Assembly (NCBI GenBank): GCA_009830035.1 | Contig: SZZY01000004.1 | Coordinates: 1-64,000 of the forward strand | Reading direction: 5' to 3' | Length of the DNA stretch: 64,000 nt | Source of the DNA: Pantoea sp. Eser | GTDB taxonomy: Bacteria > Pseudomonadota > Gammaproteobacteria > Enterobacterales > Enterobacteriaceae | Part shown: positions 1 to 64,000 of the stretch, one piece after another | How the letters are laid out: the number at the start of each line of letters is the position of its first letter | Numbering within the stretch: position 1 is the first letter of the stretch | Position numbers and translations under genes: made by a program | The notes under the pieces: model-generated | Seen by the model: only the letters and a program-made list of their open reading frames with translations | What the model was told of the DNA's origin: nothing | Databases searched by the model: none

Positions 1-83
1 GTCCAGTTGCGAACAGGCCAAAGTGCCTCTGAGAAAAAATGACAGTGTAATTTCGTTGCACTGATGGAAACAAAAGTAGCCCG

Positions 84-1457
84 TCATTTATCGCACGTTT
101 TGGCTTCAAATATCGCACGCCGCATCAGCATAGCCGGAGAGGAACTGTACAAAGGCGACCCGGGTGCCACTCGAGGTGGTGATGGTGATAAAGCCCGCCA
201 GGTTATAAACCCCCTGCAGTGAGCCGGTTTTTGCCGACACTTTGCCATCCAGTCCCGCCTCATGCAGTCCGCCGCGGTACTGCAGCGTGCCGTCATAACC
301 GGCCAGCGGTAGCATCGAGATATAATCCATCGTTCTGTCATTTTTCGCAATGTACTGCAACACCTGCATCATGGCTTGCGGCGAAATCAGGCCATGACGC
401 GACAGGCCGGAACCGTCGACCTGAATGCTGTTGCCCATGTCGATATTGGCTTTGGCTTTCAGGATCCGGCGAACCGCGTCCTGACCGGCGAGGAAGGTTC
501 CTGGCACGTTGAAGTAGCGATGACCAATGGTGCGAAACACCGTGTCGGCAATCATGTTGTCAGACTTCTTCAGCATGGTATGCAGCAGCGTATGCAGCAG
601 TGCCGACTGGGTTGAGGCCAGTACCGTGCCCGGCTCGGTGACCAGAGACTGACGCACCAGATGCCCGCTGTAATCGATATCCGCCGCACGCAGTTCCGCT
701 TTCAGGATCTCGCCAGCCCAGGCGGCGTCATCCTGAACCGCAAGCGCCAGCGGCAGCGGTTCGGCACGTTGACGCATGCAGCCGGTCAGGGTGTAGCGGT
801 TCAGCTCACCCGGCACCACGTCCAGTTCGCAATATTGCCCTTCGCCGCTGTTGTGGCCAATGGTGCGCACCTGACTGTACATATGTGCCGGATAGTAAGA
901 GGCGATACGCACAAACGCATTCTCGCCCGGCGTGTTAGTGCTGTAGAGCGAGACGGAGAAACAGTTCTTGTCGACGATCGCCGCACCCGGCGGGGCGCTG
1001 AAGGACTGGGTCAGGTCGTTCCAGGGCCAGCCTAGTGCCATGTCATGACTGGCAAACACCGAGGTGTCAATCACCAGATTGCCTTTAATATGGGTGATAC
1101 CCTGCTTCTTTAACGCTGCCACCATGTTGCGCAGATCCTGCCGGCTTAAGGTGGGATCGCCGGCAAAACGTGCCATCGACCAGCGCGCCTTTGGTATCAA
1201 AGGTGGTCTGAAAACGGTAGTCTCTGCCCAGTTCCAGTAATGACGCCAACGCCGTCACTACCTTCATATGTACTGGCGGGCAATGCCATCTGTTTTCCGT
1301 GGTAATCAATAATCGGCGTTGATGCACCCACTTTCTGCACCATCAGCGCCAGATTGGCGCCGTCTGGCAGATACTGCATGTATTCATCAACTGGCGCTGC
1401 TTGTGCCTGCAGCATAAATGCACAGGTTAATCCGGTAACAAGTCGTGAAAATCGCAT
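84..1457 (-). pseudogene. dacB: D-alanyl-D-alanine carboxypeptidase/endopeptidase PBP4, frameshifted
   Basis: Periplasmic penicillin-binding protein that trims peptidoglycan peptides. The start at 1457 (MRFSRLVTGLTC) opens a signal peptide followed by a mature start like E. coli DacB (PVDEYMQYLPDGANLALMVQ). Three pieces in different frames are seen. Around 1276-1284 the catalytic SxxK site is damaged: LPAST is followed by a frame change where QK-VVTALASLLELG should follow. Near 1183 a second break joins GALVDG to ARFAGDPT and lacks about seven family residues. From there to about 106 the frame is long and good, with KSDN, DGSGLSRHG and the KTG motif (SAKTGSLQGV). The C-terminus is also cut after QFLSGYA. 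Divergent from greA, as in E. coli. Gene identity is certain; loss of function is very likely because the acylation serine motif is disrupted. Confidence 0.9.
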
Positions 1458-1657
1458 AATCTCGCGGTAACTGGCAGGTGAAGCCGTCAATACTACGTCG
1501 CTGGACGGTGGAAAGTAAACGATGACCCGCAGGGAACTCTGGGGTAAAATACGTATCAAATTGCAAAACGGGCTAATGCGTCGCAGAACGCTTTTTTCTG
1601 CAGTCACCGGTCAGGATGACGCCGTTAAACAGGATAAATAGATGACGAGGAGCTTAA

Positions 1658-2134
1658 ATGAATCAGATTCCGATGACGTTAAGAGGCGCAGAAAGATTGC
1701 GCGAAGAGCTGGACGAGCTGAAAACCGTGAAGCGTCCGCGCATTATCGCCTCTATCGCTGACGCGCGCGAGCATGGCGACCTGAAAGAGAATGCGGAATA
1801 TCATGCCGCACGTGAAGAGCAGGGCTTTTGTGAAGGCCGCATTCAGGAGATTGAAGCCAAACTCTCCAATGCACAGGTGATTGACGTCACCCAGATGCCG
1901 AAAACCGGCCGGGTCATTTTTGGCGCGACGGTAACGGTTCTGAATATCGATACCGACGAAGAGTCGACCTATCGTATCGTGGGTGATGACGAAGCTGACT
2001 TTAAGCAAAATCTGATTTCGGTAAATTCACCGATGGCGCGTGGCTTGGTGGGTAAAGAGGCAGATGATGTGGCGATTATCAAAACACCTGGCGGCGATGT
2101 CGAATACGAAATCCTGAAGGTGGAATACCTTTAA
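1658..2134 (+). CDS. greA: Transcription elongation factor GreA
   Basis: Cytoplasmic factor that enters the RNA polymerase secondary channel and triggers transcript cleavage to rescue backtracked complexes. 158 residues, the same as E. coli. The N-terminal coiled coil carries the basic and acidic tip residues ([19 protein letters not shown], the D and E of the catalytic loop present). The C-terminal FKBP-like domain follows. The start is supported by a GAGGAG ribosome-binding site seven bases upstream. Divergent from broken dacB and convergent with yhbY, with a shared hairpin between them. Confidence 0.97.
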
Positions 2135-2182
2135 GATGTTGCTACGCTTTTAAATGCGTTAAAGCACAATGTAAAGAAAGGA

Positions 2183-2207
2183 AAAAGGTCGCATTGCGGC
2201 CTTTTAT
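2183..2207. terminator. Bidirectional terminator between greA and yhbY
   Basis: Ten-base stem (aaaaggtcgc / gcggcctttt, one G-T pair) with a three-base loop. T-rich on the plus side and a run of five T on the minus side, between two convergent genes. Confidence 0.8.
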
Positions 2208-2240
2208 CTGAGGTAAGAGCATGGCACTTTCTTTGCCCAC

Positions 2241-2535
2241 TTAACGTGGCAGAGAAATCTTGCTCTCTTTAGACGGGCGATAAAGCACCAGCGTTTTACC
2301 GATCACCTGTACGTTGCTGGCACCGGTTTCACGCACGATCGCCTCGACGATCAGCTGCTTTGTTTCACGATCTTCTGAGGCGATTTTCACCTTAATCAGT
2401 TCGTGATGCCACAGAGCCTGCTCGATTTCGGCCAGCACGCCTTTAGTCAGGCCATTGCCACCCAGCACAACCACCGGCTTGAGCGGATGGGCGAGGCCCT
2501 TGAGGTGCTGTTTTTGTTTGGTACTTATGGTTCAT
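2241..2535 (-). pseudogene. yhbY: Ribosome assembly RNA-binding protein YhbY (CRM domain), frameshift at codon 3
   Basis: Small RNA-binding protein of the CRM/KH-like fold that associates with 50S precursors; about 97 residues in E. coli. The body from VVVLGGNGLTKGVLAEIEQ to KESKISLPR is full and well conserved. The expected start codon at 2535 is followed by AAC and then an extra A, so the frame of codons 1-2 does not join the frame of the remaining 94 codons. Without that A the sequence reads M-N-L-S-T-K-Q-K-Q as expected. Expression could still begin at GTG codons near 2474, losing about 20 residues of the first helix. One-base evidence only, so a sequencing error in an otherwise healthy core gene cannot be excluded. 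Confidence 0.75.
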
Positions 2536-2662
2536 CGTAGTTTTTTACTTACTTAGGGATTGAAAACGGTTCATTCTACCGCCATCTAGGGTATATCACC
2601 AAATCGACTCAACCCATTGCGTGCAGGTTTATCGCTACGATGACGATTTAGTTGGAAATATT

Positions 2663-3292
2663 ATGACGGGTAAAAAGCGTTCGGCCAGCTCCAGCCGCTG
2701 GCTTCAGGAACACTTTAGCGATAAATATGTGCTTCAGGCGCAGAAAAAAGGGTTGCGTTCGCGCGCCTGGTTTAAACTTGATGAAATACAACAGGGTGAC
2801 AAGCTTTTCAAACCCGGCATGACCGTGGTAGATCTGGGTGCAGCACCCGGTGGCTGGTCACAATATGTGGTACAGCAAATCGGGAACAAAGGGCGCGTTA
2901 TTGCCTGTGATATCCTGCCTATGGATCCGATTGTCGGTGTCGATTTCCTTCAGGGTGATTTTCGTGAAGAATCGGTGATCAATGCGCTGCTTGAACGCGT
3001 TGGCGACCAGAAAGTTCAGGTTGTTATGTCCGATATGGCGCCGAATATGAGTGGTACACCTGCCGTAGATATTCCCCGGTCGATGTATTTAGTCGAGCTG
3101 GCGTTGGAAATGTGTCGGAATATCCTGGCACCCGGCGGCAGCTTTGTAGTGAAAGTGTTTCAGGGAGATGGCTTCGATGAATACCTGCGGGAAATTCGCT
3201 CCCTGTTTACGAAAGTGAAAATTCGTAAGCCGGACGCTTCACGGTCACGTTCACGTGAAGTGTACATCGTGGCGACTGGGCGCAAACTATAA
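2663..3292 (+). CDS. rlmE: 23S rRNA (uridine-2552-2'-O) methyltransferase RlmE (RrmJ/FtsJ)
   Basis: Heat-shock methyltransferase that 2'-O-methylates U2552 in the A loop of 23S rRNA, a late step in 50S maturation. 209 residues from the ATG at 2663, the family length. An upstream in-frame ATG at 2621 would add 14 residues not found in the family. The SAM-binding motif [15 protein letters not shown] lies at residues 45-60. The catalytic K-D-K-E residues are present (K in RAWFKL, D in [10 protein letters not shown] in VVKVFQG, E near the C-terminus in SREVYIV). Directly upstream of ftsH, as in E. coli. Confidence 0.97.
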
Positions 3293-3396
3293 TCAAATTG
3301 CTGGAGTAGTCCGCAGTTTTGATGCGATTCCATGTATGAAGGATCTATAGTACACTACGCTATCTGCTAACACCGTTGTAATATGAGGTTAATCCC

Positions 3397-5331
3397 TTGA
3401 GTGACATGGCGAAAAACCTGATTCTCTGGTTAGTCATCGCGGTCGTGCTGATGTCAGTATTCCAGAGCTTTGGGCCCAGCGAGTCGAATGGCCGTAGGGT
3501 TGATTATTCAACCTTCCTGTCGGAAGTGAACCAGAATCAGGTCCGCGAGGCCCGTATTAACGGGCGTGAAATTAACATTATTAAAAAAGATAGCAATAAA
3601 TACACTACCTACATTCCTGTCAATGATCCCAAGTTGCTCGATAACCTCTTGACCAAAAACGTCAAAGTGGTTGGCGAACCACCGGAAGAGCCAAGCCTGC
3701 TGGCGTCGATCTTCATTTCGTGGTTCCCGATGCTGCTGCTGATAGGGGTGTGGATATTCTTTATGCGCCAGATGCAGGGCGGCGGCAAGGGCGCGATGTC
3801 CTTCGGCAAGAGTAAGGCCCGCATGCTGACCGAAGACCAGATTAAAACCACCTTCGCCGACGTTGCTGGCTGTGACGAAGCGAAAGAGGAAGTCGCCGAG
3901 CTGGTGGAATATCTGCGTGAGCCGAGCCGCTTCCAGAAGCTGGGCGGTAAGATTCCGAAAGGTGTACTGATGGTTGGTCCTCCGGGTACCGGTAAAACTT
4001 TGCTGGCGAAAGCGATTGCCGGTGAAGCGAAAGTGCCTTTCTTTACCATCTCCGGTTCTGACTTCGTTGAAATGTTTGTCGGTGTCGGTGCATCTCGTGT
4101 GCGCGACATGTTCGAGCAGGCCAAAAAAGCGGCACCGTGCATCATCTTCATCGATGAAATCGATGCGGTGGGCCGTCAGCGTGGCGCTGGTTTAGGCGGT
4201 GGTCATGATGAACGTGAGCAGACCCTGAACCAGATGCTGGTTGAGATGGATGGTTTCGAAGGTAACGAAGGTATTATCGTTATCGCCGCAACTAACCGTC
4301 CTGACGTGCTTGACCCGGCACTGCTGCGTCCAGGCCGCTTCGACCGTCAGGTGGTGGTGGGCTTGCCAGACGTGCGTGGCCGTGAGCAGATTCTGAAAGT
4401 GCATATGCGCCGTGTTCCGCTGGCGACCGATATTGACGCGGCAATCATTGCGCGCGGTACGCCTGGCTTCTCCGGTGCCGACCTAGCCAACCTTGTCAAC
4501 GAAGCGGCATTGTTTGCTGCCCGTTCGAACAAGCGCGTAGTGTCGATGGTTGAGTTTGAGAAAGCGAAAGACAAAATCATGATGGGTGCAGAACGTCGCT
4601 CCATGGTGATGACGGAAGCGCAGAAAGAGTCAACCGCGTATCACGAAGCGGGTCACGCGATCATTGGTCGTCTGGTCCCTGAGCACGATCCGGTGCACAA
4701 AGTGACCATCATTCCACGCGGCCGTGCGCTGGGTGTGACCTTCTTCCTGCCTGAAGGCGACGCGATCAGCGCCAGCCGTCAGAAACTGGAAAGCCAGATT
4801 TCGACGCTGTACGGCGGTCGTCTGGCAGAAGAGATCATCTACGGTGCTGAACATGTTTCTACCGGTGCGTCGAATGACATTAAAGTCGCGACCAACCTAG
4901 CACGTAACATGGTGACGCAATGGGGCTTCTCAGAAAAACTGGGTCCACTGCTGTATGCCGAAGAAGAGGGTGAAGTGTTCCTCGGACGTTCAGTCGCGAA
5001 AGCGAAACATATGTCCGATGAAACAGCACGCATTATCGACCAGGAAGTTAAGCACCTGATCGACAGCAACTACCAGCGTGCTCGCCGCATTCTGGGTGAG
5101 AACATGGACATCCTTCACGCGATGAAAGACGCGCTGATGAAGTATGAAACCATCGATGCACCGCAGATCGACGACCTGATGGCGCGCCGCGAAGTGCGTC
5201 CGCCAGCGAGCTGGGAAGACCCAGGCAGCAGCAACTCTGACAGCAACGGCACGCCAAAGACGCCGCGTCCGGTCGATGAACCGCGTCCGCCAAACCCAGG
5301 CAACACCATGTCAGAACAGTTTGATAAATAA
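3397..5331 (+). CDS. ftsH: ATP-dependent zinc metalloprotease FtsH
   Basis: Inner-membrane AAA+ protease, a hexamer that degrades LpxC, sigma-32 and unassembled membrane proteins. 644 residues. TM1 spans about residues 7-25 and TM2 about 100-120, flanking a periplasmic domain. The AAA module has Walker A GPPGTGKT, Walker [34 protein letters not shown] and the pore loop [11 protein letters not shown]. The peptidase domain has the zinc motif HEAGH. The TTG at 3397 (MSDMAKN) is chosen because an AGGTT element sits about ten bases upstream; ATG at 3406 (MAKN) is the alternative. Intact, as expected for an essential gene. Confidence 0.97.
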
Positions 5332-5350
5332 GACGTCACCTAGTCAGACA

Positions 5351-5376
5351 AAGCCCCGGCTGGTCCGGGGTTTTTT
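5351..5376 (+). terminator. Rho-independent terminator after ftsH
   Basis: CCCCGG / CCGGGG stem with a five-base loop followed by six T. Confidence 0.85.
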
Positions 5377-5411
5377 ACATCCAGATATTGATCAGCAAGG
5401 AGTGATTCGCC

Positions 5412-6245
5412 ATGAAGTTGTTCGCCGGTGATTCCCATCTCGATTTATCATTTCCCAATGTGATGGGTATTTTGAATGTCACGCCCGACTCCTTTTCCGA
5501 TGGCGGTAAACATAACGCGCTGGTCGATGCGCTCACGCACACCAATGAGATGGTCAATGCTGGCGCGACCATTATCGATGTCGGCGGTGAGTCGACCCGT
5601 CCGGGGGCCGATGAGGTCAGCGTCGAGCAGGAGCTGAAGCGGGTCATCCCGGTGGTCGAAGCGATTGCCCAGCGTTTTGAGGTCTGGATCTCGGTCGATA
5701 CCTCTAAAGCCGAGATGATCCGGGAATCAGCGCGAGTGGGCGCTCACATCATTAACGACGTGCGCTCGCTCTCAGAGCCAGGCGCGCTGGAAGCCGCGGC
5801 AGCGACCGGCCTGCCGGTCTGTTTAATGCATATGCAGGGTGAACCACGCACCATGCAGCAGGCGCCACACTATGAAAACATCCTGCACGAAGTGGACACT
5901 TACTTCGCGCAACAGATCGCGCGTTGCGAAGCGGCGGGAATCAAAAAAGAGCGGCTGATACTCGACCCGGGCTTCGGTTTCGGTAAACATCTTAGCCACA
6001 ACTATGAACTGCTGGCTCATCTCAGCGATTTTCACCATTTCGGCCTACCACTGCTGGTGGGCATGTCGCGCAAATCGATGATAGGTCAGTTGTTGAATGT
6101 CGGTCCGTCACAGCGTTTAACCGGCAGCCTGAGCTGTGCGGTCATCGCCGCGATGCAGGGTGCACAGATTATTCGCGCACATGATGTCAAAGAGACGGCC
6201 GAAGCGATGCGCGTGGTCGAAGCGACCCGAAGAGCAAAAGGATAA
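5412..6245 (+). CDS. folP: Dihydropteroate synthase
   Basis: Condenses 6-hydroxymethyl-dihydropterin pyrophosphate with p-aminobenzoate in folate synthesis; the sulfonamide target. 277 residues, TIM barrel. Visible signatures: [31 protein letters not shown], the pterin-pocket DPGFGFGK, and [15 protein letters not shown] ribosome-binding site nine bases before ATG. Ends two bases before glmM, so the two are co-transcribed and probably translationally coupled. Confidence 0.97.
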
Positions 6246-6247
6246 TC

Positions 6248-7582
6248 ATGAGTAATCGTAAATATTTCGGTACAGATGGCATTCGTGGCAAAGTCGGTGA
6301 AGCGCCAATAACCCCTGATTTCGTCCTGAAGCTGGGCTGGGCCGCAGGGAAAGTGCTGGCGCGTCACGGTTCGAAAAAGATCCTTATCGGTAAGGACACC
6401 CGTATCTCCGGCTACATGCTGGAGTCAGCCTTAGAAGCTGGACTGGCGGCCGCTGGCCTGACTGCCGCCTTTACCGGACCGATGCCAACTCCGGCTATCG
6501 CCTACCTAACCCGCACGTTCCGCGCAGAAGCGGGGATTGTGATTTCGGCGTCGCATAACCCGTTCGACGACAACGGCATTAAATTCTTCTCCTCTGAAGG
6601 CACGAAGTTGCCGGACGACGTTGAAGAAGCGATCGAACTGGAGATGGAAAAACCGATTATCTGTGTCGAATCCGCCTTACTGGGCCGCGCCAGCCGCATC
6701 GTTGATGCCGCCGGACGTTACATCGAATTCTGTAAGGGCACCTTCCCAAGCGAACTCAACCTTAACGGCCTGAAAATCGTGGTCGACTGCGCCAACGGGG
6801 CCACCTACCACATTGCGCCGAATGTGTTGCGTGAGCTGGGCGCTACGGTGATCGCCATTGCCACCCAGCCGGATGGGATGAACATCAACAAAGAGTGCGG
6901 CGCTACCGATTTGAAGCTACTGCAGCAGCGAGTGCTGGCAGAGAAAGCGGATATCGGGCTGGCCTGTGATGGCGACGGCGATCGCATCATTATGATTGAC
7001 CATCTGGGCGAAAAGGTGGATGGCGACCAGATTCTCTACATCATTGCGCGCGAAGGATTGCGTCAGGGCCAGCTGCGCGGCGGTGTAGTCGGTACGCTGA
7101 TGAGCAATATGGGACTGGAATTAGCGCTTAAGCAACTCGGTATTCCGTTTGCCCGGGCAAAAGTGGGTGACCGCTATGTGCTGGAGAAGATGCAGGAGAA
7201 AGGCTGGCGGCTGGGAGCTGAGAACTCGGGCCATGTGATCCTGCTGGATAAAACCACCACCGGCGACGGCATCGTGGCAAGTTTGCAAGTACTTACTGCA
7301 ATGGTGCGCAACCACATGAGCCTGCACGATCTGTGCAGCGGCACGAAAATGCTGCCTCAGGTACTGGTCAATGTCCGCTTTACCGGTGAGCACGATCCGT
7401 TGCAGAGCGACGCGGTTAAAACCGTTACGGCAGAGGTGGAAAAAGCGCTGGCGGGTCGTGGCCGGGTGTTACTGCGCAAGTCGGGCACTGAGCCTTTGAT
7501 TCGGGTGATGGTGGAAGGCGAGAATGAGGCGCAGGTGACCGAGCTGGCAAACCGTATCGCCGAACAGGTGAAGGCGTTTTAA
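6248..7582 (+). CDS. glmM: Phosphoglucosamine mutase
   Basis: Converts glucosamine-6-phosphate to glucosamine-1-phosphate for UDP-GlcNAc, feeding peptidoglycan and lipid A. 444 residues, full length. The N-terminal [11 protein letters not shown], the phosphoserine loop [14 protein letters not shown] (Ser near residue 102), the metal loop CDGDGDR and the C-terminal phosphate loop [16 protein letters not shown] are all present. Second gene of the folP-glmM pair. Confidence 0.97.
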
Positions 7583-7590
7583 TCAGCTGA

Positions 7591-7620
7591 CAGGCGGTTC
7601 GCAGGCTGCCGAACCGCCTG
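7591..7620 (+). terminator. Hairpin downstream of glmM
   Basis: Perfect 11-base stem CAGGCGGTTCG / CGAACCGCCTG with an eight-base loop just after the glmM stop. No T run follows, so it may stabilise the 3' end or be a weak terminator. Confidence 0.5.
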
Positions 7621-7798
7621 TAAAATCACCGGGATGGCGTTTTTTCTGCAATCGGTTGGGGTGATGAAAATTGCGCTTGCAGAGGTATCCGCCTTTGGTT
7701 AGTATTCACACCCGCTTCTGATGGGTGATGACGAGACTCCCCATCAATACTGGTTTGAGCTTTAACTGTACGATTATCGTGCAAGGAACAGGTTGAAT

Positions 7799-8137
7799 AT
7801 GTACGAAGCTCTTTTAGTTGTTTTCCTTATTGTAGCTATCGCCCTCGTGGGTATGATCATGCTGCAGCAAGGCAAAGGCGCTGATATGGGAGCCTCATTC
7901 GGTGCGGGCGCATCCGGTACGCTGTTTGGTTCTACGGGTTCAGGTAATTTCATGACACGTACAACCGGCATCTTAGCGGCACTGTTCTTCATCATCAGCT
8001 TGGTTCTCGGTAACCTGAACAGTAATAAAGCCTCGAAAGGAAGCGAGTGGGAAAATCTTTCTGCGCCGGCGCAGTCTTCTCAACAGACTGAACAGCCAGC
8101 TCAACCGGCCACGCCGGGCAGCGATATTCCTAAGTAA
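7799..8137 (+). CDS. secG: Preprotein translocase subunit SecG
   Basis: Non-essential inner-membrane subunit of the SecYEG channel that assists SecA-driven export. 112 residues with two membrane helices (about 3-21 and 55-73) around the conserved LQQGKGADMGASFGAG loop. The C-terminal tail is rich in Gln, Pro and Ala. The ATG at 7799 (MYEALLVVFL) matches the family start; the in-frame TTG at 7793 would add two residues. Followed closely by tRNA-Leu. Confidence 0.96.
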   Translation: MYEALLVVFLIVAIALVGMIMLQQGKGADMGASFGAGASGTLFGSTGSGNFMTRTTGILAALFFIISLVLGNLNSNKASKGSEWENLSAPAQSSQQTEQPAQPATPGSDIPK

Positions 8138-8174
8138 GTTCGTCGACACAACGAATCGTTGTGGTCAGTGTAGT

Positions 8175-8261
8175 GCCGTGGTGGTGGAATTGGTAGACAC
8201 GCTACCTTGAGGTGGTAGTGCCCGATTGGGCTTGCGGGTTCAAGTCCCGTCCTCGGTACCA
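8175..8261 (+). tRNA. leuU: tRNA-Leu (GAG anticodon)
   Basis: 87 bases ending in an encoded CCA, with a long variable arm as for a class II tRNA. The anticodon loop CTTGAGG gives anticodon GAG, which reads CUU/CUC. It closely matches E. coli leuU, which also follows secG. Odd: base 5 (position 8179) is T where A is expected, so it faces T in the 3' strand and leaves a U-U mismatch in the acceptor stem (GCCGTGG against CCTCGGT). The T arm and D arm look normal. Confidence 0.95.
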
Positions 8262-8320
8262 AATCTTAGTATTACTTGCATTTTATGCAGTTTTGGCGTA
8301 TTATTTGCCACGTTTTCGGA

Positions 8321-8397
<77 letters not shown>

Positions 8398-8522
8398 CTT
8401 TCCCTTTGAGTTCTTTTTCAAATATACTGTGTGCATCGACGGACGCATTCACGGCTCATTTTTGAAAGAAAAATCTTTGGATGGAGTCCGAGCCGCAATG
8501 CGGCGTACAGGGTCCAGTGATT

Positions 8523-8550
8523 AAAAACCCCGAATATTCGGGGTTTTTTT
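8523..8550 (+). terminator. Rho-independent terminator upstream of rimP
   Basis: AAAAACCCCGAA / TTCGGGGTTTTTTT, a perfect stem with a T run. It lies between metY and rimP, where it would separate tRNA transcription from the nusA operon. Confidence 0.85.
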
Positions 8551-8572
8551 GTTATTAGCGAATCGTAATACT

Positions 8573-8593
8573 GGGCTATAGGCCCTTTTTTTT
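8573..8593 (+). terminator. Second short terminator-like hairpin before rimP
   Basis: GGGC / GCCC stem, five-base loop and eight T, just before the rimP start. It may act as an attenuator for the nusA operon, which is inference. Confidence 0.55.
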
Positions 8594-8610
8594 ATGTCTT
8601 GGGGGTGGGC

Positions 8611-9063
8611 TTGTCCACATTAGAGCAAAAATTGACAGAGTTGGTATCGGCTCCGGTAGAAGCGCTGGGCTACGAACTGGTTGGAATTGAATTCGTTCGT
8701 GGTCGCACATCAACCCTGCGCATCTATATTGATAGTGAAGATGGCATCAATGTCGATGATTGCGCCGATGTCAGCCACCAGGTAAGTGCCGTAATGGATG
8801 TCGAAGATCCCATTACCGTGCCTTACAACCTAGAAGTCTCCTCACCGGGACTCGATCGTCCTCTGTTCACCGCAGAACACTATGTCCGTTTTATGGGCGA
8901 TGAAGTGAGTCTGGTGTTGCGTATGGCCGTTCAGAACCGCTGTAAATGGCAGGGAATCATCAAGTCAGTTGATGGCGAGATTATCACGGTGAACGTTGAG
9001 GGTAACGATGAAGTGTTCGCACTGAGTAATATTCAGAAAGCGAACCTGGTCCCCCACTTTTAA
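8611..9063 (+). CDS. rimP: Ribosome maturation factor RimP
   Basis: Cytoplasmic factor for 30S assembly that binds free 30S particles. 150 residues, as in E. coli, with an N-terminal alpha/beta domain ([20 protein letters not shown]) and a C-terminal SH3-like barrel ([14 protein letters not shown]). The TTG at 8611 is chosen: it gives the family start (M)[11 protein letters not shown] and has a GGGGGTGG element before it. First gene of rimP-nusA-infB. Confidence 0.95.
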
Positions 9064-9087
9064 AAGTCCGGATTGAGGCTAACCAGG

Positions 9088-10575
9088 ATGAACAAAGAGA
9101 TCTTAGCTGTTGTAGAAGCCGTTTCTAACGAAAAAGCCCTGCCGCGTGAGAAAATCTTCGAAGCGCTGGAGAGCGCGCTGGCGACTGCGACCAAGAAAAA
9201 GTACGAGCAAGAAATTGACGTACGCGTCAGCATTGATCGCAGAAGTGGCGATTTCGATACTTTCCGCCGTTGGGAAATCGTAGAAGAGGTGACGCAGCCG
9301 ACGCGCGAGATCACGCTGGATGCGGCCCGCTTCGAAGATGAAGCATTCAATCTGGGCGAATATGTCGAAGATCAGATTGAATCGGTCACCTTTGACCGTA
9401 TCACCACCCAGACCGCTAAGCAGGTTATCGTGCAAAAAGTGCGCGAAGCTGAGCGCGCGATGGTGGTTGATCAGTTCCGTGAGCAGGAAGGCGCAATTAT
9501 TACTGGCGTGGTGAAGAAAGTTAACCGCGACAATATTTCCCTCGATTTAGGCAGCAATGCCGAAGCGGTTATCCTGCGCGAAGATATGCTGCCGCGTGAA
9601 AACTTCCGCCCAGGCGACCGTATTCGCGGCGTGCTCTATTCGGTTCGCCCGGAAGCACGTGGAGCGCAGCTGTTCGTGACGCGTTCCAAACCGGAAATGC
9701 TGATTGAACTGTTCCGCATTGAAGTGCCAGAAATTGGCGAAGAAGTGATTGAAATTAAAGCCGCTGCTCGTGATGCGGGCTCGCGCGCTAAAATTGCAGT
9801 CAAGACCAACGACAAACGTATCGATCCGGTGGGTGCCTGTGTGGGCATGCGTGGCGCGCGTGTTCAGGCGGTTTCTAGTGAACTGGGCGGCGAGCGTATC
9901 GATATCGTGCTGTGGGACGACAACCCGGCGCAGTTTGTTATCAACGCCATGGCTCCGGCTGATGTGGCGTCAATCGTGGTTGATGAAGATAACCACACCA
10001 TGGATATCGCTGTAGAAGCTGGCAATTTGGCTCAGGCAATCGGCCGTAACGGCCAAAACGTGCGTCTCGCTTCACAGCTGAGTGGCTGGGAGCTGAACGT
10101 AATGACCGTCGATGATCTGCAGGCCAAACATCAGGCTGAAGCACACGCAGCAATCGATATGTTCACCAAACATCTCGACATCGACGAAGAGTTCGCCACC
10201 GTACTGGTGGAAGAGAGCTTCTCTTCGCTGGAAGAACTGGCATACGTGCCAATCAACGAGCTGTTGGAAATCGACGGCCTCGACGAAGAGACCATTGAAG
10301 CCCTGCGTGAACGAGCAAAAAATGCGTTAACCACCCTGGCACTGGCGAAAGAAGAGATCCTTGGTAACCAGCAGCCCGCTGAGGATCTTCTGAATCTTGA
10401 AGGTCTGGATCGTGCTCTGGCTTTCCGCCTGGCGTCGAAAGGCGTTTGCACGCTGGAAGATCTCGCTGAGCAAGGTGTTGACGATCTGACGGATATTGAA
10501 GGCATGTCTGATGAGCAAGCCGGCGCGCTGATTATGGCCGCCCGTAATATCTGCTGGTTCGGCGATGACGCGTAA
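9088..10575 (+). CDS. nusA: Transcription termination/antitermination protein NusA
   Basis: Binds RNA polymerase and nascent RNA and modulates pausing, termination and antitermination. 495 residues, family length. Order seen: N-terminal RNAP-binding domain ([23 protein letters not shown]), S1 domain ([20 protein letters not shown], about 135-200), two KH domains with [17 protein letters not shown] and [16 protein letters not shown], then two acidic helix-hairpin repeats at the C-terminus. ATG at 9088 preceded by CCAGG. Intact. Confidence 0.97.
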
Positions 10576-10592
10576 TAACAGGAAGGAACAGC

Positions 10593-13262
10593 ATGACAGA
10601 TGTAACCGTAAAATCGCTGGCCGCAGAAATTCAGACTCCGGTCGATCGCCTGGTACAGCAATTTGCTGATGCGGGGATCCCTAAGTCTGAAAATGACGCA
10701 GTGACCCAGCACGAGAAAGAAACCTTATTGTCTCACCTGAATCGTGAGCACGGTCAGGTCGGTTCAGCTAAGCTGACGCTGCAGCGTAAAACGCGCAGCA
10801 CCTTGAATATTCCAGGCACCGGGGGTAAAAGTAAGTCGGTGCAAATCGAAGTCCGCAAAAAGCGCACATACGTGAAAGGTGATGCAGAGTCTGAGCAAGC
10901 TCAGGCCGAAGCAGAAGCCGAGGCGCAGCGTGAAGCGGAAGAGCAGGCGCAACGCGAGGCTGAAGAAAAAGCCCGTCGCGAAGCTGAACAGAAAGCGCAA
11001 CGTGAAGCCGCTGACAAGGCCAAACGTGCAGCAGTGGAAAATCAGAAAGTGACAAATCAACCTACCGACGAAGTGACTAAGGCTGCGCAGTCCGATAAAG
11101 CCCGTCGCGAAGCTGAAGCTGCCGAACTGAAGCGTAAAACTGAAGAAGAAGCCCGCCGTAAGCTTGAAGAGGCTGCCCGCCTCGTAGCAGAAGAAGCCCG
11201 CCGTCTGGCCGAAGAGAAGTCAGCTGAATGGGAAAAACCGGAAGAAGAGGATAAAGGCGACTATCACGTCACCACTTCGACCCATGCCCGTCAGGCTGAA
11301 GACGAAAATGACCGTCAGGTTGAAGCGGGTCGTGCGCGTACACGCACCACCGCTAAAGCTGCGCGTCCGGCGAAAAAAGGCAACAAGCATTCTGAAGCCA
11401 AAACTGACCGTGAAGAAGCGCGTGCGCAGATTCGTGGTGGTAAAGGCGGTAAGCATCGCAAACCAAGCGCCTTGCAGCAGGGCTTTAACAAGCCAGCCCA
11501 GGCGGTTAACCGCGATGTCGTGATTGGCGAAACCATCACCGTAGCTGAACTGGCTAACAAAATGGCGGTGAAAGGTTCTCTGGTCATCAAAGCGATGATG
11601 AAGATGGGCGCTATGGCGACTATCAACCAGGTTATCGATCAGGAAACTGCACAACTCGTTGCCGAAGAGATGGGCCACAAAGTGACCCTGCGTCGTGAAA
11701 ACGAGCTGGAAGAAGCGGTAATGGACGATCGTGATACCGATGCAGCGCAGGAATCTCGCGCACCGGTTGTGACCATCATGGGCCATGTCGACCACGGTAA
11801 AACCTCACTGCTGGACTACATCCGCTCGACCAAAATCGCCTCTGGCGAAGCGGGCGGCATTACTCAGCACATTGGTGCGTACCACGTTGAAACCGATAAC
11901 GGCATGGTCACCTTCCTCGACACCCCAGGCCACGCCGCGTTTACCGCGATGCGTGCACGTGGTGCGCAGGCGACTGACATCGTTATCCTGGTTGTGGCAG
12001 CAGACGATGGCGTGATGCCACAGACTGTCGAAGCTATTCAGCACGCCAAAGCGGCCAAAGTGCCGGTTGTGGTTGCGGTGAACAAGTGTGACAAGCCTGA
12101 AGCCGATCCGGATCGCGTTAAAAACGAACTGACTCAGTACGGTATCATTCCGGAAGAGTGGGGCGGCGAAAACATGTTCGTCAACGTGTCTGCGAAAGCG
12201 GGTACCGGCATTGACGATCTGCTTAACGCTATCCTGCTGCAGGCGGAAGTGCTGGAACTGACCGCTATCCGTGAAGGTATGGCGAGCGGCGTGGTGATCG
12301 AATCGTTCCTCGACAAAGGTCGTGGTCCGGTTGCGACCGTGCTGGTACGTGAAGGTACGCTGAACAAAGGCGACATCGTGCTGTGTGGCTTCGAGTATGG
12401 CCGCGTTCGTGCAATGCGTGACGAACTGGGTCGCGAAGTCATGGAAGCGGGTCCGTCTATCCCGGTTGAGATTCTGGGTCTGTCTGGCGTTCCGGCTGCC
12501 GGTGACGAAGCGACCGTGGTCCGTGACGAGAAGAAAGCGCGTGAAGTGGCACTTTATCGTCAGGGCAAATTCCGCGAAGTTAAACTGGCTCGCCAGCAAA
12601 AATCTAAGCTGGAGAACATGTTTGCTAACATGACCGAAGGCGAAGTGTCTGAACTGAACATCGTGCTGAAATCGGACGTTCAGGGTTCTGTGGAAGCGAT
12701 CTCCGACTCCCTGCTGAAACTCTCCACCGACGAAGTGAAGGTGAAGATTGTTGGTTCAGGCGTGGGCGGGATCACCGAAACCGATGCGACGCTGGCTGCA
12801 GCATCTAACGCAATCCTCCTTGGCTTTAACGTCCGTGCCGATGCCTCTGCGCGTCGCGTCATCGATGCAGAAAGCTTGGATCTGCGCTACTACTCCGTCA
12901 TCTATAACCTGATTGACGAAGTGAAAGCGGCGATGAGCGGTATGCTGGCTCCGGAATACAAACAGCAGATCATTGGTCTGTCTGAAGTCCGCGACGTGTT
13001 CAAATCACCGAAATTCGGTGCAGTGGCAGGTTGTATGGTGACCGAAGGCAACATCAAGCGTCACAATCCAATCCGCGTCCTGCGTGACAACGTGGTGATT
13101 TACGAAGGCGAGCTGGAATCTCTGCGTCGCTTTAAAGATGACGTCAACGAAGTGCGTAACGGCATGGAGTGCGGTATCGGCGTGAAGAACTACAATGACG
13201 TCCGTGTCGGCGATATGATTGAAGTCTTTGAAGTGATTGAAGTTAAACGCACCATCGTGTAA
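10593..13262 (+). CDS. infB: Translation initiation factor IF-2
   Basis: GTPase that brings fMet-tRNA to the 30S subunit and promotes subunit joining. 889 residues. N-terminal IF2N domain, then a long charged region rich in Glu/Ala/Arg/Lys (about 100-270, repeated [15 protein letters not shown] units, a long single helix), a second IF2N motif, and the G domain with [22 protein letters not shown] and NKCD. Domains II to IV end in [20 protein letters not shown] ribosome-binding site before ATG. Intact. Confidence 0.97.
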
Positions 13263-13281
13263 GTCACTGCTGATGTGATGC

Positions 13282-13310
13282 AATTCGGGAGGCCATTGGC
13301 CTCCCGAATT
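13282..13310 (+). terminator. Strong hairpin between infB and rbfA
   Basis: Perfect 13-base stem AATTCGGGAGGCC / GGCCTCCCGAATT with a three-base loop. No T run follows. It is more likely a processing or partial-termination element inside the operon than a full stop. Confidence 0.5.
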
Positions 13311-13327
13311 ATTTGGGAGAAATAATG

Positions 13328-13736
13328 ATGGCGAAAGAATTTGGTCGCCCGCAGCGCGTTTCACAAGAGCTGCAAAAAGAGATTGCGATGATCCTGCAGC
13401 GCGAGATTAAAGATCCGCGTCTTGGCATGATGGTCACCGTCTCCGGTGTTGAAGTCTCACGTGACTTGGCCTACGCCAAAGTGTTCGTGACTTTCCTGAA
13501 TGATAAAGATGAAGAAGCGGTAAAAAATCGCCTGAAAGCGCTGAAAGAAGCCTCAGGTTACATCCGCATTCTGCTCGGCAAAGCGATGCGCCTGCGTATC
13601 GTGCCGGAGCTGACCTTCTTCTACGACAACTCGTTGATCGAAGGGATGCGCATGTCTGACCTCGTCAGCAGCGTCGTGAAAAACGATGCTGAGCGCCGTG
13701 GCCCTGACGCCACCGGTGAAAGACGAGGAGGCGTAA
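13328..13736 (+). CDS. rbfA: 30S ribosome-binding factor RbfA, last codons frameshifted into truB
   Basis: KH-fold protein that binds 30S precursors near helix 1 of 16S rRNA; needed for cold growth. The start at 13328 ([11 protein letters not shown]) has a GGAG element eight bases upstream; ATG at 13325 is an in-frame alternative. The KH domain through [33 protein letters not shown] is intact. An extra G at about 13700 then shifts the frame, so the native tail ([10 protein letters not shown] and TAA at 13734-13736, overlapping the truB ATG) is skipped. The open frame instead runs without a stop to the end of truB at 14680. The lost tail is outside the fold, so RbfA function may survive, free or as an RbfA-TruB fusion. 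Confidence 0.85.
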
Positions 13737-14680
13737 TGAGTCGTCCGCGTCGTCGCGGTCGCGACGTCCATGGCGTGTTGTTGCTGGATAAGCCACAGGG
13801 CGTCTCGTCGAATGATGTGCTGCAGAAAGTGAAGCGTATTTTTAACGCCAACCGTGCAGGACATACCGGCGCGCTTGATCCGCTGGCGACCGGCATGCTG
13901 CCGATTTGCCTGGGTGAAGCAACCAAGTTTTCACAGTATCTGCTGGACTTCGATAAGCGTTATCGGGTGATTGCTCGCCTTGGCGAGCGGACTGATACCT
14001 CTGATGCCGATGGCAACGTGGTGCAGACGCGCCCGGTGAGCTTCAGTCAGGCAGAACTGGATACGGCACTGGAGAGTTTCCGCGGCGAAACGCTGCAGGT
14101 GCCGTCAATGTTTTCCGCGTTAAAGCATCAGGGCCGACCGCTGTATGAATATGCGCGTCAGGGCATTGAGATTGCGCGCGAGCCGCGTCCGATCACCGTC
14201 TACGAATTGCAATTTATTCGCTGGGAAGGGGATGAACTGGAGCTGGAAATCCACTGCTCCAAAGGGACCTATATCCGCACTATCATCGATGATGTGGGCG
14301 AAAAGCTTGGCTGTGGTGCTCACGTTATCATGCTGCGTCGGGTGCAGGTTGCACGCTACCCGTATGAGCGGATGGTCACGCTGGAACAGCTCAATGGTTT
14401 ACTGACTGAGGCGACCGAAGCCGGTATTCCGCTGGAAAACCAGCTGGACCCGCTGCTGCTGCCGATGGACAGTCCCGCTGCAGACTTCCCTGAAGTGAAT
14501 TTGTTGTCTGCCGTAGCGGCGTACTTCAAACAGGGACAGCCAGTGCAGGCCAGCAATGTGCCGGCGCAGGGACTGGTCCGGGTCACCGAAGGCGAGGCGC
14601 GTAAATTTATCGGCATGGCGGAAATCGTCGACGATGGCCGTGTGGCGCCCCGGCGTTTAGTGGTTGAGTATCAGGATTAA
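13736..14680 (+). CDS. truB: tRNA pseudouridine-55 synthase TruB
   Basis: Makes pseudouridine 55 in the T loop of tRNAs. 314 residues, as in E. coli. Catalytic motif [12 protein letters not shown] (catalytic Asp) at about residues 45-56. The thumb and C-terminal PUA domain ([17 protein letters not shown]) are present. ATG at 13736 has a strong GAGGAGG site seven bases upstream, so it can start on its own even though the rbfA frame now reads into it. Confidence 0.96.
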
Positions 14681-14811
14681 GCGGCGTGACGTTTTTTCGC
14701 TGATAGCGCAATTGCGTTGCTATCGGGCGAAGAGTAGAATAGCGCGGCTTTAAAGCGGGATGCTGAATTAGAGATCGGCACCCATACATTCATTTTTTAC
14801 TGGAGTTTATT

Positions 14812-15081
14812 ATGTCTCTAAGCTTAGAAGCTAAAGCAGAGATCGTTGCTAAATATGGCTGTGGTGCTAACGACAGCGGTTCAACCGAAGTCCAGGTTGC
14901 CCTGTTGACTGCGCAGATTACTCATCTGCAGGGTCACTTCTCTGAGCACAAAAAAGACCACCACAGCCGCCGCGGTCTGCTGCGCATGGTATCTCAGCGT
15001 CGTAAGCTGCTGGACTACCTGAAGCGTAAAGACGTTGCACGCTACAGCAGCCTGATCGAAAGCCTCGGTCTGCGTCGCTAA
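14812..15081 (+). CDS. rpsO: 30S ribosomal protein S15
   Basis: Primary 16S rRNA-binding protein of the 30S platform. 89 residues, full length; signatures [19 protein letters not shown] and [23 protein letters not shown] site before ATG. In E. coli S15 represses its own translation through a leader pseudoknot; the leader here is of similar size but the fold was not tested. Followed by its own terminator. Confidence 0.97.
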
Positions 15082-15165
15082 GTCTGAAAAATCGGGTCGT
15101 CGGCGCGTCATGCAGCGTTTTTGCACCCTACGTGACCTGCGGATCGGATTTGTGCGAGTTTCGCG

Positions 15166-15193
15166 AAAAGGGGGCCTTTATGGCCCCTTTTTT
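15166..15193 (+). terminator. Terminator between rpsO and pnp
   Basis: AAAAGGGGGCC / GGCCCCTTTTTT, strong G-C stem with six T. Corresponds to the rpsO t1 terminator of E. coli. Confidence 0.9.
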
Positions 15194-15394
15194 CGAGCAA
15201 TCGGCAGCAATCCGGACCAAACTTATGTATTGTTGCTTAGTGTGATCTTTGTTTGCAGAGTTTCTGCGCGGCTAATGAGAGGCTTTACCGCAGGGGCGGT
15301 TAAGGGTTGTCATTAGTCGTGAGGTATGCAACTAAAGATCGGTAATCAATGGCAGGCTACAGATAGCCGTGCCCCGAAGTTAAGGACTTTGATT

Positions 15395-17530
15395 TTGCTG
15401 AATCCGATCGTACGCAAATTCCAATATGGTCAACATACCGTCACGCTGGAAACCGGCATGATGGCTCGCCAGGCGACTGCCGCTGTGATGGTGAGCATGG
15501 ACGATACCGCGGTGTTCGTTACCGTTGTCGGCCAGAAAAAAGCGAAACCAGGTCAGGACTTTTTCCCTCTGACCGTTAACTATCAGGAGCGTACCTACGC
15601 TGCTGGTCGTATCCCAGGCAGCTTTTTCCGTCGTGAAGGCCGCCCAAGCGAAGGCGAAACCTTGGTTGCGCGTCTTATTGACCGCCCGATTCGTCCGCTA
15701 TTCCCGGAAGGCTTTGTTAACGAAGTTCAGGTTATTGCGACCGTGGTTTCCGTGAACCCACAGGTTCACCCGGACATCGTAGCGATGATTGGTGCTTCTG
15801 CTGCGCTGGCGCTTTCAGGCCTGCCATTCAACGGCCCAATCGGCTCCGCGCGCGTCGGCTACATTAACGATCAATACGTGCTGAACCCAACAGCCGATGA
15901 GCTGAAACAGTCTCGTCTGGATCTGGTGGTTGCCGGTACGCAGAATGCCGTTCTGATGGTGGAATCTGAAGCTGAGATCCTGTCAGAAGAGCAGATGCTG
16001 GGCGCCGTGGTATTTGGCCACGACCAGCAGCAGGTTGTTATCGAAAACATCAACGCGCTGGTCGCTGAAGCGGGCAAACCTCGCTGGGACTGGCAGCCAG
16101 AAGCCGCAAACACCGCGCTGATTTCTCGCGTGGCTGCGCTGGCTGAAGCGCGCATCAGCGATGCTTACCGCATCACTGATAAGCAGGAGCGTTACACCCA
16201 GGTTGGCGTGATCAAAGACGAAACCATCGCTGCGCTGCTGGCTGAAGATGAAACGCTGGATAGCGCTGAAATTGGCGATATCGTTCACAGCCTTGAAAAG
16301 AATGTGGTTCGTACCCGCATTCTGAACGGCGAACCGCGCATCGACGGTCGTGAGAAAGACATGATCCGTGGTCTGGATGTGCGTACTGGCGTACTGCCAC
16401 GTACTCACGGTTCTTCGCTGTTCACCCGTGGTGAAACGCAGGCGCTGGTAACCGCCACGCTGGGCACTACCCGCGATGCGCAGAATCTGGATGAGCTGAT
16501 GGGCGAACGTACCGACAGCTTCCTGTTCCACTATAACTTCCCTCCGTACTCTGTCGGTGAAACCGGCATGGTCGGTTCGCCTAAGCGTCGTGAAATTGGT
16601 CACGGTCGTCTGGCGAAGCGCGGCGTGTTGGCCGTGATGCCAAAAGCAGAAGAATTCCCGTACACCGTACGTGTGGTGTCGGAAATTACCGAATCTAACG
16701 GTTCTTCATCAATGGCTTCTGTCTGTGGTGCCTCAATGGCGCTGATGGATGCAGGCGTACCGATCAAGGCTGCTGTTGCCGGTATCGCGATGGGTCTGGT
16801 GAAAGAAGACGAGAAGTTTGTGGTTCTTTCTGACATCCTAGGCGACGAAGATCACCTAGGCGACATGGACTTCAAAGTAGCCGGTAGCCGTGAAGGTATC
16901 ACCGCGCTGCAGATGGACATCAAAATCGAAGGCATCACGCGTGAAATCATGCAGGAAGCGCTGAACCAGGCCAAGGGTGCGCGTCTGCACATTCTGGGCG
17001 TCATGGAACAGGCTATCAGCACTCCGCGTACTGAGATTTCTGAATTCGCACCACGCATTTACACCATCAAAATCAGCTCTGATAAGATCAAAGATGTGAT
17101 CGGTAAAGGCGGCTCAGTGATTCGTGCACTGACCGAAGAGACTGGCACCACGATTGAAATAGAAGATGATGGCACGGTGAAAGTTGCCGCGACCGATTGT
17201 CTGAAAGCGAAAGAAGCGATTCGTCGTATCGAAGAGATCACCGCAGAGATCGAAGTGGGCCGCATTTACAGTGGTAAAGTGACCCGCATCGTTGACTTCG
17301 GCGCCTTCGTCGCTATCGGCGGCGGTAAAGAAGGTTTGGTGCATATTTCTCAAATTGCCGATAAGCGCGTTGATAAAGTGACCGACTATCTGCAGATGGG
17401 TCAGGAAGTTCCGGTTAAGGTGATGGACGTTGATCGCCAGGGCCGCATCCGTCTGAGCATCAAAGAAGCGACAGAATCTAAGCCGCAGACTGAAGAAGCT
17501 GCAGCGGTGAGCACACCTGACGCTGAGTAA
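15395..17530 (+). CDS. pnp: Polyribonucleotide nucleotidyltransferase (PNPase)
   Basis: 3'-5' phosphorolytic exoribonuclease, trimeric and part of the degradosome. 711 residues when started at TTG 15395, which gives the family start (M)[11 protein letters not shown] and has AAGGACT upstream. An upstream frame from 15326 would add 23 unrelated residues. Two RNase PH domains ([38 protein letters not shown]), then KH ([20 protein letters not shown]) and S1 ([19 protein letters not shown]). In E. coli the pnp leader is cut by RNase III for autoregulation; about 200 leader bases are present but the fold was not tested. Confidence 0.96.
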
Positions 17531-17544
17531 GTTGTTGCTGATTT

Positions 17545-17576
17545 GCCCCTCCTTGCCTGGCAGGGAGGGGCGTTTG
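17545..17576 (+). terminator. Terminator after pnp
   Basis: GCCCCTCC / GGGAGGGGC stem with loop, followed by a short T-rich stretch. Confidence 0.65.
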
Positions 17577-17659
17577 TGTCATCGCGAGGGCGGGAATCCT
17601 TGTGCACAGCAGGCGGATGACAGGATGGTTATCCCAATGTTTGTATTCGGGAGTGGGAA

Positions 17660-18544
17660 ATGAAGCCTTTTCTACGCTGGTGTTTTGTTGCGACAGCTTT
17701 GACGCTGGCAGGATGCAGCAACTCCAATTGGCGTAAGAACGAAGTTCTTGCAGTACCTTTACAGCCCACACTGCAGCAGGAAGTGATTCTGGCGCGCATG
17801 GAACAAATTCTTGCCAGTCGCGCCCTCACCGATGATGAACGCGCACAGCTGTTATATGAGCGCGGAGTGTTGTATGATAGTCTAGGTCTGCGGGCATTAG
17901 CGCGGAACGATTTTTCGCAAGCGCTGTCTGTAAGACCATATATGCCAGAAGTGTTTAACTACTTAGGCATATATTTAACGCAGGCGGGCAACCTTGATGC
18001 CGCCCACGAAGCGTTTGATTCTGTACTTGAGCTTGATCCAACTTACAACTATGCGCATTTAAACCGTGGTATCGCGCTCTATTACGGCGGTCGATACAAG
18101 TTAGCGCAAGATGATCTGCTGGCGTTTTATCAATACGATCCTAACGATCCTTTCCGCAGTCTGTGGCTCTATCTCGTTGAACGTGAGATGGATGTCGACA
18201 AGGCAAAAGTCGCGCTTCAACAGCGTCACGACAAAGCGGTCAGAGACCAATGGGGATGGAATATTGTCGAGTTCTACTTGAGTAACATCAGCGAAAAGTC
18301 GTTGATGGAAAGTCTCCAGGCGGACGCAACGGATAACACCTCGCTCGCTGAACATCTCAGTGAAACCAACTTCTATTTAGGTAAGTACTACCTAAGTCTG
18401 GGGGAGAAGGACGACGCGAAAGCGTTGTTCAAACTGGCGGTGGCCAACAACGTCAATAACTTTGTTGAACACCGATACGCATTGTTGGAACTGGCGCAAC
18501 TCGGCCAGGCACAGGACGATTTATCAGAATCTGACCAGCAATAG
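17660..18544 (+). CDS. nlpI: Lipoprotein NlpI
   Basis: Outer-membrane lipoprotein adaptor; in E. coli it delivers Prc to the peptidoglycan hydrolase MepS and scaffolds other hydrolases. 294 residues, same as E. coli. Signal peptide ends in lipobox LAGC (Cys about residue 20). TPR repeats follow (e.g. [36 protein letters not shown]). GGGAGTGGG site before ATG. Between pnp and deaD as in E. coli. Intact. Confidence 0.96.
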
Positions 18545-18649
18545 CTGACGAACTTTAATTGCCTTTAAAACCTGTCAAGTCATCATCTTCAGGGATGAGG
18601 GCTTTTCTGTTCGTCAAAACTTCTAATTTGAGCCGGCTCACACTTTTTG

Positions 18650-18706
18650 ATGAAAATGAATGAAAGTTTTCACGACGAGTTATGTAGACTGGCCGCCGCA
18701 ATCTAA
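18650..18706 (+). CDS. yrbN: Small leader peptide YrbN upstream of deaD
   Basis: 18-codon ORF reading [18 protein letters not shown], ending 16 bases before the deaD start. The [10 protein letters not shown] core matches the small YrbN protein that precedes deaD in E. coli. Its function is not known; position suggests a role in deaD expression. Resemblance is from memory, so moderate confidence. Confidence 0.7.
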
Positions 18707-18722
18707 GAGGCACGTGTACTAC

Positions 18723-20567
18723 ATGACTGATATTCAAACCACTTTTGCTGACCTTGGCCTGAACGCCGACATCCTTGAATCACTGAATGGCATGGGCTAC
18801 GTTAAGCCATCCCCAATCCAGGCTGAGTGTATTCCTCACCTGCTGGCGGGCCGTGACGTGTTAGGCATGGCGCAGACCGGGAGTGGTAAAACCGCGGCGT
18901 TCTCACTGCCGCTGTTAAACAACATTGATCCTACTGTTAAAGCGCCACAAATCCTGGTGCTGGCACCGACCCGCGAACTGGCGGTACAGGTTGCTGAAGT
19001 AGTTACCGAATTCTCTAAACATATGCGCGGCCTGAACGTGGTTGCCCTGTACGGCGGCCAGCGTTATGACGTGCAGCTGCGCGCCCTGCGTCAGGGACCA
19101 CAGGTTGTCGTAGGTACTCCTGGTCGTCTGCTTGACCATCTGAAACGCGGCACGTTAGATCTTTCTAACCTGCGCGGTCTGGTGCTGGACGAAGCGGATG
19201 AAATGCTGCGTATGGGCTTCATCGAAGACGTTGAAACCATCATGGCGCAGATCCCAGCCGGTCACCAGACCGCGCTGTTCTCGGCTACCATGCCGGAAGC
19301 GATTAGACGCATCACTAAACGTTTCATGAAAGATCCACAGGAAGTGCGCATTCAGTCAAGCCTGACGACGCGTCCTGATATCAGCCAGAGCTACTGGACC
19401 GCTTACGGTCGTAAAACAGACGCGCTGGTTGGCTTCCTTGAAGCGGAAGACTTTGATGCTGCCATCATCTTTGTGCGTACCAAAAACGCAACCATGGAAG
19501 TGGCTGAAGCACTGGAGCGTAGTGGCTACAACAGCGCCGCGCTGAACGGTGACATGAACCAGGCACTGCGTGAGCAGACGCTGGAGCGCCTGAAAGATGG
19601 TCGTCTTGACATCCTGATCGCGACCGACGTTGCGGCCCGTGGCCTTGACGTTGAGCGTATCAGCCTGGTGGTTAACTACGACATTCCGATGGACGCAGAA
19701 TCTTACGTTCACCGTATCGGCCGTACCGGTCGTGCGGGCCGTGCTGGTCGCGCTCTGCTGTTCGTTGAGAACCGCGAGCGTCGTCTGCTGCGCAACATCG
19801 AACGTACAATTAAGCTGACTATTCCTGAAGTAGAGCTGCCAAACGCAGAACTGCTGGGTCAGCGTCGTCTGGCTAAATTTGCGGCTAAAGTCCAGCAGCA
19901 GCTGGAAAGTCGCGATCTGGATCAGTACCGTGCGCTGCTGGCTAAGATGCAGCCAGAAGAAGAGATGGGTCTGGAAACGCTGGCAGCGGCACTGCTGAAG
20001 ATGGCACAGGGCGAACGTCCTCTCATTCTGCCACCAGAAGCACCGCGTCCGGCACGTCGCGAATTCTGCGATCGTGACGAGCGTTATGGCCGTCGTGACA
20101 GCCGCGAAGCGCGTGACTCACGTGGTCCACGTGAAAGCCGTGATGGCGACCGTCCACGTCGCGAACGTCGTGACGTTGGCGAAATGCAGCTGTATCGCAT
20201 CGAAGTAGGTCGCGATGATGGTGTTGAAGTTCGTCACATCGTTGGTGCGATTGCTAACGAAGGCGACATCAGCAGCCGTTACATAGGTAACATCAAGCTG
20301 TTCGGCACCCACTCAACCATCGAGCTGCCGAAAGGCATGCCAGGCGATGTGCTGCGGCACTTCACCCGTACGCGTATTTTGAAAAAGCCGATGAATATGC
20401 AGCTGCTGGGTGATGCACAGCCGAACAAAGGCCGTGGCTATCGTCGTCCAGCCGGTGGTGAGCGTCGTGGTCCTGCTGGTGCAGGCGCGGGCGCAAAGCG
20501 TGAAGGTGGTCGTGGTCTACGTCGTGAAGATGGCGCTGCCGCAGCACCACGTCGTCGTGACGCATAA
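18723..20567 (+). CDS. deaD: ATP-dependent RNA helicase DeaD (CsdA)
   Basis: Cold-shock DEAD-box helicase for 50S assembly and RNA decay. 614 residues. Q motif ([10 protein letters not shown]), Walker [19 protein letters not shown] (LDEADEM), SAT (FSATMP), and [11 protein letters not shown]. Then the C-terminal RNA-binding domain ([21 protein letters not shown]) and a basic Arg/Gly-rich tail. ATG at 18723 gives the family start [13 protein letters not shown]. The upstream in-frame extension from 18660 overlaps yrbN and is not family-like. Intact, with its own terminator. Confidence 0.96.
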
Positions 20568-20585
20568 CAGACGTTAAGTCGTGAT

Positions 20586-20616
20586 AAAAAGGGAAGCCCG
20601 AGGGCTTCCCTTTTTT
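20586..20616 (+). terminator. Terminator after deaD
   Basis: Nine-base stem GGGAAGCCC / GGGCTTCCC flanked by A5 and T6. It may also serve the convergent gene on the minus strand. Confidence 0.9.
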
Positions 20617-20623
20617 ATGCCTG

Positions 20624-21369
20624 TCAGGCGCCCCCGCTGATCATAACGCGCTCGCCGCTGACGTAGGCTGACTCCTCAGAGGCGAGAAACAGCGCCACCT
20701 GAGCGACATCTTCCGGAAGGCCAAACCGTCCCAGCGGTGTCGCCGACAGCAGTTGCGCCTTGAGCTGCGGGCTGATCTTCTTGGCTGCCAGCAAGCCCTC
20801 AGTCAGGATCATGCCCGGCGCTAATGCGTTGACCCGAATATTTTTTGCCCCAGCTCCCGTGCCAGGCCCTGAGTCAGGGTATCAATCGCCCCTTTGATGG
20901 CGGCCCACAGCACCGAGCCAGGGGTACTGTTTTTGGTGTTCAGGGCGCTAAGGTTAATGATGCTGCCACCCTGCGGCGGAAAGTGGTTAATCGCCTGCTG
21001 ACACACCAGCATGGTGCCAAGCAGATTAACGTCGATCTGCTGGCGCATCGCCTCCAGCGTCAGGGCAGCAAAGTCACCGTGATGGAAACTGCCGGCATTG
21101 TTGACCACGATATCCGGTGCCCCGAACTCCGCCACGGTGGTGGCGAACAGCCGCTCAACCTCCCGCGGTTGTGAGATATCCGCCTGTACTGCCACCGCTT
21201 CGCTGCCCAGCGACAGGATATCGCTCACCACATCGGCCGCACCCGGCTCGTCCTGGCGATAGTTCACCACCACGCGTGCGCCAGCGGTGGCAAAAGCGAT
21301 GGCGATCGCCGCGCCAATACCTTTTGACGCGCCCGTCACCAGCGCTATTTTGTTTTCCAGAGCTTTCAT
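20624..21369 (-). pseudogene. SDR-family oxidoreductase, frameshifted
   Basis: Short-chain dehydrogenase of the FabG-like type, substrate unknown. The N-terminal Rossmann motif TGASKGIGAAIA, NNAG and the C-terminal PLGRFGLPEDVAQVALFLAS are present. At about 20843 one G is missing from a G run (after RELG), splitting the gene into two frames. The active-site YxxxK position reads WAAIK, so the catalytic Tyr is replaced by Trp while Lys is kept. Divergent from an AraC-type regulator, a common pairing. The specific enzyme is not recognised. Confidence 0.85.
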
Positions 21370-21555
21370 AATATTGTTCTCTGTCGTAATGATTGCGTCG
21401 GTAGACTATGCGCGCTGGTGCCAGATGTGGGTAGCGCAATCCTGCAAGCTTTTTGCACTATCCTGCAAAGATGACCGCGCAAGGCAGGTGCCGGGATTAA
21501 GTTACGTTAAGATCTGCCGCATCTGAATATATGGCGGACCGAGGCGGGAGGAGTG

Positions 21556-22496
21556 ATGATAGAAACCCCTAAATGGCAAGCGCTGGCGCAGCTGAACGAT
21601 CGTCACGCGCCGAGTGATGGCCGGCACACCAGTGCCATAGACTGCCTGTTTTTTGGCCGCAGTTCAGCACCCAGCGAACCGGTGCACATTGCCCAATGGG
21701 CCAGCTTTGCGCTGGTGGCGCAGGGCGGTAAAGCGCTGCATATCGGGGATGAGATCCTGCATTACGGGCCGGGCGATCTGCTGCTGGTAACGCTGAATAT
21801 GCCGGTCCGTGCCTGCGTCACCGTTGCCACGCCGGAAAAGCCCAATCTGGGTATCGGCATCACCATCAATGAATCCCGGCTGATGCGTTACCTTGAGCAG
21901 TATCCGCCCGTGCTGCCGCTGTCGCAGGCGCGCAGCGAGCGGGGCATTACGGTGCATAAGATGTCGCCACTGCTGGTCGATGCGGTGATACGGCTGGTGC
22001 GCTGGCTCGATCATCCGCAGGATATCGCCGCGCTGGCACCGTTGATTGAACAGGAGATCTTCTATCGCCTGCTGACCGGGCCGGAAGGTCCGCGCATTCT
22101 GAATATGGCGCTGGCAGAGCGCCCCGGCAACCGTGTGGCGCAGGCAGCGCGCTGGCTACGGGAAAACTTCCACCGGCCGTTGAAGATTGATCAGCTCGCC
22201 AGCAACGTCGGGATGAGCGTCTCGTTGCTGCATCATCACTTCAAAGCGGTGACGGCGATGACGCCGATGCAATACCAGAAGCAGCTGCGGCTGAATGAGG
22301 CGAGACGCCTGATGCGGGGACGGCGGGCTATCGGGTAGGGTATCGGAGCGCTTCGCAGTTCAGCCGTGAATACAGCCGGTTTTATGGCCGATCGCCGGCG
22401 CGTGACAGTCGGCAGCTGGCGGTGGGTGCGGATGCCTTGCCCCCACCGCCGGCAGAATTACAGGCTGCGGGCCGCTTCCATCGCAATGGCAAATGA
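21556..22496 (+). pseudogene. AraC-family transcriptional regulator (AraC_N type), frameshifted
   Basis: N-terminal cupin-like AraC_N domain (SFALVAQGGKALHIGDEILHY, residues about 55-75) and an AraC helix-turn-helix region ([38 protein letters not shown]). The frame breaks at about 22320-22335, just before the second HTH; the remaining [20 protein letters not shown] reads in another frame. Loss of the second HTH would abolish specific DNA binding. GGAGG precedes ATG 21556. Probable regulator of the divergent SDR gene, itself broken. The 3' end is approximate and overlaps the end of yhbW. Confidence 0.8.
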
Positions 22497-23309
22497 ACGC
22501 AGACGCGCCTCGGTATCGAAAATCTGGCCGTTGACCATGATCTCGTCAGCTTGGGTTTCGCGCATCAGCGAAGCCAGACCGTGACGCACTTTGTCGCTAT
22601 CGCCGACCAGCGACATGCTTAAGGCCTGCTGCACGCCATACTGTTCTGACGGCGACCAGAGATTATCCATGTTCTCAAACGGTGCGGGTAACGGGCCCGG
22701 CTTACCGCGGCGCAGGTTAATAAACTGCTGCTGCGAGGTAAACAGGAAGCGCGCATCACGTTCGCTGTCGGCAGCCACCACGTTGATACAGACCATGGCG
22801 TAAGGTTTTTCGAGACGCGCCGAAGGCTGGAAGTTTTCACGGTAGACGTGCAGCGCCTGGAACAGCTGGTCGGGCGCGAAATGCGAGGCAAAGGCGAACT
22901 GCAGACCCATTCTGGCTGACAGCTGGGCGCTGTAGAGGCTGGAACCGAGCAGCCAGACCGGAATTTTCAGCCCCAGACCGGGCACCGGTTGTACCGCTGG
23001 CTGTTCGCCCGGTTCGGCATCGAACCAGCCGATCAGTTCGGCCACATCCTCCGGGAAGGCATCGGCGTGCATGCTGGAGATATGACGACGCAGCGCCATC
23101 ATGGTGCGCTGATCGGAACCGGGCGCGCGGCCCAGGTCTAAATCGATACGGCCGGGATACAGCGAGGCCTGGGTGCTAAACTGTTCGGCAATCACCAGTG
23201 GCGGATGGTTGGGCAGCATAATGCCGCCGGAGCCGAGCTGCAGCGTGTCGGTATTCGCCGCCAGATCAGATCCAGCACGGACAGACGAAGAGGTTTTTTC
23301 TCAGACATG
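22458..23309 (-). pseudogene. yhbW: Luciferase-like flavin monooxygenase YhbW, 5' internal deletion
   Basis: Bacterial-luciferase-like protein of unknown substrate, next to the ubiUV genes in E. coli. The start ([14 protein letters not shown]) at 23309 is followed after about 14 codons by a junction (about 23261-23270) to [20 protein letters not shown] in another frame. Roughly 60-70 residues of the family sequence are missing. From [14 protein letters not shown] to the C-terminus the frame is complete ([38 protein letters not shown]). Confidence 0.88.
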
Positions 23310-23424
23310 GCTACTCCCGTTATATGGCGCAGACGTCAGATTCTGCACCTTTTAGTATTACGCATCATTACCTTATATTCAAACTGCTAACCTCAGCAGG
23401 AATATAGCCGGTATGTGCTTTTAC

Positions 23425-24303
23425 TCAGGATGCCAGCGTCATGCCCGCCAGTTTGCGCCAGTAGCCATTACAATCGTTGCCTTTCGCAACCATCAGCGGT
23501 GCCTGACCGTTTTTATTGGCGCGGAAGCGATCGATCTCGGCCAGGGTTCCGCTATCTTGCGGCGAGAGCCGCACGCAGTCGACCCAGCGATGCATGCCCG
23601 GCAGATCGTTACCGAGGTTATAGCAGTAGCCGCTTATGGTCTGAATACCGTTGAGCACAAATACCTGCTGGCCTTCCTGCGACAGCACGCGACGGCCTTC
23701 CGGATACTTGATGCAGCAGGTTTCACAGGCGTCTTTGGCCCGATTCTCTGAACGTGCGGTAAAGCAGCGCGCCGATAACGCCAGCGGCAGATTGCCATAA
23801 CCCAGCACTTCGACCTGAAACTTCTGCCGGATACCCCGCTCTTCGCACTGTTGCAGCAACTGCAGCAGCCAGTCACGCGACATCTCAACCGGCATGCACC
23901 AGCGCGTCATGCCTTCTTTCACCAGCAGCTGCAGCGTCTCGGCGTTATAAACATTCAGGGTCGGCCCGGCGACAAACGGCAGCTGGCGCTCGGCGGCCAT
24001 GTTAACCGTGCCGATATCATTGGCTTCGATCAGAAACTCGCCATTTTCAACGTAGCGCTTCAACTCTTTCAGTTCCGACGGCGATTGCAGTAGCGCCAGC
24101 GTGCTGAGCACCACCTGTTTGCCACTGGCAGCCAGTTCGCGCGCCAGTGTCATCCAGTCGGCATAACTGGTGGCGCGTCGTTTGCTGCACACCGCTTCGC
24201 CGAGGTAGATGATATCCGCACTGCTGCGGGCCGCCTGCTGATAAAAGTTTTCCAGTGTTTCGGTTGGCCAGTACCAGAGCACCTGTCCGAGGGCATATTG
24301 CAT
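23425..24303 (-). CDS. ubiV: O2-independent ubiquinone hydroxylation protein UbiV
   Basis: U32-family 4Fe-4S protein that in E. coli works with UbiU and UbiT to hydroxylate the ubiquinone ring without oxygen. 292 residues from ATG 24303, chosen over 24306 because AAGGAG sits five bases upstream. Cluster cysteines visible: C in EAVCSKRR and the group C-x(16)-CC plus a further Cys (SARCFTARS, ACETCCIK). Intact although its partners ubiU and ubiT are damaged. Nine bases follow the ubiU stop, so the pair is an operon. Confidence 0.93.
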   Translation of the reverse strand: MQYALGQVLWYWPTETLENFYQQAARSSADIIYLGEAVCSKRRATSYADWMTLARELAASGKQVVLSTLALLQSPSELKELKRYVENGEFLIEANDIGTVNMAAERQLPFVAGPTLNVYNAETLQLLVKEGMTRWCMPVEMSRDWLLQLLQQCEERGIRQKFQVEVLGYGNLPLALSARCFTARSENRAKDACETCCIKYPEGRRVLSQEGQQVFVLNGIQTISGYCYNLGNDLPGMHRWVDCVRLSPQDSGTLAEIDRFRANKNGQAPLMVAKGNDCNGYWRKLAGMTLAS

Positions 24304-24312
24304 CATGACTCC

Positions 24313-25309
24313 TTATTGCCATTCGCTGTGATAGTCACCCAGCGTGGTCTGCGTTCCTTCTGAGAGATCGCCCAGCGTCTTCATCTGCTCTGGCGTCACG
24401 CCGAAATGTTCCGGCTGTGCCTTACAGCGATCGATTGCCTGACGCCAGACGCGCGCCACGTCAGCCACGTAGGCCGGGCTGCGCTGGCGGCCTTCAATTT
24501 CTCACCGAGGCGATGCCGGCACGCAGCAGCTCCGGCAACAGCTCCGGTGTATTGAGGCTGGTGGGCTCTTCCAGCACGTGATAGCGCTGATCGTTAACCT
24601 GATAGCGACCTTTGCATAAGGTGGGGTAGCCCGCGCTTTCGTCAGGCGCATAGCGATCGATCAGCACTTCATTCAGACGTGACTCCATGCCTTGTGGCGT
24701 CTGCTGCCAGCGCACGAACTTCGCCGGCGAACAGGCACCGGCGCTGTTGGGGGATTCACCGGTCAGCCACGATGAGAGGTAGCAGCGTCCTTCTGCCATA
24801 ATGCACAGGCTGCCGAAAGCGAACACTTCCAGCGGCACCGGCGTCGAGCGGGCGAGCTGTTTGACCTGATGAATCGACAGCACGCGCGGCAGCACTACGC
24901 GGTGTAAATTGAAGTGTCGATGGTAAAAACGAACCGCCTCAAGATTGGTGGCGGAGGCCTGTACCGACAGATGGCGTTCAACCTGCGGGGAGCGGGACGC
25001 GGCATATTCCAGTGTGGCAATATCCGCCAGAATCAGCGCATCTGCGCCGTTTTGTGCCGCCACGTCAATCGCCCGCTTCCAGCGTCCCATGCCATCCGGA
25101 TGGGCAAAGGTATTGATCGCAACATGCAGTTTACGCTGATGCTTATGCAGATAGCGCGCGGCCTCAGCCAGCTTTTTATCCGTGAAGTTCAGGCCCGCAA
25201 AGTGGCGCGCATTGGTGTCATCTTTCAGTCCCACATACACGGTATCGGCGCCGTTCTCTACGGCGGTGCGTACTGCGGGTAAATTTCCTGCCGGGCAGAG
25301 CAGTTCCAT
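24313..25309 (-). pseudogene. ubiU: O2-independent ubiquinone hydroxylation protein UbiU, late frameshift
   Basis: U32 peptidase-like 4Fe-4S protein, partner of UbiV. Start MELLCPAGNLPAVRTAVENG at 25309 with GAGGATT upstream. The in-frame ATG farther up adds unrelated sequence. The first 270 residues are well conserved (GSLCIMAEGRCYLSS, GACSPAKF, YPTLCKGRY). At about 24497 an extra base in a G/A run (GTGAGAAATT where GTGAAAATT is expected) shifts the frame after GIASV. The last 60 residues (IEGRQRSPAYV... to TLGDYHSEWQ) read in another frame to TAA at 24313. Confidence 0.88.
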
Positions 25310-25513
25310 CGGTAATCCTCTCGACATGCAGATGGGCAACGAGTCTAGGCATCTGCCGGCAGGTAAATGTTGATTTGGGGCAGTGAAACTCCAATTGATC
25401 ATCGCCGATGATGTTTTTTTAATCGGCGGTCAGTGGTTTTTATTGATCTCAGAGGAGGCGCGCAGAAAAGGATGTGGCAATATACGTAAAATTTTCTGAA
25501 GGGAGTGAAGAAA

Positions 25514-26038
25514 GTGTTAGAGCGGTTACATGCACATATTGTGAAAAAGGCGCCAGGAATCTTAGGCTTACCCGCATCGCTTACCCCATTCCCGGTTAAA
25601 AAGTTGCTTTTGCAACAACTCCTAAACTGGCAATTTCGCCATGCTTTGGCCGAAGGTTAGTTAGACTTTCTCGAAGGACGCCTGCTCGGGATCGACATTG
25701 CGGATGTCAGTCTGCAATGGATAACCACGATGCAGGATGGCCGACTGGCGGTATTGCAGCACGCCGAAGCTGATGTCTGGTTTCGGGGCAATGCCAATGA
25801 CTTGTTGCTGGTGGCAGCACGTAAAGCAGATCCCGACATGCTGTTCTTTCAGCACCGTCTGGCGATTGAAGGCGACACCGAGCTGGGACTGGAGGTGAAG
25901 AACGTAATGGATGCTATTGAACTCGACGCCATGCCCACCGCGTTACGCACGGCAATTCAGCAGATGGCGAATTTTGTTGAAGCCGGAATGAAACAGGACG
26001 CGAAAGCCACACAGGCGCGCGCGGGTGCTGCATGTTAA
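25514..26038 (+). pseudogene. ubiT: Ubiquinone biosynthesis accessory factor UbiT (SCP2 domain), internal stop
   Basis: Lipid-binding SCP2-domain protein of the O2-independent ubiquinone pathway; 174 residues in E. coli. GTG at 25514 opens MLERLHAHIVKKAPGILG. TAG at 25658-25660 interrupts the sequence at FRHALAEG-stop-LDFLEGRLLG, where family members have Glu (one-base change GAG to TAG). The rest (LLLVAARKADPDMLFFQHRL, LGLEVKNVMDAIEL) is intact to TAA at 26036. Divergent from ubiUV and overlapping the yhbS start by seven bases. Confidence 0.9.
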
Positions 26039-26521
26039 TACGTACCGAGATTGGCGTTGATGCCGCGGGCATCGACAGTTTGCTGAGGCGCTGTTTCAGC
26101 ACCTCAGCCGAAGCTGAACTGACCCAGGCGTTACGTGAAGATGGCCTGCTGACGCTGGGCGTGGTGGCGACCGACGAGGAAGGACAGGTGCTGGGCTATG
26201 CTGCATTCAGTCCGGTTAGCGTACAGGGCGACGATCGCAACTGGGTCGGACTGGCCCCGCTGGCGGTGGACGAAAGCCTGCGCGGTCAGGGCATTGCGAA
26301 ACAGCTGATTTATGAAGGGCTGGATACGCTGAATGAGTTCGGCTATAGCGCAGTAGTGGTGCTGGGCGATCCGGCGCTGTTTAACCGCTTTGGCTTTGAG
26401 CCTGCCGCCCGCTATGGCCTGCACTGCCGCTGGCCTGGTAGCGAAGCCGCTTTCCAGGTCTACCGTCTGGCGGATAACGTCTTCGACGGTGCCGAAGGGC
26501 GCATCGAATACGCTGACCCCT

Positions 26522-26538
<17 letters not shown>
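26032..26538 (+). CDS. yhbS: GNAT-family N-acetyltransferase YhbS
   Basis: Predicted acetyltransferase, substrate unknown. 168 residues. The acetyl-CoA motif region [20 protein letters not shown] (R/Q-x-x-G-x-G/A) lies at about residues 78-97, followed by the typical [15 protein letters not shown] segment. Start ATG at 26032 lies within the end of ubiT, so translation is coupled. Intact. Confidence 0.92.
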
Positions 26539-27347
<809 letters not shown>

Positions 27348-27381
27348 CAGCCCCTCTCCGGCAGGAAAGGGGCGCAGCGGG

Positions 27382-27903
27382 TTAGATCGCCTCGAGGATC
27401 CGCAGGGATTCGCGATTAAACGCCGGCAGATCGTCAGGCGTCCGGCTGGTCACCAGCTTATCGCCGTCAACTACCACTTCTTTATCGTGGAAGTCAGCGC
27501 CAGCGTTCACCAGGTCAATGGCAATCGCCTTCACGCTGGTCATCTTGCGGCCACGCACGCCATTGGCGCTGATCAGCAGCTGTGGACCATGGCAAATCGC
27601 AAAGATAGGTTTGCCGCTGGCGACGAATTCTTTGGTAAACGCGACAAAGCGATCGTCGCCGCGCAGGGCATCTGGTGAATGACCGCCGGGCAGCAGCAAC
27701 GCATCAAACTCGGCCGGGCTGACGTCATCGATACTGCGATCGATGGTCACTTCCGCTTCGCTTTGTTTCCCTTTGACGACGTTACCCGCTTGCTTCTCGA
27801 TGGTGATCACCTCATAGCCAGCGCCTTTGTAACTTTCGGCCGGTGAGATAAATTCTGAGTCTTCAAATTCATCAGTAATCAAAACCGCAACTTTCTTACT
27901 CAT
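27382..27903 (-). CDS. yhbO: DJ-1/PfpI family protein YhbO
   Basis: Stress-protective class I glutamine amidotransferase-like protein (DJ-1/PfpI superfamily). 173 residues. The nucleophile elbow AICHGPQLL holds the conserved Cys-His pair. The acidic partner is in LITDEFEDSE. E. coli YhbO has been described as a deglycase for glyoxal-modified macromolecules, which is debated. Intact and apparently monocistronic. Confidence 0.94.
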   Translation of the reverse strand: MSKKVAVLITDEFEDSEFISPAESYKGAGYEVITIEKQAGNVVKGKQSEAEVTIDRSIDDVSPAEFDALLLPGGHSPDALRGDDRFVAFTKEFVASGKPIFAICHGPQLLISANGVRGRKMTSVKAIAIDLVNAGADFHDKEVVVDGDKLVTSRTPDDLPAFNRESLRILEAI

Positions 27904-28045
27904 CTTTTCCTCCTTAAATGGTGAAGCGCGGGATGCGCTTTCCTGATTAACGTATTAAGCATTGCCGCTCAACGTCAGAACGCAAGCCGGGACGCGTAGA
28001 TCAGCTATCTTTTAACCTGTGCAGTGAAATAAGGACGAATCTGAA

Positions 28046-28666
28046 ATGAATCGCGTATTACTGACTGGGGCCACCGGATTAGTTGGGTCGCATCTGCTGC
28101 GCTTACTTATTGAGGACCCGCGGGTCGATGAAATTATTGCGCCGACCCGGCGGGCATTACCCGCAATGCGCAAGGTGGTTAATCCGGTTGAAGCGGATCT
28201 CACCGACGTGCTCGGGCCATTGCAAACCTCGCTGGATACGGTGTTCTGCTGTCTGGGCACCACCCGCAAGCAGGCCTTTATCCACGTCGATTACACGCTG
28301 GTGGTCGACAGTGGCCTGAGCGGACTGCGTTTAGGGGCGAAGCAGATGCTGGCGGTCAGTGCACACGGTGCCAGCCGTCACTCGCCGTTTTTTTATAATC
28401 GGGTCAAAGGTTAGATGGAAAATGCGCTGCGGCATCAGGGCTGGCCGCGCATGACGCTGGTGCGGCCCTCGTTGCTGCTGGGCGATCGGGCGCAGACGCG
28501 CCGTGGAGAGAGTCTGATGGCACCGCTGTTTATCCTGCTGCCGGGCAACTGGCGCTCAGTCACCGCGCGTGACGTGGCGCGCTGCCTGCATCAGCAGGCC
28601 TTTACACCGGGTGGCGACAGCGTAACCATCATCGAGTCGGGAGATATTCCGCGTCACTCAGCGTAG
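28046..28666 (+). pseudogene. yraR: NAD(P)-binding oxidoreductase YraR, internal stop
   Basis: Rossmann-fold SDR-like protein ([15 protein letters not shown] at the N-terminus). TAG at 28412-28414 follows FFYNRVKG; family members have Glu there (GAG to TAG), and MENALRHQGWPRM resumes in frame. About five codons are also missing in frame at [13 protein letters not shown]: the family has two K/E-A motifs separated by AGSK, consistent with loss of one copy of a short direct repeat (AAGCAGGC). The 3' end overlaps the convergent nrdG by nine bases. Confidence 0.88.
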
Positions 28667-29122
28667 CTGCCAGATACGCTGATTGCGGCTGCCGCGCCAC
28701 AGCAGCCGGAGATCTTTTTCAGCCTCGACAAAGCGCCCATCAATCAGCACGTCGAGATAGCCCAGCACCTCGCGCTGTGCGGCATTCAGCTCCTGCATCT
28801 GGTAACCGGTCCACAGCCAGATATCTTTCTCGGGGCACGCCTGCCGCACCCGTTTCACCAGCCGGCGAATGTGCGGCACGTTATGCGGATGCAGCGGATC
28901 GCCGCCGCTCAGCGACAGTCCCTGACGCGGGATTCGGGTATCCTGCAAATCTGCCAGCAGTTGCTCTTCCATCGCCAGGGTAAAGGGAACGCCCGAATCG
29001 AGCCGCCAGGTGCTCTGGTTGTAGCAGCCGCGACACTGATGTTCGCAGCCTGCGACAAACAGGGTACAGCGCGTGCCCGGCCCGTTAACGATATCCACAT
29101 CGTAATAGCGATGGATACGCAT
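28658..29122 (-). CDS. nrdG: Anaerobic ribonucleotide reductase-activating protein NrdG
   Basis: Radical-SAM enzyme that installs the glycyl radical on NrdD. 154 residues from ATG 29122 (29125 is also possible). The radical-SAM cysteines are in AGCEHQCRGC (CxxxCxxC) after CTLFV, and the SAM site GGDPL follows. Intact and uninterrupted, although its only known substrate, NrdD, is heavily broken next door. Confidence 0.94.
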   Translation of the reverse strand: MRIHRYYDVDIVNGPGTRCTLFVAGCEHQCRGCYNQSTWRLDSGVPFTLAMEEQLLADLQDTRIPRQGLSLSGGDPLHPHNVPHIRRLVKRVRQACPEKDIWLWTGYQMQELNAAQREVLGYLDVLIDGRFVEAEKDLRLLWRGSRNQRIWQLR

Positions 29123-31165
29123 CATCCCAGCGGGCCCTCGAGATGTTTCACCCGACGCTGCACTTCCTGCTGTTTACCGGTGTTGGACGGTCGCGCATCC
29201 GGGCTGCTGAGATAGCCGCAGACCCGCCGGGTAACCGAGACGCGGGCCGGATCGTGGTTGCCGCACTGCGGACAGGTAAAGCCGCGGCTGGTGCAGGTCA
29301 ACTCCCCGTTGAAACCGCAGTCGTAGCACTCGTCAATCGGGGGTGTTGGTGCCGTAATAGGGCACGCGGTCATAACTGTAATCCCAGACATCTTCCAGCG
29401 CCTTCAGGTTGTGCTGGATGTTGGGGTATTCGCCGTAACAGATGAAACCGCCATTCGCCAGCGGCGGATAGGGCGCTTCAAAGTCAATTTTGTCGTACGG
29501 ATTCACTTTCTTCTCGACGTCGAGATGGAAGCTGTTGGTGTAGTAGCCTTTGTCGGTGACGCCGGGCACCACGCCAAATTCCGCCGCATCAAGCCGGCAG
29601 GAGCGATCGCACAGATTTTCACTTGGGGTGCTGTAGAGGCTGAAGCCGTAACCAGTCTCGTCTTTCCAGCGGTCGGTCGCGGCGCGCAGATGGGCGATAA
29701 TCTCCACCCCTTTGGCGCGCAATGCCGCATCATCATACGGATGCTGCTTGCCGACACTTGGTGCGTTCAGGGTTTCATGCAAGCCGATATAACCCAGCGA
29801 CAGCGAGGCGCGCGACCCGCGCTTTGGTTTTCTCTAGGCGCGCCACGCGGGTCATTAATGCCCGCTTCGCCAGCAGCAGACGTTCATCCAGCAGGGACCA
29901 GAAGCGCGCCTCGTCACCCGCCGCCTCCAGCGCGATACGCGGCAGATTGAGGCTGATCACCCCGATATTGTTGCGGCCTTCGTGGATCTGCTCGCCGTTC
30001 TCTTCATACACCCCGAGGAAGCTGCGGCAGCCCATCGGCGTCTTAAAGGAACCGGTAACTTCACCACCTGATCGTAATTGAGGATATCGGGATACATGCG
30101 CTTACTGGCGCATTCCAGTGCCAGTTGCTTGATGTCGTAATTAATGTCGCCAGCGCGCCGGTTGACCCCTTCACGAATGCTGAACACCAGTTTAGGGAAC
30201 ACCGCGGTTTTGCGGTTCTTGCCCAGACCGGCCAGCCGGTTGCGCAGAATCGACTGCTGGATCAGCCGGGCCGCCCAGCCCGAAGCCAAAGGTGACAAAC
30301 GGCGTCTGACCGTTGGCGGTATGCAGGGTATTGACCTCGTACTCCAGCGACTGAAAGGCTTCGTAGCACTCTTTTCGGTGCGCTGCTGCGCGTACTGCTC
30401 CGCCTCAGCAATCTGCCACTCCACGGCGATGGCGTGATGGCGGCGATAGCTCAGCCCAACAAACGGGGCGAGTACCTCATCAATCCGGTTGATGGTGGTG
30501 GTGCCGTAGATATGGCTGGCGACCTGGGCGATGATCTGCGCGGTGACGGCGGTCGCGGTGGCGATCGATTTAGGCGGTTCAATCTCGGCATTGCCCATTT
30601 TAAAGCCGTTGGTCAGCATCCCTTTAGATCGATCGGCATGCAGTTAAACATCGGGAAGAACGGCGAATAGTCGAGATCGTGATAGTGGATCTCGCTGCGC
30701 TCGTGGGCAAGCACCACATCACGCGGCAGGATCTGCTGCTGTGCATAGTGCTTCGCCACGATCCCGGCCAGCAAATCGCGCTGGGTCGGGATCACTTTGC
30801 TGTCTTTATTGGCATTTCCATTCAGCAGGGCGGTGTTGGTCTGATCGACCAGCCCGCGAATGGCGTGATATAACTGGCTCTGGCGATCGCGCGCGACGTC
30901 ACGATCGTGGCGATATTAGATATAGGTACGGGCCTGCTGCGGGTAAGGGACCGGCCACCAGCGTCTCTTCGACCGCACACTGGATCTCGCGGATGTCGAC
31001 TTTCTGACGCTCTGCCAGCAGCGTACTGACGCGCTGCGCCACCTGTTCGCACTAGGCCGCATCGTCCACATTTGACGCACGCGCGGCAGCGGCCACGGCT
31101 TGCTGAATACGTTGTGCATCAAAGCCTGTCCGGCATCCATCACGCTTAATCACTACCGTCGCCAT
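29122..31165 (-). pseudogene. nrdD: Anaerobic ribonucleoside-triphosphate reductase NrdD, multiply broken
   Basis: Class III RNR catalytic subunit, about 712 residues in E. coli. Recognisable pieces in order: MATVVIKRDGCRTGFDAQRI (start 31165), ATP-cone remnants, PTQRDLLAGIVAKHYAQQ, KMGNAEIEPPKSIATATAV, NRKTAVFPKLVFSIREG, NLPRIALEAAGDEARFW, YSTPSENLCDR, the zinc-ribbon cysteines and the glycyl-radical motif RVCGYL. At least six frame changes separate them. In-frame nonsense codons occur near 31053 (TAG) and 30918 (TAA, where Glu is expected). About 30 residues are deleted at about 29815-29830, joining KTKARVA to the segment just before LSLGYIGLHE. Clearly non-functional. Confidence 0.93.
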
Positions 31166-31176
31166 TCTCCCTCCAG

Positions 31177-31192
31177 AGACTACATATGGGTA
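31177..31192 (-). promoter_or_regulatory. NrdR box 2 upstream of nrdD
   Basis: Core CTACATATGG (31180-31189) fits the NrdR consensus CwAtATaTwG with one mismatch. Its centre is 31 bases from box 1, the spacing known for paired NrdR boxes. Confidence 0.7.
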
Positions 31193-31207
31193 TTTGCAGG
31201 ATTCTAA

Positions 31208-31223
31208 TCCCTACATGTAGTGA
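31208..31223 (-). promoter_or_regulatory. NrdR box 1 upstream of nrdD
   Basis: Core CTACATGTAG (31211-31220) is a perfect palindrome fitting the NrdR consensus. Paired with box 2. In gammaproteobacteria NrdR represses RNR operons through such pairs. Confidence 0.75.
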
Positions 31224-31390
31224 TTGTTGCGAATTATTCCACCCAATTTTGACCTCAAGCAAAGAAGGGCGAAGCGGGCAGAAAAAAGCACCGGAAGTTA
31301 ACTATTTCGTCGTCAGTTCAAATTTCTTAATGTATTAACTTGCTTAACCGCGCGAAACAACTTTAATCAGGGTTTGCCCGTGATAAGTCA

Positions 31391-33461
31391 TTGACTCTAC
31401 AAGGATGCCCGCCAATATGGTTACGCCGTTCTCTGATTGCTGGTTGTAGTGCAATAAGTTGCGTTATGAGTGTGGCGCTGGTCTCTCCGGCGCTGGCTGA
31501 AAAGCTCCCCTTAATGCCCTGGCCGCAACGGGTTGAGCAGAGCCAGCGGCGGGGCGCTGAACCTGACGCCGCAGCTGACACTGCAGATTAGCGGCGATCA
31601 TCTGGCGGGGGCCGAGGCGTGCTGGCTGGAACGCATCGCTAATCAGACCGGCTGGCCACTGTTGCCCGCCAGTCAGCCGGTGGCGCAGCCGACCATTCAC
31701 ATCGTGATTGATAAAGCGGTCGATCCGCTGCCGCTGCCCGACAGTGATGAACGTTATCACCTGCAAATAGACAGCAGCGGCCGTGCTGCTCAGCGCCCCC
31801 AGCCGGTTTGGCGCAATGCTCGGCATGGAAACCCTGCTGCAGCTGATTCAGAGCGGCGATCGGGGCACCACGCTGCCTTATGTGACCATTGATGACCAGC
31901 CGCGATTCCCCTGGCGCGGGATACTGATCGACAGCGCGCGTCATTTTATGCCGATTGAAACCCTCAGGCGGCAAATTGATGGCATCGCCGCCGCCCGGAT
32001 GAACGTCTTTCACTGGCATCTGACCGACGATCAGGGCTGGCGCTTCGCTTCCAGCCATTATCCTCAGCTCCAGCAGAAAGCCAGCGATGGCCGCTATTAC
32101 AGTCAGCAACAGATGCGTGAACTGGTGCAGTATGCCGCCGATCGCGGCGTGCGGGTGGTGCCTGAGCTGGATCTGCCGGGTCCCTATCAGATGGAGCGCG
32201 GCTGGGGAGTGTTTAAACTGCTGTTGGATCCCAGCAATGAGCAGGTCTATCAGGTGATCGACACCCTGGTCGGCGAAATGGCGGCGATCTTTCCCGATCC
32301 GTGGCTGCATATTGGCGGCGATGAGGTCGATCCGACCCAGTGGAACCAGTCCCCCGCACATCCAGCAATTTATGCGCGATCGAGGGCTGAAAGATGCTCA
32401 CGCTTTGCAGGCCTGTTTCAACCAGCGGGTTGAGAAGATCCTTGAGAAGCACCAGCGTCAGATGATCGGCTGGGATGAGATCGCCCATCCCGATCTACCG
32501 CGCAGTATTCTGATCCAGTCGTGGCAGGGCCAGGATGCGCTGAGCGAGGTTGCCAAAGAGAACATGCGCGGCATTCTTTCCACCGGCTTCTATCTCGATC
32601 AGCCGCAGCCCGCCAGCTATCACTACCGCAACGAAATCTATCCGCAGGGACTTAACGGCCAGGATAAGCTGCAGCCGCAGACACTGACACTCAGCGGCTA
32701 TGTGCGGGTGGGGAACGTGCGTTATCCGGTCAGTGGCAAAAAGCTGGCGCAGGCACCGGCCGGGATTGCACCCACGCTGCCGACACCGCAGCAGATGCAG
32801 CAAAATCTGCTGGGCGGTGAGGCGGCGCTGTGGGCCGAAAATATCAACAGCCAGATTATCGATACCAAACTGTGGCCGCGCGCCTTTGTGGTCGCCGAAC
32901 GTTTGTGGTCCGCTCAGGACGTTACCGATAGCGATGATATGTATCAGCGGCTGGCCAACCGCAGTGATATCGCGCCTCTGCAAGTACTGGCCGAGGTGCT
33001 GGAACCGGCGCAGTACTACACCCGTTAGCACCTGAAGTTTCAGGCTGGCCATTATGATTACCATGAGCCGTTAAACCGGCTGGTGGATGTGCTGCCCGCC
33101 GAGATTGAGGCGGCGCGTCAGCTGGAACATCAGGTCGCTGCGCTGATCGCCAACCGCACCGATCCGACGGCGGCAGCGGCGATTCAACATCAGCTCCAGC
33201 GCTGGCAGACTAATACCGCGCAGGTGATGCCGCTGCTCAACGCCAACTATCTGCTGAAGCCGTTGGCAGCCAGTGCACAACAGGTGGACGCATTGAGCCG
33301 GATGGGGATTTTGCTGGTGAATGCCTGGGCCCGCAACCAGGCCTTTGGGGCCAGCGAAGTGGCGCAGATACGCCACGCTGGACGCGGCGGCAGAAGTGCA
33401 GGATGAAACGGTGATTGCGCTGGTCAGGCCGCTGGAAACGCTGCTGCGCGCCTTTAAGTAG
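31391..33461 (+). pseudogene. Beta-N-acetylhexosaminidase (GH20), multiply broken
   Basis: Exported glycosidase that removes terminal GlcNAc from chitin or peptidoglycan oligomers. Signal-peptide-like start (AISCVMSVALVSPALAEK), then the GH20 barrel: RFPWRGILIDSARHF, NVFHWHLTDDQGWR, the catalytic Asp-Glu pair in HIGGDEVDP, and LGGEAALWAE. Frame changes near 31550, 31785, 32380 and 33370. TAG at 33026-33028 falls where Gln is expected (YYTR-stop-HLKFQ). About 17 residues are missing in frame at DLPG-PYQMERGWG (32171-32185), where the family has sequence between two PG motifs. The true start codon is unclear. Non-functional. Confidence 0.88.
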
Positions 33462-33491
33462 TCGGGCGCGGCCTGAACCGGCCGCGCACTA

Positions 33492-34496
33492 TTATGATGC
33501 CGGACCGCTGACCGAATGACGGCGCACCAGCGTCGGGCTGAACACGTGGGTTACTTCCGGCAGCGGCTGGTCGTTGGCCAGCGCCAGCGCCAGTTCGGCG
33601 GCCTGCTGCGCCATGGTAACGATCGGATAGCGGACGGTGGTAAGACGCGGCCGCACGTAGCGTGATACCAGCACATCGTCGAAACCAATCAGCGACATCT
33701 CTTCTGGCACCCGGACGCCGTTATCGCTCAGCACTGCCAGCGCGCCGGCGGCCATTGAGTCGTTGTAGCAGGCGACCGCGTTGAAATTTTTGCCGCGTCC
33801 CAGCAGTTCGGTCATCGCCGTTTCGCCGCCAACCTCATCCGGTTCACCCCAGGTTACCAGCCGATCGCTGCACGGCAGGCCGTGCTCTTTCAGCGCATCG
33901 TAGTAACCCTGCAGGCGATCTTCGGCATCGGAAATGGTGTGGGTCGAGCAGATAAAGGCGATATTCTGGTGACCCAGCTGGATCAGATGGCGGGTCGCCA
34001 GCCAGGCGCCGTAGCGATCGTCGAGCGCAATACAGCGCTTCTCGAAGCCTTTGATCAGCCGGTTAAGCAGCACCATACCCGGCACCTGTTTCATTAACTG
34101 TTCCAGTTCCGCATCCGAGATTTTTTTGGCGTGCACCACCAGCGCTGCGCAACGGTGGCGCATCAGTTGTTCAATCGCCTGCCGCTCTTTTTGCTCGTTG
34201 TGGTAACCGTTACCAATCAGCAAAAAGTTGCCGGTTTTTCCTGCGACTTCATCGACCGCTTTGACCATCGCGCCAAAAAACGGGTCCGAAACATCACCGA
34301 CAATCAGCCCGAGGGTTTCGGTCGACTGCTGCGCCAGCGCGCGCGCATTGGCGTTTGGGTGATACTGAAGTTGCTCCATCGCCTGCCCGACGGCCTGGCG
34401 CGAGCTGTCGCTGGCCTTGGAAGAATTATTGATTACACGGGAAACTGTGGCGACAGAAACGCCAGCCAGTCGGGCAACATCCTTTATGGTAGCCAT
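33492..34496 (-). CDS. galR: Galactose operon repressor GalR
   Basis: LacI-family dimeric repressor that responds to D-galactose. 334 residues against 343 in E. coli. HTH at residues 1-25 (MATIKDVARLAGVSVATVSR), hinge helix with NANARALA, and a periplasmic-binding-protein-like sugar domain almost identical to E. coli GalR (SDPFFGAMVKAVDEVAGKTG, IALDDRYGAWLATRHLIQ, SPTLVRRHSVS). Closer to GalR than GalS. In E. coli galR lies beside lplT-aas; here the two are separated by two chimeric pseudogenes. Intact. Confidence 0.95.
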   Translation of the reverse strand: MATIKDVARLAGVSVATVSRVINNSSKASDSSRQAVGQAMEQLQYHPNANARALAQQSTETLGLIVGDVSDPFFGAMVKAVDEVAGKTGNFLLIGNGYHNEQKERQAIEQLMRHRCAALVVHAKKISDAELEQLMKQVPGMVLLNRLIKGFEKRCIALDDRYGAWLATRHLIQLGHQNIAFICSTHTISDAEDRLQGYYDALKEHGLPCSDRLVTWGEPDEVGGETAMTELLGRGKNFNAVACYNDSMAAGALAVLSDNGVRVPEEMSLIGFDDVLVSRYVRPRLTTVRYPIVTMAQQAAELALALANDQPLPEVTHVFSPTLVRRHSVSGPAS

Positions 34497-34688
34497 GCGT
34501 TTACCTGCTTCCGGGGAAAACGTTTACACATCGCATCAGTGTTACGGAAAAGGGCCGCCACATCAAGCCAGCAGAATGCCAGCGTCGTCGCAAAAGGCGG
34601 CGAAATCGGGCCGTCCGGCACGCCTTCTGCAGAAGCGGTACCCCATGCTATGCTGATTATCCCCAAATCTCTGCCGTGAAAAACAACG

Positions 34689-37626
34689 ATGAAAACCAAA
34701 GTGCCACACCTGGCGCACTGGGGCGCCTTCACCGCCGTCACTGAAAACGATCGCCTGATTGGCTGCGAGCCTTTTTTCGCTGATGCCGATCCGTCCCCGA
34801 TGATCAACACCATTCCTGAACTGGTCTACTCCGATAAGCGCATTCGCCAGCCGATGGTGCGTCGCTCGTGGCTGAAGTCACGCGAAAACAGCGATCGCAC
34901 GCTGCGGGGCCGGGAAGATTTTGTGGCGGTCGACTGGGACACCGCGCTTGACTTGGTGGCGAATGAAAACCGCCGTATCCGTGAGCGCTACGGCGCATCG
35001 GGCATTTTCAATGGCTCATACGGCTGGTCATCAGCCGGACGCGTTAAACATGCCCGTACCCTGATCCGCCGCTTCTACTTTCAGGGCGGTGGCGGCGTCG
35101 ACCAGCAGGGCAACTACAGCTGGGGCAATTTTTCCTGCCTTATGCCTTATGTGATAGGCACCTATATGCCGCTGACCGGTCGCGTCACCGACTGTCCGGT
35201 AGTGGTGGAACATGCGGAGATTTTTGTCGTCTTTGGAGGACTGGCGGTGAAGAACGCCCAGGTGGCGTCGGGCGGAGCCGGGCAGCACAGCCTGAAACCG
35301 GCGCTGCAGCAGCTGGCGGCCAAAGGCACACCGGTGATTAATATCAGCCCGATGCGCGATGATTGCCCGGCCTTCCTCAACGCCGAGTTGATCCCGATTC
35401 GCCCGAATACCGACGTGGCGCTGATGCTGGCGCTGGGTTATGAGATTACCCAGCGCGGCGCGGTGGACGAGGCGTTTCTCGCCAGCCACTGCACCGGCTG
35501 GCCGCAACTGCGTGCCTACCTGCTGGGCGAAGCGGGTGGCGTGGCGAAAACCGCCGGCTGGGCCAGCCACATCACCGGCATCCCGGCCGATCGCATCGTA
35601 CAACTGGCGCAGCAGCTGATCGGCAAACGCAGCTTTATCACCTGTTCCTATTCGGTTCAGCGCGCCCACCGCGGTGAGCAGCCGTACTGGATGATGATCG
35701 CCTTGTCATCAATGCTCGGTCAGCCAGGGCTGTCGGGCGCGGGCTTCTCCTTTTGGTCACGGGTCGATGAACAGCGTCGGCAATCCGCGCCAGGACGGTC
35801 CGGCACCGATGATGGGTACCGGACCCAACCCGTCTGGCCTGTCGATTCCGGTGGCGCGTATCAGCGATATGCTGCTCAATCCAGGCCAGCCCTACACCTT
35901 CCAGGGTGAGACGCTGCACTATCCTGACATCCATATGGTGCACTGGGCGGGCGGGAATCCATTCCATCACCATCACAGCTCAACCGGCTGGTGGCGGGCT
36001 GGCAGCGGCCTGACACTGTGGTGGTGCAGGACATTGTCTGGACCCCGGCGGCGCAGATGGCCTATATCGTGCTGCCCGCCACCACGACGCTGGAACGCAA
36101 TGACATTGACGGGTCGTCACGCGACCGCTTTGTGCTGGCGATGCATCAGGCGATCAAACCGCAACATCAGGCGCGCAACGACTTCGATATCTTTGCCGAT
36201 CTGGCGGAGCGTCTTGGCTACCACGACACCTTTACCGAAGGGCGCAACGAGATGCAGTGGATTGCACATCTCTACCAGCAGTGCGCAGTAGCGCACCAGC
36301 GCAAAGGCATCAGCTTCCCTGAGTTTGAGGCGTTCTGGCAGCGCGGCTTTGTTGAGATCCCCGAGGGCGGCAAACCTTACGTGTTTCATGGATGCTTTCC
36401 GCGCCGATCCGCAGGCCAATCCGATCAACACTGCCAGCGGCAAAATCGAACTGTTCAGCCAGACGATTGCCGACTACCAGCTTGACGATTTTGCCGGCCA
36501 TCCGGAGTGGCGTGAGCCGCAGGAGTGGCTGGGCGCGCCGATCAGCCGCGACTATCCGCTGCACATGATCTCGATCCAGCCTGCTGACCGGCTGCAAAGC
36601 CAGCTGGATGGCACCGACACCGTGCAGGGCAATAAAACCGCCGGTCACGAAACGCTGTATATGCATCCGCTGGATGCGGCGGCGCGTAACATCGTGGACG
36701 GTGACGAAATCGAGGTGAGCAACGCGCGCGGCGAAATTCTGGCGATGGCTTCCTATCCGTCGTTCAACCCGAATAACTACGATGGCGCCACGCCCGCCCA
36801 GATGCGTAACGCGGCGATAAACGACAGTTACGAACCCGGCTCGACGGTAAAGCCGCTGGTGGTGATGGAAGGGCTGGAGCGTCATCTGGTGCGGCCGGAC
36901 TCGGTGATTGATACCACGCCGTACCGGGTCAACGGCCACCTGATCCGCGACGTCGGCTACTGGCCGCGCCTGACCATGACCGGCATCCTGCAGAAGTCGA
37001 TTGACATGGGCGTTTCCCACATTGCGCTGGCGATGCCGGCTGAAGCGCTGGTGAATACCTACCATGCGTTTGGCCTTGGTAAACCGACCGGCCTGGGCTT
37101 AACTGGCGAGAGCGTCGGTTACTTCCCGCTGCATCGCACCCGCTGGGCGGACATCGAACGGGCGACCTTCTCGTTTGGTTACGGCATGCGCGTCACGCCG
37201 CTGCAGATTGCGCGTGAATACGCCACTCTCGGCTCTTACGGCGTCTACCGTCCGCTGTCGATTACCCGGGTCACCCCGCCGGTGCTGGGCAAGCAGGTGG
37301 CGAATCCGGAAACGGTGAAAGAGGTGGTACACATGCTGGAGAGCGACGTGTTGCCGGGCTATCGTCTGGCGACCAAAACCGGTACCGCCGAGAAGATGGG
37401 AAACAGCGGCAAATATGATGGCGGCTACGTCAACTATACCGTCGGTATCGCGCCCGCCAGTCATCCGGAAGTGGCGCTGGTGGTGATGATTAACCATCCG
37501 ACCGCCGGCGATCACTTTGGTGGTTCGGTGGCTGCGCCGGTATTCGGCAACATCATGGGGCCGGTACTGAAGCACATGAACATCGCGCCGGACGCCATTT
37601 ACAGCGCTACTGCGGCGAACAACTAA
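34689..37626 (+). pseudogene. Chimera: BisC-like molybdopterin oxidoreductase joined in frame to a PBP3 (FtsI-like) transpeptidase domain
   Basis: 5' part (34689 to about 36738) is a DMSO-reductase-family enzyme closest to BisC/TorZ: HLAHWGAFTAVTEN, FNGSYGWSSAGRVKHA (Mo-ligand Ser region), TASGKIELFSQTIADY. It is broken by three one-base changes: extra T at about 35753, missing C at about 35976, extra T at about 36383. Within NARGEILA the frame passes without a break into MASYPSFNPNNYDGATP, the start of an FtsI transpeptidase domain. That domain has the SxxK serine (GSTVKPL), KTGTAEKMG and the end of an FtsI-like protein; the SxN motif reads SID. The roughly 100 C-terminal BisC residues, everything between, and the roughly 230 N-terminal PBP residues (membrane anchor included) are gone. 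The shared GEILA coding suggests deletion at microhomology. Confidence 0.9.
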
Positions 37627-38101
37627 GATAAATCTTATAAAAATCAGAGTGTAAGTGCGGCGAGGCAGATATTCACACCTCGTTGCATTCCCCCGAATTC
37701 GGTTGCTTTTCCCTCTGTTGCGGCGGCACAAAACAGTGCGAGGATAGAGGTCCCAGAGGTATTGATGGGTGTGAAAACAACACCGCTTCGGCAGTGATTA
37801 CCCTGTTATTGCACCAACCCACGCAGATGCGTGGGTTTTTTTTGCCTGCGACAGGCAGCGCGCCGCCCGCATTTTTCCCGCCTGAGCGTGCCGTCAACAT
37901 CATCATTGTTCTTAACGAAACCCTTACCGTTTGCCGACAGAACGGCACGTAGCATTTCACCGATAATGCCCGCCGTTAAGCCCCTGCTGGTGGTTTTCAT
38001 GCTGGCGAATTCGCGGCAGCGCCATCAGCCACTGCAGGTGGCTCACTTCATATTCCGCACCCGCCGGGATGTTCTTTTCTGTTTATCTAAAGAGTTCGAT
38101 G
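37627..38101. other. Intergenic stretch with one strong terminator, no supported gene
   Basis: 475 bases between two chimeric pseudogenes. It holds a strong terminator (37816-37843) preceded by a short inverted repeat (GGTGT / ACACC at about 37768-37785). Minus-strand reading gives only short unrecognised pieces (for example around 37900-38070) that could be gene debris. No start with a ribosome-binding site was seen. Confidence 0.5.
37816..37843 (+). terminator. Rho-independent terminator, possibly of a small RNA or a lost gene
   Basis: AACCCACGC / GCGTGGGTT stem with a four-base loop and a run of eight T. No intact coding gene ends just before it; the nearest is the PBP3 fragment stop at 37624-37626. 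Confidence 0.8.
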
Positions 38102-39445
38102 ATGACTCACCACTCGCGCTCCGCGCGTTCCGGCTGGCTGAAATGGCTGCTTTTATTGATTGTGGCGGCGACGATCGCTGGCGTGGCCTGGCGTCTGTTG
38201 CCAATCGGCAAAGCACCGGGCGGGGCGATGCCGCCAGACGGACGCGGTGCGCCCGGCAGGATCGGCGGCGGCGCGACGCGCGCCGATGTGCCGGTCTGGC
38301 TGAATGCGCTCAGCATGGTGATCCCTAACGCCAGCGTGACGGTCACCAGCCGGGTCGATGGTCAGCTGCAGCAGGTGTTCTTCACCGAAGGGCAGGAGGT
38401 CAGCGCCGGCCAGCTGCTGGCGCAGATCGATCCGCGCAGCTACCAGGCGACGCTCAATCAGTATCAGGGCGAACTCAATCAGAACTAGGTACTGCTGAAA
38501 AACGCCGAACTGACGCTGGCACGCTACCGCAAGCTGGCGGCGCAGGACTCGCTGTCGCGCCAGCATCTGGATAGCCAGATCGCCACGGTAGGGCAGTATC
38601 GCGGTGCGGTGGCCGCCGATCAGGCGCAGATCGCCAGCGCCAGACTGAGTATCGAATACGCCCGCATCACCGCGCCGATCGGTAGCCGGGTCGGGCTGCG
38701 CCAGGTCGATCCGGGCAACATGGTCTAGGCCTCCAGCAGCACCGGCCTGGTGACCATCACCCAGATGTAGCCGGCGGCGGTCACCTTTAGCGTGCCGCAG
38801 AGCGAAATCCCGACGCTGGTGAGCGCCCTGCATCAGGGCCAGAGCCTGCCTGCGGCGCCGCTGCACGCCATGCTGCCCACGGTGCCGGTCGGGCTGCCGA
38901 GCCAGCTGTTACAGCGCCGTCCCGATATCGCCTATGCCAAACGTAACATGGCGGCCGCTAACGCCGCGGTTGGCGTGGCGGTGGCCGGTTACTACCCGGA
39001 TCTCACCTTCAGCGCCAGCGGCGGCGTCAGTTCATCGGCGCTGCATTCGCTGTTCTCATTGCCCAACCGCGCCTGGTCGCTGGGGCCGGAGCTAAGCGGC
39101 ACGCTGCTTGGCTTTGGCGCCACCTCGGCGCAGGTCGATCAGGCTCGCGCCAGCTATCGTCAGACGGTATTAGCAGCGTTGCAGGAGGTGGAAGATCAGC
39201 TGGTGGAACTCAACACCCTGCGGGGCGAGATTGCCGCCCAGCAGCGCGCGGCCGTGGCGGCTCAGACCTCGGCGCAGGTGACGCGCAATCAGTATGAGGC
39301 CGGGATGATCGACTATCTCGACGTGGCGACTACCGAAAACAGCAGCCTGAGCGAACGACGGAGTTTACTGACGCTGCAAAGCAGTCAGTGGGTCAGCAGC
39401 GTGGCGCTGATTGCTGCGCTGGGCGGAGGCTGGCAGACACCCTGA
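38102..39445 (+). pseudogene. Chimera: MdtA-like periplasmic adaptor joined in frame to an outer-membrane efflux factor (NodT/OprM type)
   Basis: 5' part encodes an RND membrane-fusion protein like MdtA: N-terminal anchor (KWLLLLIVAATIAGVAWRLL), VTVTSRVDGQLQQVFFTEGQ and the ARITAPIGSRVGLRQVDPGN lipoyl-domain region. Three TAG codons interrupt it in frame (38486, 38726, 38768), two of them where Gln is likely. Near 38845-38860 the same frame passes from the adaptor (VSALHQGQSLP) into an outer-membrane factor (LPTVPVGLPSQLLQRRPDIA through NQYEAGMIDYLDVATTENS to WQTP). The second half of the adaptor, the pump genes normally downstream (mdtB/mdtC type) and the first half of the outer-membrane factor are missing; by family sizes that is several kilobases. 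No efflux pump can be made. Confidence 0.88.
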
Positions 39446-39526
39446 TGGCGGCGGATAATTCTGTTGTCGAACTGCGTCAAATCCTGCATCGTGAGGGGCT
39501 ATTTTTCACGATGCTAAGGAGCAGGC

Positions 39527-41681
39527 ATGGTATTCACATTATTGCGTCTGGTATTCCGCCTGTTATGGCGGGTTGAACTGCGCGGCGACGTTGCCGAACT
39601 GCATAAGCAGAAGGTATTGATCACGCCGAACCATATGTCGTTTCTCGACGGCGTATTGCTGGCGTTATTTTTGCCGATTAAGCCAGTCTACGCGGTCTAT
39701 TCAACCATCAGCGAAAGCTGGTTTATGCGGCTGGTTAAACCGTTTATCGACTGTGTGCCGCTCGATCCCACTAAGCCGATGGCGCTGAAACAGCTGGTGC
39801 GGCTGATCGACAGCGGTCGTCCGGTGGTGATCTTCCCGGAAGGACGGATCACCGTTACCGGATCGCTGATGAAAATCTACAGCGGGGCCGGTTTTGTCGC
39901 GGCGCGATCCGGCGCTAACGTAGTGCCGATGCGGATTGAAGGGGCGGAGTTAACGCCGTTTGGCCGGCTGGCGGGCGTATTCAAACGCCGTCTGTTTCCG
40001 CGCATCACCCTCAGCATTCTGCCGGCGACCCGCACCCCGATGCCGGAAGCGAAACGCGCCCGCGATCGGCGGATACTGGCGGGCGAACATCTGCATCATG
40101 TGATGATGGAAGCCCGTATGGCGGTACGCCCGCGTGAAACTCTGTTTGAAGCCTTTCTCGCGGCCCGTTCACGCTACGGCGCTTTCAAGCGCTGCATCGA
40201 AGATGTCAATTTCAAGCCCGACAGCTATAACGGCCTGCTGAAAAAATCGCTCGGCGTCGGCCGTATTCTTGAACGCTACAGCCAGCCGCGCGAAGTGGTC
40301 GGGCTGCTGCTGCCGAACACCACCGTCACCGCGGCGGCGATTTTCGGTGCCTCGCTGCGTGGCCGGGTTCCGGCGATGCTCAACTACACCGCGGGCGTCA
40401 ACGGCATGCGGACGGCCCTGACCGTGGCGCAGATTAAAACCGTCTTCACCTCGCGTCAGTTCCTCGACAAAGGTAATTTGTGGCATCTGCCGCAGGGACT
40501 CGACGAGGTGCAGTGGATCTACTTGGAAGATCTGAAAGATACGGTGACGCTACAGGACAAACTGTGGATTGTCGGCCATTTGCTGATGCCACATCGCGCC
40601 CAGCTGCCCCAGCAGCCGGAAGATGCGGCGATGGTGCTGTTCACCTCCGACTCGGAAGGCAACCCCAAAGGGGTGGTGCATTCGCATAAAAGCCTGCTGG
40701 CGAACGTCGAACAGCTTCGCACCGTGGCCGACTTTACCCCGCGTGACCGCTTTATGTCGGCGCTGCCGCTGTTCCACGCCTTTGGTCTGACCGTCGGCCT
40801 GTTTACGCCGCTGATGACCGGCGCGCAGGTGTTCCTCTATCCCAGCCCGCTGCACTACCGCATCGTGCCAGAACTGGTCTATGACCGGAACTGCACCGTG
40901 CTGTTTGGCACCTCGACCTTCCTCGGCAACTATGCCCGCTTTGCTGCCCCTTACGACTTTGGCCGCCTGCGCTATGTGGTGGCCGGGGCCGAGAAGCTGC
41001 AGGAAAACCCCCGCCAGCTCTACATGGAAAATATGGCATTCGCATCCTTGAAGGGTATGGGGTAACCGAATGCGCGCCGGTGGTGGCGATTAACGTGCCG
41101 ATGGCGGCGAAGGCGCACACCGTGGGACGGATTCTGCCGGGGATGGATTCGCGACTGATTCGGTGCCGGGCATTGAGCAGGGCGGACGGCTGCAGTTGCG
41201 CGGCCCGAACGTGATGAAAGGCTATCTGCGGGTTGAGAATCCAGGCGTGATGGAAGTGCCGGTCGCCGACGATGGCGAAGGCAAAGGCAATCAGGAAGCG
41301 GGCTGGTATGACACCGGCGATATCGTCAGCTTTGATGAAGGCGGTTTCTGCCAGATTCAGGGACGCGCCAAACGCTTCGCCAAGATTGCTGGCGAGATGG
41401 TGTCGCTGGAAATTGTTGAGCAGATCGAGCTGAAAGCATCACCGGACAAACAACATGCCGCGTCACTGCGGCCGGATGGTCAGCGCGGCGAGGCGCTGGT
41501 GCTGTTTACCACCGACAGCGAACTGGCGCGTGACGGCGTACAAAAAGCCGCCCGTGAGCTGGGCGCGCCGGAGCTGGCGTTGCCGCGTGATATCCGGGTG
41601 ATGAAGCAGTTGCCACAGCTCGGCAGCGGCAAGCCGGATTACGTGACGCTGAAAAAACTGGCTGAAGAGGAGCAGGCATGA
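39527..41681 (+). pseudogene. aas: Bifunctional 2-acyl-GPE acyltransferase / acyl-ACP synthetase Aas, frameshifted
   Basis: Inner-membrane enzyme that re-acylates lysophosphatidylethanolamine. About 718 codons, the family length. The N-terminal PlsC-like acyltransferase has NHMSFLDG (HX4D) and [11 protein letters not shown]. The AMP-forming domain has [20 protein letters not shown], in which the first Gly of the usual TSGSEG loop is Asp. Two one-base losses shift the frame: an A missing at about 41029 (before the expected [16 protein letters not shown]) and a C missing at about 41160 (LIPVPGI expected). The end ([20 protein letters not shown]) is normal. AAGGAG precedes the start; the end overlaps lplT by ATGA. 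Confidence 0.9.
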
Positions 41682-42846
41682 ACATCGAACGGGATGCGCC
41701 GCTGATGTCGCGCGGCATGATCGCGGCCCAGTTTTTTTCGGCCTTTAGCGATAATGCGCTGCTGTTTGCCACGCTGGCGGTGCTGAAAAGCCAGTTTTAT
41801 CCCGACTGGAGCCAGCCGGTGTTGCAGATGCTGTTTGTCGCGACCTACATTCTGCTGGCACCGTTTGTCGGGCAGATGGCCGACAGCATGGCGAAAGGGC
41901 GGGTGATGATGATCGCCAACAGCCTGAAGCTGCTGGGCGCGCTGGTGATCTGTTTCGGCTTCAACCCGTTCCTTGGCTATACCCTTGGTGGGGGTCGGTG
42001 CTGCGGCCTACTCACCGGCGAAATATGGCATACTCGGTGAAATCACCCACGGCGGAAAGCTGGTGAAAGCTAACGGGCTGATGGAAGGCTCCACCATCGC
42101 CTCCATTCTGCTCGGCTCGGTGGCGGGCGGTATGCTGGCTGACTGGCACCTGCTGGCCGCGCTGGGCATCTGCGCCGTCACCTACGGCATCGCGGTGGTG
42201 GCCAACCTGTTTATCCCGAAACTGCAGGCGGCGCGTCCGGGCCAAAGCTGGCAAATCGCCGCCATGCTGCGCAGCTTTTTCCGTGCGGCGGCGGTGCTAT
42301 GGCGTGACGCTGCGTTTCCTGCTGGTGCTGTGGGTGCCGGTGGCGCTGGGCATCAACGACAACACCACGCCGACCACCCTGAATGCTATGGTGGCGATGG
42401 TTATCGTGCTGGGTGCGGCCGCGGCCGCGGCCGCAAAACTGGTGACGCTGGAAATGGTGCGCCGCTGCATGCCTGCCGGGGTGCTGATTGGCGTCATGGT
42501 GGTAGTCTTCTCGCTGCAGCATACCCTGCTGAATGCTTATTTGCTGCTGATGGTGATTGGCGCGCTGTGGGGCTTCTTCGTGGTGCCGCTGAATGCGCTG
42601 TTGCAGGCGCGCGGTAAAGAGAGCGTCGGCTCGGGGAATGCGATTGCGGTGCAGAATCTCGGTGAGAACAGCGCGATGCTGCTGATGCTGATGCTGATGC
42701 TGATGCTGATGCTGATGCTGATGCTGATGCTGATGCTGATGCTGATGCTGATGCTGATGCTGATGCTGATGCTGATGCTGATGCTGATGCTGATGCTCTA
42801 TACGTTGGCCATTAAAGCCGGTGAGCCGGCGGTGGCGACCGGCTAA
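41678..42846 (+). pseudogene. lplT: Lysophospholipid transporter LplT, frameshifted, deleted and repeat-expanded
   Basis: MFS flippase that moves lysophospholipids inward for Aas; the pair is coupled by ATGA. N-terminal part normal ([19 protein letters not shown]). An extra G at about 41986 shifts the frame within [16 protein letters not shown]. Near 42295-42303 a stretch of about 15-20 residues is missing between RAAAVLW and [18 protein letters not shown], with another frame change. At 42685-42798 the normal ENSAMLLML helix contains 19 ATGCTG units in place of about one, adding about 36 residues in frame. The protein then stops after AGEPAVATG, short of the last helix of the family. Confidence 0.9.
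42685..42798 (+). repeat. Hexanucleotide tandem repeat (ATGCTG) x19 inside lplT
   Basis: 19 contiguous six-base units, 18 identical and the last ATGCTC, 114 bases in all. Encodes alternating Met-Leu in the lplT frame. Hexamer steps keep the frame whatever the copy number. Confidence 0.97.
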
Positions 42847-42912
42847 GCGCTAATTCGCTGGCCGCCTGTCGCCGCGAGCAGGCAGAGAGGCGGCTACACA
42901 GCCCGTCGTGAG

Positions 42913-43299
42913 TTAGCGACGAACGGCAATGGCCTCAATTTCAATCTTCACATCTTTCGGCAGACGCGCCACTTCGACACAGGACCGGGCCGGGAACGCC
43001 GCCTGATGCTCGGTGAAGAACGCTTCATAGGCCGCATTCATCGTGGCAAAGTCGTTCAGATCTTTGACGAAAACTGTGGTTTTCACGATATCCCCGACCT
43101 GCAGGCCAGCCGCTTCAACAATCGCTTTCACGTTGTCCAGTGACTGACGTGCCTGGGCGGTCACGTCATCGGCTACCCAGCCAGTGGCGGGATCGACCGG
43201 AATCTGGCCGGAGATAATTATCATGCTGCCGAGATCGACACCCTGAACATACGGGCCGATAGCGGCAGGGGCTTTTTCGGTACTGATTTCACGAGACAT
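42913..43299 (-). CDS. ridA: 2-iminobutanoate/2-iminopropanoate deaminase RidA
   Basis: Trimeric cytosolic enzyme that hydrolyses reactive enamine/imine by-products of PLP enzymes. 128 residues. YjgF/UK114 signatures: APAAIGPYVQGVDLGSMIIISGQI, the active-site Arg in FPARSCVEVARLPKDVKIEIE, and Cys in RSCVEV. GGAGCAA site upstream. Downstream of pyrBI, as in E. coli. Confidence 0.96.
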   Translation of the reverse strand: MSREISTEKAPAAIGPYVQGVDLGSMIIISGQIPVDPATGWVADDVTAQARQSLDNVKAIVEAAGLQVGDIVKTTVFVKDLNDFATMNAAYEAFFTEHQAAFPARSCVEVARLPKDVKIEIEAIAVRR

Positions 43300-43371
43300 T
43301 ATTGCTCCTTGAATAAGACTGTAGGGCGGGGGAGCCGCCGGTGCTGACCATTATAGGGTTGGCCGGAACGA

Positions 43372-43836
43372 TTACCAGTGACCCAGCACCACATGGCGCG
43401 CGAACTCTTTTTCACAATATTTGCACTTCAGGTGAACGTCATCGGCGCGCTGCTTGACGGCAAAACTGGAGAAGACCGGTTCGCTGCGGCTGATGCAGTT
43501 GCTGTTCGGGCAGGTCAGCACTCGCTCAACGTGCTCCGGCAGCGTCGGGGCGATCTTCGCCACTACTTCATAATCGTTGATGCGGTTGACCGTGGCATGC
43601 GGTGCATAGACCGCCAGTTGATTGACCTGATCGTCAGTCAGAAAAGTGTTCTCAATCTTGATCAGATCCTTACGCCCCATCTCACCTGACGGCAGATTCA
43701 GGCCGATGGTGATGCGCTGATCGGTTTCGGTCAGACGGAACAGGGAGAGTAATTTAAAGCCGACCTGCGCGGGGATATGGTCGATTACCGTGCCGCGCTT
43801 GATCGCTTCGACCTGCAATTTGTTGTCGTGTGTCAT
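43372..43836 (-). CDS. pyrI: Aspartate carbamoyltransferase regulatory subunit PyrI
   Basis: Regulatory chain that gives ATCase its CTP/ATP response. 154 residues. N-terminal allosteric domain ([21 protein letters not shown]) and C-terminal zinc domain with four cysteines (CPNSNC and CKYC). Twelve bases after pyrB, in one operon. Confidence 0.97.
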
Positions 43837-43848
43837 CTGAGGATCTCC

Positions 43849-44784
43849 TTACAGGGCGAGTTCGCTGTTTAATACCAACGCCAGCAGAGCCTGACGGGCG
43901 TAGATGCCGTTCCCGGCCTGCTGGAAATACCAGGCGTAAGGGGTTTTATCGACATCGGTGGTGATTTCGTCGATGCGCGGCAGCGGATGCAGCACTTTCA
44001 TGTTGTCGCGTGCCGTCGCCAGGTCGGCAGCCCGCAGAATAAACTGCGCTTTGACGTTGGCGTATTCCGATGGGTCGAGACGCTCTTTCTGTACCCGCGT
44101 CATGTAGAGAATATCGAGTTGCGGCATTACCTCTTCAAAGCTGTCGTGCCGTGACCAGACAATGTTTTTCTCATCCAGCATATCGGTGATGTAAGCCGGC
44201 ATCGCCAGCGCATCCGGTGCGATAAAGAAGAAGCGGTTGCCGTCAAACTTCGCCAGCGCCTGGGTCAGGGAATGAACGGTGCGGCCATATTTCAGATCGC
44301 CGACCATCGCTACATTCAGCTGGTTCAGGCGACTCTGGGTCTCCTGAATGGTGAAGAGATCGAGCAGCGTCTGGGTCGGATGCTGGTTGGTACCGTCACC
44401 GGCGTTGAGAATCGGCACGCCGCCGGAGAACTCGGTCGCCAGGCGCGCGGCACCTTCTTGTGCATGGCGCATCACAATCGCATCGACATAGGTGCCGATT
44501 ACAGAAATGGTATCGGCCAGGGTTTCGCCCTTTTTCCCCAGCGAGGTGTTGCTGCCGTCGGCAAAACCCACCGCCGACGCGCCGAGCCGATGAATCGCGG
44601 TCTCAAACGACAAGCGGGTGCGGGTTGAGGCTTCAAAGAAGCAGCTGGCAATCACGTTGTGCTTCAGCAGTTCCGGCTGCGGATGTGCTTTGAGCTGTGC
44701 GGCGGTATGCAGCACCAGTCCCAGCTCGTCACGGCTGAGGTCGTTGATCGAAATAATGTGCTTGCGATATAGCGGGTTAGCCAT
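43849..44784 (-). CDS. pyrB: Aspartate carbamoyltransferase catalytic subunit PyrB
   Basis: First committed step of pyrimidine synthesis (carbamoyl phosphate plus aspartate). 311 residues. Carbamoyl-phosphate loop [13 protein letters not shown], the 80s loop [20 protein letters not shown] and the aspartate loop region [10 protein letters not shown] are all present. GGAGAAAG site. Preceded by an attenuator hairpin. Intact. Confidence 0.97.
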
Positions 44785-44816
44785 AGCTTTCTCCTCTGCG
44801 CGGCCGGATTGCAGAC

Positions 44817-44846
44817 AAAAAAGGCCCCTGCTTAAGGGGCTTTTTT
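44817..44846 (-). terminator. pyrBI attenuator
   Basis: Between the leader and pyrB, on the minus strand: AAAAAAGCCCC, short loop, GGGGCCTTTTTT. Matches the position and form of the E. coli pyrBI attenuator, which senses UTP through polymerase pausing and leader translation. Confidence 0.85.
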
Positions 44847-44907
44847 ATGATCGGGTCGATGACCGAAAGATACAGCGGCGCCGCCTGCGGTCAGGCGTGG
44901 TTGAGCG

Positions 44908-44937
44908 TCAATCAAATTGTCCGCTGCGCTGTATCAT
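44908..44937 (-). CDS. pyrL: Probable pyrBI leader peptide, shortened to nine codons
   Basis: ATG 44937 with a strong GGAGG site five bases upstream reads MIQRSGQFD and then TGA. If that TGA were sense, the same frame would continue for 20 more codons (rich in Arg) to a TAA at 44845-44847, right at the foot of the attenuator. E. coli PyrL is 44 residues and must be translated up to the attenuator for control to work. So this leader looks truncated, or the family here uses a different design. An inverted repeat (GATACAGCG / CGCTGTATC) flanks the leader. Confidence 0.5.
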   Translation of the reverse strand: MIQRSGQFD

Positions 44938-45032
44938 ATTTCCTCCGGCAAATTGTGGCGCATTATACCGATTCGCGACCGGGCAGCAAGGAAAAATCGT
45001 GCGCAAGGAAATCGTTTGCGCTGGCGCGCCTA

Positions 45033-46040
45033 TCAGCGCTGACCGAGCGTCGCCACCATCACCGCTTTAATGGTGTGCATGCGGTTTTCCGCCTGATCGA
45101 ACACGATGCTGTGCGGCGATTCAAATACTTCGTTGCTCACTTCTATCCCATTATGCAGATCGTACTGTTCCGCCATCTGCCGGCCCAGCGTGGTCTGATC
45201 GTCATGGAAAGCGGGCAGACAGTGCAGGAATTTCACCTCAGGATTGTGGGTCAGATCGAGCATCGCCCGGTTGACCTGATAATCACGCAGCAGGGTGATG
45301 CGCTCTTCCCACACCGCTTTGGCTTCGCCCATCGATACCCAGACGTCGGTGTAGATGAAGTCAGCGCCGTTGACGCCGTCGGCAATGTTATCGGTAAGGG
45401 TAATTTTACCGCCGGTCTGCTGCCCGACTGCGCGACACTGTTCTACCAGCGCGGTCTCAGGCCAGCAGCTTTGCGGTGCCACCAGCCGCAGATCCAGCCC
45501 GACCAGCGCCGCCGCTTCCAGCATGGTGTTGCCCATGTTGTTGCGCGCATCGCCGACGTAGACCAGCGTCATCTGGCTGAGCTTTTTGCCCTGCAGGTGC
45601 TCCTGCATCGTCAGCAGATCGGCCAGCAGCTGGGTCGGATGAAATTCCGTGGTCAGGCCGTTCCACACCGGCACGCCAGCGTGTTCAGCCAGGGTTTCTA
45701 CCAGCGCCTGGCCGTAACCGCGATACTGAATGCCATCGTACATCCGGCCAAGCACCCGCGCGGTATCGCGCATCGACTCTTTATGGCCGATCTGGCTGCC
45801 GCTTGGGCCGAGATAAGTGACGTTAGCACCCTGATCGTAAGCGGCAACTTCGAAAGAGCATCGGGTACGGGTCGAGTCTTTTTCGAAGATGAGCGCGATG
45901 TTTTTGCCTTTCAGGGAGGGGAATTCACTGCCACTCTTTTTAGCGCGTTTTAATTCAGCTGCAAGGCTAAGCAGGTAATCTATTTCGGCCGGGGTAAAAT
46001 CCAGTAGCCTGAGGAAATTGCGCTGATACAGCTGACTCAT
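45033..46040 (-). CDS. argI: Ornithine carbamoyltransferase
   Basis: Makes citrulline from ornithine and carbamoyl phosphate in arginine synthesis. 335 residues. The STRTR loop ([19 protein letters not shown]), [12 protein letters not shown], the ornithine-binding VSMGE and [10 protein letters not shown] are present. Called argI by location beside rraB; only one copy is visible here. Two ArgR-type operators lie just upstream. Intact. Confidence 0.96.
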
Positions 46041-46063
46041 ACAACACTCCGGTAACCATATAA

Positions 46064-46081
46064 ATTGAATTAAAATTCAAT
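46064..46081 (-). promoter_or_regulatory. ARG box 1 (ArgR operator) upstream of argI
   Basis: TGAAT-N4-ATTCA palindrome, a perfect match to the ArgR half-operator consensus, 24 bases before the argI start. Confidence 0.8.
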
Positions 46082-46088
46082 TTAACCG

Positions 46089-46106
46089 TATGAATATGCA
46101 TTTTCA
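46089..46106 (-). promoter_or_regulatory. ARG box 2 (weaker)
   Basis: TGAAT-N4-ATTTT, with a degenerate second arm, next to box 1. Tandem boxes are normal for ArgR hexamer binding, but the spacing is a few bases longer than usual. Confidence 0.55.
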
Positions 46107-46201
46107 AGCCCGGTGAGAATAAACTTTTCGTTTTGTGTAGTGGCGCGACAGGCAGTGTGGGAAAATAATCGTTTATTGCCGAACTCAGTGAGGACATCGT
46201 C

Positions 46202-46588
46202 ATGGCATATGAAGCATTATTGGACGAGCAGCGTGAAGAGACGCGCCTGATCATTGAAGAGCTGCTGGAGGATGGCAGCGATCCCGATGCGCTTTATACC
46301 ATGGAGCACCATCTCTCGTGCAACAACTTCGATTCACTGGAAAAGGCCGCGGTTGACGCCTTTAAGCTGGGTTATGAAGTGACCGAGCCGGAAGAGCTGG
46401 AACTGGAAGATGGCACCACCGTAATGTGCGTTGACATCATCAGTGAATCGGCGCTGAAGCCAGAGCTGATTGATGTGCAGGTTGAGCAACTGGTGAACCT
46501 GATCGGTAAATACAATGTCGACTACGACGGCTGGGGCACCTACTTCGAAGATCCGGACGCCGAAGATGATAACGGCATTCGCCACTAA
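46202..46588 (+). CDS. rraB: Regulator of RNase E activity RraB
   Basis: Acidic protein that binds and inhibits RNase E in E. coli. 128 residues against about 138; the acidic C-terminal linker is shorter but the end (NGIRH) is conserved. Core [20 protein letters not shown] and [15 protein letters not shown]. Its stop is followed immediately by the truncated miaE remnant. Confidence 0.94.
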
Positions 46589-47195
46589 GTCGCGCAGACC
46601 GCGGTCTGGTTAATCCGCAAATATGTGGCTGACAAACCCAGCGGGGAGGGAGGCGGTTCTCGGCTGGTTGAAACCGTACGAAGATTTTATCTTCCGCGAA
46701 GATGGCGACAGCGACTTTATCAACGCCCATAAAAATCTCACCAAACGCATTATCGTCCGTAATGAACTGCCGTGGGCGGATGAGTTGGTGGAAAAGATGG
46801 TGCTGCTGATTAAAGAAGAGCTGCATCACTTTTATCAGGTGTGGGAAATTATGCAGTCGCGCGGGCTGGTCTATCAGAAGATCACCTCCAGCCGCTACGC
46901 GAAATCGCTGCTGCGTGAGGTCACCACCCATGAGCCGGAGACGCTGGTCGATAAACTGATTTGCGGTGCCTATATTGAAGCGCGATCCTGCGAGCGTTTT
47001 GCCAGTCTGGCGCCGTAGCTGGAGACCTTTTATATCTCACTGCTGTGATCGGAAGCGCGCCACTATCAGGACTATTTAACCCTGGCGGCCCGCATATCAG
47101 CGAAGGATATTACCCCACGGGTACAGGCGATTGGGGCAACCGAAGCGTGTTTAATCAGCGAGCTAAGTTTTCACAGTGGGGTACCGGCGTTCTGA
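46589..47195 (+). pseudogene. miaE: tRNA 2-methylthio-N6-isopentenyl adenosine-37 hydroxylase MiaE, truncated and broken
   Basis: Non-haem diiron hydroxylase of tRNA position 37. The first about 45 codons are deleted: homology begins directly after the rraB stop with AQTAVWLIRKYVADKPSG. A frame change (about 46650) leads to LGWLKPYEDF, EELHHFYQVWEIMQ (diiron ligands) and THEPETLVDKLICGAYIEAR. TAG at 47016 and TGA at 47046 (Arg expected, CGA to TGA) follow. The native end FHSGVPAF and TGA is at 47193-47195. Position next to rraB matches other enterics that carry miaE. Confidence 0.88.
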
Positions 47196-47419
47196 TAAGA
47201 GTAAACGGCGCTGTTACGACGGCCGTTTATTTTTTTAATTTAACAGTTTGATTTTGTTAAGAATAAAAAGTTAAACGTTAATTACTAAGTTAATACGGCC
47301 CTGTTACTTTCGCTGAATATTGTTTGGATCATCCCTCACAGAATGTTTTTTCTCTTCTGGCTTTTCTTCCCGGAATATGTATATTGCCCTTACCGAATTA
47401 GGGTCGTTATTTTTTAAGC

Positions 47420-47472
47420 AAAACCTGGTTCACAACCCCTCTTTGCCAAAGAGGGGTTGTGAACCAGGTTTT
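47420..47472. repeat. 53-base perfect inverted repeat flanked by a T run
   Basis: 26-base arms (left AAAACCTGGTTCACAACCCC then TCTTTG; right is its exact complement) around one central C at 47446, then four more T. It stands alone between dead miaE and the porin remnant. It could be a very strong terminator or the footprint of a small mobile element. Confidence 0.85.
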
Positions 47473-47562
47473 TTTTGCACCGGGTACAGTCGGTAAACAG
47501 GTAGACGCCTTATTCCGGACTGCCGCTTTTGCTAATACGCATTTAATGGAAGGAGTCATAAA

Positions 47563-48892
47563 ATGAGGGGAAGGACCTGTATTCTGTTATTTATTCCACT
47601 GATTTTGCAGCCACCTCTGGCGTGGGCTGACTATTCCAACGCGCTATCGCTCTCTGACAATGCTTTCCTGCACGATTCGCAGCTCGATTTCAGGCTGCGC
47701 AATCAGTGGAAGTATCTTAAAGAAAATGAAGCACAGCCGAAAGCCGTTCATAACGCCTGGGGACAGGCAGCAAGCCTGAATTTTCGTTCCGGCTATCTGT
47801 GGGACTGGCTGGGTTTCGATGCCACCTACACCCGGGCGATCAGGCTGGGGGCCAGCGACAACTTTGCCTCGCGCGGCCTGCTTTATGACAGTGGCGGCAA
47901 CCGGCACAAAGCTGACGCGCATGGCTTTAGCAAGTTTGGTCAGCGCTATGTGAAAGTGAAGCTGGGCGATGAGCAAGCGGGATTCGAAGCGAAAGCGGGC
48001 TGGCAAGAATTAAAAAATTTTGGTGTCCTGACCACCACTAACCGTTTGTCGCGCAACAGTTACTCACGCTACAGCGGTGCGCTGAACTGGCAGAATGTGC
48101 GGCTGGATTTGGCTTACGTCACCAAAGCGCTGCGCCACGATTCGCCGGACAGTCTTGCGCTGCAAACCAAGGACCGACGAACCATTGCAGCAATCTATAC
48201 CGGCGCCTTGAGCTACAAAGGCGACCGCGGACGGCTCGCTTACGCCTTTGGCGAAGCGGAAGCCTACCAGCGGCGTCATGTTATCGAAGCGAGTTACGCT
48301 CTCTCGCCGCACTGGCGTTTGTCCTCGCAAATTTATGGCAGTCAGGCGCTGGAAAATTATAAAAGCATGGCCGTCAGCAAAAGATCGTTTGATGACCATG
48401 CTTGGCATTATGTCGGCGAAGCGGACTGGATTAACAACCGATGGACACAAAAATTCGCTGCCGCCTAGACTTCGGCGCCCAAACATAATGCGGTGGGATA
48501 TTATGTGCGCCCGCTGACAAAAAATACCCGCGGGCGTTTTAACTCGCTCACCTCTGCCGGAAAAGATTATACCTGTGATAAAGAACTGGCGCTGGCGTCG
48601 CAGACGGAATATGAAATTTCAAAAGGCATATTTAGCGGCTTTCAGATTAACTATGGTCAGTTTAATTACCGTAATACGCGTATACGCTCGGGGGGAAGTC
48701 GCGCTGATTAATCGCATCATCGAACCCCATCCCGCCCTGAAGAATTTGTCGGTTTTTACGCTTTTGGGTTATGGCTGGTCATACAAAAACAGTAAAGAAA
48801 CGCCAGTTTTAAATGCGCAAGGAAAATACAGACGTTCTCCGTCTCTTTCGGCTGAGATCGCGGTTGAATATAAATTAAACCTGTTCAAATAA
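47563..48892 (+). pseudogene. OprD-family outer-membrane porin, stop and frameshift
   Basis: Exported 16-strand-type specific porin. Signal peptide ends near PPLAWA. The mature part starts DYSNALSLSDNAFLHDSQLD and has many alternating beta strands, ending AEIAVEYKLNLFK. TAG at 48466-48468 interrupts at KFAAA-stop-TSAPKHN (CAG to TAG likely). An extra G in a run of six G at about 48690-48696 shifts the frame before EVALINRIIEPHP. Followed ten bases later by a periplasmic histidine phosphatase, suggesting a two-gene uptake unit. The substrate is not recognised. Confidence 0.78.
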
Positions 48893-48902
48893 GGAAAATA
48901 CA

Positions 48903-49688
48903 ATGAAGAGAATATTGAAAGCAATGCTGATTCTTGTCGCGGTTGGAGCTGGCGCAAGCGAAACCTTCGCCGCCGATGTGACGATCTTCCTTACGCGGCA
49001 TGGCAAAACCATGTTTAACACGGTTCATCGTGCGCAGAGGTGGTCAGATGCGCCGCTGACGCCAGCGGGAGTGGAGGTGGCTGAACAGCTGGGACGTGGC
49101 CTGAAGACGCTGCCCTTTATCGCCGTCTGGTCCAGCGATTCCGGCAGGGCGCGACAAACTGCGTAGATTGTCATGCAGGCATGGGAAACGCCGCTGCCGC
49201 TGAACGAGCGCAAAGAATTACGGGAAGTGGGCTTTGGACTGTATGAGGGCGATCTGAATAAGAATATGCTGACCGACGCCGCCCATCTGCTCGGCTTTGC
49301 CTCTGAGGCGGCGCTCATGAAAGCATCTGGCGAAGGCACAATTCACGTCGATCGCATAATAGACGCTATCCGGCAGGCGGAAGCGTCCGGTACGCCAGCT
49401 CTCGAAGGCGTTAAATCATCAGGGATGGCCGAAAGCTATCAGCAGGTGTCGAAGCGAATGGTGGATAGCCTGACCGAGATAGCGCAGCAGGCCCAGAAGC
49501 AGGGGGGCGGTAACGTTCTGGTGGTCACGCACGGCCTGGCGATTACAACGTTACTGATGGCGCTTGGCGATACCTCGTTGAACGAGCAGCTGCACAATGC
49601 GAGCATGACCCGGCTGTGCTATACCGATAGCGGCCAGTTCGTGATTGAATCCATCAACGACATGAGTTACGTCAAGCGCGGCTCATAA
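48903..49688 (+). pseudogene. Secreted histidine phosphatase family protein, internal stop
   Basis: Phosphoglycerate-mutase-like phosphatase with a signal peptide (AMLILVAVGAGASETFAAD). Catalytic RHG in FLTRHGKTMFNT, second Arg-bearing motif SDSGRARQTA, and the second catalytic His in VVTHGLAITTLLM. One TAG (49164-49166) where Glu is expected (RQTA-stop-IVMQAWETPL) is the only lesion. AAGGAAAA site before ATG. Probably dephosphorylates substrates for the neighbouring porin system. Confidence 0.82.
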
Positions 49689-50184
49689 CATTCGCAACAT
49701 GCGCACTTCACAGTCCACATGGCCGGTGCAGCCCATTGCGCCGTCGATGTGGCTAAAGCCCAGCGATTCATACAGTTTGATCGCTCTTGTCAGGCTGGCG
49801 GTGGTTTCCAGATAGCAGCGGCGGAAACCCTGCTGACGCGCATGCTCTAGCGCCCGCAGTGCTAGGTCACGTGCCAGTCCCTGTCCGCGCACGGCCGGCA
49901 GGAAATACATCTTCTGCAGTTCGCAGATATCGGGCGCACTACAGGCGAGCGGCGCCACGCCGCCGCCGACCACCTTGCCCTGATACTCCACAATCCAGTA
50001 GGCGCTCTGTTCAGCACTGTACAACTCAAACAAATGGTCGAGTTGCGGATCGGATACGGTGTATCCCTTTATCAGCGGTCAGGCCGAACTCCGCTGAAAC
50101 GTCGCGGATGACCTGGGCAATATGCGGATTGTCGGCGGCAGTGATCGGCCGCACGGTGAGTGAGAGCTGGGTTTCAGGCGTCAT
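49683..50184 (-). pseudogene. yjgM: GNAT acetyltransferase YjgM, frameshifted
   Basis: Predicted N-acetyltransferase found beside rraB/valS in E. coli. Start ATG at 50184 reads [20 protein letters not shown]. At about 50061-50066 an extra G in a G run shifts the frame (expected [12 protein letters not shown]). The rest, from [19 protein letters not shown] with the acetyl-CoA motif [20 protein letters not shown], is intact. Convergent with, and overlapping by six bases, the phosphatase gene. Confidence 0.85.
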
Positions 50185-50623
50185 AGCGAAGTAGCATTAC
50201 GGAATCAGGTTAGACATTCACCAGAAATAACATTATCGTCAGATAAAAGCAATATTGCTGATAATTCATGGCCGCATTAGATTCGTGTTATGGGTTCCTG
50301 CTAAACAAATCTTAAAGACCACTTTTCCTTTTATAATGACTGTTTTTATTAACGCCAGATTGTTGCCTTTATCTGATTTTAATCGCATCGGCTGATTTAA
50401 TTATTCAACGATATTTGACCCGGTTTTTTAAAGCTTGCGAGGTTTTCCTCAGCAAATCGATGTCGTCGCGTTTTTCGTAAAATAGCATTTGGTATTAATC
50501 GGCCGTAAAACTTATTTCATTGTCATTTGAGGCTGCCTGAGTCTTATTAGTTGACGTAAATCAAAAGTTATCGATATTCTTGCTGGAGGTTGCTAATTTT
50601 AAACCTCATTTAAGGTGCAGATT
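50185..50623. other. A+T-rich intergenic stretch upstream of hcp
   Basis: About 440 bases, visibly richer in A+T than the core genes. Small hairpins (for example GAGGTTTTCCTC near 50440) and T-runs are present; no gene is supported. It likely holds the hcp promoter. Base composition and position suggest the edge of transferred DNA. Confidence 0.5.
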
Positions 50624-51103
50624 ATGGCAATTCCAGCTTATCTTTGGTTGAAAGATGATGGTGGCGCGGATATTAAAGGTTCAGTTGATGTCCGTCATCG
50701 GGAAGACAGTATTGAAGTGCTTAGTTTTATGCATGGTTTGAGCATACCGACTGATTCTCACACAGGGAGGCTAAACGGAACGCGTGTCCACAGTGCAATG
50801 GAGTTTGAAAAGCAGTTTGATTCATCCAATCCTTACCTCTATAAAGCGGTATCCTCCGGTCAGACCCTTAAATCAGCTGAGGTTAAATGGTATCAAATCA
50901 ATTATGCGGGTCAGGAAGAAGAATACTTTAATATGTTCCTTGAAGGTGTAAGAGTGGTCGCTGTTAATCCGCTTATGCATAACATTAAATCGATTGAAAA
51001 CATGAATCATCTGGAGTCAGTGACGCTGCGATATGAAAAAATTACTTGGACATATTGTGATGGAAATATTCAGCATTCAGATTCATGGAAGGAAAGAACA
51101 TAA
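50624..51103 (+). CDS. hcp: Type VI secretion tube protein Hcp
   Basis: Secreted hexameric tube protein of T6SS, often encoded as an orphan with effectors. 159 residues. Start ATG 50624 (MAIPAYLWLKDDGGADIKGS) with AAGGTG eight bases upstream; ATG 50615 is less likely. Conserved SSNPYLYKAVSSGQTLKSAE, EYFNMFLEGVRVV and VTLRYEKITWTYCDG. No VgrG or T6SS structural gene is in the window, so this is an orphan hcp islet. A+T-rich. Intact. Confidence 0.93.
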   Translation: MAIPAYLWLKDDGGADIKGSVDVRHREDSIEVLSFMHGLSIPTDSHTGRLNGTRVHSAMEFEKQFDSSNPYLYKAVSSGQTLKSAEVKWYQINYAGQEEEYFNMFLEGVRVVAVNPLMHNIKSIENMNHLESVTLRYEKITWTYCDGNIQHSDSWKERT

Positions 51104-51153
51104 TTTATTAATTGAAGGCGCAACCCGTTCTGACGACATTGAAAGGGGAGAGC

Positions 51154-51515
51154 ATGACATGGACTTATGATGTCAGGAAGAGATCTTTTACCAGAAATGG
51201 AGAGTTCATGTTCAACGCATTATATGCAGGTGCGGCGGGTTTTAAAGAAGATCCTGCTGTCGAATGCGAAGTGAACAAAGGGCCGCTACCACGAGGAAAG
51301 TACCATATCGGTAGTCCCATTGCACACCACCCTACAGCGGGTCGTTTTTTCTCCGTTTAACACCTTGTGCGGGCAACAGCATGTGTGGTCGTAGCGGATT
51401 TCTTATTCATGGGGATAATGGCCGTGGGACCGCCTCCAATAGTTGTATTGTTGCAGCTCATGAGTTCAGGAAGCGTATTGCAGAGAGTGGTGACAGGGAG
51501 TTAATCGTGAAATGA
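51154..51515 (+). pseudogene. Tlde1-like (DUF2778) T6SS peptidoglycan L,D-transpeptidase effector, frameshifted
   Basis: About 120 residues: MTWTYDVRKRSFTRNGEF, CEVNKGPLPRGKYHIGSPIA (DUF2778 signature), then GRF. One T is missing from a T run at about 51344-51349. The rest (LRLTPCAGNSMCGRSGFLIH, GDNGRGTASNSCIV) is in the next frame up to TGA at 51513-51515. Catalytic His (FLIHGD) and Cys (SNSCIV) are present; the Gly usually just before the Cys is Ser. GGGGAG site before ATG 51154. Follows hcp and overlaps the next gene by ATGA, the usual layout of an Hcp-delivered effector with its immunity gene. Confidence 0.8.
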
Positions 51516-51994
51516 AATGGCTTGTTATCATAGCAATGACGGTGTTTTCTGTAGCCTGCGCATTCGGTAACCTTAATCCGGCAGAACAACGTTTATCAAA
51601 CCGGGTGCTTGCGGCCATTAAATACAATAGCAGTCATAGCCTGTCAGACGAAGATTATGATCAGATATCCGACTATATCTCTCAGGGTAAAACGCACTGG
51701 ATAGAACTGTACCCTAAATTCAAACGGCCACCCTTCCTGGCTGTAGCCTCGTTTCAGGAAGGCCTGAATATCGCTATGGCCTATGCCTTACCTGAAAACC
51801 CGTCAGCGGTGCTAAAGTTCGTTGATGAAAATAACGTGGGTTCTGTATGTGGAGTGCCATTCATTTAATCCACTCCGGATGAAACAGACCATTACGTAGT
51901 GAAAACCAGTACCTCGCTTAACAAACTAATCTCCGGCGGATACTGGCAAAACAGATGTCTTTCTGTTTTACATCAAGGGAGTGTTAATGACTAA
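51512..51994 (+). pseudogene. Probable immunity protein to the Tlde1-like effector, truncated by a stop
   Basis: Exported small protein: signal peptide MKWLVIIAMTVFSVACAFG, then an all-helical-looking domain (RLSNRVLAAIKYNSSHSLSD, FLAVASFQEGLNIAMAYALP). TAA at 51866 follows CGVPFI, but the same frame stays open for 41 more codons (STPDETDHYVVKTSTSLNK onward) to TAA 51992-51994. This suggests a GAA to TAA change that removed about a quarter of the protein. Start overlaps the effector stop (ATGA), and a periplasmic location fits protection against a periplasmic cell-wall toxin. Assigned by layout and weak similarity. Confidence 0.65.
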
Positions 51995-52113
51995 CGTTCG
52001 CTGAAATAGAGTCGTCTCTTACCCTCCGCTGGCACGATAAAACAGGTCTGTTAAGTGACCCCTTTACTTTATTGATGTTTGCGGAAGTAGCAGGGTTTAA
52101 TCTGAATCCTTAA
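51987..52113 (+). pseudogene. Small gene remnant after the immunity gene
   Basis: ATG 51987 has an AAGGGAG site six bases upstream and reads MTNVR, then, after a +1 change, AEIESSLTLRWHDKTGLLSD and PFTLLMFAEVAGFNLNP to TAA. Protein-like composition, product not recognised. May be a third member of the T6SS islet. Confidence 0.35.
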
Positions 52114-52590
52114 CTAAAAAGATAAATAATAACAGTCTGAACATCCGTCACAGAAAGTTGCATGTATATTGATTATGAATGTCTGCCACTCACGCAGAAC
52201 GTGATGTTTCATTAGCCTGTTAACGCTGTTTAATAGAATGAGGGAAATATAACTCACCAGCGCCATCTCGCATTGCTGATGATTTGAATCTGTTATCTTC
52301 TCGTCTTGCTTTTACTGCTGACCAATCAAATGGAAGCACATCAGAATACGAAGTTGAGCAGCGCTTTTCACCCGCCAGGGGAATTACAGTTTCTGCGTTA
52401 TTGCCCGTTCAGGTTATTCAAATTAATTAACGCCCGATCGAGACAGCTGTTATGGCATCAAGATAAACAAGTCCGCGGCTTTCAACGCCAGAAGCTTTCT
52501 GCCCAGATGTTACCGCCGGGCAGTCAGGAGAAGAGTAGATCGCTGCCCCGCTATTGACCTCGTCGCGCTAAGCGGCCTGGCCTTTGCCCA
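52114..52590. other. Intergenic stretch before the valS terminator, with a possible coding remnant
   Basis: No gene with a start is supported. One frame from about 52243 to TAA 52428-52430 reads protein-like sequence (RIADDLNLLSSRLAFTADQS onward) without a start codon, perhaps debris from the T6SS islet. A different-frame ORF at 52306-52557 overlaps it and has no supporting features. Confidence 0.4.
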
Positions 52591-52591
52591 T

Positions 52592-52620
52592 AAAAAACCC
52601 CGCGCCGCAACGCAGGGTTT
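52592..52620 (-). terminator. Terminator after valS
   Basis: On the minus strand ACCCTGCG / CGCGGGGT stem with a six-base loop followed by six T, 25 bases past the valS stop. Confidence 0.8.
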
Positions 52621-52644
52621 TCTCAGAGCAGGGCAATCTGTTAA

Positions 52645-55500
52645 TCAGAGCGCCGCAATCACCGCCTGCTGTTCAATCAGTTTTGCTTTTGATTGTTGCA
52701 GTTCGGCAACGCGTTCACGCTCTTTCACCACCACCGCTTCCGGGGCGCGGGAGACAAAGCCTTCGTTGGCCAGCTTGACCTGAATCTTGTCGATTTCGAC
52801 CTCCAGTTTAACCAACTCTTTCGCCAGTCGCTCCAGTTCGGCTGTTTTATCCACCAGGTCAGCCATCGGGATCAGCAACTCAGCGCCTTCAACGATTTTG
52901 GTCACCGACACCGGACCTTTCTCGCCCGCTGGCAGAATGGTCAGGCTTTCCAGACGCGCCAGGCGCGACAGGAAGTTACGGTTCGCTTCCACCCGACGCA
53001 GCGCCGCCGGTGAGCAGTCACGCAGCAGCACATCCAGCGGTTTGCTCAGCGCGATGTTCATTTCGGCACGAATATTACGCACCGCCACGATCGCCTGTTT
53101 CATCCACTCAATATCCGCTTTCGCTTCGGCATCCTCTTTCGCCGCATCAAACTGCGGGAGAGGTTGCAGCATGATGGTGTCGTCGCTGATGTTTTTCAGT
53201 CCCTTCACGCGCTGCCAGATGGTTTCAGTGATAAACGGAATAATCGGGTGCGCCAGACGCAGCAAGCCTTCCAGCACGTTCACCAGCGTATGGCGGGTAC
53301 CGCGCAGTTCCGCTTCGTTACCGCTGTTCATCACCGGCTTGGTCAGCTCCAGGTACCAGTCACAGAACTGGTTCCAGGTGAAGTCATACAGCAGGTTAGC
53401 GGCGATATCGAAACGGTAGCTGTCGAGTGCGTCACGATAGGCTTTCACCGTGCTGTTGAACTCGGTCAGAATCCAGTGATCCGCCAGCGACAGCGTCATT
53501 TCGCCCCCGTTCTGGCCGCAATCCTGATCTTCGGTGTTCATCAGCACAAAGCGGCTGGCGTTCCACAGCTTGTTACAGAAGTTGCGATAACCTTCCAGGC
53601 GCTTCATGTCCCAGTTGATGTCGCGACCGGTTGAGGCGAGGGCGGCGAGGGTGAAACGCAGCGCATCGGTGCCTGACGGCTCAATGCCGTTCGGGAACTG
53701 CTTCTCGGTGCGTTTGCGGATCTTCTCGGCCAGCTGCGGCTGCATCATGTTGCCGGTGCGTTTTTCCAGCAGCGCTTCCAGCGAAATACCGTCAACCATA
53801 TCCAGCGGGTCAATCACGTTGCCCTTGGATTTTGACATCTTCTGGCCTTCTTCATCACGAATCAGACCGGTCATGTAGACGGTTTTAAACGGCACCTGCG
53901 GTTTGCCATTTTCATCTTTAATTAAGTGCATGGTCAGCATGATCATGCGGGCAATCCAGAAGAAGATGATGTCGAAGCCGCTCACCAGCACGCTGGTTGG
54001 GTGGAAAGTGCGCAGTGCTTCGGTGTTTTCCGGCCAGCCGAGGGTGGAGAACGTCCACAGGCCAGAGGAGAACCAGGTGTCCAGCACGTCATCATCCTGA
54101 CGCAGCGCCACATCGGCGGCCAGGTTGTTTTCAGCGCGAACTTCTTCTTCGGTGCGGCCAACATACACGTGGCCGTTGTTGTCATACCAGGCCGGGATGC
54201 GGTGACCCCACCACAGCTGACGGGAGATACACCAGTCTTGGATATCACGCATCCACGAGAAGTACATGTTTTCGTACTGCTTCGGCACAAACTGAATGTC
54301 GCCGTTTTCGACCGCTTCTACCGCCACTTTCGCCAGCGGGGCAGTGCGCACATACCACTGGTTAGTCAGCATCGGTTCAATCACCACGCCACCCCGATCG
54401 CCATAAGGTACGGTCAGGTCGTGCGGTTTGATCTCTTCGAGCAGGCCGAGCTGATCAACAGCAGCAACGATCGCTTTACGCGCAGCAAAACGCTCCATCT
54501 TCTGGAACGCGGCCGGTATCTCATCCGAGCAGGCATCGCTGACTTCTCCATTGGTGTCATACACCTGGGCGCGCTCGCGGATATCACCGTCAAAAGTCAG
54601 GATGTTGATCATCGGCAGCTTATGACGACGACCCACTTCGTAGTCGTTAAAGTCATGTGCCGGGGTAATCTTGACGCAGCCGGTGCCTTTTTCCATGTCA
54701 GCATGTTCATCGCCAACAATCGGGATCAGACGGTTAACCAGCGGCAGCATGACAAATTTGCCGATCAGATCTTTGTAGCGCGGATCTTCCGGATTGACCG
54801 CCACGCCGGTATCGCCCAGCAGGGTTTCCGGACGGGTGGTGGCAACCACCAGATAATCTTTACCGTCAGCGGTTTTCGCGCCATCGGCCAGTGGATAGCG
54901 GATGTGCCACATCGAGCCTTTGCTCTCGCGGTTTTCTACTTCCAAGTCAGAGATGGCGGTGTGCAGCTTCGGATCCCAGTTCACCAGACGTTTGCCGCGG
55001 TAAATCAGGTTCTCTTTGTACAGGCGGACGAACACCTTTTTCACCGCGTTGGACAGCCCTTCATCCATGGTGAAACGCTCGCGTTCCCAGTCAACGGAGT
55101 TGCCGAGACGGCGCATCTGACGGGTAATGGTGCCGCCGGATTCCGTTTTCCACTGCCAGATTTTGTCAATGAACGCATCACGGCCATAGTCCTGGCGCGT
55201 TTTGCCCTCTTCAGCCGCAATCTTGCGCTCAACCACCATCTGCGTGGCGATGCCCGCGTGGTCGGTACCGGCCTGCCACAGGGTATTTTTCCCCTGCATG
55301 CGCTGGTAGCGAATCATGGTATCCATGATGGTTTGCTGGAAGGCGTGACCCATGTGCAAGCTACCGGTGACGTTCGGCGGCGGGATCATGATGCAAAAGC
55401 TTTCCTGGCTGGTATCGCCATTCGGTTTGAAGTAGCCCTGCTTTTCCCAATGCTCGTAAAGCGGCTGCTCGATATCTTGCGGGTTATATGTCTTTTCCAT
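52645..55500 (-). CDS. valS: Valyl-tRNA synthetase
   Basis: Class I synthetase with editing domain. 951 residues, equal to E. coli. HIGH motif as SLHMGH in [25 protein letters not shown], the editing CP1 domain ([15 protein letters not shown]) and a C-terminal coiled coil ([20 protein letters not shown]). Follows holC by five bases. Intact, essential. Confidence 0.97.
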
Positions 55501-55505
55501 TTCTG

Positions 55506-55964
55506 CTATGTCGTTTGCGGCTGTGGTGGCGTTGCCGTATTCAATTGGAAACCAACGCTGCGGTACGCTTTATAGCGGTCGCGCGCCAGCTGTTTGAGAG
55601 ATTCTTCGTAAGGAACGAAGTCTATCACTTCATGGAAAGCAGTAGCAAAATCTGCGAACTGTGGCAGCAGGCTAATTAACAGGTCGCGTGGCGAACTGCC
55701 GCGACGCTGCGGCCAAGCCAGTTCAACCGGCGCGCCGTAGCGCGGGCCTTCACCGGCGAGGTTATGCGGCACGAAGGCGTTCGCCGGACGTTGCCACAGC
55801 GCTTCGTCGAGACGAAGCGCCTGCTGCTCATCTTCACAGGCGATCAACACCCGCTTTCCGGCCCGCCAGCGTGTTTCCGCCAGATTGCACACCAGCGCTT
55901 CGATGGCGCTCAGGCCGTCGCTCGGTGCATCGGTTTCCAGCACGTAGAAGGTTGCGTTTTTCAT
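55506..55964 (-). CDS. holC: DNA polymerase III chi subunit HolC
   Basis: Clamp-loader accessory subunit that links polymerase III to SSB. 152 residues (147 in E. coli; the extra is at the C-terminus). [40 protein letters not shown] and [20 protein letters not shown] are conserved. Between pepA and valS, as in E. coli. Confidence 0.95.
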
Positions 55965-56028
55965 CAGTTTGCTCGTCAGAAGATCAAGGGCGGAATCTCA
56001 TCCGCCCTTGTAGTCAGCATTGTGGCGA

Positions 56029-57540
56029 TCAGTCGTCGCCGTTCAATCCTGCCCGATTCAACAGAAACTGCGACAGCATCGGCACCGGACGCCCCGTGGC
56101 GCTTTTGGCTTTGCCTGAACGCCAGGCCGTACCGGCGATGTCGAGGTGCGCCCAGTTATATTTGCGGGCAAAGCGCGCTAGGAAGCAGGCGGCGGTAATC
56201 GCTCCGCCAGGCCGTCCGCCAATGTTGGCCATGTCGGCAAAGTTGGACTCCAGCTGCTCCTGATATTCGTCCGCCATCGGCAGACGCCAGGCGCGGTCGC
56301 CCGACTGCTCAGAGGCGCTGATCAACTCGTGCGCCAGCGGATTGTGGTTCGACAGCAGACCGCTGACGTGGTGGCCCAGCGCAATCACGCAGGCACCGGT
56401 CAGGGTTGCGACGTCAATCACCACTTCCGGATCGAAGCGCTCAACGTAGGTCAGCGCATCGCACAGCACCAGGCGGCCTTTGGCATCGGTATTCAGCACT
56501 TCTACCGTCTGGCCAGACATGGTGGTCAGCACGTCGCCCGGGCGCATCGCCCGGCCATCCGGCATGTTTTCACAGCCGGCCAGCACGCCGACCACGTTGA
56601 CCGGCAGGTTAAGCTCGGCGACCATGCGCATCACGCCATACACCGAGGCCGCGCCGCACATATCATATTTCATTTCGTCCATGCTGTCGGACGGCTTAAT
56701 CGATATGCCGCCGGAGTCGAAGGTCAGGCCTTTACCGACCAGCACAATCGGCCGCGCGTCGGCATCCGGATTGCCTTTGTACTCAATCACCGACATCAGC
56801 GATTCGTTTTGCGAACCGGCACCCACCGCCAGATAGGCGTTCATGCCCAGCTCTTTCATCTGCTGTTCGCCGATGACGCGGGTGGTGACATTTTTGCTGA
56901 AGGCATCCGCCAGCTGGCGCGCCTGCGAGGCAAGATAGGCGGCGTTACAGATGTTTGGCGGCATATTGCCCAGATCTTTCGCCGCTTTCATGCCGGCAGC
57001 CACCGCCAGGCCATGCTGAATCGCGCGCTCACCGCTGGTTAGTTCACGGCGGGTCGGCACGTTAAACACCAGCTTACGCAGCGGACGGCGTGGCTCGGCC
57101 TTGTTGCTCTTCAGCTGATCGAAGTTATACAGCGCCTCTTTCGAGGTTTCGACCGCCTGACGCACTTTCCAGTAGGTGTTACGGCCTTTGACGTGCAGTT
57201 CAGTCAGGAAGCAGACCGCTTCCATTGAGCCGGTATCGTTCAGCGTGTTGATGGTTTTCTGAATCACCTGCTTGTACTGACGCTCGTCCAGCTCGCGCTC
57301 TTTCCCGCAGCCAATCAGCAGAATACGCTCAGACAGGATGTTTGGCACATGATGCAGCAGCAGTGTCTGGCCCACTTTTCCTTCCAGCTCGCCACGGCGC
57401 AGCAGGGCGCTGATATAGCCGTCGCTGATTTTATCCAGCTGTTCGGCAATCGGTGACAGACGACGCGGTTCGAAAACGCCAACGACAATGCAGGCACTGC
57501 GCTGTTTTTCCGGGCTTCCGCTTTTTACACTGAACTCCAT
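56029..57540 (-). CDS. pepA: Leucyl aminopeptidase PepA
   Basis: M17 two-metal aminopeptidase, hexameric. In E. coli it is also the XerCD accessory DNA-binding protein and a carAB repressor. 503 residues, same as E. coli. Metal and catalytic motifs [16 protein letters not shown] and [16 protein letters not shown] are present. The N-terminal DNA-binding domain is complete. Intact. A G+C hairpin without T run lies between it and holC (55985-56011). Confidence 0.97.
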
Positions 57541-57808
57541 GCACTCTCCTGAATCTTAAAGACAACGGCCGCTGCTGCCGCTAGAATGTAGCGCGCTCAT
57601 GACCCATTTATTCATCACGGCAGCATGACATTCTGCCGCTGGAGGTCATAATGAATCAGGGTGACAAGATGTTGTTTTTCCACCACCCAAGCGCGTTTGT
57701 CATACAATTTTGGCTACGATGACGGCCATTGATGAAGAAAAATGGCAAATAAGCGTTGAAACTAGCGATTTTCCTGCAAAAAGACAAGTTTTCACAGGCG
57801 TACTAAGC

Positions 57809-58909
57809 GTGATCATCATTAGATATCTGGTTCGGGAAACGCTCAAAAGCCAGCTGGCTATCCTCTTCATCCTGCTATTAATCTTCTTTTGCCAGAAGTT
57901 AGTCAGGATTTTAGGAGCCGCGGTGGATGGCGAAGTGCCGACAAACCTCGTTCTGACACTGTTAGGACTCGGCGTGCCTGAAATGGCACAACTTATACTG
58001 CCCTTAAGTCTGTTTCTGGCGATCCTGATGACGCTGGGGCGACTCTATACGGAAAGTGAAATTACCGTCATGCACGCCTGCGGCCTGAGTAAAGCGGTGC
58101 TGGTTAAGGCGGCGATGGTCCTGATGCTGTTTACTTCGCTGGTGGCGGCGGTGAACGTTATCTGGCTCGGTCCCTGGTCATCCCGTTATCAGGATGAAGT
58201 GACCCAGAACGCCAAAGCCAACCCTGGCACGGCGGCGCTGGCGGCCGGGCAGTTCCAGACCTCCAGCGATGGCAGCGCCGTGCTGTTCATTGAGGATGTA
58301 AAAGGCAACCAGTTCGGCAACGTGTTCCTGGCGCAGTTACGGCCAAAAGGCAATGCGCGGCCTTCGGTGGTGCTGGCTGACAGCGGTCATATGGAACAGC
58401 ATAAAGACGGTTCGCAGGTGGTGACGCTGGATAAAGGCACCCGCTTTGAGGGCACCGCGCTGCTGCGCGACTTCCGCGTCACTGACTTCACCAATTATCA
58501 GGCGCTGGTGGGCTATAAAGAGGCCACGCTGGACCCGAACGATGCGGAGCAGTCGAGCTTTACCGGCCTGTTCGGTAACGACTCGCCGACCTTCCGCGCC
58601 GAGCTGCACTGGCGTATGACGCTGGTGTTTGCGGTGCTGGTGATGGCGCTGATGGTGGTGCCGCTCAGCGTGGTCAATCCACGTCAGGGCCGGGTGTTGT
58701 CGATGCTGCCCGCGATGCTGCTCTATCTGATCTTCTTCCTGCTGCAAAGCTCGCTGAAGTCGAGCGGGACGAAAGGGCGGCTCGATCCGGCCGTCTGGAT
58801 GTGGGTAGTGAATATCGGCTATCTGCTGCTGGCGGTGCTGCTTAACCTGTGGGATACGGTGCCGATGCGTCGGGTCCGTGCCCGCTTCACACGCGGAGGG
58901 TCGGTCTGA
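57809..58909 (+). CDS. lptF: LPS export ABC transporter permease LptF
   Basis: Inner-membrane permease of LptB2FG that extracts LPS. 366 residues from GTG 57809 (MIIIRYLVRETLKSQLAILF), the family start and length. The ORF is open upstream to 57710 but that part is not family-like. Six membrane helices around a periplasmic beta-jellyroll (residues about 130-255). Last base overlaps lptG (TGATG). Divergent from pepA. Essential and intact. Confidence 0.95.
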   Translation: MIIIRYLVRETLKSQLAILFILLLIFFCQKLVRILGAAVDGEVPTNLVLTLLGLGVPEMAQLILPLSLFLAILMTLGRLYTESEITVMHACGLSKAVLVKAAMVLMLFTSLVAAVNVIWLGPWSSRYQDEVTQNAKANPGTAALAAGQFQTSSDGSAVLFIEDVKGNQFGNVFLAQLRPKGNARPSVVLADSGHMEQHKDGSQVVTLDKGTRFEGTALLRDFRVTDFTNYQALVGYKEATLDPNDAEQSSFTGLFGNDSPTFRAELHWRMTLVFAVLVMALMVVPLSVVNPRQGRVLSMLPAMLLYLIFFLLQSSLKSSGTKGRLDPAVWMWVVNIGYLLLAVLLNLWDTVPMRRVRARFTRGGSV

Positions 58910-59985
58910 TGTTTCGCGTACTTGACCGCTATATCGGCAAAACCATCTTCAATACTATCATGCTGACGCTGTTCATGCTGGTGTCGCTCTCCGGCATCAT
59001 CAAGTTCGTCGATCAGCTGCGTAAAACCGGTCAGGGCAGCTATAGCGCGCTCTCGGCTGGTTATTACACCCTGCTCAGCGTGCCGAAAGATATTGAGATC
59101 TTCTTCCCGATGGCGGCGCTGCTGGGCGCACTGCTGGGGCTGGGGACGCTGGCACAGCGCAGCGAGCTGGTGGTGATGCAGGCCGCCGGTTTCACCCGCA
59201 TGCAGGTGGCACTGTCGGTGATGAAAACCGCAATTCCGCTGGTGCTGCTGACCATGGCGATTGGCGAATTCGTTGCGCCGTCGGGCGAGCAGATGGCGCG
59301 TAATTACCGGGCGCAGCAGCTGTATGGCGGGGCGCTGGTGTCGACGCAAAACGGTCTGTGGGCGAAAGATGGCAACAACTTCATCTACATTGAGCGCATC
59401 AAAGGCGACAATGAAATAGATGGCGTCAGCATCTACAGCTTTAACGATAAGCGTCGGCTACAGAGCGTGCGCTATGCCGCGACCGCCACCTGGGATGCGG
59501 CGAAAAAGCACTGGGCGCTGTCGCAGATGGATGAGTCGAACCTGACCGATCCAAAGCAAATCACCGGTTCGCAGAGCCTCGGCGGCGAGTGGAAAACCAA
59601 CCTGACGCCGGACAAGCTGGGCGTAGTGGCGCTCGACCCGGATGCGCTCTCGATTCGCGGCCTGTATAACTACAGCAAGTATCTGAAGCAGAGTGGCCAG
59701 GAGTCCGGGCGTTATTTGCTGAACATGTGGAGCAAAATCTTCCAGCCGCTGTCGGTGGCGGTGATGATGCTGATGGCGCTGTCGTTTATCTTTGGTCCGC
59801 TGCGCAGTGTGTCGATGGGCGTGCGGGTGGTAGCCGGCATCAGCTTCGGCTTCCTGTTCTATGTGCTCGACCAGATCTTCGGCCCGCTGAGCCTGGTTTA
59901 CGGTCTGCCGCCGATCATGGGGGCAATTCTGCCAAGCTTCGCCTTCTTCGCCATCAGCTTGTTTATGCTGATCAAGCGGCGCTAA
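58909..59985 (+). CDS. lptG: LPS export ABC transporter permease LptG
   Basis: Partner permease of LptF. 358 residues (360 in E. coli). MFRVLDRYIGKTIFNTIMLT, coupling-helix region TLAQRSELVVMQAAGFTRMQ, periplasmic jellyroll, and C-terminal helices (FGPLRSVSMGVRVVAGISFG). GGAGGG site inside the end of lptF. Intact. Confidence 0.96.
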   Translation: MFRVLDRYIGKTIFNTIMLTLFMLVSLSGIIKFVDQLRKTGQGSYSALSAGYYTLLSVPKDIEIFFPMAALLGALLGLGTLAQRSELVVMQAAGFTRMQVALSVMKTAIPLVLLTMAIGEFVAPSGEQMARNYRAQQLYGGALVSTQNGLWAKDGNNFIYIERIKGDNEIDGVSIYSFNDKRRLQSVRYAATATWDAAKKHWALSQMDESNLTDPKQITGSQSLGGEWKTNLTPDKLGVVALDPDALSIRGLYNYSKYLKQSGQESGRYLLNMWSKIFQPLSVAVMMLMALSFIFGPLRSVSMGVRVVAGISFGFLFYVLDQIFGPLSLVYGLPPIMGAILPSFAFFAISLFMLIKRR

Positions 59986-60002
59986 GCGAGCACCGCAACT
60001 GG

Positions 60003-60028
60003 AAAAGGCCGCGTCTGCGGCCTTTTTT
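60003..60028 (+). terminator. Terminator after lptG
   Basis: AAAAGGCCGC / GCGGCCTTTT stem, four-base loop, T run. Confidence 0.9.
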
Positions 60029-60206
60029 GTTTTTTAAGTGCAGGCTCAGGGAGCCTATGCCTTTCGCAAAGACGCAAAAGCGCCATCCGTGGCAGGCTCA
60101 GCGCGGGCCATCCCTGACCCGCGATGCTTTGCTGCAGGCGTATGCCCCCATCGCTTTACATTTGTCAGCCGTCTGGAATCCGCTGTTTCAGCGGCGGGGA
60201 GCGGCT

Positions 60207-61502
60207 TCAGGCCACGCTATTTATCCAGCCTGACAACGCGGGCAGTGCTGCTGGCAGTTGTGACAGCAAATAGATAATCAGGCCAATGTTGCCGCCAACC
60301 AGCGTGCCGTTGATGCGAATAAACTGCAGGTCTTTACCGATATTCAGCTCTATCTGCTGCGACATGTCGCGTGCATCCCAGCTCTTCACGGTGTCACTGA
60401 TGTGGCGCGTCAGGAAGCTGGCAAATTCCGGTGTCACGCTGCGCGCTGACTGTTCGAGGTGCTGATTCATCGAGTCGCGCAGCGCCGGATCGGCGGCCAG
60501 GGTTTCGCCCAGCCACAGCGCCGTACCACGCACTTTCTCCTGCACCCGCGAATCGTCGCTGCTGAGGTCCGCTTTCAGCCAGTTACGCATATCGTTCCAC
60601 AGCTCGCCGATGTAGCGATTAAGCGTGGCATCCTCTTTCAGCCAGCTCTTGATCACCTCTGCGCGCTCCGCCATCTCCGGGTCGGTTTGCAGTTTGACGA
60701 CCAGCCGATCCACCGCCCGGTTAAAGCCGAGACGCAGCTCGTGGCCCTGATCCAGCGCCACATCATCCAGCAGCGAGTCGACCGCGTTCGCCACCAGCTC
60801 GGCGCTGTGCTCGCCCAGCCACTCGGTCGGTAACATTTTGGCTTTGATCGGATGCTCACGCTTCAGCCAGCGCACCAGCTGCTGCGCAATGAACTCGCGG
60901 GTTGAGGGCTTATGCAGCAGCGCCAGCAACTGCTCGATCGCCGCGTCCAGCAGCGCCTGATGACGATTATTTTTGGTCAGGCTCTCCAGTATCAGGGCGC
61001 TGGTCTGCGTCAGATCGACCTTATCGATGGCGCGATGCACCGCGCGGCGCATGAAGTTCTGAATACGCGCGTCATCGGTCAGATCGAGGAAGCCCTGCAT
61101 CACCTGCAGCAGATGTCGCCCGATGCGGTCAGCATTGCCGGGGGCATTCAGCCATTGCGCCAGCAGGTGCGACGGATCGTGACGGCGTATCAGGCTGAGC
61201 AGGGAATCGGTATCGAGAAAATTCTCCTGCACGAAGCGGCCGAGATTCTCACAGATACGATCTTTATTGCGCAGAATAATCGCGGTATGACGCGAGATAA
61301 AGGGCACTGGTACTCGGCGAAACAGCGCCACTACCGCGAACCAGTCGGCCAGCGCGCCGACCATCGCGGCTTCCGCTATCGCTTTCACGCCGCTGACCCA
61401 AAAGCCGGGCGGCAGAAACAGGGTGATGATGAAGGTCGCGGCGGCCAGTAACAGCAGCAGCGCCAGACGTTTAGTCCGTTTCAGTTCGTGTTGTTTATCC
61501 AT
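60207..61502 (-). CDS. yjiN: DUF445 family membrane protein YjiN
   Basis: Inner-membrane protein of unknown function. 431 residues, near E. coli YjiN length. N-terminal hydrophobic segment ([20 protein letters not shown]), conserved [23 protein letters not shown] and [16 protein letters not shown], a long helical middle, and a C-terminal membrane segment after [20 protein letters not shown]. Intact. The 180 bases between it and the lptG terminator hold nothing supported. Confidence 0.92.
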
Positions 61503-61527
61503 ATCCTGATCTTAGCAGAGAGAGTTA

Positions 61528-62695
61528 TTAGCGGCGACGGCCACCCAGCAGGCTGCCGAGCACGCCGCGCATGATCTGTTGGGTAATCTGTCGGGTCGCG
61601 CTTTTCGCCATGGTCTGCACTACACCATCGTGCTTGCCGCCGCGGGGTCCGGTGCGGCCAAACAGAATCTCTTTCAGTCCACCGAGAATTCCCTCGTCGA
61701 CCGCTACGCTGTTGCCTTTGGCAGGTGGCGCGTTGCTCTGTTCACTGCTGGCCTGAAATTCCCTGTTGCAGCCGTTCAAACGCCGATTCACAATCGACGT
61801 CGCTGTCATATTTACCGTACAGCGGTGAATGGTTGATCAGGCCGTTGCGTTCATCGGCGGTCCCCGGTCCCATGCGCGAGCCGGGCGCAATCACCATTGC
61901 CCGCTCTACCACCGACGGGCTGCCTTTGGCATCTAGAAAGGAGATCAGCGCTTCGCCGGTGCCCAGCACCCGATCCGGAATATCCGCCGGGTTCTGGGTG
62001 ACAAACCAGACGCCGACGCTTTTGGAGCGAATCAGCCGCATCACCTGTTCGATTTTTTCCATCAGCACCGGCGGCGCGTCGTTAAACAGCAGATGTGCCT
62101 CATCGAAGAAGAACACCAGTTTCGGCTGATCGAGGTCACCGGCTTCCGGCAGATGTTCATACAGCTCAGACAGCAGCCACAGCAGGCTGGTGGCGTAGAG
62201 CTTCGGCATCTGGTAGAGCTTCTCCGCCGAAAGAATATTGATGAAGCCTTTACCCTGATCGTCGACCCGCATCCAGTCGGCGATATCCAGCATCGGCTCA
62301 CCGAAGAAGTGCTCCGCGCCCTGTTGCTCCAGCGCCAGCAGCAGCGGACCGAGATCGGAGACGTTAGCCCGCACCGGGTGGCCTTTTTCACCGAAGATAT
62401 CCCATAGTACTACCGGATTGGCCTGCGGCTGCCAGTCGGTCACGCCAATTTTCACCAGTCGCTGTTGTAACTTTTCGCCCGACTCGCCTGCCATCGCGAC
62501 GCCGGTCAAATCGCCTTTCACATCGGCCATAAATACCGGCAAGCCAATCGATGAGAACGATTCTGCCAGCTTTTGCAGGGTGACGGTTTTACCGGTACCG
62601 GTCGCGCCGGTAATCAGACCGTGGCGATTGGCCATTTGCGGTAACAGATTGAGCTGAACGTCGGGCGTCCGGGCAATCAACAGGGGCGAAGTCAT
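61528..62695 (-). pseudogene. yjgR: HerA-like ATPase YjgR (DUF853), two in-frame deletions and a frameshift
   Basis: Predicted ATPase, 500 residues in E. coli. Walker A GATGTGKT and Walker [14 protein letters not shown] are intact. Around 62328-62338, LGPLLLA is joined in frame straight to [13 protein letters not shown]; roughly 65-70 residues are absent. Around 61960-61968, DIPDRVLG is joined in frame to [13 protein letters not shown]; roughly 40 residues are absent. Both joints occur where flanks share a few bases (CTG-type and CTGGG-type). An extra A at about 61760 then shifts the frame after LQQG, so [13 protein letters not shown] through SLLGGRRR is read separately. Confidence 0.88.
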
Positions 62696-62809
62696 GATTT
62701 TCCACTCTCGGGCAAGGGGTTATGCCTGAAGAATAGCAAGCGGGGCGGGGGAAAGCGGAGAAGATTTCACCGAAAAGCAGCCCATTGCTCCGCAGAGCAA
62801 CGGGCCCGG

Positions 62810-64000
62810 TTACTTCTGCACTTCTTCAAAATTGAGCAGGCTGACGCCGATTCCCTGCTGCACGTTGCGGATATTGCTGCGCACTGCCACTTGGACCGCG
62901 CCCTGCAGCATCACCACAAACGGTGATGACTGCTGCACCTGAGTCTGTAATTGCTGGTAACGGCTGCGACGTTTCACCGCATCGCTCTCACCGGCTTCGG
63001 CGCGGGTGGCGGCACTCAGTTCAGGGATGTTCCAGCCAACGCGCCACGCCAGCGTTTTGCCGCCGCCCGGCACGTTATAGGCAAAGGTGCTGGCGTTAGT
63101 ATTTAGGATCGATGTAGTCCGCGCCCCAGTAGGAGAAAATCGCCTAGAAGTCACAGCTGCGCATTTTGCTCCACAGCTCTGATTCCGCCACCGGCTGGAT
63201 ATCCAGATTCACCTCCGCCTTGGCGAAGCTGGCCTGCAGCGCCTGCGCCACGTCGATATACGGCGGCTGATTAACCACCGTCAGAGCGATGTGGGTGCCA
63301 GGCTTGACGCAGGCCTGTTGCAGAATCGACTGGGCTTTTTTCAGATCGTAATGGAACGGCGTGCTGTTTTATCGCGCCATCAAAACCGTCCGGCAGGAAG
63401 CTCTGATGAATGCGGTATTGCCCCTTTAACAGCTGATTCGCCAGGCTGTCATAATCGACCAGCCAGCGCGCTGCCTGCCATAACGCCGGATTGGCCAGCG
63501 CCGGTTGCTGCGGGCTTTGAGTATTAAAGCCGAGGTAGTAGATCAGGCTGGAGGGGAAAGCATCGACCCGGACATCTTTCACGCCTTTCACGGCAGCGAT
63601 CTGATCCGGCCCGAGCTGGTAGGCGACATCCACATCACCCTGCTGGATCAGCAGACGGCGGGTGCCCGGTTCGGCGACGCCTTTCAGCAGCACCCGCTTC
63701 AGATGCGGCTGTTGCGTACTGTAGCGATTAGCTTCCAGCACCAGCACCAGCGCCTGCAGCGGCACAAACTGTTTGATGGCATAGGCGGCACTGCCGGCGG
63801 AACGCGTTTTCAGCCAGCCGTTGCCGTAGTCGTTGTTGGCGGCATGCTGTTGCGCCAGCTTGCTGTCGACCAGCGACGCCACCGGCGCAGTGAGCAGCCG
63901 CAGCACCAGATCGCTGCCGATTTGTGCCGGCCAGCGCAGCTCAAGCTGGTGGTCGTTAATCACCGTAAACTGCTGGTTGATATTGTCAGGCGTCCAGCCA
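62810..64000 (-). pseudogene. Periplasmic substrate-binding protein (family 5, peptide/nickel type), broken and cut by the window edge
   Basis: Extracytoplasmic solute-binding family 5 protein; the N-terminus lies beyond 64000. Recognisable: LVLEANRYSTQQPHLKRVLL, RRLLIQQGDVDVAYQLGPDQ, YYLGFNTQSPQQPALANPAL, the C-terminal CDF-stop-AIFSYWGADYIDP and NVPGGGKTLAWRVGWNIPEL. An extra A in an A run at about 63368 (expected AINSTPFHYDLKK) and another at about 63107 shift the frame. TAG at 63144-63146 falls where Gln is likely. Ends LLNFEEVQK. The transported substrate cannot be told. Confidence 0.82.

Follow-up and report, generated by a model that had tools for sequence, protein, structure and literature searches.

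Organisation of the locus

A single open reading frame of 433 codons on a Pantoea contig joins part of a BisC-like reductase, without a change of frame, to the transpeptidase domain of a paralogue of FtsI. The frame appears in the list of ORFs of the window, a term used here for the whole stretch of 64,000 nucleotides that was analysed (positions 1-64000 of a 345-kb contig, in a genome of 3,926,470 bases and 30 contigs). The coordinates of the frame and of the associated features are collected in Table 1. The second ftsI gene, which encodes the FtsI paralogue, is referred to as ftsI2, a label coined in the current analysis.

Table 1. Features of the bisC-ftsI2 locus and a second chimeric joint in the same window
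Feature	Position	Strand	Remarks
Remnant of bisC with five indels, comprising roughly codons 1-680 of 757	34689..36728	+	
bisC stretch with net frame changes near 35750, 35975 and 36386	35751..36387	+	
Chimeric open frame, 433 codons	36325..37626	+	TTG start; no convincing ribosome-binding site
Joint	36729..36733	+	5-bp exact identity of both parents, inside a 15-bp near-repeat
ftsI2 remnant with only the transpeptidase domain, starting near codon 268 of 575 and reaching the native stop	36734..37626	+	
SxxK motif GSTVKPL, kept	36838..36858	+	
Ile codon of the SXN/D motif, where all 82 paralogue rows have Ser	37000..37002	+	Alignment
8-bp repeat, present twice in P. brenneri and once here	37352..37359	+	30 bp lost across it
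Second in-frame chimera, MdtA-like adaptor::outer-membrane efflux protein	38843..38854	+	Deletion of about 7.5 kb

Pfam assigns a partial Molydop_binding domain to residues 79-142 of the ORF and a Transpeptidase domain to residues 132-411 (E-value 4.2e-69). In a search of solved structures the chains closest to the second part of the ORF are those of FtsI (8gpw, E-value 3e-112, residues 123-425), and residues 124-425 share a sequence identity of 60% with the main FtsI of the same genome. The ORF and its domain assignments agree with the original prediction of one 433-codon frame that passes from a BisC-like into an FtsI-like protein with no stop at the joint. The codons at 36325-36386, which lie ahead of the last frameshift of bisC, do not encode BisC sequence.

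Three of the five indels in the bisC remnant give a net frame change, matching the three upstream frameshifts that had been predicted, and a compensating pair of 7-base changes is located near 35125-35142. Read from its native start (34689), bisC stays open only as far as 35909; its sequence is kept to about codon 681, and about 76 C-terminal codons have been lost. The parental family is that of the BisC S/N-oxide reductases (TIGR00509), with which the intact bisC product of P. conspicua aligns over nearly its full length with 936.4 bits, a score that falls below the family cut-off of 1017.55. The window copy has neither a continuous frame nor a complete Molydop_binding domain, being frameshifted and deprived of the end of that domain.

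The bacterium is probably a gut symbiont of stink bugs that is losing genes, and it fits the Euschistus servus symbiont SoEus as described in excerpts of PMC8032781. Of the 52 reference ORFs of P. agglomerans HJS002 that span the window, 29 remain intact, 21 are broken and 2 are missing. The broken genes are concentrated in the central part of the window (20600-52000), with long and mostly intact runs on either side. At 38069-39445 an MdtA-like adaptor with three in-frame TAG stops is fused, with the frame kept, to the last part of an outer-membrane efflux protein (OEP), and the deletion at this joint has removed two large ORFs in between, presumably the pump. A family-20 hexosaminidase gene (31391-33458) carries frameshifts and in-frame deletions of 51, 228 and 78 bp relative to HJS002, and a gene for an acyl-ACP-phospholipid acyltransferase/ligase (39527-41678) is split in pieces by frame changes.

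Parental genes in related genomes and the deletion between them

In P. conspicua a bisC gene of 757 codons is followed, 280 bp downstream, by an intact ftsI2 gene of 575 codons. bisC is found upstream of ftsI2 in 47 of the 55 named loci that carry ftsI2, as one continuous match in 45 and broken in 2. The remaining 8 loci, some of which have short flanks, show no bisC match (7 loci) or a 21% match only (one locus). The two broken loci are those of Candidatus Pantoea persica and of the type-B symbiont of Plautia stali, both of which are called obligate stink-bug symbionts in excerpts of PMC10720322. A single uninterrupted match to the ftsI2 fragment of the window is present in 55 of 59 other genomes of the genus, and the paralogue is broken in these two named symbionts and in the window genome. 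Among the four exceptions, G014 and G041, which fit the type-B symbiont and P. persica, hold broken pieces of ftsI2; G052 is a genome of 1.4 Mb that is also without a bisC match; and in G008 the bisC match is too near the contig end for ftsI2 to fit on that contig. In P. brenneri LMG 5343 the bisC match is continuous and yet contains an internal stop (L036:5772), and the same contig carries a split hexosaminidase gene (L036:316-2727).

The window is without 1314 bp between bisC and ftsI2 when compared with P. brenneri, P. agglomerans HJS002 and a third relative (G057); against the five further relatives among the eight compared, the missing length is 1309, 1311, 1315, 1316 and 1437 bp. P. brenneri is the nearest of the eight (95.7% DNA identity over 33400-36743) and also provides the best match of the ftsI2 fragment in another genome of the genus sample. 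The alignment with P. brenneri has colinear flanks on both sides and one single gap of 1314 bp. The proposal that the chimera was born by deletion is borne out by this gap and by the parents lying apart in relatives; the search for a separate bisC and a second ftsI-like gene, and for the missing distance between them, had been suggested together with that proposal.

In P. brenneri the two parents are alike at 12 of the 15 positions of the near-repeat at the joint. The original prediction had placed a GEILA/GEVLA-like sequence in both parents at this site. Short homology is indeed present at the joint, but GEILA belongs to ftsI2 only, the BisC proteins of the relatives having a related but different sequence there. 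A pattern of 42 bases spanning the joint, searched with up to 3 mismatches, is found in only one of 61 genomes of the genus, its own; the same arrangement as an ordinary gene of relatives, which had been named beforehand as contrary evidence, was not seen in the other 60.

State of the transpeptidase fragment

The motifs of class B penicillin binding proteins (PBPs) are kept in part. SxxK (GSTVKPL) and KTGT, both of which had been reported as retained, are present in the alignment, and the fragment has no stop and no frameshift inside it. The accompanying view of this part as undamaged, with no lesion over about 295 residues, is contradicted by two changes. Just before KTG, 30 bp are gone at 37351/37352 relative to P. 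brenneri and P. conspicua, and the 10 codons removed are present in the main FtsI and in all 82 paralogue rows kept in the alignment (the broken symbiont rows L124 and L125 were dropped, and strains from two collections are included, so that these are not 82 species). The second motif, in which the serine has been changed, reads SID in the window; the 82 rows have SSD here and the main FtsI has SSN. Five residues are unique to the window among the paralogue rows, the central one of the second motif included. With each of the 83 rows left out in turn, the window and one other row have 3 private residues each, six rows have 1 or 2 and 75 have none, a count that is weak because many rows represent one strain from two collections, which hides private states.

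The membrane anchor and the PBP_dimer domain (PF03717) of the P. conspicua ftsI2 product are not found in the chimeric ORF, and the best 19-residue mean of hydrophobicity in the first 60 residues is 0.59 for the ORF against 2.33 for P. conspicua ftsI2. With the NF011685 model (cut-off 737 bits) the ORF scores 414.9 and the intact ftsI2 685.3, also below the cut-off, while the intact main FtsI of 589 amino acids, encoded on the contig of the window, scores 1244.5. The ORF shares with FtsI (PBP3, NF011685/PF00905) the transpeptidase domain and differs from it in the absence of the anchor, the dimer domain and the 10 codons; its annotation as a penicillin binding protein would mislead.

The changes in the PBP fragment (N:S) are 5:10 on the window branch and 0:12 on the P. 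brenneri branch (Fisher p 0.047). The corresponding numbers are 4:9 and 0:8 for the intact neighbour galR, 16:27 and 4:16 for the broken bisC, and 2:17 and 1:20 for the main ftsI. As far as these substitutions indicate, the branch test leans to relaxed constraint on the PBP fragment, with no separation from the intact neighbour. The crude N/S rate ratios of the PBP fragment (0.17), galR (0.15) and bisC (0.18) are all far below 1, and they mark neither life nor death of a gene, since the intact galR and the broken bisC score alike.

Codon-phased repeats and the frame of deletions

Exact direct repeats that lie 20-10000 bp apart on the same coding strand were counted in the 52 HJS002 ORFs over the window span. 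Between genes, the two copies share the same codon phase in 201830 of 373930 repeats of at least 5 bp, in 7804 of 10931 of at least 8 bp and in 953 of 1184 of at least 10 bp, and within genes in 1682 of 2212 of at least 8 bp. For exact repeats between genes, taken from at least 5 to at least 11 bp, 54-84% of the joins are predicted to be in frame. Repeat guidance together with codon phase predicts an in-frame joint, and no particular cause has to be sought for the open frame at the joint because between-gene repeats are mostly codon-phased.

Deletions of at least 20 bp were collected along the 345.5-kb contig (345,508 bases), of which the alignment chain against HJS002 covers 301,872 bases. 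The census gave 58 deletions, and 45 were polarised by a second relative (G046), in which 70% or more of the lost segment is present. The 13 dropped as unpolarised comprise 8 in frame, 3 out of frame and 2 that are not in same-strand coding sequence. A further 6 polarised deletions were left out as non-coding or situated between opposite strands, and 39 coding deletions remain. The mdtA::OEP join was missed by the alignment chain and was added by hand.

The frame is kept in 30 of the 39 deletions (p 3.1e-8 against one third), which divide into 26 of 33 within one gene and 4 of 6 joining two genes (p 0.1). In genes that carry a further frameshift the proportion is 19 of 26, a count of other lesions that alignment artefacts may inflate. 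All 8 deletions with an exact repeat of at least 7 bp are in frame. Exact repeats do not explain everything, because 22 of the 31 deletions with shorter ones keep the frame as well. The in-frame excess could be raised further by selection acting on the frame of genes that were still working. Titles and abstract openings of the papers listed revealed nothing on whether repeat-guided deletions in the pseudogenes of bacteria favour the reading frame, which is not proof that such a bias is unpublished.

We consider it an even question whether genome reduction in GC-rich bacteria is, through codon-phased repeats, a biased maker of in-frame chimeras, with most repeat-guided deletions, two-gene joins included, keeping the frame, so that open and gene-like fusions would accumulate and a few may be translated. 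If this is true, decaying symbiont genomes fill with misleadingly gene-like open fusions. Codon-phased repeats make in-frame joins common, so a frame that stays open over a deletion joint says little for function, a point relevant to pseudogene calling and to the notion that fusion gives rise to new genes in reducing genomes.

Origin of the chimeric frame

The ORF is best explained as a fused pseudogene made by deletion in a reducing genome, a reading to which we assign a probability of about 94%. The parents are separate genes in relatives, a single deletion at a short repeat separates the window from them, and other disabling lesions are present; a functional fusion would be an arrangement kept in relatives, and this join is confined to its own genome among the 61. 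The proposed course of events starts from early-stage genome reduction in Pantoea, in which bisC and its downstream neighbour ftsI2 would have been decaying. The 1314-bp deletion, probably guided by the short codon-phased near-repeat, would have taken out the last part of bisC together with the intergenic gap and the first 267 or so codons of ftsI2. Since most short repeats between coding sequences are codon-phased here, the frame would have been kept at the joint, as it was in most deletions of the contig, and a further 30-bp deletion across the 8-bp repeat would have removed the 10 codons before KTG. The structure, the sizes, the codon-phase statistics and the lack of this join in the other genomes searched are direct results; we infer the order of these events and the part of repeats as the cause of the deletions, and likewise that no working protein is made. 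Dead-gene debris had been held the most likely nature of the locus from the beginning, and the further lesions, the lost anchor and dimer domain and the intact main ftsI strengthen that view; as debris, the bisC-ftsI2 locus itself matters little.

A misjoining of two real and separate genes by the assembler would produce a similar frame, and its probability is very slight. An assembly chimera at the joint is unlikely because the flanks on both sides are colinear with relatives inside the 345-kb contig, the exactly shared sequence measures just 5 bp, and the genome does not contain the lost ends at another place. An exact identity of 5 bp is generally too short for an assembler misjoin. The best matches in the genome are the main ftsI (41%) for the lost first 267 residues of ftsI2 and a BisC paralogue on contig C23 (49%) for the lost last 76 residues of BisC. 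Many similar deletions are, in addition, present on the contig. A natural fusion gene common to a lineage is suggested by the type-B symbiont of Plautia stali, which too has a bisC::ftsI2 joint that is in frame, with nine shared bases (L125:3867-3877) and 1303 bp missing relative to P. latae. In the coordinates of the P. latae locus (L043) the ends of the type-B join fall near 4937 and 6240 and those of the window join near 5049 and 6358. These endpoints are 112 and 118 bp apart, and neither join derives from the other because each keeps sequence that the other has lost. The type-B bisC and ftsI2 carry further frameshifts and stops, and the join of the window was not found, at up to 3 mismatches, in the 60 other genomes. 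A lineage fusion has therefore next to no likelihood, and the comparison of endpoints argues that the bisC-ftsI2 pair has been joined twice independently.

It is improbable, for several reasons, that translation of the chimera, or of a 303-residue piece from GTG 36715, yields a soluble transpeptidase-domain protein in the cytoplasm that has some effect, such as the binding of beta-lactams or partners. The open frame, the retained SxxK and KTG and the low crude N/S ratio are consistent with such a product, and junction peptides of deletion fusions have been reported in M. tuberculosis, so that fusions of this kind can be translated (excerpts of PMC7671302). Of the eleven in-frame starts scored for ribosome binding between 36325 and SxxK, only GTG 36715 is preceded by a strong ribosome-binding-like sequence (-9.8 kcal/mol). 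This score is reached by 0.9% of 4000 random 20-mers, which over eleven starts amounts to about one chance in ten, and 15 of the 20 bases of the stretch are seen unchanged in P. brenneri bisC. The score is moreover a weak guide, because the native starts of bisC and of P. brenneri ftsI2 reach only -2.4 and -3.3 (other native starts, -6.2 and -8.3). The loss of the 10 conserved codons, the changed second motif, the missing anchor and dimer domain, the intact main ftsI in the same genome and the early end of the native-start bisC frame all stand against a functional product; having no hydrophobic anchor, a soluble product would not reach the periplasmic substrate. A separate doubt concerns the cause of the open frame only. 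The frame at the joint may be a one-in-three accident and the excess on the contig the outcome of purifying selection on still-working genes, an account that we consider possible though rather doubtful. The within-gene deletions (26 of 33), the persistence of the excess without long exact repeats and the two-gene joins, which are not significantly off one third, are compatible with it. Selection is hard to argue for the 19 of 26 in-frame deletions in already frameshifted genes and for the 4 of 6 two-gene joins, and repeats alone predict a majority of in-frame joins between genes.

Similarity to known systems

The fusion genes of M. tuberculosis described in excerpts of PMC7671302 resemble the chimera in that a deletion joins two same-strand genes, in one case with an in-frame breakpoint. 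Their junction peptides were detected by mass spectrometry; in the window, both partners of the fusion are otherwise damaged.

PBP3SAL is an acid-active second PBP3 of Salmonella. Excerpts of PMC5736910 give its motif as SXN/D, place its gene between rrmA and cspC and state that non-pathogens have no orthologues of it. The parent ftsI2 is similarly a second FtsI paralogue with an SXD-type motif (SSD), a likeness in description that holds for the intact parent only. ftsI2 adjoins bisC, and the window copy is broken.

FtsI-like PBPs have also been identified beside LAP beta-lactamase genes on a plasmid and a chromosome of E. coli (L134:4204-5934 and L135:4204-5934). The E. coli PBP of L134, a distant one, has an SSD motif and is 58% identical to ftsI2, among the best five of 5409 records in the DNA search.
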